In this document: positions 1 through 64,000 of the stretch, piece by piece
How positions within the stretch are numbered: position 1 is the first letter of the stretch
Layout of the letters: every line of letters starts with the position of its first letter
NCBI RefSeq assembly: GCF_000018945.1
Contig: NC_011978.1
Location: 124,001 to 188,000, forward strand
Direction of reading: 5' to 3'
DNA from: Thermotoga neapolitana DSM 4359
GTDB taxonomy: Bacteria > Thermotogota > Thermotogae > Thermotogales > Thermotogaceae
Length of the DNA: 64,000 bases
Position numbers and translations under genes: made by a program
Notes under the pieces: model-generated
What the model saw: only the letters and a program-made list of their open reading frames with translations
Databases searched by the model: none
Told to the model about the DNA's origin: nothing

Positions 1-305
1 TGGAGAGAACATCAGATTCGTTGCCTGCGAACCGACCGCCTGTCCTTCACTGACCAGAGGAAAGTACGACTACGACTTCGGAGACACGGCCGGCCTCACA
101 CCCCTTCTCAAGATGTACACGCTCGGAAAAGACTTCATTCCACCGAAGATACACGCGGGTGGGCTCAGATACCATGGTTCTGCACCAATAATAGCAAGAC
201 TCGTGAAAGAGGGAAGCAAAGAAAGCGAAAGAAGAAGGAAAAGAACGTGTGATAGTATTCACTCTGAGCGGCCACGGTCTGCTCGATCTCACAGCGTACG
301 TGTGA
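1..305 (+). pseudogene. trpB2: TrpB2-type tryptophan synthase beta chain, C-terminal fragment with internal deletion and frameshift
   Basis: The gene enters from the left edge. Frame 2 reads [20 protein letters not shown] and runs to [14 protein letters not shown] near base 212, which I recognise as the TrpB2 subgroup of the PLP-dependent synthase that condenses indole with serine. From about base 211 the homology continues in frame 3 as [20 protein letters not shown] and [10 protein letters not shown], ending at TGA 303-305; the SGHG motif is the normal family C-terminus. Roughly 40 residues normally found between these blocks, including the conserved AHAI-like segment, are absent and the frames do not match, so a deletion that is not a multiple of three is likely. 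Without it, frame 2 reads on to a nonsense tail ending at 311-313. The protein is probably inactive unless the lesion is an assembly error. Confidence 0.75.
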
Positions 306-318
306 GGAGGTAAAACAC

Positions 319-1173
319 GTGAAGAAGAAACTGCTGTTCTCCATATGGTTGAACGCCATCATAACGCTTTCTGAAGTGGCCGGCGGCTTGATATCTGGGA
401 GTCTCGCCCTTCTGGGCGACTCCCTTCATAATTTTTCCGATACCATGAGTCTTCTTGGAAGTTTCATCGCGATGAAGATCAGCGAGAAACCGAAGAACAA
501 AAAGTACACCTTCGGTTACAGAAGAAGCGAAATCATTGTGGCTTTCTTGAACTCCGTATCCATCTTCGTTGTTTCAACACTCGTTGTCATCGAAGCGGTG
601 AAAAGATTGGGGAACCCCGCCACCGTTCACACGTCGGTGCTTCTCCTCGTCTCCTCGATAGGTCTCGCTGCCAACTTCTTTTCCGTCATCCTTCTTCACA
701 CCCACAGCAAAGAAAGTATGAACGTTCGATCCGCGTACCTGCATCTCATCGCGGACACCCTGTCCTCGATCCTTGTGGTTCTTGGGGCTGTTTTCATGAG
801 GGTCTGGAAAATATACTGGCTCGACCCTGTTCTCGCCTTCGTTATAGCCTTATACATGTTCAAAGAGGCTTATGAAATAGTGAAAGAGTCCTTTGAGATC
901 CTCATGGAAGCTTCACCGAACCTGGACTTTGAGAAAATAAAGGAGGAAATTGAAAAAATAGAAGGTGTGAGGAACGCCCACCATTTTCACGCCTGGAGGG
1001 TGGGAGAGAAAGAGATCCATTTCGAGTGCCATGTGGAAGTGGAGAACATGGAACTGAAAGACGCACAGAAGATCCTCGATGAAATTGAATCCAGACTGAA
1101 AAGGTTCGGTGTCACCCACGTGACCGTTCAGCTGGAATGCAACCGCTGCCACGGAGAGATGATCTGCAGTTAG
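319..1173 (+). CDS. Cation diffusion facilitator family metal efflux protein
   Basis: A 284-residue inner-membrane transporter of the CDF family, which exports Zn(II) or similar divalent metals by proton antiport. About six hydrophobic segments fill residues 1-190. The two HxxxD metal-site motifs are visible: H37-D41 in helix 2 (GDSLHNFSD) and the LHLIAD motif in helix 5. A soluble ferredoxin-like domain follows (about 195-275, with HHFHAWRVGEKEIHFECHVE). The tail CNRCHGEMICS is rich in Cys and His and could bind metal. The start is GTG, chosen for GAGGAGG eight bases upstream; that site lies beside the trpB2 stop, so the two genes are probably co-transcribed. The stop overlaps the convergent ATPase gene by four bases. 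Metal specificity is not readable from sequence. Confidence 0.9.
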   Translation: MKKKLLFSIWLNAIITLSEVAGGLISGSLALLGDSLHNFSDTMSLLGSFIAMKISEKPKNKKYTFGYRRSEIIVAFLNSVSIFVVSTLVVIEAVKRLGNPATVHTSVLLLVSSIGLAANFFSVILLHTHSKESMNVRSAYLHLIADTLSSILVVLGAVFMRVWKIYWLDPVLAFVIALYMFKEAYEIVKESFEILMEASPNLDFEKIKEEIEKIEGVRNAHHFHAWRVGEKEIHFECHVEVENMELKDAQKILDEIESRLKRFGVTHVTVQLECNRCHGEMICS

Positions 1174-3446
1174 AGGGTGAAGATGGGTTCTTCTCTGAGG
1201 AGCCTTCGATCACTTGTGAACAGTATCACCTGTCTTGTCCGGGCTGTCTCTTTCAGTTTTGACCAGAGAAGATCTATTTTGCCGTCGTCCAGGTCCACAA
1301 ATGTGTTGTCTATCACAAGTGGGAGATCGATTTCGAGGACACGCGATACAAAATCCTTCGCATGAAGCGCCAGAACTTTCAGAGCGGACGTATTCAGGAC
1401 TCTCATCACCGATTTTTCCTGAGGAACGTTGACGGCAACTGCCAGATGGGGAGAGACGTTGAAGACCATCGACTCACCGAAAAATTCCCTGTAAACCCTG
1501 CTCAGTTCTTTTGAAAACTCCTCGGTATAGCCCATCACAAATTCACTGTACTTTCTCTTTACCCTGTCTTTGAAGGCAGGAATGTTTTCGATGATTTTTT
1601 CCGTCAGAGCGAATTCCAGTCTCTTTTTTGTGAGCTGTTCCATCAAACCGTACGGTTCTTCGAGGGGTGGAATTTCCAGGGCTTCCAGTTCCCTTCCGAT
1701 GCTGTTCACTCTTTCTTCGAGTTCTTTTATTCTCTGGCTCGATTTCATCGATTCAACGTTTTCTTTTTCTTCGAGGAGCTTCTTCATGGTATTTTGAAGA
1801 TCTTTCTTTTCTCTCTCGAGTCTCAGGAGTTGTTCTTTCAGCTCCAGCTGTTTCAAGAGCTCTTCAACACTCTCTAAACCGACCTTTTCCAGCGCTTTTC
1901 TGAACTCTTCTTCCTGCTCTCTCATGTATTCTGTGAGCTCTTCCAGATTCTTCCTCTTTTCTGTAAGGGAAGAGGCCAGAGAGTCTTTCATCATGAGAAG
2001 CTCTCTTATCTGGTTTTCCACGTTTTCGAGGGCCTTCCTTGGATCACTCCCGTATTTTGCGAGAAATGGTGCGATTTCAAACATCCTTGAGTTCAACTGT
2101 TTTTCCAGCACGGTCTCGAACCCATCGATATCCTCAACACCCACCGCCTCCTTCAACCGTTTCAACACCTGATTCTTTTCCTCCATCAGTTCCCTCTTTT
2201 GAGAAGAGATAGTGACGAATTCGCTGTCCAGATTTTGGAGCTCTTCTTTCACTCTGAAGTAGTTCCATATGGAAAGCAGAGCCCCACCGGCACCAGCGAA
2301 CGTCAGATAGATGAACGGATTCTTCGATGCCAGAAAGATGAAAACAGCGGATACCACAGAAAACGTCAGAAACACGCTGACAAGGACTTTGAACACAGAG
2401 AGTGTTCTGTCTGCTTTTTTCATTCTGTCTCCTATCTTTTCCAAACGTTCGTTTATGGTGTTCATCTGTCTTTCTATCTCTTCCAGAGGTCTTTTCAAAC
2501 GACTCGAAATTTCGTTCATCCTTGCTCTGTGCTCGTTTTCGACAAGATTCATCTGAAGCCTCAGGTTTTCCAGTCTCAACTTCAACTCTTCAAAACTTCT
2601 GCAGGAAAAATCCTTAAGGATGTCTTCCATCTTTTCCCTTGTCTCGTTGTATTTTTTCTCCAGTTCCTTTATCTCCATTTCAAGCTGGCTTTGCCTTTCT
2701 TTCAGATAATTCAACTTCTGAAACAGCCCGTAGGCTTCCTCCAGGTCGTTCTTTGATGAGACGATCTGGCTTTCAAGTTCCTTCAACTCGGCTTCGACAT
2801 CCAGGAGTTTCTTCTTGACCTCTTCGAGATGAAAATCAATCGACTGAAGTTGTCGTTTCTTTTCCTCTTCCAGTCGTCCTCTCTCTTCATCGAGAAGCCT
2901 TCTGCTTTTCAGTAACTCTTCCTCGAGGTTTTTCTTTTTTTTCATCAAAAGGAGCACCTTTTTTCTCTTTCCCTTCCACTCGTTGATCTTCATCTCAAGG
3001 TTTGATATCTCGTTTCTCAGCATCTTTTCCTTTTCCATCAGACTGGAAAAGTCTTCGTTCATCACACGTTCCATCTCTCTTGCAGGGAAAAGATTTCTGT
3101 AACTCTCCGAAACGAGGGAAGAGATCTTTTGAGATCCTTCGAGGGTATCATCCACATGCTCCGGTAAAAAAGAGGTGAAGAGGAAGACCTCAGGATCAAC
3201 CGCTCCCGAACCAAAGAGCACTGTCCCTTCATCGGTTTCGAGATGACCACCGAACTTTTTCGAATACCAGGGTCTGTAGTCTTCAAGTTTCGCTAAATTT
3301 CCCGTGAGACAGTATCTGATGAAGTTTGCAAGGGTGGTTTTACCCGCTGCGTTTCCACCGAAGACGATGTTCAGTCCATCCTTAAGATTCAGAGAGAAAT
3401 CTTCGAACTTTCCAAATCCTTCGATGTAAACTTGCCTGATCTTCAT
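1170..3446 (-). CDS. Rad50/YhaN-like coiled-coil ATPase with two central membrane segments
   Basis: A 758-residue SMC/RecF-like protein. An N-terminal ABC half has Walker A GGNAAGKT (30-37). Long coiled coils span about 130-345 and 400-650, interrupted at 350-397 by two hydrophobic segments like those of Bacillus YhaN. The C-terminal half starts near 660. The usual signature (LSxG) is replaced by LNTSALKVLALHA (about 684-696), and Walker B reads LPLVIDN, with Asn714 where the catalytic acid is expected; VDLDD follows. ATP binding therefore looks intact but hydrolysis may be weak. From memory, T. maritima has a separate canonical Rad50-Mre11 pair elsewhere, making this a divergent second system. 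The start overlaps the upstream partner gene by four bases (ATGA), implying coupled translation. Confidence 0.8.
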   Translation of the reverse strand: MKIRQVYIEGFGKFEDFSLNLKDGLNIVFGGNAAGKTTLANFIRYCLTGNLAKLEDYRPWYSKKFGGHLETDEGTVLFGSGAVDPEVFLFTSFLPEHVDDTLEGSQKISSLVSESYRNLFPAREMERVMNEDFSSLMEKEKMLRNEISNLEMKINEWKGKRKKVLLLMKKKKNLEEELLKSRRLLDEERGRLEEEKKRQLQSIDFHLEEVKKKLLDVEAELKELESQIVSSKNDLEEAYGLFQKLNYLKERQSQLEMEIKELEKKYNETREKMEDILKDFSCRSFEELKLRLENLRLQMNLVENEHRARMNEISSRLKRPLEEIERQMNTINERLEKIGDRMKKADRTLSVFKVLVSVFLTFSVVSAVFIFLASKNPFIYLTFAGAGGALLSIWNYFRVKEELQNLDSEFVTISSQKRELMEEKNQVLKRLKEAVGVEDIDGFETVLEKQLNSRMFEIAPFLAKYGSDPRKALENVENQIRELLMMKDSLASSLTEKRKNLEELTEYMREQEEEFRKALEKVGLESVEELLKQLELKEQLLRLEREKKDLQNTMKKLLEEKENVESMKSSQRIKELEERVNSIGRELEALEIPPLEEPYGLMEQLTKKRLEFALTEKIIENIPAFKDRVKRKYSEFVMGYTEEFSKELSRVYREFFGESMVFNVSPHLAVAVNVPQEKSVMRVLNTSALKVLALHAKDFVSRVLEIDLPLVIDNTFVDLDDGKIDLLWSKLKETARTRQVILFTSDRRLLREEPIFTL

Positions 3447-4030
3447 ATCTCTTCCCTCACCCCTGCTTCTTCAAGAAGGAGAGAATCCAACTTCGACCAG
3501 TTTCGCCTGTTCAGCACCTTTCCTACAAATCTAACGTTCCTTCTGTTCTTTATCCCCTCGTACTCATGGTCCCACAGGATACCGCTCAAAACAATCAGAG
3601 AATCTTCAGGAAGAAAGGGCAGGTCCTCGTAAACTTCTACTTTCAGAAACTTCACTTTGAAACGTGAAAGATCGAAGCGCTCAAAATTTTCGCCATTGTA
3701 CAGAAGACATTCACATTTTTCGCTGAGAGGTGAGGAGGAAAAATCGGGAAAAGAAACAGAAAAATCCCGTTTCACAGGCACATTCAGGTACTCCACTATT
3801 TCATCGAGCACGATGGACTCCGGTGGAATGAACTCCTTTATGAATTTCTCCGCCAGGAAGGGATCCACGCTGTCGCCGAACAGATTTATGAAAACGAACC
3901 TTTTCCCCCTGAAGAGTCTGGTCACATAGTTCAGGAGTTCCATCCTGGCTTTATCCAGCTCTTCCCTGAAAAAAATCGTTTCACTTGGGTAATCAAAAAA
4001 TCTCAAATCTTTGATCAAAACGTGTTCCAT
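3443..4030 (-). CDS. Unrecognised 195-residue partner of the YhaN-like ATPase
   Basis: I do not recognise this protein. It starts at ATG after a GAAGGGGGAAG ribosome site and its stop overlaps the ATPase start, so the two are co-translated. In Bacillus the YhaN-type ATPase pairs with a metallophosphoesterase (YhaO), but the DxH and GNHD motifs of that fold are not visible here. Only a GDSVDP string (about residues 53-58) and a WDHE string in the last third resemble fragments of it. There is no signal peptide and no membrane helix. It could be a shrunken, catalytically dead nuclease subunit or an unrelated regulator; this is inference from position. A terminator precedes it, so transcription probably starts in the 180-base gap upstream. 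Confidence 0.7.
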   Translation of the reverse strand: MEHVLIKDLRFFDYPSETIFFREELDKARMELLNYVTRLFRGKRFVFINLFGDSVDPFLAEKFIKEFIPPESIVLDEIVEYLNVPVKRDFSVSFPDFSSSPLSEKCECLLYNGENFERFDLSRFKVKFLKVEVYEDLPFLPEDSLIVLSGILWDHEYEGIKNRRNVRFVGKVLNRRNWSKLDSLLLEEAGVREEI

Positions 4031-4181
4031 ATTCTTCCCCCTTCAAGGGTTTTTCAAGAAGATTTAAGAAGTTCTTCCATGGTGATTCAATTCAGTGTTA
4101 CAGGGGTAAGTTAAATTTTGAATTGCGTGTCCCTCATCCCCCCGATCCCCCCTGGACCCGATTAAGACAAAAAGAAGCATG

Positions 4182-4201
4182 GGAGGGACGATCGTCCCTC
4201 C
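4182..4201 (-). terminator. Terminator at the end of the hslV-to-sigma operon
   Basis: A perfect 20-base palindrome (GGAGGGACGATCGTCCCTCC) lies eight bases past the stop of the 4210-4827 gene. Read on the minus strand it is followed by CATGCTTCTTTTTG, a short U-rich tract; read on the plus strand it is followed by TTTGTTTTTT. It separates the long minus-strand operon from the ATPase pair. Confidence 0.7.
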
Positions 4202-4209
4202 TTTGTTTT

Positions 4210-4827
4210 TTACCTCGGTATGTAGAGGTTCAGATCTCTCGCTATGTTCTCAAGGCGCGTTTGAGTGACCTGAACGATCTTCGTGGGATGATGAGAAGTT
4301 CCTACACCGAATACAAGCAAAAAGACCCTGTTTGGAACACCGACGATCAACGTTGCGTTTCTGGGGATCACGATATCGTAATCTGTAGCGATCTTTGGCT
4401 CCTTGTAATAGAAGAACCTGTAAGGAGAAAGTCCTGGCTTTATGTCCCTTGAGAAGATGATCTTTTCTCCATTCTTGATGGTGATCCACACAGGGTCGTT
4501 CCCCACAACGAAGATGCGTATATAGCCGGTGGTTGGGTCGTCCTCTATCTCGGAAAAGATCTTCTCAAAATCTATCCTGGATTTCTCAAAGTACTCGTAG
4601 GCGGTGATGTAACGACTGACGATGGAGTTCGGTTTCAACAACTCTTCAAGCGTTTTCAGGCGGTCTTCGTAACCGTTCAATTTCGATTGAAGCGTTCTTT
4701 CCAGTTCTGAGACTCTTGCATCGAGCTTTTTGAGAAAAAAGAAGTTGAAGACCGAAAGAACGAAGAAGAGCAAAATGGCCACCACTATCAGTGAAGCAAA
4801 AAAAGAAACAAGAAAATCTCTCTTCAT
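4210..4827 (-). CDS. Membrane-anchored protein of unknown function
   Basis: 205 residues. Residues 8-33 form one strongly hydrophobic helix after MKRDF, followed by a short coiled coil (about 35-65) and a soluble C-terminal domain rich in beta-strand patterns (IRIFVVGNDPVWITIKNG; YDIVIPRNATLIVGV). The topology suggests an anchored protein with most of its mass outside the membrane. I do not recognise the family. It is the last gene of the long minus-strand operon, four bases behind the sigma-factor gene; this close coupling makes a sensory or anti-sigma role conceivable, but nothing in the sequence demonstrates it. Confidence 0.75.
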   Translation of the reverse strand: MKRDFLVSFFASLIVVAILLFFVLSVFNFFFLKKLDARVSELERTLQSKLNGYEDRLKTLEELLKPNSIVSRYITAYEYFEKSRIDFEKIFSEIEDDPTTGYIRIFVVGNDPVWITIKNGEKIIFSRDIKPGLSPYRFFYYKEPKIATDYDIVIPRNATLIVGVPNRVFLLVFGVGTSHHPTKIVQVTQTRLENIARDLNLYIPR

Positions 4828-4831
4828 CGTA

Positions 4832-5413
4832 TCACCCTAATTCGGAAATCATTCTCTTTACCTTCTGAACCGTGTTGTCCACCTTCTTTGAAGACACACG
4901 AAACTCCTCCGCTATCTCTTTGTACGAGTATCCATCCAGCCATCTGAGGAATATATTCTTTTCCAGTTCATTCAAATTCTCCAGAACCTTCTCTAGAATT
5001 ATATCAGAAAGAGCGCTCTGGGCGATGTCTCGGCTGGCATCCGGCATCTCGAAAGGTGAATCGTCCTCTTCTTTTTCCATCGACTCCACCTTCACGGCAT
5101 CGGAGAGCATCCTGTTCTTTTTCCTGTTCATGTAGGTGAGAAAGGATTTTATTTCAGATTCCACACTTCTCCAGGCAAAAGATGTGAAGGAGCTCTTGGA
5201 ACTGTCGTAATAGAAAATGGCCTTTATGAGTCCCACCAGTCCGTTCTGTATCACATCCTCCTGCTCCGCCCAGCTGGCAAAATAGCGGGAGGAAATTTTC
5301 ACAACCATGGGATAGTACTTTTCGATGATGAGATCTATCGCTTCCTTGAAACCTGCCTGTGCGTATTCCACCAGCTCCTCCACCCTTTTTCCCCTCAACC
5401 TGTACTTCAGCAT
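4832..5413 (-). CDS. Sigma-70 family RNA polymerase sigma factor, SigH-like
   Basis: 193 residues, the size of alternative sigma factors that carry only regions 2 and 4. Region 2 is seen at about 8-85, including WAEQEDVIQNGLVGLIKAI (core binding) and the -10 recognition stretch FTSFAWRSVESEIKSFL. An acidic linker lies at about 100-125. Region 4 has a helix-turn-helix, LDGYSYKEIAEEFRVSSKKV (about 160-179), for -35 recognition. It resembles sigma-30/SigH more than typical ECF factors. It sits one base after the stop of the peptide permease gene, so its expression is tied to peptide uptake and the proteostasis genes upstream. The targets cannot be read from this window. Confidence 0.88.
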   Translation of the reverse strand: MLKYRLRGKRVEELVEYAQAGFKEAIDLIIEKYYPMVVKISSRYFASWAEQEDVIQNGLVGLIKAIFYYDSSKSSFTSFAWRSVESEIKSFLTYMNRKKNRMLSDAVKVESMEKEEDDSPFEMPDASRDIAQSALSDIILEKVLENLNELEKNIFLRWLDGYSYKEIAEEFRVSSKKVDNTVQKVKRMISELG

Positions 5414-5414
5414 C

Positions 5415-6968
5415 CTATCCGAGAGACCTCGGGTCCAGAGCGTCTCTCAAGGCGTCTCCAACGAAGTTGAACGAGAGCACCGTGATGAAGATGAACAGCC
5501 CCGGTATGAGAAGCCATGGATACTTTGTCATGTAGGCTACGTTCTGTGCCTGAGCGAGCATCAATCCCCAGCTCGCATCGGGTTCTCTTATACCGAGTCC
5601 CAGAAAACTGAGACTCGCTTCTCCCAGGATGTATCCGGGTATTGCAAGAGTGGCGGCAACTATCAGATAGCTCGTTGTGTTTGGAAGAACATGGCGAAAG
5701 AGGATCTTCGTGTCTGGAAAGCCAAGCGCCTTTGCTGCCTCCACGAACTCCCGTTGCTTTATGGAAAGCACCATTCCCCTTATCACCCTGGCTCTGCCCG
5801 CCCATCCGATGAAAGAGAGTATGAAGACAAGCAAGATGTACACCTGTGTGGATGGAATGTCCAGGGGAAGCAACGACCTCAAAAGGATCAGAAGGTAGAA
5901 TCCCGGAAGCGACATGATGATCTCAGAGAACCTCATCATGAACTCGTCCACAAGCCCACCGTAGTATCCGGAGATTCCGCCAAAGATCAGAGAAAGCGCA
6001 AAAGTGATGAACATTCCTATGAAACCAATGGAAAGGGAGATCCTCGAAGCAAACACGAGCCTGCTCCAGATGTCTCTACCGTACTGATCCGCACCCATTA
6101 TGTAGAATCTCACGTATTCGTTGTTGTCATAATTGTCCACACCGAAGAGGTGGTACCTGAAGGGTATGAGCCAAAAAAGATAACCGAGTCTGTGCTTTCT
6201 GTCACCACCCCAAGATTTGATGAACCATTTTACCGGATACGTTTTGTAATCGTAATCGACCACCTTTCCTGTGATCATCTCGATGTCCTCACCTTTTTTC
6301 ACCAGGATCATGTTGAGTTTCTCCTTCAGGATTACCTTTTTGATATCATCGGGAGAGTTGAGCCCCAGTCTGAAACCGTACTTTCCAAAGTACGTATCCT
6401 TTGCAACGGGCGAAGTGGTTTCTATCTCCGCTTCACCCTTCGCCAGGACGTCGTCGTCGTATCCGAACAGGAAGTAGTCCACCACCCTGGTGGTGGAGCC
6501 GGCGTACTTTCTGGTGCCGTCCTTCAGAACAAGGTAGTACTCTTCGTCCACCATGAAGGAAAAACCGGTGACCCCTTCTTTTCCTATCTCGTAACTGATC
6601 TGTGATCCAAAGACATCCAGAACGAGTCTTTTTGGAAAGAGCATCTCGTAGAATTTTCTCTCAAAAGTGGCTTTGTCCACGTAACTCACAGTTGGAAGAA
6701 CATACGCTCCAACGCGTTTTCCCTTGTATTCTCTGTGCACTCTGGTCGGTGGGGCGAAGGAATGTTTCAGTGACTGTTCGTAGGGATGGTAAGGCGAGAG
6801 AAAATCGGCAAAAAGAGCCATGAGATAGAGAACTATGAGGACATAGAGCCCAAACATACCGAGCCTGTTTCTTCTGAAAGCCCTCCAGATGAGCTCTCTT
6901 CTGGAGAGAACCTTTTCCTTGAACTCTATCTCACCGTTCTCAACGTGGATCGCTTTTTCCTCAGCCAT
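5415..6968 (-). CDS. Peptide ABC transporter permease, DppC/OppC type, with a large periplasmic insertion
   Basis: 517 residues, about 200 longer than a usual DppC. Helix 1 (about 35-55, GMFGLYVLIVLYLMALFADF) is followed by roughly 220 residues of soluble, beta-rich sequence (about 60-285). The ordinary permease core then begins at MGADQYGRDIWSRL, with the EAA loop REFVEAAKALGFPDTKILFR, which contacts the ATPase, near residue 400. It is the inner partner of the permease encoded immediately upstream. The insertion probably forms a periplasmic domain that contacts the binding protein. The start ATG is preceded by GAAGGAGGA. Confidence 0.93.
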   Translation of the reverse strand: MAEEKAIHVENGEIEFKEKVLSRRELIWRAFRRNRLGMFGLYVLIVLYLMALFADFLSPYHPYEQSLKHSFAPPTRVHREYKGKRVGAYVLPTVSYVDKATFERKFYEMLFPKRLVLDVFGSQISYEIGKEGVTGFSFMVDEEYYLVLKDGTRKYAGSTTRVVDYFLFGYDDDVLAKGEAEIETTSPVAKDTYFGKYGFRLGLNSPDDIKKVILKEKLNMILVKKGEDIEMITGKVVDYDYKTYPVKWFIKSWGGDRKHRLGYLFWLIPFRYHLFGVDNYDNNEYVRFYIMGADQYGRDIWSRLVFASRISLSIGFIGMFITFALSLIFGGISGYYGGLVDEFMMRFSEIIMSLPGFYLLILLRSLLPLDIPSTQVYILLVFILSFIGWAGRARVIRGMVLSIKQREFVEAAKALGFPDTKILFRHVLPNTTSYLIVAATLAIPGYILGEASLSFLGLGIREPDASWGLMLAQAQNVAYMTKYPWLLIPGLFIFITVLSFNFVGDALRDALDPRSLG

Positions 6969-6981
6969 GACGACTCCTCCT

Positions 6982-7947
6982 TCACTCGAATCTCACTCTT
7001 GGATCCACAGCGGCAAGGAGTATATCAGCGATGAGGTTACCCACCACCAGCATGATAGCACTGATCACAGCAGACGCCATGACTATGTAGATATCCTGCT
7101 GAAGGAGAGCCTGATAGATGAGTCTGCCCATACCGGGCCATGCGAAGATGTTCTCTATGATAACCGCACCACCGAGAACGTTGGAAATACTGAACCCAAG
7201 GAAGGTGATCATTGGATTGATGGCATTCCTCAAGGCGTGCTTGTATATGACCACACGTTCTGGCATTCCTTTCGCACGGGCAAATTCCACGTAATCTTCA
7301 TTAAGAACATCGAGAAGACTACCCCTCATGTACCTCATCAGGGACGCAAAACCACCAAAACCGAGGGCGATCGTGGGTAGTACCAGGTGCGATGCGATGT
7401 CTTTGAATCTTTCCCACGTTGTCATGTCGTTGTGGTTCACCGAGACCATACCGGCGATCGGGAACCAGCCTGTTTTCGCAGCCACAAACAGAAGGAGTAT
7501 GGCCAGGAAAAATCCTGGAAGCGCAATACCACTGAAGGCAACAACCGTGAGGATCTTGTCCCAGATGGAGTACTTTTTCAAAGCAGAGAAAACCCCCACT
7601 ATTATCCCCAACACCCACTGAAAAGCAAGTGAAGAAACAGATAGAATCACCGTGGCGAATACCCTCTCCCATATGAGAGTGGAAACGGGTCTTCTGTAGT
7701 AGAAAGAGTATCCGAAGTCACCCTTTAAAACGTTCTTCAACCATATCCCGTACTGAACGATCCAGGGCCTGTCCAGGCCAAGTTCTTTTTCCATCTTCTC
7801 AAGAAACTGCTGCGATACAGAAGGATCCAGGCGATACATATCCAGGAAATTTCCCGGTGCCGCCTGCATGATGATAAAGACGAGGAAGGATATGATCAGA
7901 AGCTCCGGTATCATGATGACCAGTCTGCGGGCGATGTACTTGAGCAA
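6982..7947 (-). CDS. Peptide ABC transporter permease, DppB/OppB type
   Basis: 321 residues with six hydrophobic helices, starting MLKYIARRLVIMIPELLIIS, the typical N-terminal helix of DppB. The EAA loop DYVEFARAKGMPERVVIYK (about 220) is intact and the C-terminus is the family-typical VDPRVRFE. It lies between the binding-protein gene and the OppC-like permease gene and forms the transmembrane channel with the latter. The start codon is followed closely by a hydrophobic stretch, consistent with the chosen frame. Confidence 0.95.
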   Translation of the reverse strand: MLKYIARRLVIMIPELLIISFLVFIIMQAAPGNFLDMYRLDPSVSQQFLEKMEKELGLDRPWIVQYGIWLKNVLKGDFGYSFYYRRPVSTLIWERVFATVILSVSSLAFQWVLGIIVGVFSALKKYSIWDKILTVVAFSGIALPGFFLAILLLFVAAKTGWFPIAGMVSVNHNDMTTWERFKDIASHLVLPTIALGFGGFASLMRYMRGSLLDVLNEDYVEFARAKGMPERVVIYKHALRNAINPMITFLGFSISNVLGGAVIIENIFAWPGMGRLIYQALLQQDIYIVMASAVISAIMLVVGNLIADILLAAVDPRVRFE

Positions 7948-7979
7948 ACAGGATCACCTCTTCATCAGAAGTTTGGAAA

Positions 7980-8001
7980 GGAGGGGGGAAGTTCCCCCTC
8001 C
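7980..8001 (-). terminator. Intercistronic hairpin after the peptide-binding protein gene
   Basis: Eight bases after the oppA stop, the minus strand reads GGAGGGGGAACTTCCCCCCT followed by CCTTTCC. The stem pairs GGAGGGGG with the CCCCCTCC arm around a short loop. There is only a weak U-tract, so it more likely protects the 3' end of the binding-protein message or causes partial termination, giving more binding protein than permease. Confidence 0.6.
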
Positions 8002-8009
8002 GAAACACT

Positions 8010-9749
8010 TCACTGCTCTTTCCAGACACAATCCTGATTCCAGCCCCACATTCCACCGAACGCGGTGGGTTCGAGGTTGTGGAGTTTGTTGCTGTACGCG
8101 TACAGGTAAAGCTGCTGGGTGGTGTAGATGAGTGGCAGGTGTTCAGAGACCAGTCTCTGGAACTCTCTGAACATGTCCACCACTTTTTGCTGATCGAGGA
8201 TCTTCACGTTCTCTTCGAAGATTCTATCGATCTCTTTTTCCCAGTCAGGCAAGTAATAGTCGTTCGGATCAACGAAGTCTTTGACCTCAGGATGATAATT
8301 CCAGAAGTGGAGAGCACCTTTTATTCTCCACACGTTCGCTCCACCCTGTGGTTCGTCGGATCCCGTGAGCCCTATTATGACAGCCTCCCAATCACCGTTC
8401 ACGACGAGTTTCTGAACGAGTGTGTTGAAGTCTATAGGAGCAAACGTCACGTCCATTCCGAGCTTTTTGAGCGACTCCGTTATGATGTTACCCATTCCTT
8501 CGCGGATCTCGTTTCCGGCGTTAGTCATGATGATGAACTTCACCGGGTTTCCTTCGCTGTCGAGGAGCTGGCCGTTTTCATCCCATTTGAAACCACCGAG
8601 CTTGAGCATCGTTCTGGCAAGATCGAGGTTGTACGGGTATTTTCTGAGAACGGATTCATCGTAATAAACGGTCGCAGCCTGACTGATGGGGCCCCACTGT
8701 TCAACCGCGAGGCCGTTGTAGAGTGTATCGATCATCGACTGCTTGTCGATGGCGTACGCCACTGCCCTTCTGAAGAAATCGTTCCTGAACCACTTCCGCT
8801 TCACAGGATCGGGAGCGTTCCAGTTGAAACTGATGAAAGTGGTTCCAAAGTTCGGGCCTCCGATACCCACAACCCAGCCTTTTTCTCTTGCCATGGCTTT
8901 GAGTTCTGCGTACTCTGTTCCGCGAGGTCCGTACACATCGACTTCTCCGTTTTCAAACGCGAGCCTCTGGGCGTCCTGTGTCGGAATGATCTTGAAGATG
9001 ATACCGTCGAGATAAGGAAGCTGCTTTCCTTCTTTGTCGTACTTCCAGTAGTAGGGGTTCTTCACGAATCTCACGTACTGATCGGGAACGTATTCGACGG
9101 GGATGAACGGACCGAGTCCAACGATCTCTCCCTTGTTTATGGAATCAACCGTCCAGAACTCTTTGAATTTTCCTTCCTTCACATACGGTTCCGCGAGGTG
9201 TTTTGGGAAGATGGGAATACCTCCAATGTACCTTACCGCAAGTCTGTACGTTTCTTTGAGGGTTGTCTTCACCGTGTAATCGTCGAGCTTTTCGGCTACT
9301 GGCCAGTTGTCTGCAAAGAGATCCTGCATATCGTTCGGTATGTCAGGGTTGAAATAGACATCGTTAATTGTGAAGACCACATCGTCTGCTGTGAACGGTG
9401 TTCCGTCACTCCATTTGACACCCTTCCTCAGGTGCCAAACGATTTCCATGCTTCCGTCCTCGTTTTGGATGAGTTCCCAGCTTTCTGCGAGAGCGGGATG
9501 GATCCTTGCGTAATTGTCGAGCTCGATCATGGAAGCCATGAACCTCGCTATAACATCTCTAGAGCTCGTCTCCTGAGCCACGACATTGTTACACGTTCTG
9601 GGACCAGAAAGCGTCGGTACTACGAGCACTCCCCCGTACTGTCCTGTGAACTCTGCTCCGATGTACGTTTCGAACTGAGCGAACGGTGAAAGTTCTGCGA
9701 AAAGTGCAACGGCTGCAATCATAAGGAAAATACCAAGAAACCTACGCAT
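8010..9749 (-). CDS. Oligopeptide ABC transporter periplasmic binding protein
   Basis: 579 residues of the family-5 extracellular solute-binding proteins (OppA/DppA class). The N-terminus MRRFLGIFLMIAAVALFAEL is a signal peptide with probable cleavage after LFA. Family landmarks include WELIQNEDGSMEIVWHLRKG, VKWSDGTPFTADDVVFT, the FENGEVDVYGP block and DFFRRAVAYAIDKQSM. There is no lipobox, so it is soluble in the periplasm. It captures peptides (in Thermotoga some family members bind oligosaccharides) and delivers them to the two permeases. The ribosome site GAGGTGTGATGTT precedes ATG 9749. An intercistronic hairpin after the stop suggests higher expression than its operon partners. Confidence 0.94.
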   Translation of the reverse strand: MRRFLGIFLMIAAVALFAELSPFAQFETYIGAEFTGQYGGVLVVPTLSGPRTCNNVVAQETSSRDVIARFMASMIELDNYARIHPALAESWELIQNEDGSMEIVWHLRKGVKWSDGTPFTADDVVFTINDVYFNPDIPNDMQDLFADNWPVAEKLDDYTVKTTLKETYRLAVRYIGGIPIFPKHLAEPYVKEGKFKEFWTVDSINKGEIVGLGPFIPVEYVPDQYVRFVKNPYYWKYDKEGKQLPYLDGIIFKIIPTQDAQRLAFENGEVDVYGPRGTEYAELKAMAREKGWVVGIGGPNFGTTFISFNWNAPDPVKRKWFRNDFFRRAVAYAIDKQSMIDTLYNGLAVEQWGPISQAATVYYDESVLRKYPYNLDLARTMLKLGGFKWDENGQLLDSEGNPVKFIIMTNAGNEIREGMGNIITESLKKLGMDVTFAPIDFNTLVQKLVVNGDWEAVIIGLTGSDEPQGGANVWRIKGALHFWNYHPEVKDFVDPNDYYLPDWEKEIDRIFEENVKILDQQKVVDMFREFQRLVSEHLPLIYTTQQLYLYAYSNKLHNLEPTAFGGMWGWNQDCVWKEQ

Positions 9750-9764
9750 AACATCACACCTCCT

Positions 9765-10934
9765 CTATGACGAATGTAAATGACACGCCACCCAGTGACC
9801 TGGGGAAATTTCCTTCATCACCGGATACTCTTTCTCACACACGGGCATCTTGTAAGGACACCTCGGATGGAAGAAGCAGCCAGTCGGCCTGTTGATCGGG
9901 CTTGGAACCCCACCCCTGAGAATGATACGCTTTCTTGTGCGCTCAACCTTCGGATCCGGCACGGGAACAGCAGAAAGCAGGGCTTGGGTGTACGGATGAA
10001 GGGGATTGTCGAATATCTCATCGGTGTTTCCCATCTCCACGATCCTGCCGAGGTACATGATGCCGACCTCGTGGCTTATAAATCTCACAAGTCCAAGGTC
10101 GTGCGAGATGAAGAGATACGTAAAACCTTTCTCTTCCTGCAGTTTGAGAAACAGGTTTATAACCTGTGCCTGAACGGAAACGTCCAGTGAAGCCGTGGGT
10201 TCGTCGAGGATCACTATTTCCGGGTTTATGGAGATGGCCCTCGCGATGGCAATCCTCTGTCTCTGCCCTCCACTGAACTGGTGAGGATACCTCTCCAGGT
10301 GGTAATCCTTGAGCCCAACGCTACGAAGGAGTTCCCTTGCCATGTCGATGGCCTCTTCACGGGTTTTTGCAAGTCCATGAAAGAGGATGGGCTCCGTCAA
10401 TATGTCTCCAACAGTCATTCTTGGATTCAGAGAGCTCATCGGATCCTGAAAGACGATCTGTATCTTCCTTCTGAATTTCATTCTCTTCTCTTCTATGTTT
10501 TCAAGCAGAGTTCGATAGAATCTTTCCTCGTTTTCTTCTACCTTTTTGAAAAAGACCTCCGCGTACTTTTTGTCGACACCATCCAGGGTGTTTATTATCT
10601 CATCGGGTGAGAGGGAGGTCTTCATCTTGCGGAATATATCCACGTAGGTCGTCTTCAGGTAAGAAATAGCCTCCTTCGTTTTCATGAAATAGTAAGTGGT
10701 ATCGTCACCATCGACGATGACACGACCGGCAGTCGGATTTGTGAGACGGAGCACCGTCTTTGCGGTGGTTGTCTTTCCACAGCCAGACTCACCAACGAGA
10801 GCGAAGGTCTTTCCTTTCTCCACGGCAAAAGAGATATCGTCAACCGCTTTCACATAATCGACGATCTTTTTCACAAGGAAACCCTTTCTGATTGGAAAGT
10901 ACTTCTTCAGGCTCAACACTTCCAGTGTTTTCAC
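9765..10934 (-). CDS. Peptide ABC transporter ATP-binding protein, OppF type, with insertion before the Q-loop
   Basis: About 389 residues. Walker [10 protein letters not shown]-loop QIVFQDPMSSLNP, signature [14 protein letters not shown], Walker B EIVILDEPTASLDV and the C-terminal oligopeptide domain with GCFFHPRCPYKMPVC are all present. Between Walker A and the Q-loop lies a stretch of roughly 60 extra charged residues (from DDTTYYFMKTKEAISYLK to IEEKRMKFRRK), also present in the paralogue at 36358-37512. I place the start at GTG 10934 (VKTLEVLSLKKYF), eight bases after AAAGGAG; the longer reading frame would overlap the upstream gene. The operon carries no OppD-type partner, unusual for a transporter that normally uses a D-F heterodimer. 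Confidence 0.93.
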   Translation of the reverse strand: MKTLEVLSLKKYFPIRKGFLVKKIVDYVKAVDDISFAVEKGKTFALVGESGCGKTTTAKTVLRLTNPTAGRVIVDGDDTTYYFMKTKEAISYLKTTYVDIFRKMKTSLSPDEIINTLDGVDKKYAEVFFKKVEENEERFYRTLLENIEEKRMKFRRKIQIVFQDPMSSLNPRMTVGDILTEPILFHGLAKTREEAIDMARELLRSVGLKDYHLERYPHQFSGGQRQRIAIARAISINPEIVILDEPTASLDVSVQAQVINLFLKLQEEKGFTYLFISHDLGLVRFISHEVGIMYLGRIVEMGNTDEIFDNPLHPYTQALLSAVPVPDPKVERTRKRIILRGGVPSPINRPTGCFFHPRCPYKMPVCEKEYPVMKEISPGHWVACHLHSS

Positions 10935-10950
10935 CTTGAACAACTCCTTT

Positions 10951-11163
10951 TCATACGATGAGTGTGTAACCCAGACTGTCAACCACCGCTTTTATCTGCT
11001 CTTTGGAAATCGTTTCATCGTCGTAGTCCACACCAACAACTTCGGCTGCCATTTCGTAATCCACCTTGAACACACCATCGAGTTTCTCGATTGCGCTCTT
11101 CACCTTTTTGTAGTCTTCCTCGGTCTTTGCTCCTTTCAGCATGAAGTAGTTCAACCTTCTCAA
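10951..11163 (-). CDS. Small ferredoxin-fold (HMA-like) protein without the metal-binding CxxC
   Basis: 70 residues with the beta-alpha-beta-beta-alpha-beta pattern of heavy-metal-associated domains ([53 protein letters not shown]). The first loop has no cysteine at all, so copper binding in the usual way is not expected. It overlaps the fmt stop by four bases and precedes oppF. Its role is unknown; it may be a degenerate chaperone domain or a small-molecule or protein binder. Confidence 0.75.
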
Positions 11164-12101
11164 CTCTCATACCTCCCTTCCAGCTTCATTCCTTCTTCTA
11201 TCAGTCTTCCGTTCCTGAGTTCCCAGAAAGTGAGTTTCTTTTTCCCGGGAAGTTGCAGGTATTTCACCTTCACCATTCCTTTACCGGTTCCTATCCAGGC
11301 ACCCTCTCTATCTATATAGTGTATCAAACCTGGTTCATCGTTCGAACTATCTACAGCCATTGCTCCGAACAATTTTACCTCTTTCCCGTTCAAAAAAGCC
11401 CTTGCACCGGGCCTTGAGTCGTACGCCCTGATCTTGTTCTTCACCGTCTCCGCGCCCTTCGAAAAATCAACGAACAGGTCTTCTTTCTTTATGAGAGGAG
11501 CATAAGTTGCCCGGGTATGATCCTGCTCTCTCAGATGTATTTCACCATTTTCCAACTTCTCAAGAAACTCAATCACCATTTCCTTCGAAAGCTCTATCAA
11601 CCTTTTCTCCAGCTGATCGAACGTTTCGAAAGGGTCTATGTTCACTTCTCTCTGAAGGGCAATGGGACCTGCGTCGAGTTCTTTCACCATTCTGTAGATG
11701 GTAACCCCCGTTTTCTTCTCCCCATTTTCAAGGGCCCTCTGTATAGGAGAAGCACCTCTGTACTTCGGAAGAAGAGAAGGATGGATGTTGTAACAACCAT
11801 GCTTTGGAAGTGAAAGCACCTTTTCACCCAGTATCTTACCGTAGGAAGCAACTATCAGAACATCCGGATTCACCGAATGCAAAAACTCCAGAGCCTCTTT
11901 CCTGTTTATCGATTCCGGTTGAATACAGGGAAGGCCTTTTTCCTCTGCAACGACCTTAACAGGAGTGGGGAGCGTTTTCCTACCACGGCCTTTCGGTTTG
12001 TCCGGTTGTGTCACAACACCGACGATGTTGATTCCTTTTTTCACCATGTAGCGCAGAATCTCTGCTGCAAACTCAGGAGTTCCGACAAAGACCACTCTCA
12101 A
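11160..12101 (-). CDS. fmt: Methionyl-tRNA formyltransferase
   Basis: 313 residues. It formylates initiator Met-tRNA using 10-formyl-tetrahydrofolate. The N-terminal Rossmann domain starts [19 protein letters not shown], followed by [11 protein letters not shown] and the catalytic block [20 protein letters not shown] with GVTIYRM. The C-terminal beta-barrel (about 210-313) contains [15 protein letters not shown] and [14 protein letters not shown]. Its ATG overlaps the hflX stop by four bases, so the two are translationally coupled. Placement between hflX and peptide-transport genes is within the long minus-strand operon. Confidence 0.96.
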
Positions 12102-13360
12102 GATGCCACCTTCCCCTTCAACAGCTCTACGGTATCTTTATCAGCCTTCACTGTGACAAGAACATAACTGTCTCGATACTCCTCGTTCAGTATCTCCAAC
12201 CTGTCCTTCATTGCGTAAACCAGCCCTATCTTCTCTATGGGAACTTCAATGGTTTCTTGAACATCCCTTTGGCTCAGGACCTCTTCCAGTTTTTCCAGAA
12301 GGCGATCGAGTCCTATCTTCTTTTCTGCCGAAATGAACAGAGCCTCAGGATACTTCCATTTCAACGCCTCTATTCTGTCCTCAGGACAAAGGTCGATCTT
12401 GTTGAAGACAAGGATCCTCGGGATTCTGTCTGCTCCGATCTCTTCCAGCACCTTCTCCGAAGCCCTCATCTTTTCTTCAGCATACGGATCGGATGCATCC
12501 ACAAGATGTATCAAAACATCCGAATACTTCACCTCTTCCAGGGTTGCTTTGAATGCACTCACGATCGTGTGGGGAAGTTTTCTTATGAATCCAACGGTGT
12601 CACTCACCAGGATGATTTTCCCGCTTTTCAGTTTCAAGCGTCTTGTCACCGGTTCAAGCGTGGCAAAGAGCTTGTCTGCAATATAAACATCACTCTCTGT
12701 GAGTGATTTGAGAAGAGTGGACTTTCCTGCGTTGGTGTAACCCACAATGGACACATGGGGTATCTTCTTTTCCAGTCTCTGCTTTCTCTGAACTTCTCTT
12801 TCTTTCTCTATCTCCTTCAGCCTTTTTCTGAGCTGTGAAATGCGGTTTTTGATATGTCTTCTCAAAACCTCAAGCAGGGGTTCACCGGGACCCCTCGTTC
12901 CAATACCACCACCGAGTCTTGAGAGCTCCTCTCCCCTTCCAACCAACCTCGGCAATTCGTAAAGGAGACTCGCCATTTCCACCTGGAGTTTTCCTTCTTC
13001 GCTGGTTGCATGGCGTGCAAAGATTTCAAGGATCACCTGAGTCCTATCCAGCACTTCCGTTTCCAGGTACTCTCTCATGTTTTTCGACTGAACCGGGGTG
13101 ATCTCATCGTCCACCACGACAAGGTCTGCTTCACAGAATTCCACTATTTCTTTGAGTTTCTGAAGTTTTCCTCTCCCAAGGTAGGTAGCAGGATCGGGTT
13201 TTGATCTTTTCTGCCAGAGCCATTCAACAACATCAACGCCCAGGGTTTTGCACAACCCCTTCATTTCTTCAAGGGACTCTTTTATCTTCTCTTCATCCTT
13301 TCCAACGGCAACAACGATCGCCTTTTTCCCTTCAAGATCCCTGGTCTTCAGGAGTTTCAT
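12098..13360 (-). CDS. hflX: Ribosome-associated GTPase HflX
   Basis: 420 residues. HflX binds the 50S subunit and helps split or rescue stalled ribosomes. The N-terminal domain has the family string [20 protein letters not shown] (about 136-155). A coiled-coil linker (165-190) leads to the G domain with G1 [11 protein letters not shown]3 DTVGF and G4 NKIDL, then a C-terminal beta-rich domain. The start overlaps the end of hfq by 29 bases, so hfq and hflX are read in different frames of the same stretch. The miaA-hfq-hflX order is widely conserved in bacteria, supporting all three calls. Confidence 0.95.
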
Positions 13361-13604
13361 CCTCCTTTTCTGGCTCCTGTTTTCTGGGCATCAACATAAC
13401 GTACGAAGAGGGTATGATGGTGCTGATGGCATGTTTGTAGATGAGACTTTGCTGATTTCCACTCTCCAGAAGGACGGTGTAACTGTCGAAAGATCTGATG
13501 AACCCCTTAGTTTGAAAACCGTTCACCAGGTACACTTTCACCTCGATCTTGTTGACCCTGAGGTGGTTCAGAAATCTGTCCTGAAGGTTGAACTTTTCTG
13601 CCAA
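13332..13604 (-). CDS. hfq: RNA chaperone Hfq
   Basis: 90 residues from a TTG start. The Sm1 motif KIEVKVYLVNGFQTKGFIRS and Sm2 motif with the invariant YKHAIST are present, as are the N-terminal KFNLQDRFLNHL residues typical of Hfq. It forms the hexameric ring that pairs small RNAs with mRNAs. I chose TTG 13604 because GGGGGGAG lies about seven bases upstream and the family starts at this point; the open frame extends ten codons further without a better ribosome site. The charged C-terminal tail (about 75-90) is short and disordered. Confidence 0.93.
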   Translation of the reverse strand: MAEKFNLQDRFLNHLRVNKIEVKVYLVNGFQTKGFIRSFDSYTVLLESGNQQSLIYKHAISTIIPSSYVMLMPRKQEPEKEDETPEDQGS

Positions 13605-13641
13605 GGTGAACTCCCCCCTCAACGTGAGATTCAAATATAGA

Positions 13642-14559
13642 TTATACCGAAAAATTCTTCACTATGAGTTCCTTCAAAGTCTTCTTCAACTCCTCTTTGC
13701 TCACGAAAGTTAAATTGTACCATATGGCGTTCTCGTACCTCTTGAACCATATGATCTGTCTTCTTGCAAAGTGCCTTGTGTTTCTCTTTATGAGATGAAC
13801 CATCTTTTCGAAGTCGTACTTTCCTTCCAGGTATTCGATCACTTCTTTGTATCCTATCGTCTTCATTGAGTTCAGGTCTTTTGAATATCCCATACTCAAA
13901 AGTCTCTTTACCTCGTCCACAAGACCCATCTCTACCATCCTGTCGACCCTTCTGTTTATCCTGTCGTAGAGATCGTACCTTTCCCTCGTCAGCACTATTA
14001 TGAAGAACCTGTCGTCTCCTTTTGTTTCCTTCTGAAGTTCTGATATCCTCCTTCCCGTCTTCATATAAACTTCGAGTGCTCTGATGGTTCTTTTAAGGTC
14101 GTTCGGATGAATACGTGTTGCCGCCTCTGGATCGAATTCTTCGAGCATTTTCCTCAGGATCCCTGGTTCCCTTCTTTCGAGTTCTCTCAATTCCTTTCTT
14201 ATGTTCTCATCTGCGGGCACTCCCTCGAATATACCCCTCACAAGAGCATCCGCATAGAGCCCCGTTCCACCCACGTATACGGGTATCTTCCCACGCTTGA
14301 GAATGTCCTCCACTGCCTTCAGTGAATCTTTCCTGTAAAGAAAGGCGTTGTAATATTCGTCAGGATCCAGTATGTCGATCATGTGGTGAGGTACCCTTTT
14401 TCTCTGCTCCGGTGTTGGTTTGGCCGTTCCTATATCCATGTAGCGATAGATCTGTCTTGAGTCCATCGATACGATCTCTGCGTTTATCTCCTCACATACT
14501 TCCACCATGAGGTCTGTTTTCCCAACGGCGGTGGGACCCCCAACTATGGCCATCTTCAT
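13642..14559 (-). CDS. miaA: tRNA dimethylallyltransferase
   Basis: 305 residues. It transfers an isopentenyl group to A37 of tRNAs that read UNN codons. The P-loop GGPTAVGKTDL (residues 7-17), the substrate loop DSRQIYRYMDIGTAKP, the DPDEYYNA motif and the C-terminal RNTRHFARRQIIWFKR are all seen. The start overlaps the methyltransferase stop (ATGA). The gene ends 37 bases before the hfq start. Its product needs the DMAPP pathway; nothing in this window supplies that. Confidence 0.96.
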   Translation of the reverse strand: MKMAIVGGPTAVGKTDLMVEVCEEINAEIVSMDSRQIYRYMDIGTAKPTPEQRKRVPHHMIDILDPDEYYNAFLYRKDSLKAVEDILKRGKIPVYVGGTGLYADALVRGIFEGVPADENIRKELRELERREPGILRKMLEEFDPEAATRIHPNDLKRTIRALEVYMKTGRRISELQKETKGDDRFFIIVLTRERYDLYDRINRRVDRMVEMGLVDEVKRLLSMGYSKDLNSMKTIGYKEVIEYLEGKYDFEKMVHLIKRNTRHFARRQIIWFKRYENAIWYNLTFVSKEELKKTLKELIVKNFSV

Positions 14560-15320
14560 CGCTTGTAGATCACCCCGTACATCACCCCGCTTTTTCTGGA
14601 ACCCTTCAGCTCATCCACTCTGATCCTTTTGAAGAGTGAGTCCTTGATGTGGCTTTTCAGTATGACCTTCTTTCTGGCGATTCTGAGCATCTCCTTCACG
14701 TCGTCCTCGTTCACCGTGTCGTACACCGCAAAGGGTCTTAACGGGTTCATGGCGGAAGACTCGTACACCGGATTTTCGAACATAGGATCGCAGTAGACCA
14801 CATCGAAGGAGTTATCGGGTTGCTTTCTGATGTATTCTTTGAAATCCGCGTGATAGAGTTCGATCCTTTTCAAGGCCTCTTTCAGCCATTTTATATCCGT
14901 TTCGAAATTCTCCATACCGTGTTTCACCACGGTGTATATATGAATCGACCCCTCAAGGCCAATTACCTTTCCCTCGGGAAGGAAGGCTGCCATGAGAATG
15001 GCCTCACTTCCAAGTCCGAAGGTCGTGTCCAGAACCACTTCGTTCCCCTCTGGCTGGAGGGTCTCTATCAGATAGTCTCTTTGTCCACTCCTTATGTTCC
15101 TCATGCGAAGAATGGCAGAAGAAGGATGAAAGAAGAACTCCCCACCAGGCCATTTTATCGAAATCTTGTTCTTTTCCACCACATAATAGAAGTCCACCTC
15201 TACTTCCTTCAAACGTTTTCTTGGAACGTAGATCGTTCCGAGTTTTTCAGCGAGTTCCCTGGCCTTCATCACCTGTTCTCTGTCCGGTTTGTGGGACGTT
15301 GTAACCACGAATCGCTTCAC
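14556..15320 (-). CDS. Class I SAM-dependent methyltransferase, RsmJ-like
   Basis: 254 residues. An N-terminal region (about 1-90) precedes a Rossmann methyltransferase core: motif I VLDTTFGLGSEAILMA, acidic motif II VIGLEGS, and the catalytic-type DVVYCDPMFENPVYESSAMN. The arrangement resembles RsmJ (16S rRNA m2G1516) and related DUF548 proteins, so an rRNA or tRNA guanine N2 substrate is plausible but unproven. It overlaps the FtsB-like gene by 74 bases at its start and miaA by four at its end. Confidence 0.8.
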   Translation of the reverse strand: MKRFVVTTSHKPDREQVMKARELAEKLGTIYVPRKRLKEVEVDFYYVVEKNKISIKWPGGEFFFHPSSAILRMRNIRSGQRDYLIETLQPEGNEVVLDTTFGLGSEAILMAAFLPEGKVIGLEGSIHIYTVVKHGMENFETDIKWLKEALKRIELYHADFKEYIRKQPDNSFDVVYCDPMFENPVYESSAMNPLRPFAVYDTVNEDDVKEMLRIARKKVILKSHIKDSLFKRIRVDELKGSRKSGVMYGVIYKR

Positions 15321-15504
15321 TCTCTATCACCTCTAAGAGTCTTTCGTTCAGCCTTTTCTGCTCTTCGATCTTCTCTTTCAGCGCATCGTACTCCTTCAGA
15401 AGCTGGTTGTGCCGTGCTTCCGCCATCTGGTAGTTGTGATAGCTCACAAAGAAGACAAACAGCATGAAAAACAAAAGTGTTAAAAGTCCCACGTTCAACT
15501 TCAA
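15247..15504 (-). CDS. FtsB/DivIC-like septum formation protein
   Basis: 85 residues from a TTG start. There is one membrane helix (about 5-23, LLTLLFFMLFVFFVSY), then a coiled coil (about 28-62, NQLLKEYDALKEKIEEQKRL), the topology of FtsB/DivIC/FtsL cell-division proteins. The last third reads into the methyltransferase gene in another frame. The ribosome site AAGAGAG is weak. The family is assigned from topology only; low-complexity anchored coiled coils of other function would look similar. Confidence 0.65.
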   Translation of the reverse strand: MKLNVGLLTLLFFMLFVFFVSYHNYQMAEARHNQLLKEYDALKEKIEEQKRLNERLLEVIESEAIRGYNVPQTGQRTGDEGQGTR

Positions 15505-15532
15505 AACTCTCTTTCTTCTTCGAGGCCTTATC

Positions 15533-16162
15533 TTAGAACGTGACCTCGTACTCGTCCCTCCCCTCCTCTAAGGTGAGAGAGGTTGACATATCGTCGAAAG
15601 AAACGTCCACATCGTATCTTTCGAACGGTCTTGGCAGGTAGAAGAGAAACTCTCCGTTGTAGACAGGAACCTTCATCTCGTAGCCCTCGAAGCTTAAAGT
15701 CACAACGCTTCCTTCTTGACTGATTCCTCCAGACACCCTCACAGGCTCTTCGACGGCAAAGACCCTTTCCTTTTCAAGATCAAGAAGAAGATAGGCGTTG
15801 TCATCAAGGATCGTAGATGTTTCAAATCCAGTGATGTCGTGAAACAGCACAACTGGCCTTGCACTGAAAGACGCCGTCACCGTCTGCTCTTCTGTCACAA
15901 TCGTTGCGTTCACGGTGAGTAGAAGATCTGTCGTGTCAAAAGGTATGTCCACGGTGGTCAGATAGAATCCCTTCTCCCTCAGAACGTATTCGAGACTGTG
16001 TTCTTCTCCGTTCACCGACAGAGAACTTTCTTTCAGATCAACGGTGGCATCATCAAGAACACCGATGTTGAACAGATAAACGTACAGATCCGCCCTGTCT
16101 GGACCTGTCAGCGTACAGGCTGCAGCAAGAAGAAAAAGGAATGAGAGAAAAAACACCCTCAT
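15533..16162 (-). CDS. Putative lipoprotein, beta-rich, unknown function
   Basis: 209 residues. The signal MRVFFLSFLFLLAAACTLTG ends in a lipobox LAAAC, so Cys16 should be lipidated and the protein attached to the membrane facing the periplasm. The rest is strand-rich with repeated Ig-like patterns and no catalytic motif I recognise. The start at ATG 16162 is chosen because GTGAGGAG lies seven bases upstream; a further ATG five codons earlier has no ribosome site. It follows hslU by 11 bases. Confidence 0.75.
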   Translation of the reverse strand: MRVFFLSFLFLLAAACTLTGPDRADLYVYLFNIGVLDDATVDLKESSLSVNGEEHSLEYVLREKGFYLTTVDIPFDTTDLLLTVNATIVTEEQTVTASFSARPVVLFHDITGFETSTILDDNAYLLLDLEKERVFAVEEPVRVSGGISQEGSVVTLSFEGYEMKVPVYNGEFLFYLPRPFERYDVDVSFDDMSTSLTLEEGRDEYEVTF

Positions 16163-16173
16163 AACGGCACTCC

Positions 16174-17565
16174 TCACAGTATGTATGCACTCAGGTCTTC
16201 GTCCTGGACGATTCTTTCGAGTCTTTTTCTCACGTACTCTGCGTCTATCACCACTTTCTTTTCTGGAATATCCGGTGCTTCGAAGGAGATCTCCTCAAGG
16301 ACCTTCTCTGCCACCGTGTAGAGTCTTCTTGCACCGATATTTTCCAGTCTCTGATTGAGCTGGTAGGCAATGCGCGCCATCTCTCTGATACCGTCTTCGG
16401 TGAAGACGAGTTCTACACCTTCCGTTGAAAGCAGCGCCTGGTACTGTTTTATGATAGCGTTTTCGGGTTCTTTCAGTATTCTCACGAAATCTTCTTCGGT
16501 CAGTGGTGAAAGCTCCACACGTATCGGGAAGCGTCCTTGAAGTTCTGGAATGAGATCGGATGGCCTTGAAACGTGAAAGGCCCCTGCCGCTATGAAGAGT
16601 ATGTAGTCCGTCCTCACGGGTCCGTACTTCGTCATGATCGTGGTGCCTTCCACGATCGGAAGCAGATCTCTCTGAACACCCTGCCTGGAAACGTCTGGAC
16701 CCGAAGCGCTTTCCTTCCCTGCTATCTTGTCTATTTCGTCTATGAATATGATACCCCTGTTCTGAGCTCTGTCGAGGGCCTCCTGTATCACCTTATCCAT
16801 GTCAATGAGTTTTTCTGCTTCCATGGGAAGGAGAACCTTTCTCGCCTCTGAAACCTTCATTTTTCTCTTCTTTTTTCTCTTTGGAAGCATTCCGCTGAAC
16901 ATGTTCGATATCTCTATTCCCAGATCCTCCATGCCCGGTCCGAATATCCCCATGAAGGGAGAAGCCGTTTCTTCGATTTCCACTTCTATCTCTTCGTCTT
17001 CCAGTTCTCCCCTTCTGAGTCTTTCTCGCATCTCTTCTCTTTTCGCCCTGAACCTTCGCCTGTCCTCCGGTGTGTACTGTTGCTGCTGGCCTCCCGTGAT
17101 CAGGTTTATGAAAGGATTCGTGATCGCTGGAACGGCCCTGGATTCCGGGACGAGGGCATCGAGAATCCTTTCTTCCACCAGTTCTTTCGCCCGTTCTTCT
17201 ACTTCTTTCATCTTCTCCTGTTTCACCATGTTGACACTGATCTCAACGAGGTCTCTTATCATGGAATCCACGTTTTTTCCCACGTACCCAACTTCTGTGA
17301 ATCTCGTTGCTTCAACCTTCAAGAATGGAGAACCTGAGAGTTGAGCCAGTCTTCGAGCGATCTCCGTTTTTCCCACACCGGTGGGCCCGATCATCAGAAT
17401 GTTCTTTGGAAGGACTTCTTTTCTCCATTCTTCAGGGAGTTTCTGCCTTCTTATTCTGTTTCGAACAGCAATCGCAACCGCTTTCTTTGCTTCCGTCTGG
17501 CCAACGATGTATTTATCGAGTTCCCGAACGATTTCTTTCGGTGTCATCTCATCAAAACTCTTCAT
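16174..17565 (-). CDS. hslU: ATP-dependent protease ATPase subunit HslU
   Basis: 463 residues. The AAA+ unfoldase caps the HslV peptidase ring. Walker [17 protein letters not shown], the pore motif YVGKNV (EVGYVGKN), the intermediate domain (about 120-230, charged and coiled), Walker [13 protein letters not shown], sensor residues, and the HslV-docking C-terminus ending SAYIL are present. I start at ATG 17565 ([13 protein letters not shown]): GGAGGTG lies seven bases upstream, overlapping the hslV stop. The reading frame continues 18 codons upstream without support. hslV-hslU order and tight spacing match the conserved operon. Confidence 0.96.
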
Positions 17566-17576
17566 AAGAACACCTC

Positions 17577-18107
17577 CTAGACTTCTTCTATCACGAGGTT
17601 CTGGTTCGTGTAGATACATATTTCCCCGGCTATCATCATGGCCTTCTCCACGATCTCCCTTGCGGAAAGATCGGTGTTTCTGAGCAGAGCCTTTGCGGCG
17701 GCAAGAGCGTAAGGACCCCCTGAACCGATGGCGGCTGCGTCGTCGTCGGGCTGAATGACCTCACCGTTTCCGGAGATGATGAAGATGTTCTCTCTATCGG
17801 CCACCAGAAGCAGAGCCTCCAGTCTCCTCAAGATCCTGTCCGTTCTCCAGTCCTTTGCGAGTTCAACCGCTGCTTTTGTGAGGTTTCCTCCCCATTCCCT
17901 CAGCTTTGCCTCGAATCTATCGAAGAGCGTCATAGCGTCCGCCACAGATCCCGCAAATCCGGCAAGCACCCTTCCCTCGCCGAGTTTTCTCACCTTCCTT
18001 GCGTTTCCTTTCAACACGGTGGAACCGAAAGTGACCTGTCCGTCCCCACCCATCACGGTTTTCCCATCTCTTCTCACCACGAGAATCGTCGTGCCGTGGA
18101 ATTTCAT
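17577..18107 (-). CDS. hslV: ATP-dependent protease peptidase subunit HslV
   Basis: 176 residues, an N-terminal-nucleophile protease related to the proteasome beta subunit. The start [15 protein letters not shown] implies removal of MKFHG to expose the catalytic Thr6. The [17 protein letters not shown] and [14 protein letters not shown] blocks are conserved. ATG 18107 is chosen because a GTG three codons upstream is itself part of the GAGGAGGTG ribosome site. It heads the 14-kb minus-strand operon. Its partner HslU follows after 11 bases. Confidence 0.96.
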
Positions 18108-18157
18108 GTTCTGCACCTCCTCAAGTTATTTTAACTCAATTTCTCGAATAAAGGAAA

Positions 18158-18166
18158 TGGTATCAT
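18158..18166 (+). promoter_or_regulatory. Extended -10 promoter candidate for mnmA
   Basis: TGGTATCAT combines a TGn extension with a -10 hexamer five bases away from consensus in only one position (TATCAT). No good -35 lies 16-18 bases upstream, which extended -10 promoters tolerate. It is 22 bases before the mnmA start. A TAAAAT at 18128-18133 on the other strand may serve hslV. Confidence 0.4.
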
Positions 18167-18187
18167 CTTAAATGAGGAGGTGCGAAC

Positions 18188-19264
18188 TTGAAAGTAGGTG
18201 TGGCTCTGAGTGGCGGCGTGGACAGTGCTGTTGCCCTGTATCTTCTTCTCAAAGAAGGACACGAGGTGAAGGCATTCCACATGAAAACAAAAGAAGACGA
18301 GTTCTTCCTGAAAAAAGAGATAAAAAAGAAGGTCTGTTGCAGTCCCTCTGACACAGCCGATGCGATAAGGATCGCTCGCTCTCTGGGCGTGGAAATAGAG
18401 ATCGTCGATGTGAGAGAAGTCTTCAGAGAAAAGGTCATAGAACCTTTCAAGAGGGATCTGCTCAGAGGACTCACTCCCAATCCCTGCGTCCATTGCAACA
18501 GGTATGTGAAGTTTGGATACTTCATGGACTACGTACTTTCGCAAGGATTCGACGCTTTCGCAAGCGGGCATTATGCGCGTGTTGAGTTCAGTGGCAAATA
18601 CGGAAAAAAGGTAATAAAGAAGGGCGTGGACGGAAAAAAAGATCAATCGTATTTCCTTGCCAGGATAGAACCCTGGAGGATAGAGAAACTTCTCTTTCCA
18701 AACGGCATCTACACGAAGGAAGAGATCAGGAGAATCGCAGAAGAGGCCGGTATACACGTGGCAAAGAAACAGGAAAGCCAGGACGTGTGTTTCATACCGG
18801 ATGGAAGCATCGAAAACTTTCTGAAAGATGAAGGAATAACCCTTTCAGAAGGAAAGGTGATCACAGAAAAAGGCGAAGTCGTCGGACACCACAGAGGTTA
18901 TCCACTCTACACGGTCGGCCAGAGGAAAGGACTGAAGATAGAAAAGTTCGGTGAAAGACTTTACGTGAGAGAGAAGATACCAGAAAGCAACGTCGTTGTG
19001 GTCTCTGGTCTGGAAGGTGTTTTCTTCTCTGGACTGATCGCCGTCGATCCCGTATGGCACGTCGATCTTCCGGAAGAGTTCAGATGTGTCTGCAGGGTGA
19101 GAAAGAAAGCAGAGGAGGCACCGGCGATCGTCAGGGTGAAAAATTCTGAAGTGGAAGTTCGATTTGAAAAGAAGATATTTGCAGTGACACCAGGTCAGAT
19201 CGCTGCCTTCTACGACGAAGACACACTCCTTGGAGGAGCGATCATAAAGGAGGGAATCCCATGA
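18188..19264 (+). CDS. mnmA: tRNA-specific 2-thiouridylase MnmA
   Basis: 358 residues. It adds sulfur to U34 of Lys, Glu and Gln tRNAs. The PP-loop ALSGGVDSAVALYLL (6-20) is followed by the NPCVHCNRYVKFG block with the first catalytic Cys, the GHYARVE motif, ESQDVCFIPDG with the persulfide Cys, and the C-terminal barrel ending DEDTLLGGAIIKEG. The start is TTG at 18188 with GAGGAGGTG six bases before. It overlaps the next gene by four bases. It is divergent from hslV across an 80-base gap that must hold both promoters. Confidence 0.96.
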   Translation: MKVGVALSGGVDSAVALYLLLKEGHEVKAFHMKTKEDEFFLKKEIKKKVCCSPSDTADAIRIARSLGVEIEIVDVREVFREKVIEPFKRDLLRGLTPNPCVHCNRYVKFGYFMDYVLSQGFDAFASGHYARVEFSGKYGKKVIKKGVDGKKDQSYFLARIEPWRIEKLLFPNGIYTKEEIRRIAEEAGIHVAKKQESQDVCFIPDGSIENFLKDEGITLSEGKVITEKGEVVGHHRGYPLYTVGQRKGLKIEKFGERLYVREKIPESNVVVVSGLEGVFFSGLIAVDPVWHVDLPEEFRCVCRVRKKAEEAPAIVRVKNSEVEVRFEKKIFAVTPGQIAAFYDEDTLLGGAIIKEGIP

Positions 19265-20190
19265 GGAGCATCGTGCAGAACAAAACTGAAGAGTGCCTTG
19301 AAATTCTGAGATGGGACAAAACAAAGTGGATAGACTTCTGGAAAGAACTCAGAAAGAAGTTCGGTCCGATAATACCGAACTACGAGAAAAAACTCGAACT
19401 GGACGAGGAAAAGATAAAGGAGATCCTCTGGAACACGGAAAGAAGAGAACTCGACCGGTTCAAATGGGAATGGCTGGACATCTCAAGAAACAAGAAGGTG
19501 GAGTGTGCTGAAGCACTTTCTGAAAGAGAAGAGTTTCTTGATTTGAAAAGAGAAGACTTCTCCGTGTTTCTCATGTCACTTCTTGGTATCTCAGACTGGG
19601 TCGTCGTGGACGGTGAGAGAGAAAAGATCGTGATCGTGGACGTTTTCTCCCTCTGGAGGAAGGGCCTTCTCAAAGAACTTTCACTCGCCACCCTTCAGGC
19701 GGTGATAGAGTTTCGAAAAGGCAAAGAGAAAGGAAATTACCCGCGAAAGAAAGAGTACTTCGATTCACTGATGAAGGAGATCGAGAAAATCCTGGAAAGA
19801 GGAAAAGACGCCCTTGGAGATCTCTGTGGATTTTTGAGAAACCACGTTTCTTACTACGACTGGGTTGGTTTTTACTTCGTCGAAGACGGAAAACTGAAAC
19901 TCGGTCCTTTTGTGGGAGAGCCCACAGAACACGTTGAGATACCCTTCGGTGTTGGAATCTGTGGCCAGGCCGCCGAAAGAGAAAAGACCTTCGTTGTCCA
20001 GGATGTCAGCAAAGAGACGAACTACCTCTCCTGCAGCCCGAAAACGAAGGCAGAAATCGTCGTTCCCATATTCAAAGACGGAAGGATCATCGGAGAACTC
20101 GATATAGATTCACACAGCTTTTCTCCGTTTTCCGAGGAAGACAGGAGGTTCCTTGAAAAGGTGTGTGAACTTGTTTCAAAGGTGGTGTGA
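19261..20190 (+). CDS. GAF-domain protein, free methionine-(R)-sulfoxide reductase-like, with N-terminal extension
   Basis: 309 residues. The C-terminal 150 (about 160-309) match the fRMsr/YebR GAF fold: VSYYDWVGFYFVEDGKLKLG, FGVGICGQAA, NYLSCSPKTKAEIVVPI, IIGELDIDSHSFSPFSEED. Two of the three family cysteines (GIC and LSC) are kept, while the position corresponding to the first (PCVRIP in enterobacterial proteins) is PTEHVEIP. The first 160 residues, rich in charged helices, are of a type I do not recognise. Reduction of free methionine sulfoxide is likely but depends on the remaining pair. It is co-translated with mnmA (ATGA overlap). Confidence 0.75.
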   Translation: MRSIVQNKTEECLEILRWDKTKWIDFWKELRKKFGPIIPNYEKKLELDEEKIKEILWNTERRELDRFKWEWLDISRNKKVECAEALSEREEFLDLKREDFSVFLMSLLGISDWVVVDGEREKIVIVDVFSLWRKGLLKELSLATLQAVIEFRKGKEKGNYPRKKEYFDSLMKEIEKILERGKDALGDLCGFLRNHVSYYDWVGFYFVEDGKLKLGPFVGEPTEHVEIPFGVGICGQAAEREKTFVVQDVSKETNYLSCSPKTKAEIVVPIFKDGRIIGELDIDSHSFSPFSEEDRRFLEKVCELVSKVV

Positions 20191-20213
20191 GGAAAACCTC
20201 ACACCACCTTTTT
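20181..20213. terminator. Bidirectional terminator shared by two convergent genes
   Basis: A perfect 12-base-pair stem (GGTGGTGTGAGG, AAAA loop, CCTCACACCACC) runs from 20181 to 20208, followed by TTTTT on the plus strand; on the minus strand the preceding TTTGAAACAA gives a weaker U-tract. The stop codons of both flanking genes fall inside the stem. Confidence 0.85.
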
Positions 20214-20393
20214 GAAATGCTCGATGGACCTGTCCCAGGTTCTTTCCGCGTCGTTCGGGAAATAGCACGCCGGAAGTTCTCCGTGCTGTCTGTGGTAGTG
20301 CATACACTCACAGCAGATACCCTTCCTCGGACAGCCAGGATATGAACAGTTGCAGTAGGAGAGGTTCCTTTCCTTGTTCGGACAGGCCTTCAC
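20199..20393 (-). CDS. Small cysteine-rich protein, DUF6485-like
   Basis: 64 residues with eight cysteines in [22 protein letters not shown] and ACYFP, plus conserved [11 protein letters not shown]. This pattern matches a small bacterial family of unknown function, probably zinc or iron-sulfur binding. The start is GTG 20393, overlapping the DUF4234-like stop (GTGA), with GGAGGTGAAACC upstream. Its last three codons and stop lie in the shared terminator stem. Confidence 0.8.
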
Positions 20394-21004
20394 GGTTTCA
20401 CCTCCAGATTCTTCATGGTTCTCTCGTCGGCATCGAGAAATTCGTTGATTTCCTTTGAAAGTTCAACGATCAGATACAGCCAGTACACGCCGAATGTGAT
20501 CAAAGTGAGCAGAAGAACAGTTAGAACGTTTCTTTCCTTTATGATGGGCCGAAACTCTACATCGAACAGCACACGGTAAAGACGTACTTTTTCCTCCTGA
20601 AGGTGCCTGGCTGCTTCGAAAAGAAAGTGCAGAAAGGTTACAAAGAACACCACCTGAAGAAGCGAAAACAGCCACACCTCCGGAAAAAGAAAGGAAAGAA
20701 ACCAGAAAAGAACGAAGGTGAAATACGTCCAGTTTGGAACCAGCAGTACTCCTTTCAGATCAAAACCGTGGCTTTCCGCCAGCCTTTGCGTTTTCAAAGC
20801 GTTTTCGTTCAGCAAGACCGTCCACTGCCTGTAGACAACAAAAAGAGAAAGAGAAGAAATCATCGAGAGAAAAAGTGCCGTGAGACCGAAGACGTGAACT
20901 TGCCTTCCGGCGAGGATTTCCCCGTAATATTTTACCAGCAGCACGGTGCTTGCGATCGAAAAGATCACACCTATCCAGGCAAGGTTCGTGCTCACCCTCT
21001 TCAA
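20390..21004 (-). CDS. DUF4234-like membrane protein
   Basis: 204 residues with about five hydrophobic helices (7-28, 38-57, 92-108, 112-130, 160-182). The C-terminal helix, [20 protein letters not shown], is the recognisable signature of DUF4234. No catalytic motif is visible. It is embedded in a four-gene operon with a C11 protease and a Cys-rich protein, each gene overlapping the next by a few bases. Confidence 0.7.
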
Positions 21005-22071
21005 TCTCTATCCCTCCAGTACGAAATGAGATCGTCCCAAAAACTGTCTGTTATGAAGTCACTCAGTGCGGAAAAATCATCCCAGTACTCAGGGTTTTTC
21101 ATGTTCTCCGGCAGATAGATGAGAAGATCTCTGTAGCCTTCCGGTGTTCCGTAGATTCTGGCAGAAACGATGGCACCATGAAGCTTTTCCCCATAATATC
21201 TGAGGGTATCGTCTGAAGACCCGTAGAGTGCTTCTGCAAAACTTCCAAGTTCTATGAGTTCGGTGAAAACACCTTCTGCTTTTCTTCTTTCAACGGTGAA
21301 ACTCCACGGCGAGATCTCCTTTTCCATCATGTACTGAGAAACTCTGTTCAGCCAGTACATGATTTCATCCAGCCTCGAGGTGTCCCAGACGCTCAAAGAA
21401 AAATCTTCCCCGTAACCCTCGTAATATTTTTGAACGACTCTGGAAAGAAGCGAAGGAAGATCTGTTACCCCCCTCAATGCGGTGTAGTCCCAGCCCTCTT
21501 CTGGAATCTCCTTGGAGGAGGTCACAATGTACTCTGCACAGTCTTTGAATTCCCACAGGATCTCGAAAGTTCCCATCAGACAGGCATCAAAGCCAAGTAT
21601 CGTGACAGGAGAGTTTTTTAAAACGTTCTTTATCTCTTTCACCGAGAGAAAATCTGAGTTTTTTACATCGTAAGCCACACCCTTCGTCTTCACCTGGGCT
21701 TCACCACGCCACCAGTCACCGTGATTCCAGATCACAAGGAAGGAAAGATCGTTTCCCCGGTACTCTTTCAGAAAGGAAGAAAGAGCCTCTGGATCACCGG
21801 AATCTATCTCGTTGAACGTTTCCAGAGGTACCAGATCACTTTCCACACGGTACAGGGTATCAGAAGCGGACGCATAATCGACCATAGCGAAAACTTCTAT
21901 CCAAGATGGGTTTTCTTTCATCTCCTCCAGGTCCTGAGATACGTATTTTTCCAGATCGTTGTCTGCGGCTATCCACACGAGGAAAGAGAGTGTGTGCCTT
22001 GGAACAAAAAAGCAGCCGGAGAGCAGAAGAAACAGACTACCTGTTAAGATAATCGAACCTTTTGCCTTGAT
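21001..22071 (-). CDS. Clostripain-family (C11) cysteine protease lipoprotein, non-canonical start
   Basis: The catalytic dyad is visible as WNHGDWW (His) and ILGFDACLMGTFE (Cys), the C11 signature. The first canonical start (GTG at 21978) falls within the mature domain. Reading on upstream in the same frame gives KAKGSIILTGSLFLLLSGCF, a textbook lipoprotein signal with lipobox LSGC, but no ATG, GTG or TTG before the upstream TAG. An ATC at 22069-22071 lies eight bases after AGGAG and is my best start, giving 356 residues; an ATT six codons later is the alternative. The protease would be anchored outside the inner membrane. If ATC is wrong, a nearby base error or very short form starting at 21978 must be assumed. 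Confidence 0.75.
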   Translation of the reverse strand: MKAKGSIILTGSLFLLLSGCFFVPRHTLSFLVWIAADNDLEKYVSQDLEEMKENPSWIEVFAMVDYASASDTLYRVESDLVPLETFNEIDSGDPEALSSFLKEYRGNDLSFLVIWNHGDWWRGEAQVKTKGVAYDVKNSDFLSVKEIKNVLKNSPVTILGFDACLMGTFEILWEFKDCAEYIVTSSKEIPEEGWDYTALRGVTDLPSLLSRVVQKYYEGYGEDFSLSVWDTSRLDEIMYWLNRVSQYMMEKEISPWSFTVERRKAEGVFTELIELGSFAEALYGSSDDTLRYYGEKLHGAIVSARIYGTPEGYRDLLIYLPENMKNPEYWDDFSALSDFITDSFWDDLISYWRDRD

Positions 22072-22951
22072 AAGTATCTCTCCTTTCGAGTTCCTTTTCT
22101 ATCATGTTGATGATCTCTATCTTGCTCTTTCCCCAGTTTGCAAATATCGTGCCTTCTTTCGGTGGATCGGCGACCAGTCTGTGAACGACCACCTTCGGTG
22201 ACAGGTACTCCAAGAAGGTGATCACCCTTTCTATGTACTCTTCGAGACTGCAGATCTCTATCTCTCCCTTCCGGTACATCTCAGCGAGTTTGGTTCCCTC
22301 TACCACGTAAAGGGAGTGAAGTTTCACACCGTCAACATCGAGAGCCGAAAGAAGTTTCGCCGTTTCCACCACATCTTCCATGTCGTCCCACGGCAGGTTC
22401 AGTATCACGTGGACCACAAGTTCCATTCCCCTTCTCTTCACCCTGACAGCAGCATCCACGAACTCTGCGAGTGTGTGTCCCCTGTTGATCTTTCTGAGGG
22501 TCCTGTAATTTGCCGTCTGAAGGCCCAGTTCAACGGAAACGTCCACTTTCCTTTTGAACTCCTCCAGAAGATCCAGCACTTCTTCGGGAACAAGATCGGG
22601 CCTTGTGGAGACGGAGAGCTGAACTATGCTGTCATCCACCAGGGCTTCCTCGTACTTTTTTCTGAGTTCATCGATGGAAGCGTACGTGTTGCTGAACGCC
22701 TGAAAGTAAGCGATGAACTTTCTGATTCCCCTCTTTTCATACCTTTCCTTCATTCTGAGCACCTGTTCTCTGATGGGTAGTTTCATGAGTGTGGTGAAAC
22801 CGCTTCCCGTGGCATCACAGTAGATACACCCTCCCGTTCCCTTCGTTCCATCCCTGTTGGGGCAGGAAAATCCCCCGAAGATGACTATTCTCTGAACCCT
22901 CTCGCCATACCTTTCCTTCAGATGATCGCTGAGTTTTCTGTAGCGCACCAT
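22037..22951 (-). CDS. Radical SAM protein, TIGR01212/YhcC family
   Basis: 304 residues. The cluster motif is CPNRDGTKGTGGCIYC (residues 30-45), the spaced form of CxxxCxxC typical of the YhcC-like group. Further landmarks are the SVELGLQTANYRTLRKINRG block and HVILNLPWDD. Substrate unknown; relatives have been linked to tRNA modification. It heads an operon with the C11 protease, overlapping the protease gene by about 35 bases. The ribosome site GAAGGAGGGAAT precedes ATG 22951. Confidence 0.9.
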   Translation of the reverse strand: MVRYRKLSDHLKERYGERVQRIVIFGGFSCPNRDGTKGTGGCIYCDATGSGFTTLMKLPIREQVLRMKERYEKRGIRKFIAYFQAFSNTYASIDELRKKYEEALVDDSIVQLSVSTRPDLVPEEVLDLLEEFKRKVDVSVELGLQTANYRTLRKINRGHTLAEFVDAAVRVKRRGMELVVHVILNLPWDDMEDVVETAKLLSALDVDGVKLHSLYVVEGTKLAEMYRKGEIEICSLEEYIERVITFLEYLSPKVVVHRLVADPPKEGTIFANWGKSKIEIINMIEKELERRDTYQGKRFDYLNR

Positions 22952-23018
22952 ATTCCCTCCTTCAGTCCTTATGATACAATAGTTTCAAAAGAACTCGTAA
23001 TCGAGGAGGAGATCGGCC

Positions 23019-24752
23019 TTGCGAATGAAACAGCTGTACGCCCCAACGCTCAAGGAAACTCCTTCTGACGTGGAAACGGTGAGCCATGAGTACCTTCTGC
23101 GCGGTGGATTCATAAGAAAGGTGGCCGCCGGGATATACACCTACCTGCCACTGGGAAGAAGGGTTCTTCTCAAGATAGAGAACATCGTACGCGAAGAAAT
23201 GAACAGAATAGGTGCACAGGAGATCCTCATGCCCATTCTCCAGCCCGCCGAGTTATGGAAGAGGTCCGGCAGATGGGACGACTACGGTCCTGAGATGATG
23301 AAACTCAAGGACAGACACGAAAGAGACTTCACACTCGGACCCACACACGAAGAGATCGTGACAGACCTTGTGAAGAACGAACTTCGCTCCTACAGACAGC
23401 TTCCCCTCGTTGTCTATCAAGTAGCGAACAAGTACAGGGATGAGATCAGGCCCAGGTTTGGCCTTCTCAGAGCAAGAGAGTTCATAATGAAAGACGCCTA
23501 CAGTTTCCACTCCAGCTGGGAATCGCTGGACGAGACCTACGAATTGTTCAAAGAGGCTTACTCGAGGATAATGGAAAGACTCGGTGTGAAGTACATGGTC
23601 ATAGAGGCAGAAACGGGTGCCATCGGCGGAAACGCTTCTCATGAGTTCGTCGTTCCCGCAAAGATCGGAGAGACGAACGTGCTCTACTGCGAAAAATGTG
23701 GTTACCAGGCAAGCGATGAAAAAGCCGAGTACAGGGGAGAATACCCCGTCGAGGAAGAGGAAGAAAAACCCCTGGAAAAGGTTCCTACCCCCGGAGTGAG
23801 GACGATAGAAGAAGTTTCACAGTTCCTTGGAGTTCCTCCATCGAAGATAGTGAAGTCCCTTCTGTTCGTGGGAAGAGATGGGTACGTGATGGCTCTCATA
23901 AGAGGTGATCTGGAGCTGAACGAGGCAAAGCTCAAATCCCACCTGAAAGACCAGTCTTTGAGGCTTGCCACTCCTGAGGAGGTCCTGAAAGACTTCGGTG
24001 TTCCCATCGGATTCATCGGCCCCATCGGCACGAACGTGAAGAAGGTGGCAGATCACAGCATCAAAGGTCTGAAGAACTTCGTCGTGGGTGGTATGGAAAA
24101 AGACACACACTACGTCAATGCAAACCACCCGAGGGACTTCAAAGTTGATGAGTGGTGCGATCTGAGAACCGTTGTGGAGGGTGATCCCTGCCCCGTGTGC
24201 GGTGAACCCCTCAGAGCCACAAAAGGAATAGAACTCGGCCACATCTTCAAACTTGGAACGAAATACTCTGAAGCGATGGAAGCCTACTTCATGGACGAAA
24301 ACGGTGAGATGAAACCCTTCATCATGGGATGCTACGGCTGGGGTGTTTCCAGAACGATGGCGGCGGTTGTGGAACACTTCCACGACGAAAACGGTATGAT
24401 CTGGCCCCTGTCCATAGCACCGTACACGGTCATCGTCGATATCCTGAACATGAACGATCCAGATCAAAAGCGTGTCGGAGAGGAGATCTACAGGGCTCTT
24501 CTGGAAAAGGGTGAAGAGGTTGTCCTCGACGACCGCGAGGTTTCACCGGGATTCAAATTCAAGGACGCGGATCTCATCGGTTTTCCCATAAGGATAAACG
24601 TGGGAAGATCCCTGAAAGACGGTGTGATCGAGTTGAAGAAGCGCTACTCAAAAGAGCTCGTAAAAGTGAGCATTCAAAATGGTCTTGGCTCGCTTTTTGA
24701 GGCTCTGAACAGAATGAAGGCAGAATACGATCCTAGGGAGGCTATCGAGTGA
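23019..24752 (+). CDS. proS: Prolyl-tRNA synthetase
   Basis: 577 residues, the bacterial-type ProRS. The class II core has motif 1 ([20 protein letters not shown]), motif 2 ([20 protein letters not shown]) and motif 3 ([16 protein letters not shown]). A YbaK-like editing insertion occupies about 225-395 ([27 protein letters not shown]). The anticodon domain follows ([10 protein letters not shown] to the end). The start is TTG 23019, nine bases after GAGGAGG; ATG 23025 is a close alternative. It is divergent from the radical SAM gene across 67 bases and overlaps comM by four bases. Confidence 0.96.
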
Positions 24753-26254
24753 ATTACTCTCGACTCTCTTCTGCCACTCTTCAAGGCATAGAAGCGATGA
24801 AGATAGACGTGGAAGTTGATTTCGACAACAGGAGCGTTTTCAACGATATAGATGTGGTGGGGCTCGGAGACACCGCCGTGAAGGAAAGCAGGAAAAGGGT
24901 GAAGAGTGCTATTCTGAACAGCGGGTTTTCTCTTCCCCATGGAAAGTTCGTGGTGAACCTTGCACCGGGAGATGTGAAAAAAGAAGGCTCCATGCTCGAC
25001 CTTCCGATAGCCCTGTGTATCCTTGCTTCAACGGGCATTGTTCAGGTGAGCGAAAACATCCTCGCCGTTGGAGAACTTTCGCTGAACGGTGAAGTGAAAA
25101 GGGTAAGTGGCATTCTACCCGTTCTTCTGGCCCTTTCTGGGAACTTCAGAGGAACCGTCATAATTCCAAAAGAAAACGAAGAAGAGGCAACGTGTGTGAA
25201 GGACCTTCACGTCTACACGGTGGAATCCCTCAGAGAGTGCGTGGAGTTTCTGAGGGGAGACAGGGTGTTGGAAGAAGTTGAATACGTTGGGATAAAAGAA
25301 GCTGTGCTGGATCGATCCGTTGACTTTTCGGACGTTCGGGACCACGAGATGGTGAAAAGGGCCGTCGAGATAGCGGTAGCGGGGTTTCACAACATTCTCA
25401 TGGTGGGAAATCCAGGCTCTGGAAAGACGATGATAGCAAAGAGAATCCCCACCATCTTCCCTCCGATGACGGAAGAGGAGATCATCGAAACGAGCAAGGT
25501 GTACAGTGCAGCGGGTTATCCCGGTCTTGTCCGAATCAGACCGTTTCGCTCACCGCACCATACAGCCTCCACCGTTTCCATCATCGGCGGTGGCACAACA
25601 CCGAAACCCGGAGAGATTTCCCTTGCACACAACGGTGTGCTCTTTCTCGACGAACTACCAGAGTTCAAGAGGGACGTGCTCGAGGCTCTGAGGCAGCCCC
25701 TTGAGGAACATTGCGTCACCGTTTCAAGGGCAAAGTTCACCGTCACTTACCCTGCCCGTTTCATGTTGGTTGGTGCGATGAATCCCTGTCCCTGTGGAAA
25801 CTTCGGAGATCCAAAACAACCCTGTGTCTGCTCTCCAAGGGACATTCTGAGATACAGGAAGAAGATATCGGGTCCACTTCTGGACAGAATAGACATCGTC
25901 GTGAACGTGCCGAAGCTTTCTTTCGAGGAGATGATGAGAAAACCCGAAGGAGAAAAGAGTGCATCCATAAGGGATCGAATCATGAAAGCAAGAGAAATCC
26001 AAAAACGACGTTTTCAAGACACATCCATCTCCTACAACTCTCAGATGACACACAGGATGTTGAGAGAACACGTAAAACTCGACGATAAAAGCGAGAACCT
26101 GCTCAAAAGGTACGTGGAAAGGTACGGGCTTTCCGGCAGGAGAATCGATAAGGTGTTGAGGCTCTCAAGAACGATAGCCGATCTCGATGGCAGAGAAAGG
26201 GTGGAAATGAAGCATCTGGCGGAGGCGTTGCAGTACAGATTCAGGGATGACTAG
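24749..26254 (+). CDS. comM: YifB/ComM-family Mg-chelatase-like AAA+ ATPase
   Basis: 501 residues. The N-terminal Lon-type substrate domain (about 1-170, [20 protein letters not shown]) is followed by the AAA+ module with Walker [14 protein letters not shown], Walker [11 protein letters not shown] and sensor 1, then four cysteines in [20 protein letters not shown], a probable zinc site, and a C-terminal helical lid ([18 protein letters not shown]). In transformable bacteria ComM acts as a branch-migration helicase during recombination. The GTG start overlaps the proS stop. It converges on fliJ with a four-base overlap. Confidence 0.93.
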
Positions 26255-26682
26255 CTCCACCAGAATTTCCTTTCTGCAACTTCGTCCATTCTCTTTCTCT
26301 CTTTCAGGTTTTCCTCTGCCTGGTACTCTTTGAGTTTTCTTTCTCTCAGTTTCTCAAGCATCTTTCTTTCTTTCATCTTCTCCAGAAGACTTTTTCTGAT
26401 ACTTTCCTGCTCTTTCAGCAATTCCTGTAGCTCTTTCTGATACTTCTCTATCTCCATTTCATAAAAGCGTATCCCACGTTCGAGTTCGAGTAGATCTTTC
26501 TTCGAAAGCAGACCTTTCCGAAGAAAGTTGTTTTCTATTTTTTTCTTTTCGATGGTCAATTGTTGTATAATGCTTCTGAGATTTTCGATCTTTTCAGAGA
26601 TCTTTGAGAGATCATTTTTCAAAGTTTCTTCTTCCTTTCTTCGAACCGCGTATATTCTCTGGAGTCTAAACTTAAAAGCCAC
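26251..26682 (-). CDS. fliJ: Flagellar FliJ-like coiled-coil protein
   Basis: 143 residues, almost wholly charged helix (LEEELxK-type heptads from about 12 to 130). The N-terminus AFKFRLQRIYAVRRKEEE is the family hallmark. FliJ is the export-apparatus chaperone that contacts the FliH-FliI ATPase. I start at GTG 26682 because GGGGTGAT lies three to eleven bases upstream; the frame runs 14 codons further without a site. No other flagellar gene is nearby, so it is orphaned from the export operon. Confidence 0.8.
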   Translation of the reverse strand: MAFKFRLQRIYAVRRKEEETLKNDLSKISEKIENLRSIIQQLTIEKKKIENNFLRKGLLSKKDLLELERGIRFYEMEIEKYQKELQELLKEQESIRKSLLEKMKERKMLEKLRERKLKEYQAEENLKERKRMDEVAERKFWWS

Positions 26683-26789
26683 AGCAATCACCCCGGTCAG
26701 GGAATTTGCGAAAACCGTATGCAAGGTGATAGAATTATGTAAGGTTCCATTAATTTCTGATAATATTTTACCTGATTCTGGAGGAGAAA

Positions 26790-27368
26790 GTGTTGTTCAC
26801 CAGAGAGGAATTGATGGAGACAGTGAAAGAAAGAGTAGAAAGGTGCACTGCGTGTCCACTGCATCTCACAAGGACGAACGTTGTCGTGGGTGAAGGAAAC
26901 TTGGACACGAAGATCGTCTTCGTTGGTGAAGGTCCAGGAGAAGAAGAAGACAAAACGGGAAGACCTTTTGTTGGAAGGGCGGGAATGCTTCTGACAGAAC
27001 TTTTGAACGAGGTGGGAATCAAGCGAGAGGATGTCTACATCTGCAACGTTGTGAAGTGCAGACCCCCTAACAATCGCACTCCAACCACAGAAGAGATGTT
27101 CGCGTGTGGGCATTTCCTGCTTGCACAGATCGAAATAATAAATCCGAGTGTTGTGGTCGCTCTGGGAGCCACTGCCCTGTCCTTCTTCATGGATGGAAAG
27201 AAGGTCTCCATAACCAAGGTACGGGGAAATCCAATGGATTGGCTGGGCGGAAAGAAGATCGTTCCAACGTTTCATCCAAGTTATCTTCTGAGAAACAGAA
27301 GCAAGGAACTGAGAAAAATCGTTCTGGAGGATTTAGAAAAAGCAAAAAGTTTCATAAAGGAGGGTTGA
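26790..27368 (+). CDS. Family 4 uracil-DNA glycosylase
   Basis: 192 residues. It removes uracil from DNA, a frequent lesion at high temperature. The iron-sulfur cysteines are C19 and C22 (RCTACPLH) plus the CNVVKC region and ACGHF. The active-site motif GEGPGEEEDKTGRPFVGRAG and the C-terminal HPSYLLRN are intact. The T. maritima homologue was the first structurally studied member of this family. The start is GTG with GGAGGAGAAA. It sits four bases before the DtxR-like gene. Confidence 0.95.
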   Translation: MLFTREELMETVKERVERCTACPLHLTRTNVVVGEGNLDTKIVFVGEGPGEEEDKTGRPFVGRAGMLLTELLNEVGIKREDVYICNVVKCRPPNNRTPTTEEMFACGHFLLAQIEIINPSVVVALGATALSFFMDGKKVSITKVRGNPMDWLGGKKIVPTFHPSYLLRNRSKELRKIVLEDLEKAKSFIKEG

Positions 27369-27372
27369 TAAG

Positions 27373-27885
27373 ATGCCTAGAGGAAGAAAGAAAACGCTGA
27401 CACCTGCACTCGAAGATTACCTTTCTGTGATTCAGGAGATACTTCAGAGCCAACCCGCAGCGAGGGTGAGTGTTATAGCGAGAAAGATGGGTGTCAGTCT
27501 TCCCAGTGTAACAAACGCCATGAAAAGGCTCGCGGAACTCGGATATGTGGAGTACGAAAAGTACGGTTACATCACCCTCACCGAAAAGGGCAAGAGAAAG
27601 GCAAGATCCCTCAGAGGATCGCAGAACAGACTGAGGAACTTTTTCTTCTACGTTATGGGAATCCCCTCTCCAACGGCCGAAAAACTGGCGCGACACTTTT
27701 CCCACTTCCTGGATGCACGCACAAGAAGCAGGTTCAAAAAGTTCTACGACATCATGGTGAACTTCGACGAGAGCAGAGTGCAGGAACTGAAAGAATTTCT
27801 CGAAGAAAGCAAGAGGATCGTGAACGTCCAGGAAATACCGGAGGAAGCGAAGAAGATCGAGGAGGACGAAGAGGAGGAAGCATAG
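27373..27885 (+). CDS. DtxR/MntR-family metal-dependent transcriptional regulator
   Basis: 170 residues. An N-terminal winged helix (LEDYLSVIQEILQSQPAARV, SVIARKMGVSLPSVTNAMKRLAELGYVEYE) is followed by the dimerisation and metal-binding helices typical of DtxR (RNFFFYVMGIPSPTAEKLAR). The C-terminal SH3-like domain is missing, as in MntR; instead the tail is very acidic (EEAKKIEEDEEEEA). Fe or Mn sensing is the family role. No operator is identifiable nearby. It is operonic with the glycosylase gene before and galE one base after. Confidence 0.88.
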   Translation: MPRGRKKTLTPALEDYLSVIQEILQSQPAARVSVIARKMGVSLPSVTNAMKRLAELGYVEYEKYGYITLTEKGKRKARSLRGSQNRLRNFFFYVMGIPSPTAEKLARHFSHFLDARTRSRFKKFYDIMVNFDESRVQELKEFLEESKRIVNVQEIPEEAKKIEEDEEEEA

Positions 27886-27886
27886 T

Positions 27887-28816
27887 ATGAACGTTCTGGT
27901 AACTGGTGGTGCAGGATTCATCGGTTCACATGTGGTGGACAGGCTGATAGAGAAAGGTTACGGTGTCATCGTGATAGACAACCTGTCATCCGGGAAAGTC
28001 CAAAATCTCAACAAGAACGCTCTCTTTTATGAGCAGAGCATAGAAGATGAAGAGATGATGGAACGCATCTTCTCCCTGCATAAACCCGAATACGTGTTTC
28101 ACCTTGCAGCCCAGGCGAGCGTGTCTATTTCCGTGAAAGAGCCAGCAAGAGACGCAAAAACGAACATCCTTGGTTCTCTCGTGCTCCTTGAGAAATCCGT
28201 AAAGTACGGGGTGAAGAAGTTCATATTCTCCTCCACCGGTGGGGCGATCTACGGCGAAAACGTGAAAGTTTTCCCTACACCGGAGACAGAAATCCCCCAT
28301 CCCATATCACCCTACGGCATAGCAAAGTACAGCGTGGAGATGTACCTGGATTTCTTCGCCAGGGAGTACGGATTGAAATACACCGTCCTCAGGTACGCCA
28401 ACGTTTACGGTCCAAGGCAGGATCCCCACGGAGAAGCCGGGGTCGTAGCCATTTTCACCGAAAGAATGCTAAAGGGAGAGGAAGTTTACATATTCGGAGA
28501 TGGGGAATACGTGAGGGACTACGTTTACGTCGATGATGTGGTCGAGTCGAATCTTCTTGCCATGGAGAGAGGAGACAACGACGTGTTCAACATCGGAACG
28601 GGAAGAGGAACCACTGTGAACGAACTCTTCCACATGCTGAAGGAAATCACCGGTTACAACAGAGAACCCGTCTACAAACCTCCAAGAAAGGGCGATGTGA
28701 GAAAGAGTATCCTCGACTGGACAAAGGCGAAAGAAAAACTCGGATGGGAACCGAAGGTTCCCCTTGAGGAGGGGTTGAGACTCACCGTTGAGTACTTCAG
28801 AAAAGCCGTTGACTGA
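27887..28816 (+). CDS. galE: UDP-glucose 4-epimerase-like NAD-dependent sugar epimerase
   Basis: 309 residues of the extended short-chain dehydrogenase family. The NAD-binding GGAGFIGSHVVDRL is at the N-terminus, the catalytic pair is in SPYGIAKYSVEMYLDF (YxxxK), the Ser/Thr site is FSSTGGAIYGE, and the C-terminal part has YVRDYVYVDDVV and the NIGTGRGTTVNELF motif. It probably interconverts UDP-glucose and UDP-galactose for exopolysaccharide or galactose use. The stop overlaps rarA by 29 bases. Confidence 0.9.
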   Translation: MNVLVTGGAGFIGSHVVDRLIEKGYGVIVIDNLSSGKVQNLNKNALFYEQSIEDEEMMERIFSLHKPEYVFHLAAQASVSISVKEPARDAKTNILGSLVLLEKSVKYGVKKFIFSSTGGAIYGENVKVFPTPETEIPHPISPYGIAKYSVEMYLDFFAREYGLKYTVLRYANVYGPRQDPHGEAGVVAIFTERMLKGEEVYIFGDGEYVRDYVYVDDVVESNLLAMERGDNDVFNIGTGRGTTVNELFHMLKEITGYNREPVYKPPRKGDVRKSILDWTKAKEKLGWEPKVPLEEGLRLTVEYFRKAVD

Positions 28817-30587
28817 ACTGCTCAGACCGGAAGATTTCGATGACTTTTCTGGACAGGATCATCTGTTCGGTGAAGACGGGATCCTGAGGAGGACTCTGAA
28901 AACGGGTAACATGTTTTCTGCCATACTGTATGGACCACCGGGGTCTGGAAAGACCTCGGTTTTTTCGTTGCTGAAAAGGTATTTCAACGGAGAGGTCGTT
29001 TATCTGAGTTCCACCGTCCACGGTGTATCTGAGATAAAAAGCGTGCTCAAAAGGGGAGAACAGATGAAAAGATACGGAAAAAAGCTTCTACTGTTCCTCG
29101 ATGAAATACACAGGCTGAACAAAAACCAGCAGGCAGTTCTGGTCACACATGTGGAAAGGGGAGACATCATCCTCGTTGCAACCACGACGGAAAACCCAAG
29201 TTTTGCCGTTATCCCTGCCCTCCTTTCAAGGTGCAAGATACTCTACTTCAAACCACTCTCAGAAAACGATCTTCTTGAAATCGTTGAAAAGGCCGTGAAG
29301 AAACTCAATATGAAACTGGACGACGACGTGAAAAAGGCACTTGTGAGAAACGCTGAAGGGGACGCAAGAAGATTGCTGAACACCCTCGAGATCGTCTACC
29401 AGGTGTTCAAAGACAAAGAGGTGACCATAGAAGATCTGAAAACCCTGTTCGGAAAGAGTGTGAGTTACTCAAAGGAAGAGCATTACGATTTCACATCCGC
29501 TTTCATAAAGAGCATGAGAGGAAGCGATCCGAACGCGGCGATCTACTACCTCGTGAAGATGATAGAAATGGGAGAAGACCCAAGGTTCATTGCCCGAAGG
29601 ATGATCATATTTGCGAGTGAAGATATAGGACTGGCAGATCCAAATGCACTGATCCTGGCCGTCTCCACCGCTTTTGCCGTTGAACATGTGGGTCTGCCAG
29701 AGTGTTTGATGAACCTGGTGGAGTGTGCTGCTTATCTTTCTCTTGCTCCAAAGAGCAACTCGGTCTATCTCGCTATGAAAAAGGCACAGGAGCTTCCAGT
29801 GGAAGAAGTGCCACTCTTTTTGAGGAACCCTGTAACGAAAGAAATGAAAGAGAGAGGTTACGGAAGAGGATACCTCTATCCGCACGATTTTGGAGGATTC
29901 GTCAGGGTCGACTACCTTCCAGAGAGGCTGAAAAACGAGGTGATATTTTCCCCGAAAGGAACCGGATTTGAGAAGGAATTGCTTGAAAGGCTAAAACACC
30001 TCTGGCCTGAAAAGTACGGGGGTGATGGTATGTCTGAGATCAGAAAAGAGCAACAGTACAGAGGCAGAAAGATACTGGTCGTGAAAGGTGACATCACAAA
30101 AGAGGAAGTAGATGCAATAGTGAACGCCGCCAACGAATATCTGAAGCACGGCGGTGGGGTTGCAGGTGCGATCGTAAGAGCAGGTGGAAGTGTGATACAG
30201 GAAGAAAGCGACAGGATAGTGAGAGAACGCGGTAGAGTTCCCACAGGAGAGGCCGTGGTGACAGGAGCGGGAAATCTCAAGGCCAAGTACGTGATCCACG
30301 CGGTGGGACCCGTCTGGAGAGGTGGAAACTACGGAGAAGATGAACTTCTGTACAGAGCGGTTTACAACGCTCTTCTCAGAGCCCACGAGCTCAAACTGAG
30401 GAGCGTTTCAATGCCCGCCATCAGCACTGGTATCTTCGGATTTCCGAAGGAAAGGGCGGTAAAGATCTTCGCCAGAGCGATCAGAGATTTCATCGACCAT
30501 CATCCGGACACGTCCCTAAAAGAGATAAGAATATGTAACATCGATGGAGAAACGACCAGAGTGTTTGAAGAGAATCTGAAGATCTGA
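28788..30587 (+). CDS. rarA: RarA/MgsA-type AAA+ ATPase fused to a C-terminal macro domain
   Basis: 599 residues. The RarA part (1-410) has Walker A GPPGSGKTS, Walker B LLFLDEIHRLNKNQQ, and the C-terminal tetramerisation domain (SFAVIPALLSRC onward, DPRFIARRMIIFASEDIGLA). It acts at stalled replication forks. From residue 415 a macro domain follows: AIVNAANEYLKHGGGVAGAI, GEAVVTGAGNL, YVIHAVGP and SMPAISTGIFGFP, which bind ADP-ribose or related nucleotides. The GGGGGTGAT at 30018-30026 just before ATG 30030 could start a free macro protein. The start is TTG 28788, within galE, with GAGGAGG 13 bases away, so it is somewhat uncertain. Confidence 0.9.
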   Translation: MSTSEKPLTELLRPEDFDDFSGQDHLFGEDGILRRTLKTGNMFSAILYGPPGSGKTSVFSLLKRYFNGEVVYLSSTVHGVSEIKSVLKRGEQMKRYGKKLLLFLDEIHRLNKNQQAVLVTHVERGDIILVATTTENPSFAVIPALLSRCKILYFKPLSENDLLEIVEKAVKKLNMKLDDDVKKALVRNAEGDARRLLNTLEIVYQVFKDKEVTIEDLKTLFGKSVSYSKEEHYDFTSAFIKSMRGSDPNAAIYYLVKMIEMGEDPRFIARRMIIFASEDIGLADPNALILAVSTAFAVEHVGLPECLMNLVECAAYLSLAPKSNSVYLAMKKAQELPVEEVPLFLRNPVTKEMKERGYGRGYLYPHDFGGFVRVDYLPERLKNEVIFSPKGTGFEKELLERLKHLWPEKYGGDGMSEIRKEQQYRGRKILVVKGDITKEEVDAIVNAANEYLKHGGGVAGAIVRAGGSVIQEESDRIVRERGRVPTGEAVVTGAGNLKAKYVIHAVGPVWRGGNYGEDELLYRAVYNALLRAHELKLRSVSMPAISTGIFGFPKERAVKIFARAIRDFIDHHPDTSLKEIRICNIDGETTRVFEENLKI

Positions 30588-30613
30588 AAAAGGGGCCATT
30601 GGGCCCCTTTTTT
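30588..30613 (+). terminator. Terminator after rarA
   Basis: AAAAAGGGGCC, ATTG loop, GGCCCCTTTTTT: a GC stem (30592-30607) directly after the rarA stop, followed by six T. The A and T flanks lengthen the stem and make it work on either strand. Confidence 0.85.
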
Positions 30614-30727
30614 AAAGACCTCGGAGGAAGTATTGAACCAACTCAAACGATTTCTTGGATCTGATACCGGCAAGATCGCCATACCTGAAAGGAGATATTG
30701 ACGTTTTTATTGTATCACAACCAGATA
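30614..30727. other. Gap between convergent terminators without a convincing gene
   Basis: 114 bases between the rarA and groEL terminators. A 22-codon frame with GGAGG and a TTG start (30633-30701) is visible but has no recognisable product. No promoter with both hexamers was found. Confidence 0.4.
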
Positions 30728-30752
30728 AAAAAACAAGGGGGCGTCCGCCCCC
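30728..30752 (-). terminator. Terminator after groEL
   Basis: On the minus strand GGGGGCG, a two-base loop, CGCCCCC and then TTGTTTTTTT, beginning about 12 bases past the groEL stop. The T-rich tract is long and the stem GC-only. Confidence 0.88.
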
Positions 30753-30763
30753 AATACGTGTCA

Positions 30764-32380
<1,617 letters not shown>

Positions 32381-32394
32381 ATCTCACACCTCCC

Positions 32395-32671
32395 TCACTC
32401 TTCGATTTTCGCAAGTATATCGTTCACATCGATGATGATGTAATCTTCATCATCGATCTTTATCTCCGTACCGGCATACTTGGAAAAGATCACCTTGTCT
32501 CCCACCTTGATGTCGAACTTCTCTTCATCTTCTATCTTTCCCACCGCAACGACTTCGGCTTTCATGGGTTTTTTCTTTTGCTGAATCTGGAAGCACTATT
32601 CCTCCTTCGGTCTTCTTCTCCTCCTTGATGGGTTTGATCAGCAACCTTTCACCGAGAGGTATCACCTTCAT
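32395..32671 (-). pseudogene. groS: Co-chaperonin GroES with a one-base frameshift
   Basis: ATG 32671 (after AAGGAGGGATGAAGC) gives [20 protein letters not shown] and on to [11 protein letters not shown], then frame is lost at a run of six A (minus strand; T6 at 32569-32574) and a stop is met after about 48 residues. With five A the frame continues as [40 protein letters not shown] and ends at TGA 32395-32397, the whole 91-residue GroES including the mobile-loop region GGIVLP. GroES is essential, so a sequencing error is the simplest reading; a real mutation or slippage at the A-run is possible. It precedes groEL by 14 bases. Confidence 0.85.
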
Positions 32672-32696
32672 GCTTCATCCCTCCTTCGGAAATTTT

Positions 32697-32723
32697 TTAG
32701 CACTCTCGACTCATGACTGCTAA
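32697..32723 (-). promoter_or_regulatory. CIRCE operator for HrcA
   Basis: On the minus strand TTAGCAGTC, nine bases, GAGTGCTAA. The consensus is TTAGCACTC-N9-GAGTGCTAA; only one base of the left arm differs. It lies between the groES promoter and ribosome site, the standard place for HrcA repression. hrcA is not in this window. Confidence 0.92.
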
Positions 32724-32727
32724 TATA

Positions 32728-32756
32728 AATATACAACTTTTTCCATGCGACTTCAA
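32728..32756 (-). promoter_or_regulatory. Sigma-A promoter of groESL
   Basis: On the minus strand TTGAAG (32751-32756), 17 bases, TATATT (32728-32733). The expected transcript start falls at the edge of the CIRCE element, so HrcA would block initiation. Confidence 0.75.
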
Positions 32757-32845
32757 GCGCTATGATTTAAGGAAAAATAACAGAAAAATTACGATATAAT
32801 TAAACAAAAGATAAAAAATGTCTAAAACCACGTTTCAAAATATAA

Positions 32846-32866
32846 GGGGGTGCTTTCGGCACCCCC
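32846..32866 (-). terminator. Terminator of the tmRNA gene
   Basis: GGGGGTGC, five-base loop, GCACCCCC, then TTATATTTTG on the minus strand, starting nine bases after the tmRNA CCA end. Confidence 0.85.
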
Positions 32867-32874
32867 TTCCTTTC

Positions 32875-33231
32875 TGGTGGAGGCGGGGGGATTCGAACCC
32901 CCGTCCGAAGATGGAGGCCCCTGGGCTTCTCCGAGCGCAGCCCGTGTTTCGTGTCTCGGGAAGGACCCCCCACGGGCAGGGTGTCGCTTCCCACAGCCTT
33001 CCTGAACCTTCCCGATCCGGGCCGGAAGGCGGAGCCCAGATCGGTAGGCTGGATCCCTCACGCCCTCTTCCGGAGCCCAGCCAACTCCGGAGAGGACGGC
33101 CGCCTATCTATTAGGCGGCAACAGCAACAGGTTCGTTGGCACTTATTCGTGTTCCCACCTTTTTTACGAGGAGGTGGGGACCTCGGCTCGCTTCCCAGGG
33201 GACTCCATCCCCGTCGAACCCGTTCGCCCCC
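32875..33231 (-). ncRNA. ssrA: Transfer-messenger RNA (tmRNA)
   Basis: 357 bases. The 5' end GGGGGCG pairs with CGCCTCC before the encoded ACCA; the tRNA-like T arm reads GGGGGTTCGAATCCCCC, and the 5' GGTTCGACGGGGAT is conserved in tmRNAs. The tag frame GCC AAC GAA CCT GTT GCT GTT GCC GCC TAA (rising from about 33137) encodes ANEPVAVAA, so with the resume alanine the peptide is AANEPVAVAA, the Thermotoga tag. It rescues stalled ribosomes with SmpB, which is not in this window. Confidence 0.96.
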
Positions 33232-33248
33232 TGGTTTCAGCCATGATT

Positions 33249-33257
33249 ATTATACCA
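33249..33257 (-). promoter_or_regulatory. Extended -10 promoter of tmRNA
   Basis: TGGTATAAT on the minus strand, a perfect -10 with TGn extension, 17 bases before the mature 5' end. No clear -35 is seen. The few leader bases would be removed by RNase P. Confidence 0.65.
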
Positions 33258-33278
33258 CACCTCCTTGACTTCATCTTC

Positions 33279-33306
33279 TTCAGAAAGGTTCAGATTATTG
33301 TATAAT
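33279..33306 (+). promoter_or_regulatory. Promoter candidate for the second peptide-transport operon
   Basis: A perfect TATAAT at 33301-33306 with a weak TTCAGA 16 bases upstream (33279-33284). It lies 41 bases before the first permease start and is divergent from the tmRNA promoter. Confidence 0.5.
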
Positions 33307-33347
33307 CATATGAAGGCATCAGGAAAATCGACCAGGAGGTGTACCCT

Positions 33348-34385
33348 GTGACAGCGTACGTTATACGAAGGTTGCTTCTGCTTCCCCTGATACTCCTTGG
33401 TGTAACGTTCATCGTGTTTTCCATGATCCAGTCACTTGGACCTGACAAACTGCTGGCTGCTTATGTGAATCCGAACATGCTCGACAAACTGACGCCAGAA
33501 CAGATGGACGCATTGAAGGAAAAGTACGGACTGAACGACTTCTTCGTGATCCGGTACGGCAAATGGCTTCTCAACACCCTGAAAGGAGACCTTGGATGGT
33601 CTCTTGTGGGAAAAGAACCCGTGAAAGACGCCCTTTTGAAGAGGTTGCCGTACACGATTGAACTCGCACTTTACGCCATTTTCCCGGTTATATTCGTTGG
33701 AATCTGGCTGGGTGTGAAAGCCGCTGTACACAGAGGAAAATTCCTGGACCATTTCATAAGGATATTCGCAGTTGTGGGATGGTCCTTTCCGGATTTTGTT
33801 TTTGGACTGCTTGTTTTGATGATCTTCTACAGCATTCTGAACTGGCTCCCTCCGGGAAATCTCAGCTTATGGGCTGAGGAGGTGATCAGATCTCCTGAAT
33901 TTCGTCGCTACACAAAACTCATCACAGTCGATGCCCTGCTGAACGGAAGACTCGACGTTTTCTGGGACGGCCTGAAACACCTCATAGGTCCCATCATAAC
34001 ACTCTCCTGGCTCTGGTGGGCGTATCTTTTGAGAATCACAAGATCCAGTATGCTGGAGGTTTTGAACAAAGAATACGTGAGAACGGCCAGAGCGAAGGGC
34101 CTTCCAGAAGACGTGGTCATAAACAAGCACGCCAAGAGAAACGCACTCATTCCAGTCACCACGGTGGCCGGAGGCATGGTGATAGGGTTGTTCTCTGGAA
34201 CGGTGATCGTGGAGACCGTTTTCAACAGAACGGGTGTGGGAAGCTTCACGGCACAGGCAGCACTCCAACTCGATTACGCGTCCGTCATGGCTTCTGCTCT
34301 GTTCTTCTCCACGATCCTGGTGGTAGGGAATCTCATTATAGACATCCTGTACGCCCTCATAGATCCCAGAATAAGACTCGGATGA
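33348..34385 (+). CDS. Peptide ABC transporter permease, DppB type
   Basis: 345 residues with six membrane helices. It begins TAYVIRRLLLLPLILLGVTF; the EAA loop is EYVRTARAKGLPEDVVINKH and the C-terminus IDPRIRLG. I start at GTG 33348, six bases after AGGAGGTG; an in-frame GTG at 33339 overlaps that ribosome site. A roughly 60-residue stretch between helices (about 170-225, with RRYTKLITVDALLNGRLDVF) is longer than in the E. coli protein. It opens an operon of permeases and ATPases with no binding-protein gene. Confidence 0.93.
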   Translation: MTAYVIRRLLLLPLILLGVTFIVFSMIQSLGPDKLLAAYVNPNMLDKLTPEQMDALKEKYGLNDFFVIRYGKWLLNTLKGDLGWSLVGKEPVKDALLKRLPYTIELALYAIFPVIFVGIWLGVKAAVHRGKFLDHFIRIFAVVGWSFPDFVFGLLVLMIFYSILNWLPPGNLSLWAEEVIRSPEFRRYTKLITVDALLNGRLDVFWDGLKHLIGPIITLSWLWWAYLLRITRSSMLEVLNKEYVRTARAKGLPEDVVINKHAKRNALIPVTTVAGGMVIGLFSGTVIVETVFNRTGVGSFTAQAALQLDYASVMASALFFSTILVVGNLIIDILYALIDPRIRLG

Positions 34386-34398
34386 GAGGTGAAATGGC

Positions 34399-35340
34399 GT
34401 GAATCAGGAGCTGAAGAGAATTCTGAAGAGATTTTTCAAAGATCCATCCGCTGTGCTCGGACTTTCTCTGGTTCTTTTTTTCACGGTGGTGGCCATTCTG
34501 GCGCCCGTTATCGCACCACCCGTTCATCCTCTCACGAGGATGAAACTCCCAGATCCCTATTTGATGCCCGTTGTGAGCTGGGATCAGAGTCCTCAGCCAC
34601 CGACTACGAAAGAGGACGCCATAGCGAAAAATCCTAACAGAGAACCGATACGTGGTGTGGATTATCATCCATTTGGTGTCATAGGTGGAAGGGACATATT
34701 CTACGGAGTTGTCTGGGGAACGAGGACGGCTTTCAAAATAGGGATAATAGTCACCCTGGCCAGACTTCTGATAGGAATCCTGATAGGTTCCATCTCCGGA
34801 TACTTTGGAGGATGGATAGATGAACTTCTCATGAGGATCACCGACGTATTCCTTTCAATTCCGTTTCTCATAGCCGCCGTTGTTCTTACGACGGTGCTTG
34901 GAACGGGCCTGGACAAGGTCATGATTGCGATGATCGTATTCGGCTGGATGGGTGCCGCAAGGCTCATAAGAGGGAACATACTGCAGGTGAGAGAAGAACA
35001 GTACGTTCTCGCAGCGAAGGCGATCGGTGTGCCGGACTTTCTCATCATACTAAAACACGTGCTTCCAAACTCCATTTTCCCTGTTCTGATCTGGGCATCC
35101 ATGAACATGGGATCCCTTGTGATAACGGCCGCTGTGCTCAGTTTCCTTGGTCTTGGAGCACCTCAGGGATACGCGGACTGGGGGTCTATCCTCAGTTACT
35201 CCAGAGACTGGATGATGGAGATCGGAAAACACTGGTATGCTCTCGTCTATCCGGGAACCGCCATGGTGCTGTTCGTGCTCGGATGGAACCTGCTGGGAGA
35301 TGCACTGAGAGATGCATTCGATCCAAGGCTCAAATTCTAA
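34399..35340 (+). CDS. Peptide ABC transporter permease, DppC type
   Basis: 313 residues. Helix 1 (about 22-43) is followed by a moderate periplasmic segment (about 45-95, LMPVVSWDQSPQPPTTKEDA), then the core with GGRDIFYGVVWGTRTAFKIG and the EAA loop EEQYVLAAKAIGVPDFLIIL. The C-terminus DAFDPRLKF is typical. The GTG start has GAGAGGTGAAAT upstream. It pairs with the preceding permease. Confidence 0.94.
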   Translation: MNQELKRILKRFFKDPSAVLGLSLVLFFTVVAILAPVIAPPVHPLTRMKLPDPYLMPVVSWDQSPQPPTTKEDAIAKNPNREPIRGVDYHPFGVIGGRDIFYGVVWGTRTAFKIGIIVTLARLLIGILIGSISGYFGGWIDELLMRITDVFLSIPFLIAAVVLTTVLGTGLDKVMIAMIVFGWMGAARLIRGNILQVREEQYVLAAKAIGVPDFLIILKHVLPNSIFPVLIWASMNMGSLVITAAVLSFLGLGAPQGYADWGSILSYSRDWMMEIGKHWYALVYPGTAMVLFVLGWNLLGDALRDAFDPRLKF

Positions 35341-35352
35341 GGAGGGATCAAG

Positions 35353-36354
35353 TTGAAAGAACCCTTGCTTCGAGTGGAAAATCTCAAGACCTACTTCTAT
35401 ACAGAAGATGGTGTTGTTAAGGCCGTTGATGGAGTCTCTTTCGATGTGTTCGAAGGAGAGACCCTTGGTATCGTTGGAGAGTCAGGAAGTGGAAAGAGCG
35501 TAACTTCTCTTTCCATAATGAGACTTCTCGATCAAAACGGAAGGATAGAGGATGGGAAGATCGTTTTCAAAGGGAAAAACCTTCTTGAACTTTCAGAGAG
35601 TGAGATGAGGAAGATACGAGGAAAAGAAATCGCCATGATCTTTCAGGAACCCATGGTGGCCTTGAATCCCGTCTTCACCATAGGAGATCAGATAATGGAA
35701 GCGATCATGCTTCATCAGAACGTCTCGGAGAAAGAGGCACGGAAGATGGCGATAGACATGCTGAGAAAAGTGGGAATCCCCGAACCCGAGAAGAGGGTCG
35801 ACGAGTACCCTCATCAACTGTCCGGTGGTATGAGACAACGTGCGATGATCGCCATGGCTCTTTCCTGCAGACCAAGCCTTTTGATAGCGGACGAGCCCAC
35901 GACCGCACTGGACGTCACCATCCAGGCTCAGATCCTCGAACTCATGAAGGAACTTCAGAGAGAGTACGGAATGGCGATCATTCTGATCACCCACGACATG
36001 GGTGTCGTTGCGGAGATGTCCGACAAGGTTGCAGTTATGTACGCTGGAAAGGTGGTTGAATACGGTGATGTGAAGACCATCTTCAACGAACCGAAACACC
36101 CGTACACCTATGCACTCCTCGAATCCACTCCAAGAATCGATATAGATCAGGAAAGGTTGAAGAGTATTCCAGGAAACGTTCCGGATCCTCTCAACTTCCC
36201 CACAGGGTGTAAGTTCCATCCAAGGTGTGAGTTCTTCGTGAAAGGAAAGTGTGATGTTGAGGAACCCGAACTGGAAGACATCGGAAACCACAGGGTCAGA
36301 TGTTTCTTCTGGCAGAAACTCGATGAGATCAGACGCGCAAAAAGCGAGGTGTGA
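35353..36354 (+). CDS. Peptide ABC transporter ATP-binding protein, DppD type
   Basis: 333 residues. Walker [11 protein letters not shown]-loop [12 protein letters not shown], signature [15 protein letters not shown], Walker [14 protein letters not shown], the switch His in ILITHDMG, and a C-terminal domain with [20 protein letters not shown], whose cysteines resemble the iron-sulfur-type motif of peptide importers. The TTG start is eight bases after AAGGAGG. It would form a heterodimer with the next gene's product. Confidence 0.95.
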
Positions 36355-36357
36355 GAC

Positions 36358-37512
36358 GTGAGCAAGGAAATCGTGAGAGTAGAAAACCTCGTGAAATACT
36401 TTCCCATAAGGGCTGGTGTTTTCAAAAGGATCGTCGGATGGGTCAAAGCGGTGGACGGTGTGAGTTTCAGTATAAACGAGGGTGAAACTTTTGGCCTGGT
36501 GGGAGAGTCGGGATGTGGTAAAACGACCGTTGGAATGACCCTTTTGAGATTGTACGAACCAACATCGGGACGAATAATCGTTGATGGAGAAGACACGACC
36601 TACTACTTCATGAGCCGCTCCAGGGCAAAGGACTACATAAGAAAGACTTATGTGGAAAGGTTCAGAAAGATGAAGAAAGATGACATAGAAAAGCTCAATG
36701 GAGTGGACAGAAAGTACGCCCACCTTTTCTTCGAAGAGGCAAAGGCTTCACCGAAGAAGTTCATGGCTCTCCTTCTTGATGATCTGAAGGAGAAAAGGAG
36801 AAAGTTCAGAAGAGAAATGCAGATAGTCTTCCAGGATCCGTACAGCTCTCTGAATCCGAGACTGAGAGTGAGAAGCATTGTGAGAGAAGGAATTGTCACA
36901 CACAGACTCGCACGCGGTAAAGAAGTTGAAGAAAGGGTCAAAGAGATCCTCGAAGACGTCGGCATTCCCTCTGCTTACATCTACAGGTTCCCCCATGAGT
37001 TCTCCGGTGGTCAAAGGCAGAGAATAGGCATTGCAAGGGCTCTTGCACTGGAGCCAAAGCTTGTCGTGGCAGACGAAGCAGTGGCAGCCCTCGACGTCTC
37101 CATAAGGAGCCAGATCATAAACCTCATGGAGGATCTTCAGAGGGAACACAAGTTAACCTACATCTTCATCTCTCACGATCTTGCCGTCGTGAAGCACATC
37201 AGCGATCGGATCGGTGTGATGTACCTCGGAAAGATAGTGGAACTCGCTCCAAAAAAGGCCCTGTTTGAGAATCCTCTGCACCCCTACACCGTGGCCTTGA
37301 TGTCGGCGATACCGATACCCGATCCAAACAAAAAGAGAAAGAGAATTATACTGAAAGGAGATGTACCGAGTCCGATAAATCCTCCTTCTGGATGCCGGTT
37401 CCATCCAAGATGCCCTATTGCAAAGGACGTTTGTGCCAGGGAAGAACCACCCCTTCGGGAAATCGAAGGAGGGCACTTCGTCGCCTGTCATTTTCCGGGT
37501 GAGTTGCGATGA
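36358..37512 (+). CDS. Peptide ABC transporter ATP-binding protein, OppF type, with insertion before the Q-loop
   Basis: 384 residues. All ABC motifs are present: [56 protein letters not shown] and THDLAV-like ISHDLAVV. Note DEAVAALD where DEPTxxLD is usual. An extra stretch of about 60 residues, DDTTYYFM-like ([19 protein letters not shown]) to [14 protein letters not shown], separates Walker A from the Q-loop as in the 9765-10934 paralogue. The GTG start follows the previous stop by three bases. Confidence 0.95.
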
Positions 37513-38000
37513 AAAGACACTGGTTCATCCTGTTTTCAATAGCGATCGTTATATTGCTTTTCAGGGTTAAGTGGGATGTGAAGAAGATCTACGTGAAAGA
37601 TAACGGGATTAAAGAAATGGTGGAAAAGATCCTGATAGAAAAACACTACAGGTTCTCTTTTGTGGACAACGAAGAAAACGCTCTGGTGATAGAGAAAGAC
37701 AGAATGATCCTGCCACCAAACGACATAGTCCTGCATCTGGACTGGAGCGAAGAAAAGAAGGAAAAGGCAAAAAGACTGGCTGAATCTCTGTTTCAGGAAG
37801 GGGTTGTCCTTTCGGCCACCGAAACAAAAATCGCCACAGAAGATGTGATACTGGAAAGGGCACTGGACAGTTTTTTCAGAGGAGATAGTTCTTTCTTCGA
37901 GAACGGATATTACTGTGGAGACATCTATCTGTTTCTCAAAGATGAGTGTGTTGCAAGGTACGATCCAAAAACAGAGGAACTTGTCCTTTTTGGTCCTTAG
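37509..38000 (+). CDS. Unrecognised membrane-anchored protein inside the peptide transporter operon
   Basis: 163 residues: one N-terminal helix (about 5-20, WFILFSIAIVILLF) and a soluble domain with mixed strands and helices. I recognise no family. It overlaps the OppF-type stop by four bases and precedes a third ATPase by 12, so it belongs to this transport operon. A substrate-capture role is unlikely at this size; an accessory or regulatory part is possible. Confidence 0.7.
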   Translation: MKRHWFILFSIAIVILLFRVKWDVKKIYVKDNGIKEMVEKILIEKHYRFSFVDNEENALVIEKDRMILPPNDIVLHLDWSEEKKEKAKRLAESLFQEGVVLSATETKIATEDVILERALDSFFRGDSSFFENGYYCGDIYLFLKDECVARYDPKTEELVLFGP

Positions 38001-38012
38001 GAGGTGAAGACT

Positions 38013-39005
38013 TTGGCAGCGCTTCTTGAGGTGAAGAACCTGAGCACGTGGTTCTACATGGAAGAGGGTATAGTCAAGGCCGTGAACGATGTGAGTTTTT
38101 CTCTGAACTCCAACGAAGTGCTTGGAATCGTGGGAGAAACTGGCTCTGGAAAGAGCGTGACGGTAAAATCCATTATGCGTCTCATAAAACCCCCGGGAAA
38201 GATCGTGAGTGGTCAGGTCCTGTACAGAGGACAGGACATTCTGAAGATCCCCGAAAAAGATATGCACAGAATCCGTGGAAAGGAAATCGCTATGATCTTC
38301 CAGGATCCAATGATGTCTTTGAATCCCCTGTACACGATAGGTGACCAGCTCATGGAAACGATCAGGTATCATCTGGGATACGACAAAAGAAGGGCCTATC
38401 TCAGGGCCGTTGAAATGCTGGAACTCGTTGGGATACCCGAGCCAGAAAAGAGAATGAACAACTATCCCTTCGAGTTTTCTGGCGGTATGAGACAGAGGGT
38501 GGTCATAGCGATCGCTCTGTCCTGCAACCCCAGCGTGCTCATAGCGGACGAGCCTACAACCGCGCTGGACGTCACCATTCAGGCTCAGATCCTCGAACTC
38601 ATGAAAGAACTACAGAAAGAGTTCAAAACGGGTCTTCTGTTCATTACGCACGATCTGGGTGTGATCGCGTCCATGGCAGACAGGATCATGGTGATGTACG
38701 GTGGAAGACAGATGGAGATAGGAACGTCCGATCAGATCTTCTACTCTCCGCGTCATCCGTACACGAAGATGCTCTTGAGAAGTATCCCGAGAGTTGACAA
38801 GAGGCTGGAAAAACTCGAGTCTATACCCGGTCAACCTCCCAGAATGGTGGACATACCGCCTGTGTGTCCCTTCTTGCCTCGATGTCCAAGGAGGGTCGAC
38901 AGGTGCCTGGCCGAGCTGCCAGAACTCATTGAGATAGAGGAAAATCACTTCGTGAGGTGTTTCAATCCCGTCGAGGAGGAAGTGAGCGTTGAAGGAAATA
39001 CTTGA
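38013..39005 (+). CDS. Second DppD-type ABC transporter ATP-binding protein
   Basis: About 330 residues. Walker A GETGSGKSVTVKSIM, Q-loop MIFQDPMMSLNP, signature FSGGMRQRVVIAIAL, Walker [14 protein letters not shown] and a C-terminal region with CPFLPRCPRRVDRCLAELPE. I start at TTG 38013, six bases after AGGAGGTG, rather than the GTG inside that site. With two D-type and one F-type ATPases in this operon and only an F-type in the 5415-10934 transporter, this subunit may serve that other transporter or swap with the first. Confidence 0.92.
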   Translation: MAALLEVKNLSTWFYMEEGIVKAVNDVSFSLNSNEVLGIVGETGSGKSVTVKSIMRLIKPPGKIVSGQVLYRGQDILKIPEKDMHRIRGKEIAMIFQDPMMSLNPLYTIGDQLMETIRYHLGYDKRRAYLRAVEMLELVGIPEPEKRMNNYPFEFSGGMRQRVVIAIALSCNPSVLIADEPTTALDVTIQAQILELMKELQKEFKTGLLFITHDLGVIASMADRIMVMYGGRQMEIGTSDQIFYSPRHPYTKMLLRSIPRVDKRLEKLESIPGQPPRMVDIPPVCPFLPRCPRRVDRCLAELPELIEIEENHFVRCFNPVEEEVSVEGNT

Positions 39006-39837
39006 GTTCCAAAGAAAAGAGATCACAGAGTATCACGTTTACAGAAAGCTGGCAAAAAAGGTCTCTGGAAAGAACGCAGAGATCCTTCTCTCCATAGCCG
39101 AAGATGAAAAAAGACACTACGAGATGTTCAGAAAGATCACAGGGAAAGAGACAAAGCCATCGATGCTTCTGGTCTTCTGGTACATACTACTTGCCACTCT
39201 GTTTGGTCTCACCTTTGCCCTGAAACTCATGGAGAGGAACGAGAAAAAGGCCGAAAAAGCCTACGAGAAGATAGACATTCCCGAAGTGGTCAGGATCATG
39301 AAAGACGAAGAAAGACACGAAGAAGAAATCCTGAACATGCTCGACGAGGAGCGCTTGAACTACGTCAGTTCCATGGTTCTTGGCCTCAACGATGCCCTGG
39401 TTGAGTTGACAGGAGCACTCGCGGGGCTCACCTTTGCCTTTCAGAACACCAAGATAGTGGGACTTTCTGGCCTGATAACGGGCATAGCAGCCGCCTTTTC
39501 CATGGCCGCCTCTGAGTATCTCTCCCAGAGAGCAGAAGAACAAACCGAAAAAACCAGTCCTCTGAAGGCTGCACTGTACACGGGTATTGCCTACATTGTC
39601 ACCGTAGCGATACTGGTGGCTCCTTTTCTCATTCTGGAGAACCCCTTTGTGGCTCTGGTTTTCACACTGATCGGTGCCACTCTTGTTGTCCTTTTTTTCA
39701 CTTTCTTTGTCTCCGTAGTCAAGGAAAAGAGGTTCGGCAGTTACTTTCTGGAGATGTTCCTTCTCAGTTTTGGTGTTGCCGCTTTCTCTTTCCTGGTTGG
39801 GGTGATTGCCCGAAGGATCTTTGGAATCGAAATATGA
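38989..39837 (+). CDS. Rubrerythrin-VIT1 fusion, membrane-bound ferritin-like metal transporter
   Basis: 282 residues. The N-terminal ferritin-like bundle (1-55 and 90-125) carries iron ligands in EITEYHVYRK, EDEKRHYEMF and KDEERHEEEIL, interrupted by a helix pair at 58-80. From about 128 the CCC1/VIT1 domain follows (VLGLNDALVELTGALAG, GIAAAFSMAASEYLSQRAE), with five membrane helices. Such fusions export or sequester iron or manganese. The TTG start overlaps the ATPase gene by 17 bases, which makes it the distal gene of the peptide-transport operon. Confidence 0.87.
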   Translation: MKEILEFQRKEITEYHVYRKLAKKVSGKNAEILLSIAEDEKRHYEMFRKITGKETKPSMLLVFWYILLATLFGLTFALKLMERNEKKAEKAYEKIDIPEVVRIMKDEERHEEEILNMLDEERLNYVSSMVLGLNDALVELTGALAGLTFAFQNTKIVGLSGLITGIAAAFSMAASEYLSQRAEEQTEKTSPLKAALYTGIAYIVTVAILVAPFLILENPFVALVFTLIGATLVVLFFTFFVSVVKEKRFGSYFLEMFLLSFGVAAFSFLVGVIARRIFGIEI

Positions 39838-39850
39838 GGAGTGTTAGGCA

Positions 39851-40411
39851 ATGATATGGAACGACATCATTTTCTGCGTCGTGGACACGGAGACCACCGG
39901 AACAGATCCTTTTGGTGGAGACCGGATCATCGAAATAGCCGCTGTTCCTGTGTTCAAAGGAAAGATCTTTTCGAACAGGGCGTTTCACTCTCTGGTGAAT
40001 CCCCACGTTAGAATACCCGCCCTGATACAGAAAGTACACGGAATCAGCAACGAAGAAGTGGAAGAGGCCCCCGATATGGGAACGGTTTATGAACGCTTCA
40101 GGGACTATGTGAAAGGGACCGTTCTTGTCTTCCACAACGCCAACTTCGATCTCACGTTTCTAGATATGATGGCAAAAGAAACCAGAAACTTTCCACTGAC
40201 GAACGCCTACATAGACACACTGGACATCTCCCAGGAGGTCTTCGGAAGACCGCATTCACTGAAATGGCTCTGCGAAAAACTGGGAATAAGAGATAAGATA
40301 GAACACCGGGCGCTCTCCGATGCCCTGGTGACGGCAAAGGTTTTCGTTCGGCTCGTGAAACTGCTTGGCGAACACAAGGTGGACGATTTCATACGAAAGA
40401 AATGGGGGTAA
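39851..40411 (+). CDS. DEDDh 3'-5' exonuclease, PolC/DnaQ type
   Basis: 186 residues, a stand-alone exonuclease domain. The catalytic residues are in FCVVDTETTGTDPFGGDRII (ExoI, DxE), HNANFDLTFLDMM (ExoII) and EHRALSDALVTAKVF (ExoIII, HxxxxD). It resembles the PolC proofreading domain and DnaQ, and could proofread or trim DNA ends. RBS AGGAGTG precedes ATG 39851. Next gene follows after four bases. Confidence 0.92.
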   Translation: MIWNDIIFCVVDTETTGTDPFGGDRIIEIAAVPVFKGKIFSNRAFHSLVNPHVRIPALIQKVHGISNEEVEEAPDMGTVYERFRDYVKGTVLVFHNANFDLTFLDMMAKETRNFPLTNAYIDTLDISQEVFGRPHSLKWLCEKLGIRDKIEHRALSDALVTAKVFVRLVKLLGEHKVDDFIRKKWG

Positions 40412-40415
40412 GACC

Positions 40416-41672
40416 ATGGTGAAAAACTACGTCCTCGACACGAACGTTCTGATCCACGATCCGGATTCCATATTCTCCTTTGAAGACAACAACGTCATCG
40501 TTCCTCTTCCGGTCCTGGAAGAACTGGACAAACTGAAGAGAGAACACGGCAGCGTGGGTAAGAACGCCCGTGAGGTGATAAGACGTCTGGATGAACTCAG
40601 AAGGAAGGGAAACCTCAGAAAGGGTGTTCCTCTGGAGAACGGAGGAGTGTTGCGTGTCCATGTGCTGGAAAGGGAAGTGGAGGGAGCGCCCCGCTTTCTC
40701 CATGAAAGATACATGGACAACATCATTCTCTCGTACGTGCTGGACCTCATCAACAGGGAGAAAATTCCCACCATTCTCGTCAGCAAAGACATAAACCTCC
40801 GTGTGAAAGCGGACTCCCTTGGCATACCCGCTCAGGACTATCTCACTGACAGATCGGAACTGGAAACCATGCCGAAAGGCTACATGGAGTTTCACGATGA
40901 AGACCTCAAAAGAGCGCTGAAAACCAAAGAAGTGGTCGAAAAAAATCTGGATCTTCTCGACAACTTCTACATCGATCTGGGGGAACTTTACGGAAAGTAC
41001 AGGAAAGGAAAAATCTTTCGCGTTAAACCCTTCGAGATAATGGGAATATCTCCCAGAAACAGAGAGCAGATCTTTTCCATGGACGCACTCCTGGACGATG
41101 AGATTCCCCTCGTGTTCCTTGTGGGGATAGCGGGAACGGGAAAGACCCTCCTGGCCCTCGCAGTCGGTCTTTACAAGGTTCTGGTGGAAAAACGGTATAG
41201 AAAGCTGATCGTAACTCGCCCCACGGTTCCCATGGGACGGGATGTGGGCTACCTTCCTGGAGAACTGGAAAAGAAGATGAAACCCTGGCTGCAACCGATT
41301 ATGGACAACCTGGAATTGATCTCGTCCCTTTCTGGACTGAAGATCAAAGAACTGGAAAAACAGGATCTTCTGGAGATAGAAGCCCTTTCCTTTATCAGGG
41401 GAAGGACGATTCCGAAGCAGTTCATCATCATAGACGAGGCGCAGAACCTCACCCCGCACGAGGTGAAAACGATTCTCACACGCGTTGGAGAGGACACAAA
41501 GATCGTTCTGGTCGGTGATCCGTACCAGATAGACACACCTTACCTGGACAAGGATACGAACGGACTGGTCTACGCAGCTTTGAGGCTTCTCGAATCGGAT
41601 CTTTCCGCCGTTATAAAGCTGGAGAAAGGAGAAAGATCAAGGCTGGCCACCGTCGCCGCCGAGCTTCTGTGA
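40416..41672 (+). CDS. PIN-domain/PhoH-like ATPase fusion (YlaK type)
   Basis: 418 residues. An N-terminal PIN nuclease domain (1-145) has acidic residues in VLDTNVLIHDPDS, VLEELDKL and KDINLRVKAD. The C-terminal PhoH domain (about 200-418) has Walker A GIAGTGKTLLALAVG and Walker B FIIIDEAQNLTPHEVK. Such proteins are thought to unwind and cut RNA. I start at ATG 40416, since the longer frame lacks a site; GGGGTAAG is seven bases upstream. The last 36 bases overlap the convergent scpB end. Confidence 0.92.
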   Translation: MVKNYVLDTNVLIHDPDSIFSFEDNNVIVPLPVLEELDKLKREHGSVGKNAREVIRRLDELRRKGNLRKGVPLENGGVLRVHVLEREVEGAPRFLHERYMDNIILSYVLDLINREKIPTILVSKDINLRVKADSLGIPAQDYLTDRSELETMPKGYMEFHDEDLKRALKTKEVVEKNLDLLDNFYIDLGELYGKYRKGKIFRVKPFEIMGISPRNREQIFSMDALLDDEIPLVFLVGIAGTGKTLLALAVGLYKVLVEKRYRKLIVTRPTVPMGRDVGYLPGELEKKMKPWLQPIMDNLELISSLSGLKIKELEKQDLLEIEALSFIRGRTIPKQFIIIDEAQNLTPHEVKTILTRVGEDTKIVLVGDPYQIDTPYLDKDTNGLVYAALRLLESDLSAVIKLEKGERSRLATVAAELL

Positions 41673-42140
41673 AACTTCCTTCAGCATTTCGTCCAGCATG
41701 GCACTCTCAACGAAAGAGGGAGAAAGCTGGTACAGAAAGCCTCTTCCGTGTCGTTTTTTGCGGACCACTCCCATCTTCTGAAGGGAAGACAGAACATTTG
41801 ATGAATCCTTTCCCCTGAACGCGTCTATCTCGCTCTTTGGCAGCGGTCCGGAAAGAAGAAGCAGCGCCACAATCTCCATCTGTGATTCGGTGAGGTTTCT
41901 GTACTTTCGTCTGGACATTCTGGAAACAAGATCCGCGTACTCGGGTTTCGTGTAAAACCGGTACTTGCCCCCAACCTCTCTCAGGACAACTCCGTGTTCT
42001 GGCTTTTCGTACTCTTTGACCAGCTCTTCGAGTATCTCCTTCACCTTTTCTTCGCTTGTTTCGAGAACCTTCGCCAGTTTCTCCGGTGATACACCGCTTG
42101 ACGCAAACAGCAGGGCCTCGATGGCGGCTTTAAGATGCAT
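41637..42140 (-). CDS. scpB: Segregation and condensation protein B
   Basis: 167 residues with two winged-helix domains (1-80 and 85-155): AIEALLFASSGVSPEKLAKV, YADLVSRMSRRKYRNLTESQ. It binds the ScpA kleisin to complete the SMC condensin. Start ATG overlaps the scpA stop by 11 bases. The C-terminus shares 36 bases with the opposing PhoH gene. Confidence 0.93.
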   Translation of the reverse strand: MHLKAAIEALLFASSGVSPEKLAKVLETSEEKVKEILEELVKEYEKPEHGVVLREVGGKYRFYTKPEYADLVSRMSRRKYRNLTESQMEIVALLLLSGPLPKSEIDAFRGKDSSNVLSSLQKMGVVRKKRHGRGFLYQLSPSFVESAMLDEMLKEVSQKLGGDGGQP

Positions 42141-42807
42141 GGGCGAACCTCCTGATCTTCATGTCCTCGAGAAGTATGAGTTTTCCGATCTTCACAAGCT
42201 CCAGGATGGCAAGCAACCTCACTATGAGTTCATAAACGTTCTTTGCTCGGGAGAGCAAAGAAGGAATTTCCTCTTCCCCATCGACCTCTTCTAAAATTTT
42301 TTCCATCATGTCCTCCACAGAGAAAACCTCACTCTTCACACGATGGACGGACTCACGGAGGGCCTCTTCCTTCCAGATACGCTCCAGGATCTCTCTGAAC
42401 TTCTCCAGTCTTTCGACCTTTTCAAAGAAGGGTGTTTTTAACCGAACAGGTTTTCTTTTCAAAAGGGACGGCTCTTCCCTCATCCTCTGAACGATCTCCT
42501 TCACTTTCGAATACTCTTCCAGTCTTCTGTAGAGTTCCTCACGTTTTCTTTCCACTTCTTCTTTTTCTTCTTCCCTCACCCTTGGAATGAGAAGTTTGGA
42601 TTTCAGTTCCATCAGCGTGGACGCCATCTCGAGAAAATCCGATGTGATCTTCATGTCCAGCCTCTTCATGTGTTCCAGATATTCGACGAATTCGTCTGCG
42701 AGTTGGGATATGGGAACCTGCCTGATGTCCACCTTCTTTTTCCTCACAAGATAGAGTAGAAGATCAAGGGGACCCTCGAAGACGGGGAGCTTGAAAACAA
42801 GTTCCAT
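42130..42807 (-). CDS. scpA: Segregation and condensation protein A (kleisin)
   Basis: 225 residues. The N-terminal kleisin motif FEGPLDLLLYLVRKKKVDIR (10-29), the central helix region, and the C-terminal winged helix (about 150-225) are present. It bridges the SMC heads. It follows trpS by nine bases, forming a trpS-scpA-scpB transcription unit. Confidence 0.95.
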   Translation of the reverse strand: MELVFKLPVFEGPLDLLLYLVRKKKVDIRQVPISQLADEFVEYLEHMKRLDMKITSDFLEMASTLMELKSKLLIPRVREEEKEEVERKREELYRRLEEYSKVKEIVQRMREEPSLLKRKPVRLKTPFFEKVERLEKFREILERIWKEEALRESVHRVKSEVFSVEDMMEKILEEVDGEEEIPSLLSRAKNVYELIVRLLAILELVKIGKLILLEDMKIRRFAHAS

Positions 42808-42816
42808 ATTTTCACC

Positions 42817-43803
42817 TCAGAACATGAGATTCATTGCTTTCCTCACTTCCTCCATGGTTTGCCTGGCCACTTCCCTGGCCCTTTTCGTTCCTTCGAAAAT
42901 CACATCGTCCACATAGTGTGGATCTTCGTCTATTCTGGAAAAATTCTCCCAGATCGGCATCAGTTTCTTCTTCATGTTCTTCAAAAGAAGCTTTTTGCAG
43001 TCAACACATCCTATCCTGGCCGTTGTACAGCCCTCCCAGACCCATTTGCTCTCCTCTTCGCTGATGTCGAACGCCTGGTGGTATTTCCAAACAGGGCAGT
43101 TCTCAGGATTTCCCGGGTCTGTTCTTCTCACCCTGGCAGGATCTGTCATCATTCTCAGAATGGTTCTTTCCAGTTCAACCTCTGAGATTTCAAGGTTTAT
43201 GATGTTTCCGTAACTTTTGCTCATCTTCCTTCCGTCTGTTCCCGGAAGTTTTGGTACCCTGGAGAGGATGGCATCCGGTTCGGGAAAGACCTCTGCGTAC
43301 AGGTGGTTGAACCTTCTTGCGATCTCCCTTGTGAGCTCTATGTGGTAAACCTGGTCCTCACCGACAGGTACTCCTTCGGCCTTGTATATCAGTATGTCCG
43401 CAGCCTGAAGAACAGGGTATATGAGAAATCCTGCGGTGGAAAGGTCCTTGTAATTGAGTTCTTTCTTTATTTCCTTGTAGGTTGGAACTCTTTCAAGGCG
43501 CGATACGGAGACGATCATACTGAACAGAAGTGCAAGTTCTGCATGCTCTTTCACACCGGACTGGACGAACACCACGGACTTTTCAGGATCTATTCCACAG
43601 GCGAGAAACCCCCTCACCAGATCCCGTGTGTACTCTTTCAGCCGGGAAACATCGTCGTAGTGTGTTGTCAGGGCGTGCCAGTCGGCCACGAAATAGAAAC
43701 ACTCGTTCCCCTCTTCCTGAAGTTTCACCCAGTTTTCAAGAGCCCCCACCAGGTGACCTATGTGAAGTTTTCCCGTTGGTCTCATACCGCTCAGGATTCT
43801 CAA
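42817..43803 (-). CDS. trpS: Tryptophanyl-tRNA synthetase
   Basis: 328 residues, class I. The HIGH motif is PTGKLHIGHLVGAL (residues 10-23) and the KMSKS motif is GRKMSKSYGNI (about 194). Cysteines in EGCTTARIGCVDCKKLLLKN (about 263-282) and CPVW (about 241) are like the cluster-binding motif reported for T. maritima TrpRS. The ribosome site GGAGGGATAAAAG precedes ATG 43803. Confidence 0.96.
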   Translation of the reverse strand: MRILSGMRPTGKLHIGHLVGALENWVKLQEEGNECFYFVADWHALTTHYDDVSRLKEYTRDLVRGFLACGIDPEKSVVFVQSGVKEHAELALLFSMIVSVSRLERVPTYKEIKKELNYKDLSTAGFLIYPVLQAADILIYKAEGVPVGEDQVYHIELTREIARRFNHLYAEVFPEPDAILSRVPKLPGTDGRKMSKSYGNIINLEISEVELERTILRMMTDPARVRRTDPGNPENCPVWKYHQAFDISEEESKWVWEGCTTARIGCVDCKKLLLKNMKKKLMPIWENFSRIDEDPHYVDDVIFEGTKRAREVARQTMEEVRKAMNLMF

Positions 43804-43863
43804 CTTTTATCCCTCCGCTTTCTGTGGTAACATTTATTAAAAAAGAGAAGGAGTGTGAAAACG

Positions 43864-44469
43864 TTGAGTTCAAAAACCATCTACATTTTGCTCGTGATCA
43901 TGGTGGTCTTCATGCTCGTGGAGTTTCTTTTTTTCTTCCTGGGAGGACGAGCTCCCTTTGAAATAGTATACTACAAGAGCACGATGGAGTACGATTATTC
44001 TGGAAATGCGACGTTTACCACGAACGCGAAGCTGTATTTCAAAGACGAAAAGAAAAAGGAAGAGTACAAGGCAAACTACGCCTCCGCCTCCAAAGAGGGA
44101 CTGAATGAGTATTTCTCTCAGGTCAGCAAAGAGGTCGGAAGAGAGATAATCCCGCTGGACTACGAGGTGAGTGTTAGCGACTCTGGAGGCATGCTTGAGG
44201 TCACAGAGACCACTCTTCTGAAGGGCGCTGCACAGTTGAACGGTGATGTTCTGGACACGAGCATGGGAAGTCTCACACTGAACGTGCCAGGAGAGACAGA
44301 GATCGTTATGAAGCTGCCGGAAGACGCCACGGTGATATCGATCTTCCCCACTCCAACCGAGAGGGAAAACAACGTTCTGATATGGAGACCGAAGGAACCA
44401 ATGAGATTTCCAAGCGTCATCTTCAAGAGGGTGACGGAGAATGAAGGAGTTTCTGAAACTGCTGAATGA
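43864..44469 (+). CDS. Membrane-anchored protein, unknown function (DUF4897-like)
   Basis: 201 residues from TTG 43864 (GAAGGAG ten bases upstream; a GTG three codons before overlaps the site). One N-terminal helix (about 5-27, IYILLVIMVVFMLVEFLFFF), then a soluble domain of alternating strands with conserved-looking LYFKDEKKKEEYKANYASAS. It is probably a Thermotogae-specific family facing the periplasm. It overlaps the sirtuin gene by 29 bases. Confidence 0.7.
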   Translation: MSSKTIYILLVIMVVFMLVEFLFFFLGGRAPFEIVYYKSTMEYDYSGNATFTTNAKLYFKDEKKKEEYKANYASASKEGLNEYFSQVSKEVGREIIPLDYEVSVSDSGGMLEVTETTLLKGAAQLNGDVLDTSMGSLTLNVPGETEIVMKLPEDATVISIFPTPTERENNVLIWRPKEPMRFPSVIFKRVTENEGVSETAE

Positions 44470-45171
44470 ATCCAGACTCACAGTTGTGCTCACAGGAGCC
44501 GGAATAAGTACCCCAAGTGGTATTCCCGACTTCAGAGGGCCACAGGGTATATACAGAAAGTACCCGCAGAACGTCTTCGATATAGACTTCTTCTACTCTC
44601 ACCCTGAAAAATTCTATGAGTTCGCAAAAGAGGGTATCTTCCCCATGCTGGAAGCAAAACCAAACCCTGCACACGTTCTGCTGGCAAAACTGGAAGAGCG
44701 GGGACTCATAGAGGCCGTTATCACACAGAACATAGACAGACTCCATCAGAAAGCAGGAAGCAAAAAGGTCATAGAACTTCATGGAAACGTCGAAGAGTAC
44801 TACTGCACAAGATGTGGAAAGGAATACACGGTGAAAGACGTTATGGAAAAACTCGAAAAAGACAGCGTTCCAAGGTGCGACGATTGTTCAGGCCTGATCA
44901 GACCAAACATCGTGTTCTTTGGAGAGGCATTACCTCAGAACGCCCTGAACGAGGCAATCCGCCTTTCATCGAAAGCCAATCTGATGATCGTGATGGGATC
45001 CTCTCTGGTCGTGTATCCGGCTGCCGAACTTCCCCTCATAACCGTTCGCGGTGGAGGAAAACTGGTCATCGTGAACATGGGAGAAACTCCGCTTGATGAT
45101 CTGGCCACTCTGAAGTACAATATGGATGTTGTCGAGTTCGCCAACAATGTAATGAAAGAGGGAGGAATTTC

Positions 45172-45175
<4 letters not shown>
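44441..45175 (+). CDS. cobB: NAD-dependent protein deacetylase, Sir2 family
   Basis: 244 residues. NAD-binding GAGISTPSGIPDFRGPQG, TQNIDRLHQKAG, the catalytic His in ELHGNVEEYYC, zinc cysteines CTRCG and CDDCSG, and GSSLVVYPAAELP. T. maritima Sir2 is a much-studied homologue. It removes acetyl groups from lysines using NAD. The start ATG is within the previous gene with GGAGA just upstream; the stop overlaps the next gene by four bases. Confidence 0.96.
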
Positions 45176-46755
<1,580 letters not shown>

Positions 46756-46774
46756 ACACATCCCTCCCGGTTCC

Positions 46775-46803
46775 ATTATACTATGATACAATTAAAATTA
46801 GAA
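46775..46803 (-). promoter_or_regulatory. Promoter candidate for the DUF59-prmC operon
   Basis: On the minus strand a perfect TATAAT (46775-46780) with a weak TTCTAA 17 bases upstream, 20 bases before the chosen ATG. The 70-base gap must also serve the divergent thiamine-type operon. Confidence 0.45.
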
Positions 46804-46825
46804 GAACCAAATTGGGGGTGGCAGT

Positions 46826-47110
46826 GTGCCGAAGGTTACAGTTTCCATAAAAGTAGTACCTGCCGTGGAAGATGGAAGACTCCACGAGGTGATCGACAGA
46901 GCCATAGAAAAAATAGCATCGTGGGGCATGAAGTACGAAGTGGGACCATCCAGCACAACGGTGGAGGGAGATTTCGACGAGATCATGGATCGAGTGAAAG
47001 AACTCGCAAGATACCTTGAAAATTTTACAAAGAGGTTCGTTCTCCAGCTCGACGTGGACTACAGATCTGGAGGTATCACCATTGAGGAGAAAGTATCGAA
47101 GTACCGCTAA
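46826..47110 (+). CDS. Thiamine-binding YkoF/MTH1187-family protein
   Basis: 94 residues of a small ferredoxin-like fold: VTVSIKVVPAVEDGRLHEVI, IASWGMKYEVGPSSTTVEGD. Family members bind thiamine or its hydroxymethylpyrimidine part in the cytoplasm. The context fits: it opens an operon with a NMT1/THI5-type transporter. The GTG start follows GGGGGTGG. The last 29 bases overlap the permease start. Confidence 0.9.
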   Translation: MPKVTVSIKVVPAVEDGRLHEVIDRAIEKIASWGMKYEVGPSSTTVEGDFDEIMDRVKELARYLENFTKRFVLQLDVDYRSGGITIEEKVSKYR

Positions 47111-47834
47111 GTGGATCTTTCTGGTTGCCACTCTGGTCGTGTGGGAGTTCTCGAATGTACCGCAGTATCTTCTCCCAAAGCCGTCCTCCATCGTCTCCCA
47201 GATGATCTCACAGTGGAGAATACTGCTCGTTCACAGTCTGTACACCATAGCTGAGTCCCTCTCTGGTCTTGCAATCGGTCTTGTGATCGGTGTGGGACTC
47301 GCTGTGCTAATGGACACTTTCCAGTTCATCAGAGAGATACTCTATCCCGTGTTGATCGTTTCACAGGCAATTCCCATAGTCGCCGTGGCACCGCTTGTGG
47401 TCATCTGGTTCGGACTTGGAATCGGAACGAAGGTGGGTGTTGTGGCTTTCGTGACACTCTTTCCCGTGGCTCTCAACACCCTGGAAGGATTCAGAACGAT
47501 AGATCCGGACGCACTGGACCTTTTCAGGGTGATGAAGGCAACCAGAACACAGATCTACAGATACCTGATAATACCCCACACGCTTCCTTACGTTTTCTCC
47601 GGGCTCAAGATATCCGCCACCTACGCCGTGGTCTCCGCCGTCATAGGTGAGTGGCTTGGTGCAGAGAAGGGACTTGGAATCTACATGATCAGAGCCATGA
47701 ACACGTTCAGAGCAGACAGACTCTTTGTTTCCATCGTGATAGTGGTGATCCTGAGTGTGGCCGTGTTCAAGATGGTGGATCTACTTTCAAGAAGATTCAC
47801 GCCGTGGTTTGAGGAAAGGAGGATGGTAACATGA
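47082..47834 (+). CDS. Thiamine/pyrimidine-precursor type ABC transporter permease
   Basis: 250 residues, related to SsuC/TauC/ThiX. Six helices; the EAA loop FRVMKATRTQIYRYLIIPHT. I start at TTG 47082 (LRRKYRSTAKWIF), eight bases after GGAGG; the longer open frame lies over the YkoF-type gene. It transfers substrate delivered by the next gene product. Confidence 0.87.
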   Translation: MRRKYRSTAKWIFLVATLVVWEFSNVPQYLLPKPSSIVSQMISQWRILLVHSLYTIAESLSGLAIGLVIGVGLAVLMDTFQFIREILYPVLIVSQAIPIVAVAPLVVIWFGLGIGTKVGVVAFVTLFPVALNTLEGFRTIDPDALDLFRVMKATRTQIYRYLIIPHTLPYVFSGLKISATYAVVSAVIGEWLGAEKGLGIYMIRAMNTFRADRLFVSIVIVVILSVAVFKMVDLLSRRFTPWFEERRMVT

Positions 47835-48775
47835 AGAAGATACTGGTGCTTCTCTTTCTGATTCCCCTCGTCCTTTTCGCAGAGGAAGTAACGGTTGTTC
47901 TGGACTGGTATCCAAACACGAATCACACGGGACTCTACGTTGCCAAAGACCTTGGATACTACGAAGAAGAAGGTCTGAACGTGGAGATCGTACAACCCTC
48001 CAGGCTTACGGCGGAACAAATCGTGGCCAGCGGAAAAGCAGAATTCGGTGTCAGTTACCAGGAGGCGGTCACTCTCGCCCGGGGAGAGGGGCTTCCCATC
48101 GTCTCAATAGCCGCAGTAATACAGCATAACACATCGGGATTTGCATGGCTGAAGAGTGAAGGCATAAAGAGCGTGAAAGACTGGGAAGGAAAAAAATACG
48201 GAACGTGGGGATCTCCCATAGAAAGAGCAACGATAGAGTACATCATGAAAAAATACGGTGCTGATCCTTCGAAGGTGATCTTCGTGAACGTTGGACAGAT
48301 GGACTTCTTCGCCGGGACCCTGAACGACGTGTTCGATTTCGCCTGGATCTTCTACGGGTGGGACGGTGTTGCAAGCAAGGTGAAAGGAATAGAGATAGAA
48401 TTCCTCCCGCTTCGGGAGATAGACGAGGTCTTCGACTACTACACACCCGTTCTCATAACGAGTGAATCCCTGATAGAGAAGAATCCGGACCTTGTGAGAA
48501 GATTTCTGAGAGCGACGGCAAGGGGCTACGAATACGCCATTCAGCATCCTGTCGAGGCTGCAAAGATTCTGCTCAAATACGCTCCGGAACTCGATGAAAA
48601 GATAGTTGTCGAATCTCAAAAGTACCTCGCCGGCCAGTACAGGGCAGACGCCGAAAAGTGGGGATACCAGAAAGAAGAGGTGTGGAGGAGATACGCGGAA
48701 TGGCTTCATTCGACGGGCTTTTTGAAGGAAATGATAGACGTGACGAAGGCCTTCACGAACGAATTTCTCCCGTGA
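47831..48775 (+). CDS. NMT1/THI5-like periplasmic binding protein
   Basis: 314 residues. Signal peptide MKKILVLLFLIPLVLFAEEV with cleavage near LFA. The family motif is WYPNTNHTGLYVAKDLGYYE and ISYQEAV-type FGVSYQEAVTLARGEGLPIV. THI5-like proteins bind hydroxymethylpyrimidine precursors such as FAMP (ThiY). With the YkoF-type gene this suggests thiamine precursor salvage. Confidence 0.92.
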   Translation: MKKILVLLFLIPLVLFAEEVTVVLDWYPNTNHTGLYVAKDLGYYEEEGLNVEIVQPSRLTAEQIVASGKAEFGVSYQEAVTLARGEGLPIVSIAAVIQHNTSGFAWLKSEGIKSVKDWEGKKYGTWGSPIERATIEYIMKKYGADPSKVIFVNVGQMDFFAGTLNDVFDFAWIFYGWDGVASKVKGIEIEFLPLREIDEVFDYYTPVLITSESLIEKNPDLVRRFLRATARGYEYAIQHPVEAAKILLKYAPELDEKIVVESQKYLAGQYRADAEKWGYQKEEVWRRYAEWLHSTGFLKEMIDVTKAFTNEFLP

Positions 48776-49479
48776 TCTCGGTGAGGAACCTGAAAGTTCG
48801 ATACGGTGATCTTCAGGTGGTGGAGGATCTCTCCCTGGATCTTTTCGAGGGAGAGATCCTCTCTCTTGTTGGACCTTCTGGTTGTGGTAAGACTACCATC
48901 GTGAAGGCCATTCTCGGTCTCATCCCGTATGAAGGAAACGTGTTGATCTCCACATCCAGTGTGGGATACTGCCCTCAAAAAGACGTACTCTTCGACTGGA
49001 TGACGGTTTACGAAAACGCCGCCCTTCCGCTCATTCTGAGGGGCAAAAAAGCTACAGAGAACGTGAAAGAACTGATCGAAAGGTTCGGCCTTTCGGGCTT
49101 CGAAGACAAACGTCCTTATCAGCTGAGTGGAGGTATGAGACAGAGACTTTCGGTCCTCAGGGCCGTGCTTTCGGGGAAAGACCTCCTGGTACTGGACGAG
49201 CCCTTCTCATCGGTCGACGCGTACACGAGAAAGAAACTTCAGATATGGCTTTCAGAAGAGATACACAGAATGAAAAGCTCTGCCATACTGATCACACACG
49301 ACGTGGAGGAAGCCGTGTTTCTCTCCGACAGGATACTGGTCCTTTCCCCACGACCCACGAAGGTATTGAGGGAGATCCTGGTACCATTTCCAAAACCGAG
49401 AACGCTCGAAGTGCTCTCGGATCCACTCTTTTCTGAGTTAGAAAAGAAGATTCTGGAGATCCTCATGAATCAACTCTGA
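48772..49479 (+). CDS. ABC transporter ATP-binding protein of the thiamine-precursor type
   Basis: 235 residues. Walker A GPSGCGKTTIVKAILG, Q-loop VGYCPQKDVLFDWMTV, signature [14 protein letters not shown], Walker B LLVLDEPFSSVDA, THDVEEAVFLSDR. It starts at GTG 48772 overlapping the binding-protein stop, without a strong site. The C-terminus overlaps the convergent activase gene by 17 bases. Confidence 0.92.
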   Translation: MISVRNLKVRYGDLQVVEDLSLDLFEGEILSLVGPSGCGKTTIVKAILGLIPYEGNVLISTSSVGYCPQKDVLFDWMTVYENAALPLILRGKKATENVKELIERFGLSGFEDKRPYQLSGGMRQRLSVLRAVLSGKDLLVLDEPFSSVDAYTRKKLQIWLSEEIHRMKSSAILITHDVEEAVFLSDRILVLSPRPTKVLREILVPFPKPRTLEVLSDPLFSELEKKILEILMNQL

Positions 49480-52400
49480 TCTTCTCCGAAGCACTCTCTG
49501 AAAATTCCTCCACAACACCCAGGCCGTCGATCACACCGTTGAGGTAGTTTCTCAGGCGTCTCACCTGGAACATGAAGGCTTCTAACTTACTCTGAACGGT
49601 AGGAGTGAATGGGTTTCCGTCGGACTCTATGTGTATCACCGGAAGGTCTCCAAACTCTTCCAGCACTTTCTTAATCTTCCCCTTTGCCTTGTGTTTCAAC
49701 TCTTCCAATCCTCTCTTCACAATTGCTTCTGCTATTCTGCTCGGCATACAGCCGAACGGTCCGATGGAGATGATACCATCGTAATGTTCCACTATTTCGT
49801 GGAGAATCGTGCCGATCGTGAGGATCGCTTCACCCGTGAGCCTTGGGTTCAGGTAGTCCCTGGCGGATCTGACGATTTCCCTTATGTTCACCATGTGACC
49901 TCTGTAAAAGCCCGTTTTTTCCATGATCCTTTTCACTCGCTTCTCTATGTACCTTTTCACCAGCACCTCTATGCGTTTTTTCAGTCTGTCCATTCCTGTG
50001 GAGTCCGGCGAGATCAACCTGTTCAGGAAGAGATAATCCGTGTAGTAGATCCATTCGTGAACGGGGGAGATGTGCATGACGATGCCGTTCTTTTCCATGA
50101 GTTCTTCCAGGTTCTTCCTGGAAAATTCATCCCTTCTGACGTATATTTCACCTGTCAGAAGCACCCTGGGAGCGTGTTCGTAGTCCACTCTCTTTTCAAC
50201 ACCCGAGAGTATCTCTGCAACTTTCTCGAGCGTTTTGAAGAACTTTCGAAGAGGATCGTTCGCCAGACTGAGCAGTATCTTTTCTTTGCAGCCCTCCACA
50301 ACCTTCCTTGCTTCTTCTCTATCCTTTGCAAGCGTCATAACACCCCGTTCCACATCGAAGAAGACGTCCGATACAACCACCGCAAGCCAGGCCCTTATCC
50401 TGAAGGCGGTCCCCAGACCAGCGTAAGCGTTCTCCGAGTTGAGTCCAAAGAGCGTTACGTTCTCCACGTTGTTTCTGTCCAGCCACAGGTTCATGAATAC
50501 GCTGTATTGTCCAAATCTGCATGGCCCCATCGTCTCTGGCATGAAGTAGAGAACGATTTCGTCCCGATTCGCCTTCTCTTTCACGTACTTTATGAGACTT
50601 CCAAGGGTGAGCTGAAGAGGCAGACACTCCTTCGACAGAGAGTTCCCCCTTCCGAGCTTGAACTCCTCCACATCCGGTGGTGGACATACATCGGATCTGA
50701 CACCATAGTATCTGAACGCTGCAGAAAGACACTGAGAACCGAACTGTCCCATCGAAGGAAAGACGACCTTCACACGCTCGTCGTCGAGCGTTTTTCTCTT
50801 TCCATCCGGCGTGATGATGTAGAGTCTGTCCTTTTCCAGAACGGTGTAGGGTCTTTTCACCGGACTTTTTCCTTCTTCTTTTTTCTTCAGTTTGAGGTAA
50901 CTTCTCACTATATCGATGAACGCCTCCACTCTTGTCTCCACACCCGCATCCGCCGTGTGACTGTCGAGTTCCAGCACCAGGGAAGGCTTCTTCCCCATGA
51001 TGTCTCTGAAGTAGGAGATGATGAAAGAATCTGGTCCACAGCTGAAGTTGGTGATGTAGACACCGAAGAGTTTTGGGTGCTTTTCGACGAATCGGGCTGC
51101 CTTCAGTATCATCTCTCCCCAGGACCAGTACATGTTCCTGTAACCATCTTCTTTTTCGAAGGGAAGAGAGTCGAAGTTTATGATGGGTATTCCGCGGGTG
51201 GCGAACTTTTCTGGAATTCCCATGTTTGCATCGGAAGAAAACGCGTTGTAGGACCTTCCAAAGAGAACGACTCCAAACTCTGAACTCTCAAGGACTTTCA
51301 AAAAATCGTTCCACTGCTTTTTTATCGACTCGAACCTTTCACGAAAGACCGCCTGGGCTTTTTCGAAGGCTCTTTCCCCTTCTTCTCTCGATTTTCCTAG
51401 CTTTTCTGCCAGTTTGAGGAACTGTTCTCTCTCATCTCCACGTGAAAAGTCAAAATACTCCGTCACGAGCTTTTCTTTCAAAGACGGAAAGGCCGATGAA
51501 AGCCAGTCCGCTTCACTCTGAACGAAGGGACAGAAAACGTTGTAGTTCTCGGAATTTTCCACCTTTATCCCACGTATTCTGGGAACGAAGATCAAATCCG
51601 GATTTTTCGAAAGAAGGTCGTACATGTATCCATGGGAGAGTTCCACCGGGAAACAGAACTCGGAGTTCTTCATTTCCCAGCCACGTCTGTCGGATTTTTC
51701 AGGAACGATCACCTCGAATCCCAGTTCCTCCAAAAATGTGTAGAACAGAGGAAAGAGGTTGTTCATCGCAAGAGATCTGCTCAGACCGATCGTCTTCGAT
51801 GAACCTTTTACGTGTTCGAAATCGAAGATGTACCTTTCTCTTTTTTTCACGAAATTGTACTTCGTGCTGTCGACGTTCAGGTGTCTCACCACGTTTTCGT
51901 ACCTGTTGCAGGCACCACCGAAGGGGAACCTCTTTCCATCGATCTCTATGATCCTGATTTCACACTTTCTGTCACACTTTTCTTTTCCACCAGGGCAGAT
52001 GAACGTTCCTCTGTATTTGACCTCTCTGGATATCAACTCTTTCAGATCGAATTCTTTCTCCTTCAAAAATCCAAGTTCCAGATTCTCTTTGGTGAGGAGT
52101 GCTACGCCGTAGGCACCCATCAGGCCGGGATGAGGGGGAACCACGATCTTTTTTCCGACGAGGGCGGCCATGGCAACGGGAACGGCTCTGTTGTAGCAGA
52201 CTCCGCCTTGCATGAAGATCTTCTTCCCAACGGGTCTGTTTCCTTTTACCCTGTTCAGATAGTTCATGCACACAGAGTACACAAGCCCTGCGCAGATGTC
52301 CTCTTTGGAGATACCTTCGTTCACAGCAGTTTTGACATCGCTTCCTATGAAAGCAGCACACTGGTCGCTGAAGTTCGGTGGGTTTTCACCCTTCATGGCG

Positions 52401-53710
52401 AGGTCCCCGATCTCCGTGTAATGAACCCTCAAAGATTCCCCTGCAGCTTCCTCGAGGAAGGATCCCGTTCCGGCAGAGCACGCCTCGTTCATGGCATAAT
52501 CGGTGGGCACACCGTTCACCAGATAAGTGTATTTCGCATCCTGACCGCCTATTTCGAAGATGGTGTCCACTTCCGGATCGAAGTGGGCCGCCGCCCTGGC
52601 ATGGGCCATGATCTCGTTGTAGACGGCATCGGTCTGTGAGTAAAGTCCCACGATCTTTCTTCCAGAACCTGTAACACCCAGACCGATTATCCTCACCCTG
52701 GTTCCGTTCAACTGTTCGAGGATCGAGGTGTAACACTGTCGTGCCGCCCTTATGGGATCACCGAGGGTTCTCAGATACACACCGGCGAGAATGGCGTTGT
52801 CCTTGTACCTCATCAGAACTGCCTTCGTGGTGGTCGATCCAACGTCTATTCCCAGAATACACACATCACCATCTTTTGCTTCCTGAAAGGGCATCTCCTT
52901 GAACTCCACCAGATGAGCGTACTTTCTCAGGGGCTCATGCGTGGGAAAGCTGGATCTTTTTTCTTCCTTTATCACGAAAGTGCGCTTTGTTTCGATCCTG
53001 TTTGCGATTCCCCAGAGATACGCCCCGAACGCTTCGAAGAACAGGGCTTCCTCGGGAACAACAACGTCGAGAAATCTTCTCAGGTGCTTCAGCATGAGTC
53101 TGTTCCTGGTCGTACCCCCAACAAGCAGGATCTTTTTCACGTTCGCCTTGTGTGCAAGTTCGACGATTTTGTCGGCCATCACCTTTCCAAGACCGTTCAG
53201 AACCAATTCTTTTGGCACTCCCTTGTTCAGAGCGTGTGTGCAGTCGCTTTTGCAGAAGACCGTACATCTGGAGGAGAGTTCGTAATACTCTTCCACGTTC
53301 ACCCTGTTTGCTTCCTCGAGGGAGATCCCCATTCTCTGAAGTTGTTGCAGGAAAAACTCACCCGTGCCCGAGGCACACTTGCTACCCGTGTATATACCCG
53401 TTATGATTCCCTTCTCGTTCACCCTGTAGAGTACGGTGTTTTCCCCTCCCGCACTGACTATGGCCTCCACCCGACCGTATTTCTCCATAAGGTGTCTGTA
53501 GGCGACCTCCGTTGCTTCAGCCTCAGAAATCTGAGGAAGATCTATCACTTCTCTTGTTTTGCGCCCGGTGAGGACAACGGGACCTTTTTCGAGGAAGGTG
53601 GGTATCATGGAAGAAAGGAGTGCAAGCGGGTCTCCGTTGTGGGGAAGATTGCCCTTCCCGCTTTTGCTGTAGAAAGATACGCTCGAGGATCCAACGCACA
53701 CACCGGTCAT
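49463..53710 (-). CDS. Giant acyl-CoA dehydratase activase fusion (BadF/HgdC twice, plus DUF2229 and HgdB-like parts)
   Basis: 1415 residues. Two ASKHA ATPase modules come first, about 1-250 and 283-550; each keeps the cluster Cys in CASGTGEFF (112) and CSAGTGSFL (411), and the second has the phosphate loop LGIDVGSTTTKAVLM. Then a Cys-rich stretch (ICPGGKEKCDRKCEI, about 571-585, and GGACNRYEN), a DUF2229 region, and a C-terminal part related to the 2-hydroxyacyl-CoA dehydratase subunits (CLPLQLTLGSLIKYV, GPFGCMPSRIAEAI). These proteins couple ATP hydrolysis to low-potential electron transfer. The real substrate is unknown. I start at ATG 53710, after GAGGTG; the open frame extends 30 codons more across the promoter. 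Confidence 0.9.
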   Translation of the reverse strand: MTGVCVGSSSVSFYSKSGKGNLPHNGDPLALLSSMIPTFLEKGPVVLTGRKTREVIDLPQISEAEATEVAYRHLMEKYGRVEAIVSAGGENTVLYRVNEKGIITGIYTGSKCASGTGEFFLQQLQRMGISLEEANRVNVEEYYELSSRCTVFCKSDCTHALNKGVPKELVLNGLGKVMADKIVELAHKANVKKILLVGGTTRNRLMLKHLRRFLDVVVPEEALFFEAFGAYLWGIANRIETKRTFVIKEEKRSSFPTHEPLRKYAHLVEFKEMPFQEAKDGDVCILGIDVGSTTTKAVLMRYKDNAILAGVYLRTLGDPIRAARQCYTSILEQLNGTRVRIIGLGVTGSGRKIVGLYSQTDAVYNEIMAHARAAAHFDPEVDTIFEIGGQDAKYTYLVNGVPTDYAMNEACSAGTGSFLEEAAGESLRVHYTEIGDLAMKGENPPNFSDQCAAFIGSDVKTAVNEGISKEDICAGLVYSVCMNYLNRVKGNRPVGKKIFMQGGVCYNRAVPVAMAALVGKKIVVPPHPGLMGAYGVALLTKENLELGFLKEKEFDLKELISREVKYRGTFICPGGKEKCDRKCEIRIIEIDGKRFPFGGACNRYENVVRHLNVDSTKYNFVKKRERYIFDFEHVKGSSKTIGLSRSLAMNNLFPLFYTFLEELGFEVIVPEKSDRRGWEMKNSEFCFPVELSHGYMYDLLSKNPDLIFVPRIRGIKVENSENYNVFCPFVQSEADWLSSAFPSLKEKLVTEYFDFSRGDEREQFLKLAEKLGKSREEGERAFEKAQAVFRERFESIKKQWNDFLKVLESSEFGVVLFGRSYNAFSSDANMGIPEKFATRGIPIINFDSLPFEKEDGYRNMYWSWGEMILKAARFVEKHPKLFGVYITNFSCGPDSFIISYFRDIMGKKPSLVLELDSHTADAGVETRVEAFIDIVRSYLKLKKKEEGKSPVKRPYTVLEKDRLYIITPDGKRKTLDDERVKVVFPSMGQFGSQCLSAAFRYYGVRSDVCPPPDVEEFKLGRGNSLSKECLPLQLTLGSLIKYVKEKANRDEIVLYFMPETMGPCRFGQYSVFMNLWLDRNNVENVTLFGLNSENAYAGLGTAFRIRAWLAVVVSDVFFDVERGVMTLAKDREEARKVVEGCKEKILLSLANDPLRKFFKTLEKVAEILSGVEKRVDYEHAPRVLLTGEIYVRRDEFSRKNLEELMEKNGIVMHISPVHEWIYYTDYLFLNRLISPDSTGMDRLKKRIEVLVKRYIEKRVKRIMEKTGFYRGHMVNIREIVRSARDYLNPRLTGEAILTIGTILHEIVEHYDGIISIGPFGCMPSRIAEAIVKRGLEELKHKAKGKIKKVLEEFGDLPVIHIESDGNPFTPTVQSKLEAFMFQVRRLRNYLNGVIDGLGVVEEFSESASEKIRVDS

Positions 53711-53732
53711 TGGCATCACCTCTTTGTTGGAT

Positions 53733-53761
53733 ATTTTAACACCAAAAGATTTCATCCTCAA
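53733..53761 (-). promoter_or_regulatory. Promoter of the activase fusion gene
   Basis: On the minus strand TTGAGG (53756-53761), 17 bases, TAAAAT (53733-53738), about 23 bases before ATG 53710. It supports the shorter start. Confidence 0.6.
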
Positions 53762-53771
53762 CTTTTCCCCC

Positions 53772-53800
53772 TTGAAATCCTCTGCAGTCTGTGATATCAT
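53772..53800 (+). promoter_or_regulatory. Promoter of the tRNA-Lys-Leu-Gly operon
   Basis: TTGAAA (53772-53777), a 17-base spacer and TATCAT (53795-53800), ten bases before the first tRNA base, so the leader is nearly absent. Confidence 0.75.
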
Positions 53801-53810
53801 TTGTACCGGC

Positions 53811-53886
53811 GACCCGGTAGCTCAGCAGGCAGAGCACCTGACTTTTAATCAGGGGGTCGTGGGTTCGAATCCCACCCGGGTCACCA
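53811..53886 (+). tRNA. tRNA-Lys (UUU)
   Basis: Acceptor GACCCGG pairs with CCGGGTC; the anticodon loop is CTTTTAA in the stem CTGA/TCAG, giving TTT; T loop GTTCGAAT; CCA encoded. First of three tRNAs in one transcript. MnmA from 18188 would thiolate its U34. Confidence 0.97.
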
Positions 53887-53891
53887 GTGGT

Positions 53892-53978
53892 GCGAGAGTG
53901 GCGGAACTGGCAGACGCGCTGGACTTAGAATCCAGTGGGCTGAAGCCCGTGTGGGTTCAAGTCCCACCTCTCGCACCA
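53892..53978 (+). tRNA. tRNA-Leu (UAG)
   Basis: Acceptor GCGAGAG pairs with CTCTCGC; anticodon loop CTTAGAA gives TAG; a long variable arm (TGGGCTGAAGCCCGT) marks a class II tRNA; CCA encoded. It follows the Lys tRNA by five bases. Confidence 0.97.
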
Positions 53979-53989
53979 GGATAGAGCAG

Positions 53990-54064
53990 GCGGGTGTAGC
54001 TCAGTGGTAGAGCACCAGCTTGCCAAGCTGGGGGTCGCGGGTTCGAATCCCGTCGCCCGCTCCA
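53990..54064 (+). tRNA. tRNA-Gly (GCC)
   Basis: Acceptor GCGGGTG pairs with CGCCCGC with one G-U; anticodon loop TTGCCAA gives GCC; T loop GTTCGAAT; CCA encoded. Last tRNA before the terminator. Confidence 0.97.
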
Positions 54065-54071
54065 GAGAAGA

Positions 54072-54100
54072 GAAGGGGGATATCCCCTTCTTCTTTTTCT
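54072..54100 (+). terminator. Terminator of the tRNA operon
   Basis: GAAGGGG, GATAT loop, CCCCTTC, then TTCTTTTTCT, seven bases after the last CCA. Confidence 0.85.
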
Positions 54101-54113
54101 TTGATGGAGGTCG

Positions 54114-55268
54114 ATGCAGTTGTACACCTTCTCCGTGGTGACCTCTCTGATAACGATCGTTATCACTCAGAGAATCCTGAAAAAACTCTCCCTTTCCCTC
54201 CTGTCCGGAGTGGTCGTCCTGTTTCTCATACTGAGAATTTCCAGCGTGGTTGAAATTGCACTGCGTGTTCTGACATCTTCTTCGTTCTGGTCTCTTCTGT
54301 CGACTGTGTTTCTGATCTATCTTCTTTCTGGTATGATGGAATCATCCGGTGATTACAGGAAATTCTCTAAAGAGATGAGAAACATCTTCTCCAAAAACGT
54401 GGATTCGTTCGTTCCTGCTCTCATCGGACTCATGCCGATGCCAGGTGGTGCACTTTTCACCGCCCCAATGGTGAAAAACTCCCTTCCAGATGAAAGTCCC
54501 CTGAGACTTGCCGTCAAAAACTACTGGTTCAGACACACGATAGAATTCTTCTGGCCCATATACCCTGCAGTGGTACTCGTGTCAGAACTTTCCGGTGTTC
54601 ATGTGAACAGTGTTTCTTTAAAACTGTTTCCTGTTTTTGCACTCGCCTTCACAACAGGCTGGTTGTTCTTCAACGGAAAGCAGGTGCCATATCTGTCGAA
54701 GCCACGCTCCATTTCCAACCTTGTTGTGCTTTTTCCCATCACCGGAACTGGCCTTATGATTCTGGCGTTCCGGGTACCGGGCTGGCTCGCCCTCCTTTTG
54801 AACACAGCAGGATACACCGTCTTCAGAAGAAAGTTCTTTCTGAGTGCTCTGAAAAGCACCCTCAGAAAATGGGATGTTTTCGTTGTGCTCTTTCTTGTTT
54901 ACTGTTACAAGGTTGCGATCGACACCATGAACGTGGGAGAAAAAATCGCCCATGAGTTTCTGGAATGGCACATCTCTCCGTTTCTTCTTCTCTTTTTTCT
55001 TCCCTTCGTATCCGGTGTCTCCACAGGAATAACACAGGCGGCGGTCGGTATTTCTCTTCCCGTTGTTCTCAGTATGTTTAGCAAGGAGTACGCTATATAC
55101 ACCTACATGTTCGCTGTGGGTGGTGTTATACTGTCTCCGGTTCATCTCTGTGTGGTTCTTTCCGCGAAGTTCTTCAGAGTCGATGTGTTTGAAATTCTCA
55201 GAAGGGTCTTTTTCCCACTGGCGCTCACTCTGGTCTTTGGTGCCCTCATCCTGGGGGTGATCACGTGA
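54114..55268 (+). CDS. DUF401-family integral membrane protein
   Basis: 384 residues with about nine or ten hydrophobic helices. The family hallmark [20 protein letters not shown] is at about 101-120, and a second hairpin region ([20 protein letters not shown]) near 300. The pattern resembles anion or carboxylate transporters but no substrate is established. The ATG is preceded by TGGAGGTCG. It overlaps uvrA by four bases. There is no obvious promoter apart from the tRNA terminator region, so read-through may matter. Confidence 0.85.
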
Positions 55269-58015
55269 ACGAGATCGTCGTGAGAGGGGCAAGGGTGCAC
55301 AACCTGAAGAACATAACGGTGAGGATACCGAAGAACAAACTCGTCGTCATAACGGGACTTTCGGGTTCGGGGAAGTCATCTCTTGCGATGGACACCATAT
55401 ACGCAGAGGGACAGAGAAGGTACCTGGAGTCCCTTTCCACGTACGCAAGACAGTTCCTCGGCGAACTCAAAAGACCGGATGTGGACGAAATAGAAGGACT
55501 CTCCCCCGCCATCGCCATAGATCAGAAGACGGTCTCGCACAACCCCAGATCCACGGTGGGAACGGTGACGGAGATCTACGATTACCTGAGAGTTCTCTAT
55601 GCCAGAATAGGAAAAGCGCACTGTCCTGAGTGCGGCAGGCCGCTCGAGAAGAAAAGTGTCGACGAAATCCTTCAGGATCTGTTCAACTCGTTCAGAGAGG
55701 GAAGTCGAATCTACATCCTCGCTCCCATCGCAACGGAGAAGAAGGGAACCTTCAAGAAGGAAATCGAGGAGTTCGCCTCGAAGGGTTTCACAAGAGTTGA
55801 GATAGACGGGGAAATGTACAGACTCGAAGAGGTGCCCGAACTTGACAAAAACAGAAGGCACACGGTGAAACTGGTGGTCGATAGATTGACTCTGGAAAGC
55901 AAGAATGAGCACAGAATACTGGACAGTCTGGAACTTGCGATGAGAGAAGGAAAGGGCTTTGTGGAAGTCAGAAACGTGGACTCTGGAGAGAGCAGAACCT
56001 TCAGCGAAAACCTCATGTGCCCCGTGTGTGGAATCGGCTTTCCTGAGATCACGCCGAAACTGTTTTCGTTCAACAGCCCGTACGGAGCGTGTCCCAACTG
56101 CCATGGACTCGGTTTCACGTTCGAGGTGGACCCGTCACTTGTGGTGGATGAAGAAAGAAGCGTGCTGGATGGTGCGATCATCCCCTACAGATGGGACAGG
56201 AGACTCTCGAGGTGGGTGGCAAGGGAGCTGGAAAGAAGAGGTTTTTCCGCAGAGGTTCCCTTCAAAAACCTCCCCGAAGAGGCGAAGAAGTTTGTGTTGT
56301 ACGGCGATGATCACTTCGAAGGAGTGGTACCGAAGGTTGAAAGATGGCACAGGGAAACCGAGTCTTCCGAAATGAAAGAGTGGCTGGAGAAAAACTTCGT
56401 CGTTCAGAGAACGTGTTCTCTCTGTGGTGGAAAGAGACTGAACAGAGAGGCCCTCTCTGTGAGAATAAATGGCCTGAACATACACGAGTTCACCGAGCTT
56501 TCCATCGAAGAGGAACTGGCGTTTCTGAAAAATCTGAAACTCACAGAAAGAGAGCAAAAGATCGCTGGAGAACTTTTAAACGAGATCGAAAAGAGACTTG
56601 AGTTCCTCATGGACGTTGGCCTTGGGTATCTGAACCTCTCAAGATCCGCCACCACTCTTTCGGGTGGAGAATCCCAGAGAATAAGACTTGCAACGCAGAT
56701 AGGATCCGGTCTTACGGGGGTCATATACGTCCTCGACGAACCCACGATCGGCCTCCACCCGAGAGATACAGAGAGGCTGGTGAGGACCCTGAAGAAACTC
56801 AGAGACCTCGGAAACACGGTTATCGTGGTAGAACACGACGAAGAGGTGATCAAGAGCGCCGATTACATAGTGGATATTGGACCGGGTGGGGGTGCAAACG
56901 GGGGACGTGTGGTGTTTCAGGGCAGCGTGGAGGAACTGATCAAAAACTCAAACGGTTCTTTGACCGGAGAGTACCTCTCCGGGAAGAAAAAAATCCCTCA
57001 CAGAGGAGTAAGACGACGTCCCTACGGATTTCTCAAACTGAGAGGTGTTCGTCACAACAACCTGAAGAACATAGACGTTGAGATTCCCCTTGGAGTCTTT
57101 GTCTGTGTGACCGGAGTTTCTGGATCGGGAAAGTCTTCTCTTGTCATGGAAACGCTTTATCCTGCCCTCATGAACGTTCTTCACGGAGCAAAGCTCCCGG
57201 TCGGCGAGTTCGACTCCCTGGAGGGCGTTGAGAACATAGACAAAGTGATCGCGATAGATCAATCACCGATCGGAAGGACTCCAAGGAGCAATCCTGCGAC
57301 CTACACGAAGGTGTTCGATGAGATACGCACCCTCTTTGCAATGACGCCCGCAGCAAAAGCTCGTGGCTACACGAAGAGCAGGTTCAGTTTCAACCTGAAG
57401 GGAGGAAGATGCGAGGCCTGTCAAGGCCAGGGTTACGTGAAGATAGAGATGCTCTTTCTTCCAGACGTTTACGTGGAGTGCGATGTTTGCAAAGGAAAAA
57501 GATACAACAAAGAAACCCTTGAGGTGACGTACAGGGGAAAGAACATTTCTGATATACTCGATATGACGGTGGATGAAGCACTGGAATTTTTCAAGAATGT
57601 TCCTCCTATAAGGAGGACTCTTCAGGTTCTTCACGATGTGGGGCTCGGTTACATAAAACTCGGCCAGCCCGCAACAACGCTATCAGGCGGGGAGGCACAG
57701 AGGATAAAACTCGCGTCTGAGTTGAGAAAGAAAGACACGGGAAGAACGCTCTACATACTCGACGAGCCAACGGTAGGACTCCATTTTGAAGACGTGAGAA
57801 AACTCGTGGAAGTCCTTCACAGACTCGTTGACAGGGGTAACACGGTTGTGGTCATAGAACACAACCTCGATGTAATAAAGAACGCAGACCACATCATAGA
57901 TCTCGGACCTGAGGGAGGAAAAGAAGGAGGGCGCATCGTGGCGACCGGTACTCCCGAAGAGGTGGCAGAAAATCCCTCTTCCCACACCGGAAGATTCCTG
58001 AAAGCTGTGTTATAA
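55265..58015 (+). CDS. uvrA: Excinuclease ABC subunit A
   Basis: 916 residues. Two ABC modules: Walker [10 protein letters not shown] (N) and [20 protein letters not shown] (C); signatures [14 protein letters not shown] and [14 protein letters not shown]; Walker [18 protein letters not shown] and [16 protein letters not shown]. Zinc modules at [15 protein letters not shown] with [16 protein letters not shown], and [16 protein letters not shown] to [10 protein letters not shown]. It recognises damage in nucleotide excision repair; the product of T. maritima has been crystallised. The GTG start overlaps the preceding stop. Confidence 0.97.
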
Positions 58016-58035
58016 TGCCTGGGGAGGTGCTGTGG

Positions 58036-58266
58036 ATGAAGACGTTTTTCCTCATCGTTCACACCATCATAAGTGTAGCCCTCATCTACATGGTCCAGGT
58101 GCAGATGTCGAAGTTCTCAGAACTCGGTGGGGCCTTTGGAAGCGGTGGGCTTCACACCGTTTTTGGAAGAAAGAGAGGCCTCGACACCGGAGGAAAGATC
58201 ACACTCGTTCTCTCTGTACTCTTTTTCATCTCCTGCGTGATAACAGCGTTCGTTCTGACGAGGTGA
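58036..58266 (+). CDS. secG: Preprotein translocase subunit SecG
   Basis: 76 residues with two membrane helices (2-20 and 54-75) linked by a loop holding the conserved GGAFGSGGLHTVFGRKRGLD. It assists SecYE. I start at ATG 58036 (MKTFFLIVH), six bases after GGGGAGGTG; the frame seven codons upstream overlaps that site. Confidence 0.92.
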   Translation: MKTFFLIVHTIISVALIYMVQVQMSKFSELGGAFGSGGLHTVFGRKRGLDTGGKITLVLSVLFFISCVITAFVLTR

Positions 58267-58270
58267 TGGG

Positions 58271-59455
58271 ATGACTCCGGAGGAACAGGTGAAGATCCTT
58301 AAAAGGAACGTGGTCGATCTCGTCAGTGAGGAAGAACTCCTCGACAGAATAAGAAGAAAAGGAAAACTCCGTGTGAAACTCGGTGTTGATCCCTCGCGGC
58401 CAGATCTTCACCTTGGCCACGCCGTTGTGCTCAGAAAACTGAGGGAATTTCAGGATCTGGGGCACACGGTCGTTCTCATCATAGGAGACTTCACGGCCAG
58501 AATCGGAGATCCGTCGGGAAGAAACGAAACACGGCCCATGCTGACGAAGGAAGAAGTGCTCGAGAACGCAAAGACTTACCAGGAACAGGCTTTCAAGATA
58601 CTCGATCCTGAAAGAACAGAACTTCGTTTCAACGGCGAATGGCTCGATCGGATGACTTTCGCCGACGTGATCGTTCTCGCCTCCAAGTACACGGTGGCGA
58701 GGATGCTCGAAAGAGACGACTTCGCCAGAAGGTTCAGGGAAGGCATCCCCATCACCATATCGGAGTTTCTGTACCCCCTGGCGCAGGCCTACGACTCCGT
58801 TGCGATCCAGGCAGACGTGGAACTGGGAGGTACCGATCAGCTCTTCAACCTCCTGGTCGGAAGGAAGATCCAGGAAGAGTACGGACAGGAGCCACAGATT
58901 GTCATGACGATGCCGATCATCGAAGGAACGGATGGAAAACTCAAGATGAGCAAAAGTTATGGAAACTACATCGCGTTCAACGACACACCAGAAGACATGT
59001 ACGGAAAACTCATGTCCATACCCGATGAACTCATCATAAAGTACATGAGGCTCCTCACGGACATTCCAGAAGAGCAGATTGAAGAATACGAAAGAAAGAT
59101 GAAAGAGGGAAAGATCAATCCAAGGGATGTGAAGATGGTTCTTGCCTACGAGATCACGCGTTTCTTCCATGGTGAAGAGAACGCAAAAAAGGCTCAAGAA
59201 CACTTCGTGAAGGTCTTTCAGAGGAAAGAGCTCCCGGATGAAATGCCCGTTGTTGAACTTTCCCAGGAGATGAACATCGTTGATCTTCTGGTGAAGATAG
59301 GAGCGGTCTCCAGCAGAAGTGAGGCGAAAAGGCTCATCTCACAGGGCGGCGTTTACCTGGACGGCGAGAGGGTGGAGGACATAAAATTCATCGTAAAGCC
59401 CGACGGCGAGAGGGTTTTGAGGGTTGGAAAGAAAAAATTCTACAGGATTTCCTGA
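58271..59455 (+). CDS. tyrS: Tyrosyl-tRNA synthetase
   Basis: 394 residues, class I, of the TyrZ-like group. HIGH motif as DLHLGHAVVL, KMSKS as KMSKSYGNYIAF. A C-terminal S4 domain (about 330-394: LLVKIGAVSSRSEAKRLISQ, GGVYLDGERVED) binds tRNA. GAGGTGATGGG precedes the ATG. It follows secG by four bases. Confidence 0.96.
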   Translation: MTPEEQVKILKRNVVDLVSEEELLDRIRRKGKLRVKLGVDPSRPDLHLGHAVVLRKLREFQDLGHTVVLIIGDFTARIGDPSGRNETRPMLTKEEVLENAKTYQEQAFKILDPERTELRFNGEWLDRMTFADVIVLASKYTVARMLERDDFARRFREGIPITISEFLYPLAQAYDSVAIQADVELGGTDQLFNLLVGRKIQEEYGQEPQIVMTMPIIEGTDGKLKMSKSYGNYIAFNDTPEDMYGKLMSIPDELIIKYMRLLTDIPEEQIEEYERKMKEGKINPRDVKMVLAYEITRFFHGEENAKKAQEHFVKVFQRKELPDEMPVVELSQEMNIVDLLVKIGAVSSRSEAKRLISQGGVYLDGERVEDIKFIVKPDGERVLRVGKKKFYRIS

Positions 59456-59484
59456 AACGGAGACAAAAAAACTTTAGAAAACCC

Positions 59485-59514
59485 TTGAATTTGCTTTGGT
59501 CATGATGGTATAAT
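59485..59514 (+). promoter_or_regulatory. Promoter of the envelope-protein pair
   Basis: TTGAAT (59485-59490), an 18-base spacer that ends TGG, and TATAAT (59509-59514): a -35, an extended -10 and a perfect hexamer. A strong promoter suits abundant outer-envelope proteins. About 45 bases of leader carry GGGAGG. Confidence 0.85.
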
Positions 59515-59558
59515 CACCACAGGATTTAACGTAATCAATGTGAAGGGAGGTTTGTCCC

Positions 59559-60761
59559 ATGAAGAGAGTTCTTCTTGCCATCACCGTGATTTCGGTTTTC
59601 TTCTCAGCGGCTTTTGCATTCTTCCCTGATGTTCCAAAGGATCACTGGGCCTACGAGTACGTCTGGAAACTCTGGCAGAGGGGTATCTTCATAGGCTATC
59701 CCGATGGTGAATTCAAAGGGGACAGGTACATCACCAGGTACGAAGCCGCCACGGCCGTGAGCAGGCTCCTCGATTTCATCGAACAGAAGATGCTCTCAGG
59801 AGTCTCTGGAAACCTAACCCAGGTCGTTGGAAACCTTTCGGACAAGTACATGGCTCTCGAAGAAAGAGTGAACAGCCTGGAAAGTGTCCTTGACACCCTG
59901 GCAGCCCAGATAGGCACCACCCAGGTCAACGTCAAAGAAACAGAAAGAGAAATCCTCGCCAAGATCGACTCTGCGAAGGAAGAACTCGAGGCAAAGTTCG
60001 AAGAAGAGATCTCTCTGAACAGGGAAGTTGTGAACAACGTGGGTCTCAGACTCGGAAACCTCGCAAGAGACTATGAGAGGTACAAGGAAAGCGTTGACAC
60101 AAAGATAGCCGAAGTGAACGACAAACTCGCCGCCCTCGAGAAAGACCTTGGAAACAAACTCGCCGATCTCAAGGCCATGGTTGATCTCCACGAGAAAGAC
60201 ATCATAAACATCTACAACAAGATCTCCTCCGTGAACGAGGAACTCAACAAGAAGATTTCCGCAACGGAAGAGAAACTCTCCAGAAGAGACGAAGAGATCT
60301 CTGCAATGGTGGAACTTCACGAAAAGGACATCATAAACATCTACAACAAGATCTCCACACTCAACGAAGATCTAAACAAAAAAATACTTGACACGAAGGC
60401 CGAACTTTCTGCTAAAATAGAGTCACAGGAAAAGACACTGAACATGGTCTATACAAAACTCCTCGACGTGGAAAACAAACTCAGCGGTGAGATCGAATCT
60501 CTCAAAGAAAAGGACGCAGAGATTCAGAAGACGGTAGATCTTCACGAACAGGACATCATCAACCTGTATGGCAAAACATCTTCTCTTGAAGAAGACCTCA
60601 ACATGAAGTACAACGAGACCAATGAAAGGATCGATCAGGTGAAGGCAGAACTCGAAAGCAAGATCGAAAGTGTGAAGGCCTACAACAGAAATCTCAGCAT
60701 ACTCACAGGTGCGTTCTTTGGAATTCTCGGTCTCATTCTGCTTGCAATCAGTGGTAAATAA
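59559..60761 (+). CDS. Omp-alpha-type rod protein with SLH domain
   Basis: 400 residues. Signal peptide (1-21, ending SAAFAFF); one SLH domain (about 22-75, FPDVPKDHWAYEYVWKLWQR, DGEFKGDRYITRYEAATAVS) that would hold peptidoglycan-linked polymer; a long coiled coil (75-375) that spans the wide periplasm under the toga; and a C-terminal hydrophobic anchor (about 380-399, LTGAFFGILGLILLAISGK) for the outer membrane. This is the architecture of Omp-alpha of T. maritima. It contains repeats (see 60180-60360). A GGGAGGT site precedes the ATG. Confidence 0.94.
   Translation: MKRVLLAITVISVFFSAAFAFFPDVPKDHWAYEYVWKLWQRGIFIGYPDGEFKGDRYITRYEAATAVSRLLDFIEQKMLSGVSGNLTQVVGNLSDKYMALEERVNSLESVLDTLAAQIGTTQVNVKETEREILAKIDSAKEELEAKFEEEISLNREVVNNVGLRLGNLARDYERYKESVDTKIAEVNDKLAALEKDLGNKLADLKAMVDLHEKDIINIYNKISSVNEELNKKISATEEKLSRRDEEISAMVELHEKDIINIYNKISTLNEDLNKKILDTKAELSAKIESQEKTLNMVYTKLLDVENKLSGEIESLKEKDAEIQKTVDLHEQDIINLYGKTSSLEEDLNMKYNETNERIDQVKAELESKIESVKAYNRNLSILTGAFFGILGLILLAISGK
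60180..60360 (+). repeat. Duplicated rod segment within the Omp-alpha-type gene
   Basis: The codons for VDLHEKDIINIYNKIS begin at 60180 and return almost unchanged in DNA (VELHEKDIINIYNKIS) from 60309, a period of 129 bases (43 residues). A third, weaker copy (VDLHEQDIINLYGKTS) begins at 60534. This is consistent with internal duplication that lengthened the coiled coil. Confidence 0.8.
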
Positions 60762-60795
60762 CTCAAAATTTCATTCTGAGGGGAGGTAAGATGTT

Positions 60796-62031
60796 ATGAA
60801 GAAGTTGCTCGCTCTTTTCCTGGTACTGGGTCTTTTAGTCACAGCAGCGTTTGCCTACGAGGACGTTGTGAAAGTTAACGTCTCCGGTACTGGCTACTTC
60901 AAAGCGATCCTGGACGAAGAAGGTATCGACCTTGAAGGTGGAATCAGTGATCTCTCCGTGTCTCTTTCTCCAAGCTCTGGAAGCGTGACGGCACCTGCCA
61001 CCATCACAGCAGAGTTTTCCATTGATATCCTTGGTAAAACCGCTTCTCTCAGCAAAATCTCCGTCACAACGGACTTGTTTGACTTGACCTACTACAACTC
61101 TGATATCTACGGGGACGGTTACGTGTTCTACTACGTGGGAGACAGAACCCTTGAATTCACGCCAAACCTTGGTCTTGAAGGAATCTCTCTGACTGTCTAC
61201 TTCGCAGACATCGTTTCTGAAACAGACACTGACAACGCTACAAACGACACCAACAACTACTTTGACGACGCTGTTGCTCTGAAAGTAGGAGTCACAAACC
61301 TTGACCTTCTTGATGCAACACTCTTTGGAGCATTTTATGACACTGATACAGACGTTGCTACAAGCGCTTACGGCTACGCAGCTCACCTGAATCTCACCGG
61401 AAAAGACATTCTTGAAGGCCTCAGTGTGAACCTTGCCTACGCTTACGAAGCAACGGCTTCTTACCTGGTTGAGGCAGCCTACAGCAAGTCCTTTGAAATG
61501 GATCCTGTCACTCTGACCGTGTCCCCATACTTTGTCTACTCTGAAGGTGCTCCCACATACTACGACGATGATTCTGTTGATGGCGATGGCTGGACAGCAC
61601 CCTGGGGTTCCAAACTTGCGAAAGCAGACCTCAAGGCAGAGGCTGGTGTCACAGATGAAGTCACGTTCAGTGCGGAACTCACCCCGACGTACGATCTTGC
61701 TGCCAACTCCTTCAGTCTGCCTGTCACTCTTACACTTGCCTACGCTTCCGACATCGCAAGTGCGAACGTGAAGGCTTCCTGGAGCGACGCGGTGGCAGCT
61801 GCCACTGACGTTACCATCGATGCCGACCTGACGGTCACCGCTGTTGAGAACCTCACAGTCAAAGCAGCGGCAAGATACCTGGTTGCCACCAACGAGCTTG
61901 GTTACAACGTTGATACCAGCTACGTCTACGGTCCTCTCACAACAGGATTCTTCTTCGGAACACTGTTCGACGATACAATCCACGACTACTTCACGTGGTA
62001 CCTCTACCTGAAAGCAGAAGTTGAATTCTAA
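60796..62031 (+). CDS. Putative beta-barrel outer-membrane protein (Omp-beta-like)
   Basis: 411 residues. Signal peptide MKKLLALFLVLGLLVTAAFA. The mature part is almost all short amphipathic strands rich in Thr, Ser, Asp and Tyr, with few Lys and no enzyme motif; the terminus YFTWYLYLKAEVEF ends in Phe, as in barrel proteins. It directly follows the Omp-alpha gene, without a terminator between. In T. maritima the partner of Omp-alpha is described as an outer-membrane protein. Porin function is inference. Confidence 0.85.
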   Translation: MKKLLALFLVLGLLVTAAFAYEDVVKVNVSGTGYFKAILDEEGIDLEGGISDLSVSLSPSSGSVTAPATITAEFSIDILGKTASLSKISVTTDLFDLTYYNSDIYGDGYVFYYVGDRTLEFTPNLGLEGISLTVYFADIVSETDTDNATNDTNNYFDDAVALKVGVTNLDLLDATLFGAFYDTDTDVATSAYGYAAHLNLTGKDILEGLSVNLAYAYEATASYLVEAAYSKSFEMDPVTLTVSPYFVYSEGAPTYYDDDSVDGDGWTAPWGSKLAKADLKAEAGVTDEVTFSAELTPTYDLAANSFSLPVTLTLAYASDIASANVKASWSDAVAAATDVTIDADLTVTAVENLTVKAAARYLVATNELGYNVDTSYVYGPLTTGFFFGTLFDDTIHDYFTWYLYLKAEVEF

Positions 62032-62050
62032 TCCCACCACCACGAATCAG

Positions 62051-62079
62051 CCCCCGGCGCTTGCCGGGGGTTTTGTTTT
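62051..62079 (+). terminator. Terminator of the envelope-protein operon
   Basis: CCCCCGGC, GCTT loop, GCCGGGGG, then TTTTGTTTT, 20 bases after the stop. Confidence 0.93.
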
Positions 62080-62089
62080 GTTGTATAAT
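62061..62089 (+). promoter_or_regulatory. Promoter of tRNA-Ser, overlapping the terminator
   Basis: TTGCCG (62061-62066), inside the terminator loop and right arm, then 17 bases (the U-tract) and a perfect TATAAT (62084-62089), eight bases before the tRNA. Confidence 0.65.
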
Positions 62090-62097
62090 TTAGAACT

Positions 62098-62186
62098 GGA
62101 GGCGTGTCCGAACTGGCTAAGGAGCCGGTCTTGAAAACCGGTGGGCCGGAAGGCCCGTGTGGGTTCGAGTCCCACCGCCTCCGCCA
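62098..62186 (+). tRNA. tRNA-Ser (UGA)
   Basis: Acceptor GGAGGCG pairs with CGCCTCC; anticodon loop CTTGAAA gives TGA; long variable arm (TGGGCCGGAAGGCCCGT); T loop GTTCGAGT; G discriminator; CCA encoded. Confidence 0.97.
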
Positions 62187-62210
62187 GCCCCACACGGGGC
62201 TTTTCTTTTT
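62187..62210 (+). terminator. Terminator of tRNA-Ser
   Basis: GCCCC, ACAC loop, GGGGC, then TTTTCTTTTT directly after the CCA. The nicotinamidase gene begins 14 bases later, so some read-through may feed it. Confidence 0.8.
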
Positions 62211-62224
62211 AAGGGGGTGAAAAC

Positions 62225-62749
62225 GTGAGGGCGCTCCTTGTGATAGATCTTCAGAGAGACTTCGTCGACAGAGGCGGTGCCCTCTACTTTGAAGGTGCAG
62301 AGAAGGTGATCGATCCCATCCTCAGGTGGGTTGAGGACTTCAAGAAGGAAAACCTTCCCATCATCACCACCCAGGACTGGCACGATCCGAACGACAAAGA
62401 ATTTGACATCTGGCCAAAGCATTGTGTCGCAGACACAGACGGTGCAAGACTCACAGAAAAACTGGAGAAGGCCCTGAAAGATTATCCCCACCATTTCTCC
62501 GTGAGGAAGAACCGCTACAGCGCTTTTCACAACACAGATCTGGAGAAGATAATAAAGGAAAAACACATAAACGAAATGTACGTGTGTGGTGTTGTAACCC
62601 ACATATGCGTTCTCTTCACAGTGGAAGAGTTGAGGAACCGGGACATCCCTGTTAAAATAATCACTGAAGGTGTGGCGTCATACGACGAGGAACTGCATCG
62701 GTTCGCCCTGAGGGAAATGAAAGAGATCCTGGGAGCAGAACTCATCTGA
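62225..62749 (+). CDS. Nicotinamidase-type isochorismatase-fold hydrolase
   Basis: 174 residues. The catalytic triad is visible: D8 in LLVIDLQRDF, Lys in SVRKNRYSAF (about 91) and Cys in VCGVVTHICVLFTVEEL (about 127). Metal ligands D and H lie in TTQDWHDPNDKEFDIWPKHC. This pattern favours nicotinamide deamidation over isochorismate hydrolysis. The following gene uses the product nicotinate, supporting the call. The GTG start has AAGGGGGTGAAAAC. Confidence 0.88.
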   Translation: MRALLVIDLQRDFVDRGGALYFEGAEKVIDPILRWVEDFKKENLPIITTQDWHDPNDKEFDIWPKHCVADTDGARLTEKLEKALKDYPHHFSVRKNRYSAFHNTDLEKIIKEKHINEMYVCGVVTHICVLFTVEELRNRDIPVKIITEGVASYDEELHRFALREMKEILGAELI

Positions 62750-62759
62750 GGTGATCGCT

Positions 62760-64000
62760 GTGAAAAGACTCAGTCCAGAGGTCTTCAAGGTTCCTATCGA
62801 TCGAATCAGAAACGGATATTACTCGGACATATACTTCATGAACTACGTGAAGGTTCTGAAAAGAGACAACCGTCATCCACGGGTGTACTATCAGTTCTTT
62901 CCAAGAAAAGACGCCGTCGTCTGCGGTATAGACGAGGCGCTTGCCATACTGAAGTTCTGCACCGGATACTACAGAGACGAAGAAAAGGCAAGAAAGCTCT
63001 TCGAAGAGATACTGAGTATAGACAGAGAAATGCAGGCCGCCTCGGTAGAGATGGACGTTCAGAGGATCGTTGAACTCACCAGAAAGAAGTGGGATCTCAG
63101 GCTAAAACTGAACGATCTGTGGGTGGACAAATGGGACGAAATAGAGGTGCACGCCCTCTACGACGGTGAAGAGGCAAAAGAAGGAGAACCGATCATGACG
63201 ATAGAGGGAGATCCAACCTACTTTGGATACCTTGAGACGGTTCTTCTCGGTGTGATCGCAAGGGCAACCAGCACGGCAACGGCCGTCAGGAAAGTTGTGA
63301 AAGCAGCGAGGGGAAAACCCGTTCTTTTCTTCAGCGCCCGCTTTGATCACTACTGGGTTCAGGCAACAGATGGCTATGCAGCACTCAAGGCAGGGGCTTT
63401 TGGTGTTTCAACGGACGCGAACGCAGACTACTGGGGTGTCAAGTCCATGGGAACGATGCCTCACGCACTGATCGCATGTTACAACGGGAAAACAGAAGAT
63501 GCCGCCATCGCCTTCGACAAACACATGGAGGAAGACGTGAACAGAATCATACTCGTGGACTGGGACAACGATGTGATAGGAACCACCTTCCGTGTGATAA
63601 AGGCTTTCTATGAGTACGTCATGAAAAAGCCATTCAAACTGGGAGTAACGGACCCATCACCTATCATAGGTCCCGGAAAGAACAGAATCTGGGGAGTGAG
63701 GTTCGACACGGCGGGTAATCTGAGAGACAAATCGGTGATCCCGAAGGATGAGTCTTCCTTCGGGGTGTGCCCGGAACTCGTCTGGAGGGCAAGACAGGAG
63801 TTCGATAAAGTGGGACTCAAAGACCTGAAGATCGTCGTCTCAGGTGGTTTCGATGAGAAGAAGATAGATCTATTCGAAAGATTGGGGGTACCGGCAGACG
63901 CGTACGGTGTTGGTTCTCGCCTGCTGAGGGAGAAGGTGGATATCACGGCAGACATCGTTGAAGTCAATGGAAGACACTGCGCAAAGGTGGGAAGATACAA
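62760..64000 (+). CDS. pncB: Nicotinate phosphoribosyltransferase, 3' end beyond the window
   Basis: 413 full codons to the edge, still open; the stop is outside. Landmarks: DRIRNGYYSDIYFMNYVKVL, LLGVIARATSTATAVRKVV, the block FSARFDHYWVQATDGYAALK, SMGTMPHALIACYNG with the phosphoryl-accepting His, and IVVSGGFDEKKIDLFERLG. It condenses nicotinate with PRPP. GTG 62760 is preceded by GAGGTGAT overlapping the nicotinamidase stop, so the pair forms an NAD-salvage operon. The form resembles the archaeal-bacterial NAPRT subgroup. Confidence 0.93.
   Translation, partial: MKRLSPEVFKVPIDRIRNGYYSDIYFMNYVKVLKRDNRHPRVYYQFFPRKDAVVCGIDEALAILKFCTGYYRDEEKARKLFEEILSIDREMQAASVEMDVQRIVELTRKKWDLRLKLNDLWVDKWDEIEVHALYDGEEAKEGEPIMTIEGDPTYFGYLETVLLGVIARATSTATAVRKVVKAARGKPVLFFSARFDHYWVQATDGYAALKAGAFGVSTDANADYWGVKSMGTMPHALIACYNGKTEDAAIAFDKHMEEDVNRIILVDWDNDVIGTTFRVIKAFYEYVMKKPFKLGVTDPSPIIGPGKNRIWGVRFDTAGNLRDKSVIPKDESSFGVCPELVWRARQEFDKVGLKDLKIVVSGGFDEKKIDLFERLGVPADAYGVGSRLLREKVDITADIVEVNGRHCAKVGRY

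Follow-up and report, generated by a model that had tools for sequence, protein, structure and literature searches.

A candidate AUC start codon for a predicted lipoprotein peptidase of Thermotoga, set within the end of mnmL

A gene of Thermotoga neapolitana DSM 4359 that encodes a predicted peptidase of the C11 (clostripain) family is likely to be translated, as a lipoprotein, from an AUC codon driven by a strong Shine-Dalgarno sequence. As an example of a start codon type that has seldom been documented, the ATC is a clean candidate, and to our knowledge few natural bacterial genes besides infC have a near-cognate start. Annotation programs search mainly for ATG, GTG and TTG, and annotation of that kind would here drop the signal peptide, so that a putative surface lipoprotein would pass for a cytosolic enzyme. 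The observation itself is real. Shown by the sequences are the anatomy of the locus, how it is conserved, the energies of its ribosome sites and a signal that evolves in the manner of protein. The case is directly testable in T. maritima or T. neapolitana.

The window, which is the whole stretch of 64,000 nucleotides that was analysed, covers positions 124001-188000 of the 1,884,562-bp chromosome, and 57 ORFs were taken in the scan of it. The peptidase gene lies on the minus strand at 21001..22071 and encodes 356 aa counted from the ATC. In the ORF listing its frame is open after a stop at 22101-22099 and runs to TGA at 21003-21001, and the earlier claim that its upstream part holds no ATG, GTG or TTG stands, the first canonical codon being a GTG at 21978, 40 codons in. 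Such a run has a chance of ~13% by codon counting alone, and the gap on its own is unremarkable. The Pfam profile PF03415 (Peptidase_C11) matches residues 32-352 with an E value of 7.4e-85 and 286 bits against a cut-off of 25.8, over profile positions 1-359 of 359, and in an alignment to PDB entries 6mzo and 6n9j His117 (NHG) and Cys164 (DAC) fall on the C11 catalytic dyad, the His and Cys of which are named in PMC4850288. By profile and dyad the protein is a predicted member of the C11 family; against the clostripain equivalog TIGR02806 it scores 36.9 bits, below the cut-off of 550. The two solved structures align from peptidase residue 29. AlphaFold gave a mean pLDDT of 36.8 for the single peptidase sequence and no usable model, and the argument made below from the first core strand is therefore based on the alignment to solved structures. 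A second C11 gene of the same genome also has a lipobox, and starts at TTG.

The proposed start codon is the ATC at 22069..22071 (minus strand). The first-pass annotation had given it a ribosome site at the right distance, and this is borne out: AAAGGAGA stands 7 nt ahead of it, the Shine-Dalgarno sequence CGAAAGGAGA occupying 22079..22088 on the same strand, with an energy of -12.9 kcal/mol for pairing with the 16S 3' tail, the measure used for all ribosome sites here. This beats the median of -11.6 kcal/mol for the best canonical starts of the 57 window ORFs, and no start candidate besides the ATC combines a strong site with the usual spacing. Furthermore, the peptidase is alone among the 57 ORFs in lacking a strong site at every canonical codon while having one at a near-cognate codon that precedes the first of these; in the other ORF that was flagged, at 13360-12098, the CTG concerned lies downstream of an ATG. 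An ATA at codon -2 was rejected as a start: it follows the ribosome site by only 1 nt and is missing from two of the relatives (G005 and G041).

The stretch ahead of the GTG at 21978 encodes I-KAKGSIILTGSLFLLLSGC, in frame with the C11 domain, and would be read from the ATC as M-KAKGSIILTGSLFLLLSG-C, a lipoprotein signal at 22012..22071 (minus strand) with the lipobox LSGC and Cys20 at 22014-22012. Judged by eye, KAKGSIILTGSLFLLLSGC has the positive n-region, hydrophobic core and lipobox ending in Cys of a lipoprotein signal, and the earlier claim of such a signal upstream of the first GTG is upheld. Codons 13-31, which lie past the mnmL end and before the first canonical codon, have a pN/pS of 0.31 in the three genomes without a canonical start (G000, G004 and G006) and 0.26 across the five intact copies of the genus; in single-pair tests among the three, p was 0.13, 0.14 and 0.0096, so that only one of the three is significant. 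The signal segment evolves as protein, which supports real use of the ATC start.

The seven genomes of the genus, together with G041 from a sister genus, all have the peptidase adjoining mnmL, and these eight form the comparison set. The ATC is found at the start site in every one of them, behind a ribosome site of -12.7 to -16.3 kcal/mol at a gap of 6-7 nt, which is a full AGGAGG in G005 and G041. The lipobox Cys and a K/R n-region are likewise found in all eight. A sequencing error at the ATC was considered and rejected, as codon and ribosome site recur in 8/8 genomes. With the ATC thus conserved and the sole candidate with a strong site, the comparison supports the earlier reading of it as the start. 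C11 matches occur in 22 of the 45 genomes of the order and adjoin mnmL, by coordinates, only in these eight; a search of other genome contigs for related loci gave one distant Bacteroides locus, and viral contigs gave none. As the eight genomes are one clade, the ribosome site may represent a single event.

The full combination of a near-cognate codon, a strong Shine-Dalgarno sequence and no canonical alternative is seen in three of the eight genomes (G000, G004 and G006), where no ATG, GTG or TTG stands between ribosome site and lipobox; in G006 a further TTG, at codon -5, precedes the ribosome site and has -5.7 kcal/mol at a 2-nt gap. In the other five (G001, G002, G003, G005 and G041, which include the two outer lineages) codon 6 is TTG, the three having TCG, and with this TTG five codons downstream of the ATC the start in these five is less certain; the TTG may serve as an additional start in them. 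In G000, G004 and G006 the gene body has a pN/pS of 0.22-0.24 and is under purifying selection, so that with TCG at codon 6 a noncanonical start would be required in these genomes if the signal is made. Two of the eight peptidase copies are broken, that of G002 (loci L007 and L009) by a frameshift and that of G003 (L015 and L019) by an inserted TnpB-like gene, presumably of IS200/IS605 type, and the peptidase is therefore not essential in every species.

A comparison of the bases at 22069-22071 among relatives had been proposed in the first-pass annotation, and although it returned ATC in 8/8, it is confounded by an overlap with mnmL that went unmentioned there. The tRNA-modification radical SAM gene mnmL/ytqA lies on the minus strand at 22037..22951 (TIGR01212, 438.6 bits against a cut-off of 180; Pfam Radical_SAM and Radical_SAM_C), and its 3' end contains the ribosome site of the peptidase and also its proposed start, covering at 22071-22037 the first 35 nt of the peptidase frame, from which its own differs by +1. 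The ATC spans the Tyr-Gln codons (TAT CAA) of the YQGK at the end of mnmL, and Gln-Gly-Lys is retained in mnmL copies of the order that are not followed by a peptidase. Conservation of the ATC alone consequently proves little, because the YQGK motif keeps most of it.

What the motif does not account for is better seen in the ribosome site and in one base of the Tyr codon. A strong site is present in 8/8 loci where the peptidase follows, versus 0/11 resolved mnmL loci without a neighbouring peptidase, which have -2.5 to -9.8 kcal/mol at the same place, none reaching -10; this count covers the 11 loci that could be resolved out of 22, and 13 further genomes with a match lie outside it. The Tyr codon of YQGK gives ATC if it is TAT, whereas TAC would give ACC, and it is TAT in 6/6 lineages, against TAC in at least five of the six at 9 of 10 other invariant Tyr sites of mnmL (G002 and G003, both TAT, are left out of the six as near-copies here of each other and of G001). 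In G041 it is the sole TAT among 14 Tyr codons. Part of this bias is due to context, because TAT is commoner for Tyr before Gln than overall (6/16 cases in the window versus 153/690). The distribution of the ribosome site, the fixed TAT and the protein-like evolution of the signal together support real use of the ATC. The sharing with Tyr-Gln also means that the codon is probably held at ATC: a change to ATG would turn the Gln of mnmL into Glu, one to ATA would turn it into Lys, and one to ATT would make a stop.

Other starts for the gene can be imagined, the most serious being that codon-6 TTG is ancestral and that the clade of G000, G004 and G006, having lost it to TCG, now uses a weak near-cognate start, perhaps the ATT of codon 7 or the ATC of codon 8. 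The occurrence of the TTG in G001, G002, G003, G005 and G041 speaks for this, as does the signal it would give in G041, which keeps an Arg and is acceptable. We nevertheless think it rather improbable: the TTG is inapplicable to G000, G004 and G006, its ribosome site is weak where it occurs (-2.8 to -3.1 kcal/mol), in four copies of the genus a start there would remove both basic residues and leave no K/R before the hydrophobic core, and the strong site 6-7 nt before the ATC is left unexplained in all eight genomes.

A start at the GTG of 21976..21978 (minus strand), with a cytosolic protein and a fortuitous signal, has in its favour that no canonical codon of the frame comes earlier; in the other two species that lack the codon-6 TTG an ATG stands two codons later. 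It would seem very improbable nonetheless, as the GTG is without a ribosome site (-1.5 kcal/mol, with -0.9 to -1.5 kcal/mol for the ATG or GTG codons at positions 32-34), is replaced by GTA, GTC, GTC and ATC among the four remaining intact copies of the genus, and cuts into the first core strand, a stretch that aligns to the start of the solved C11 structures; the lipobox and the residues before it, moreover, evolve as protein. Lastly, the 35-nt overlap and +1 difference in frame would permit a shift at the mnmL stop by ribosomes reading on into the peptidase to give a fusion, to which we attach almost no weight, because the codon ahead of the stop differs between copies (AGG, AAG, TGG, CGC) and no slippery motif is common to them; a lipobox would also serve no purpose in the middle of a protein, and the ribosome site would again go unexplained.

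The genus appears to have a further gene of this kind. In all seven genomes (loci L068-L074) infC has an ATC behind an AAGGAGG-like site of -12.9 to -14.3 kcal/mol, shortly before the conserved LPRNEQI (LLRNEQI in G006), and near the conserved N-terminus no canonical start in any of the seven has a good ribosome site. A GTG stands just upstream of the ribosome site in G004 and G000, and four codons past the ATC there is a GTG in G004, G000 and G005 and an ATG in G006; these alternative canonical codons have weaker sites, of -2.9 to -6.3 kcal/mol, and in G001 the first ATG, GTG or TTG of the frame comes 26 codons after the ATC. If infC does start at ATC, as the comparison suggests, the peptidase would be the second AUC gene of the genus.

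In the literature cited here (PMC13009471, PMC5472188, PMC9410913, PMC1780047, PMC1805508, PMC3636130, PMC2669436, PMC4850288, PMC11497404, PMC10931766), infC is reported to start at ATT in E. coli, ATC in Streptomyces and AUA in S. aureus, and IF3 to repress such starts. The infC genes (IF3; AUU, AUC or AUA) thus resemble the peptidase in having a near-cognate start on a strong Shine-Dalgarno sequence; infC is autoregulated, however, whereas the peptidase is not known to be connected with IF3 and has a start codon locked within a different gene. A noncanonical start that limits yield, as proposed here, is likewise described in that literature for pcnB of E. coli (AUU), sigR of Streptomyces (GTC), for which IF3 repression is shown, and cvfC1 (AUU) and ccpN (AUA) of S. 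aureus, but these encode regulators, a small protein or an RNA enzyme, whereas here the product is a predicted secreted peptidase and the evidence comparative. With the C11 peptidases clostripain and PmC11 the protein has in common its family and the aligned catalytic His and Cys, and PmC11 is also described with a predicted signal peptide; it differs from both in its predicted lipoprotein type and proposed noncanonical start, and lies far under the clostripain equivalog cut-off. In searches of open-licence papers, none of the listed titles or abstract openings reported an ATC start for the peptidase.

Taken as a mechanism, translation of the peptidase would be initiated at AUC 22071 with initiator fMet-tRNA, directed there by the strong Shine-Dalgarno sequence inside the end of mnmL, to give a lipoprotein precursor MKAKGSIILTGSLFLLLSG|C. 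This would be exported, receive its lipid on Cys20 and be anchored outside the membrane. Use of the AUC in the cell, export and lipidation are what we infer from the sequence comparisons, as is a yield that would be low or IF3-sensitive, as for infC; by analogy with known starts of this type, sensitivity to IF3 is probable. The start would be locked at ATC by the overlap with YQGK, and an overlapping gene may in this way fix a poor start codon across a whole genus. More tentatively, Thermotoga could have a small group of genes that start at AUC, with infC and the surface protease as the first two seen here; protease output would then follow the level of IF3, the protease start being locked by the YQGK overlap.

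Finally, the peptidase belongs to a run of four successive genes at 20199-22951 of the window that overlap by a few to 35 bases. Behind it on the minus strand lie a DUF4234 membrane protein gene (20390..21004), the TTG start of which overlaps the peptidase stop (TTGA) and which is probably in the same operon, and a gene for a small Cys-rich protein of 64 aa (20199..20393), the last of the run. Scans of promoters and RNA structure gave no signal above shuffles. The order mnmL, C11 peptidase, DUF4234, small Cys-rich protein is repeated in G041. In two further genomes, G031 and G030 (loci L061 and L062), the +1 frame past the mnmL motif stays open over 259 codons, an ATG coming directly after the stop of mnmL, and the gene there is unrelated to the peptidase.
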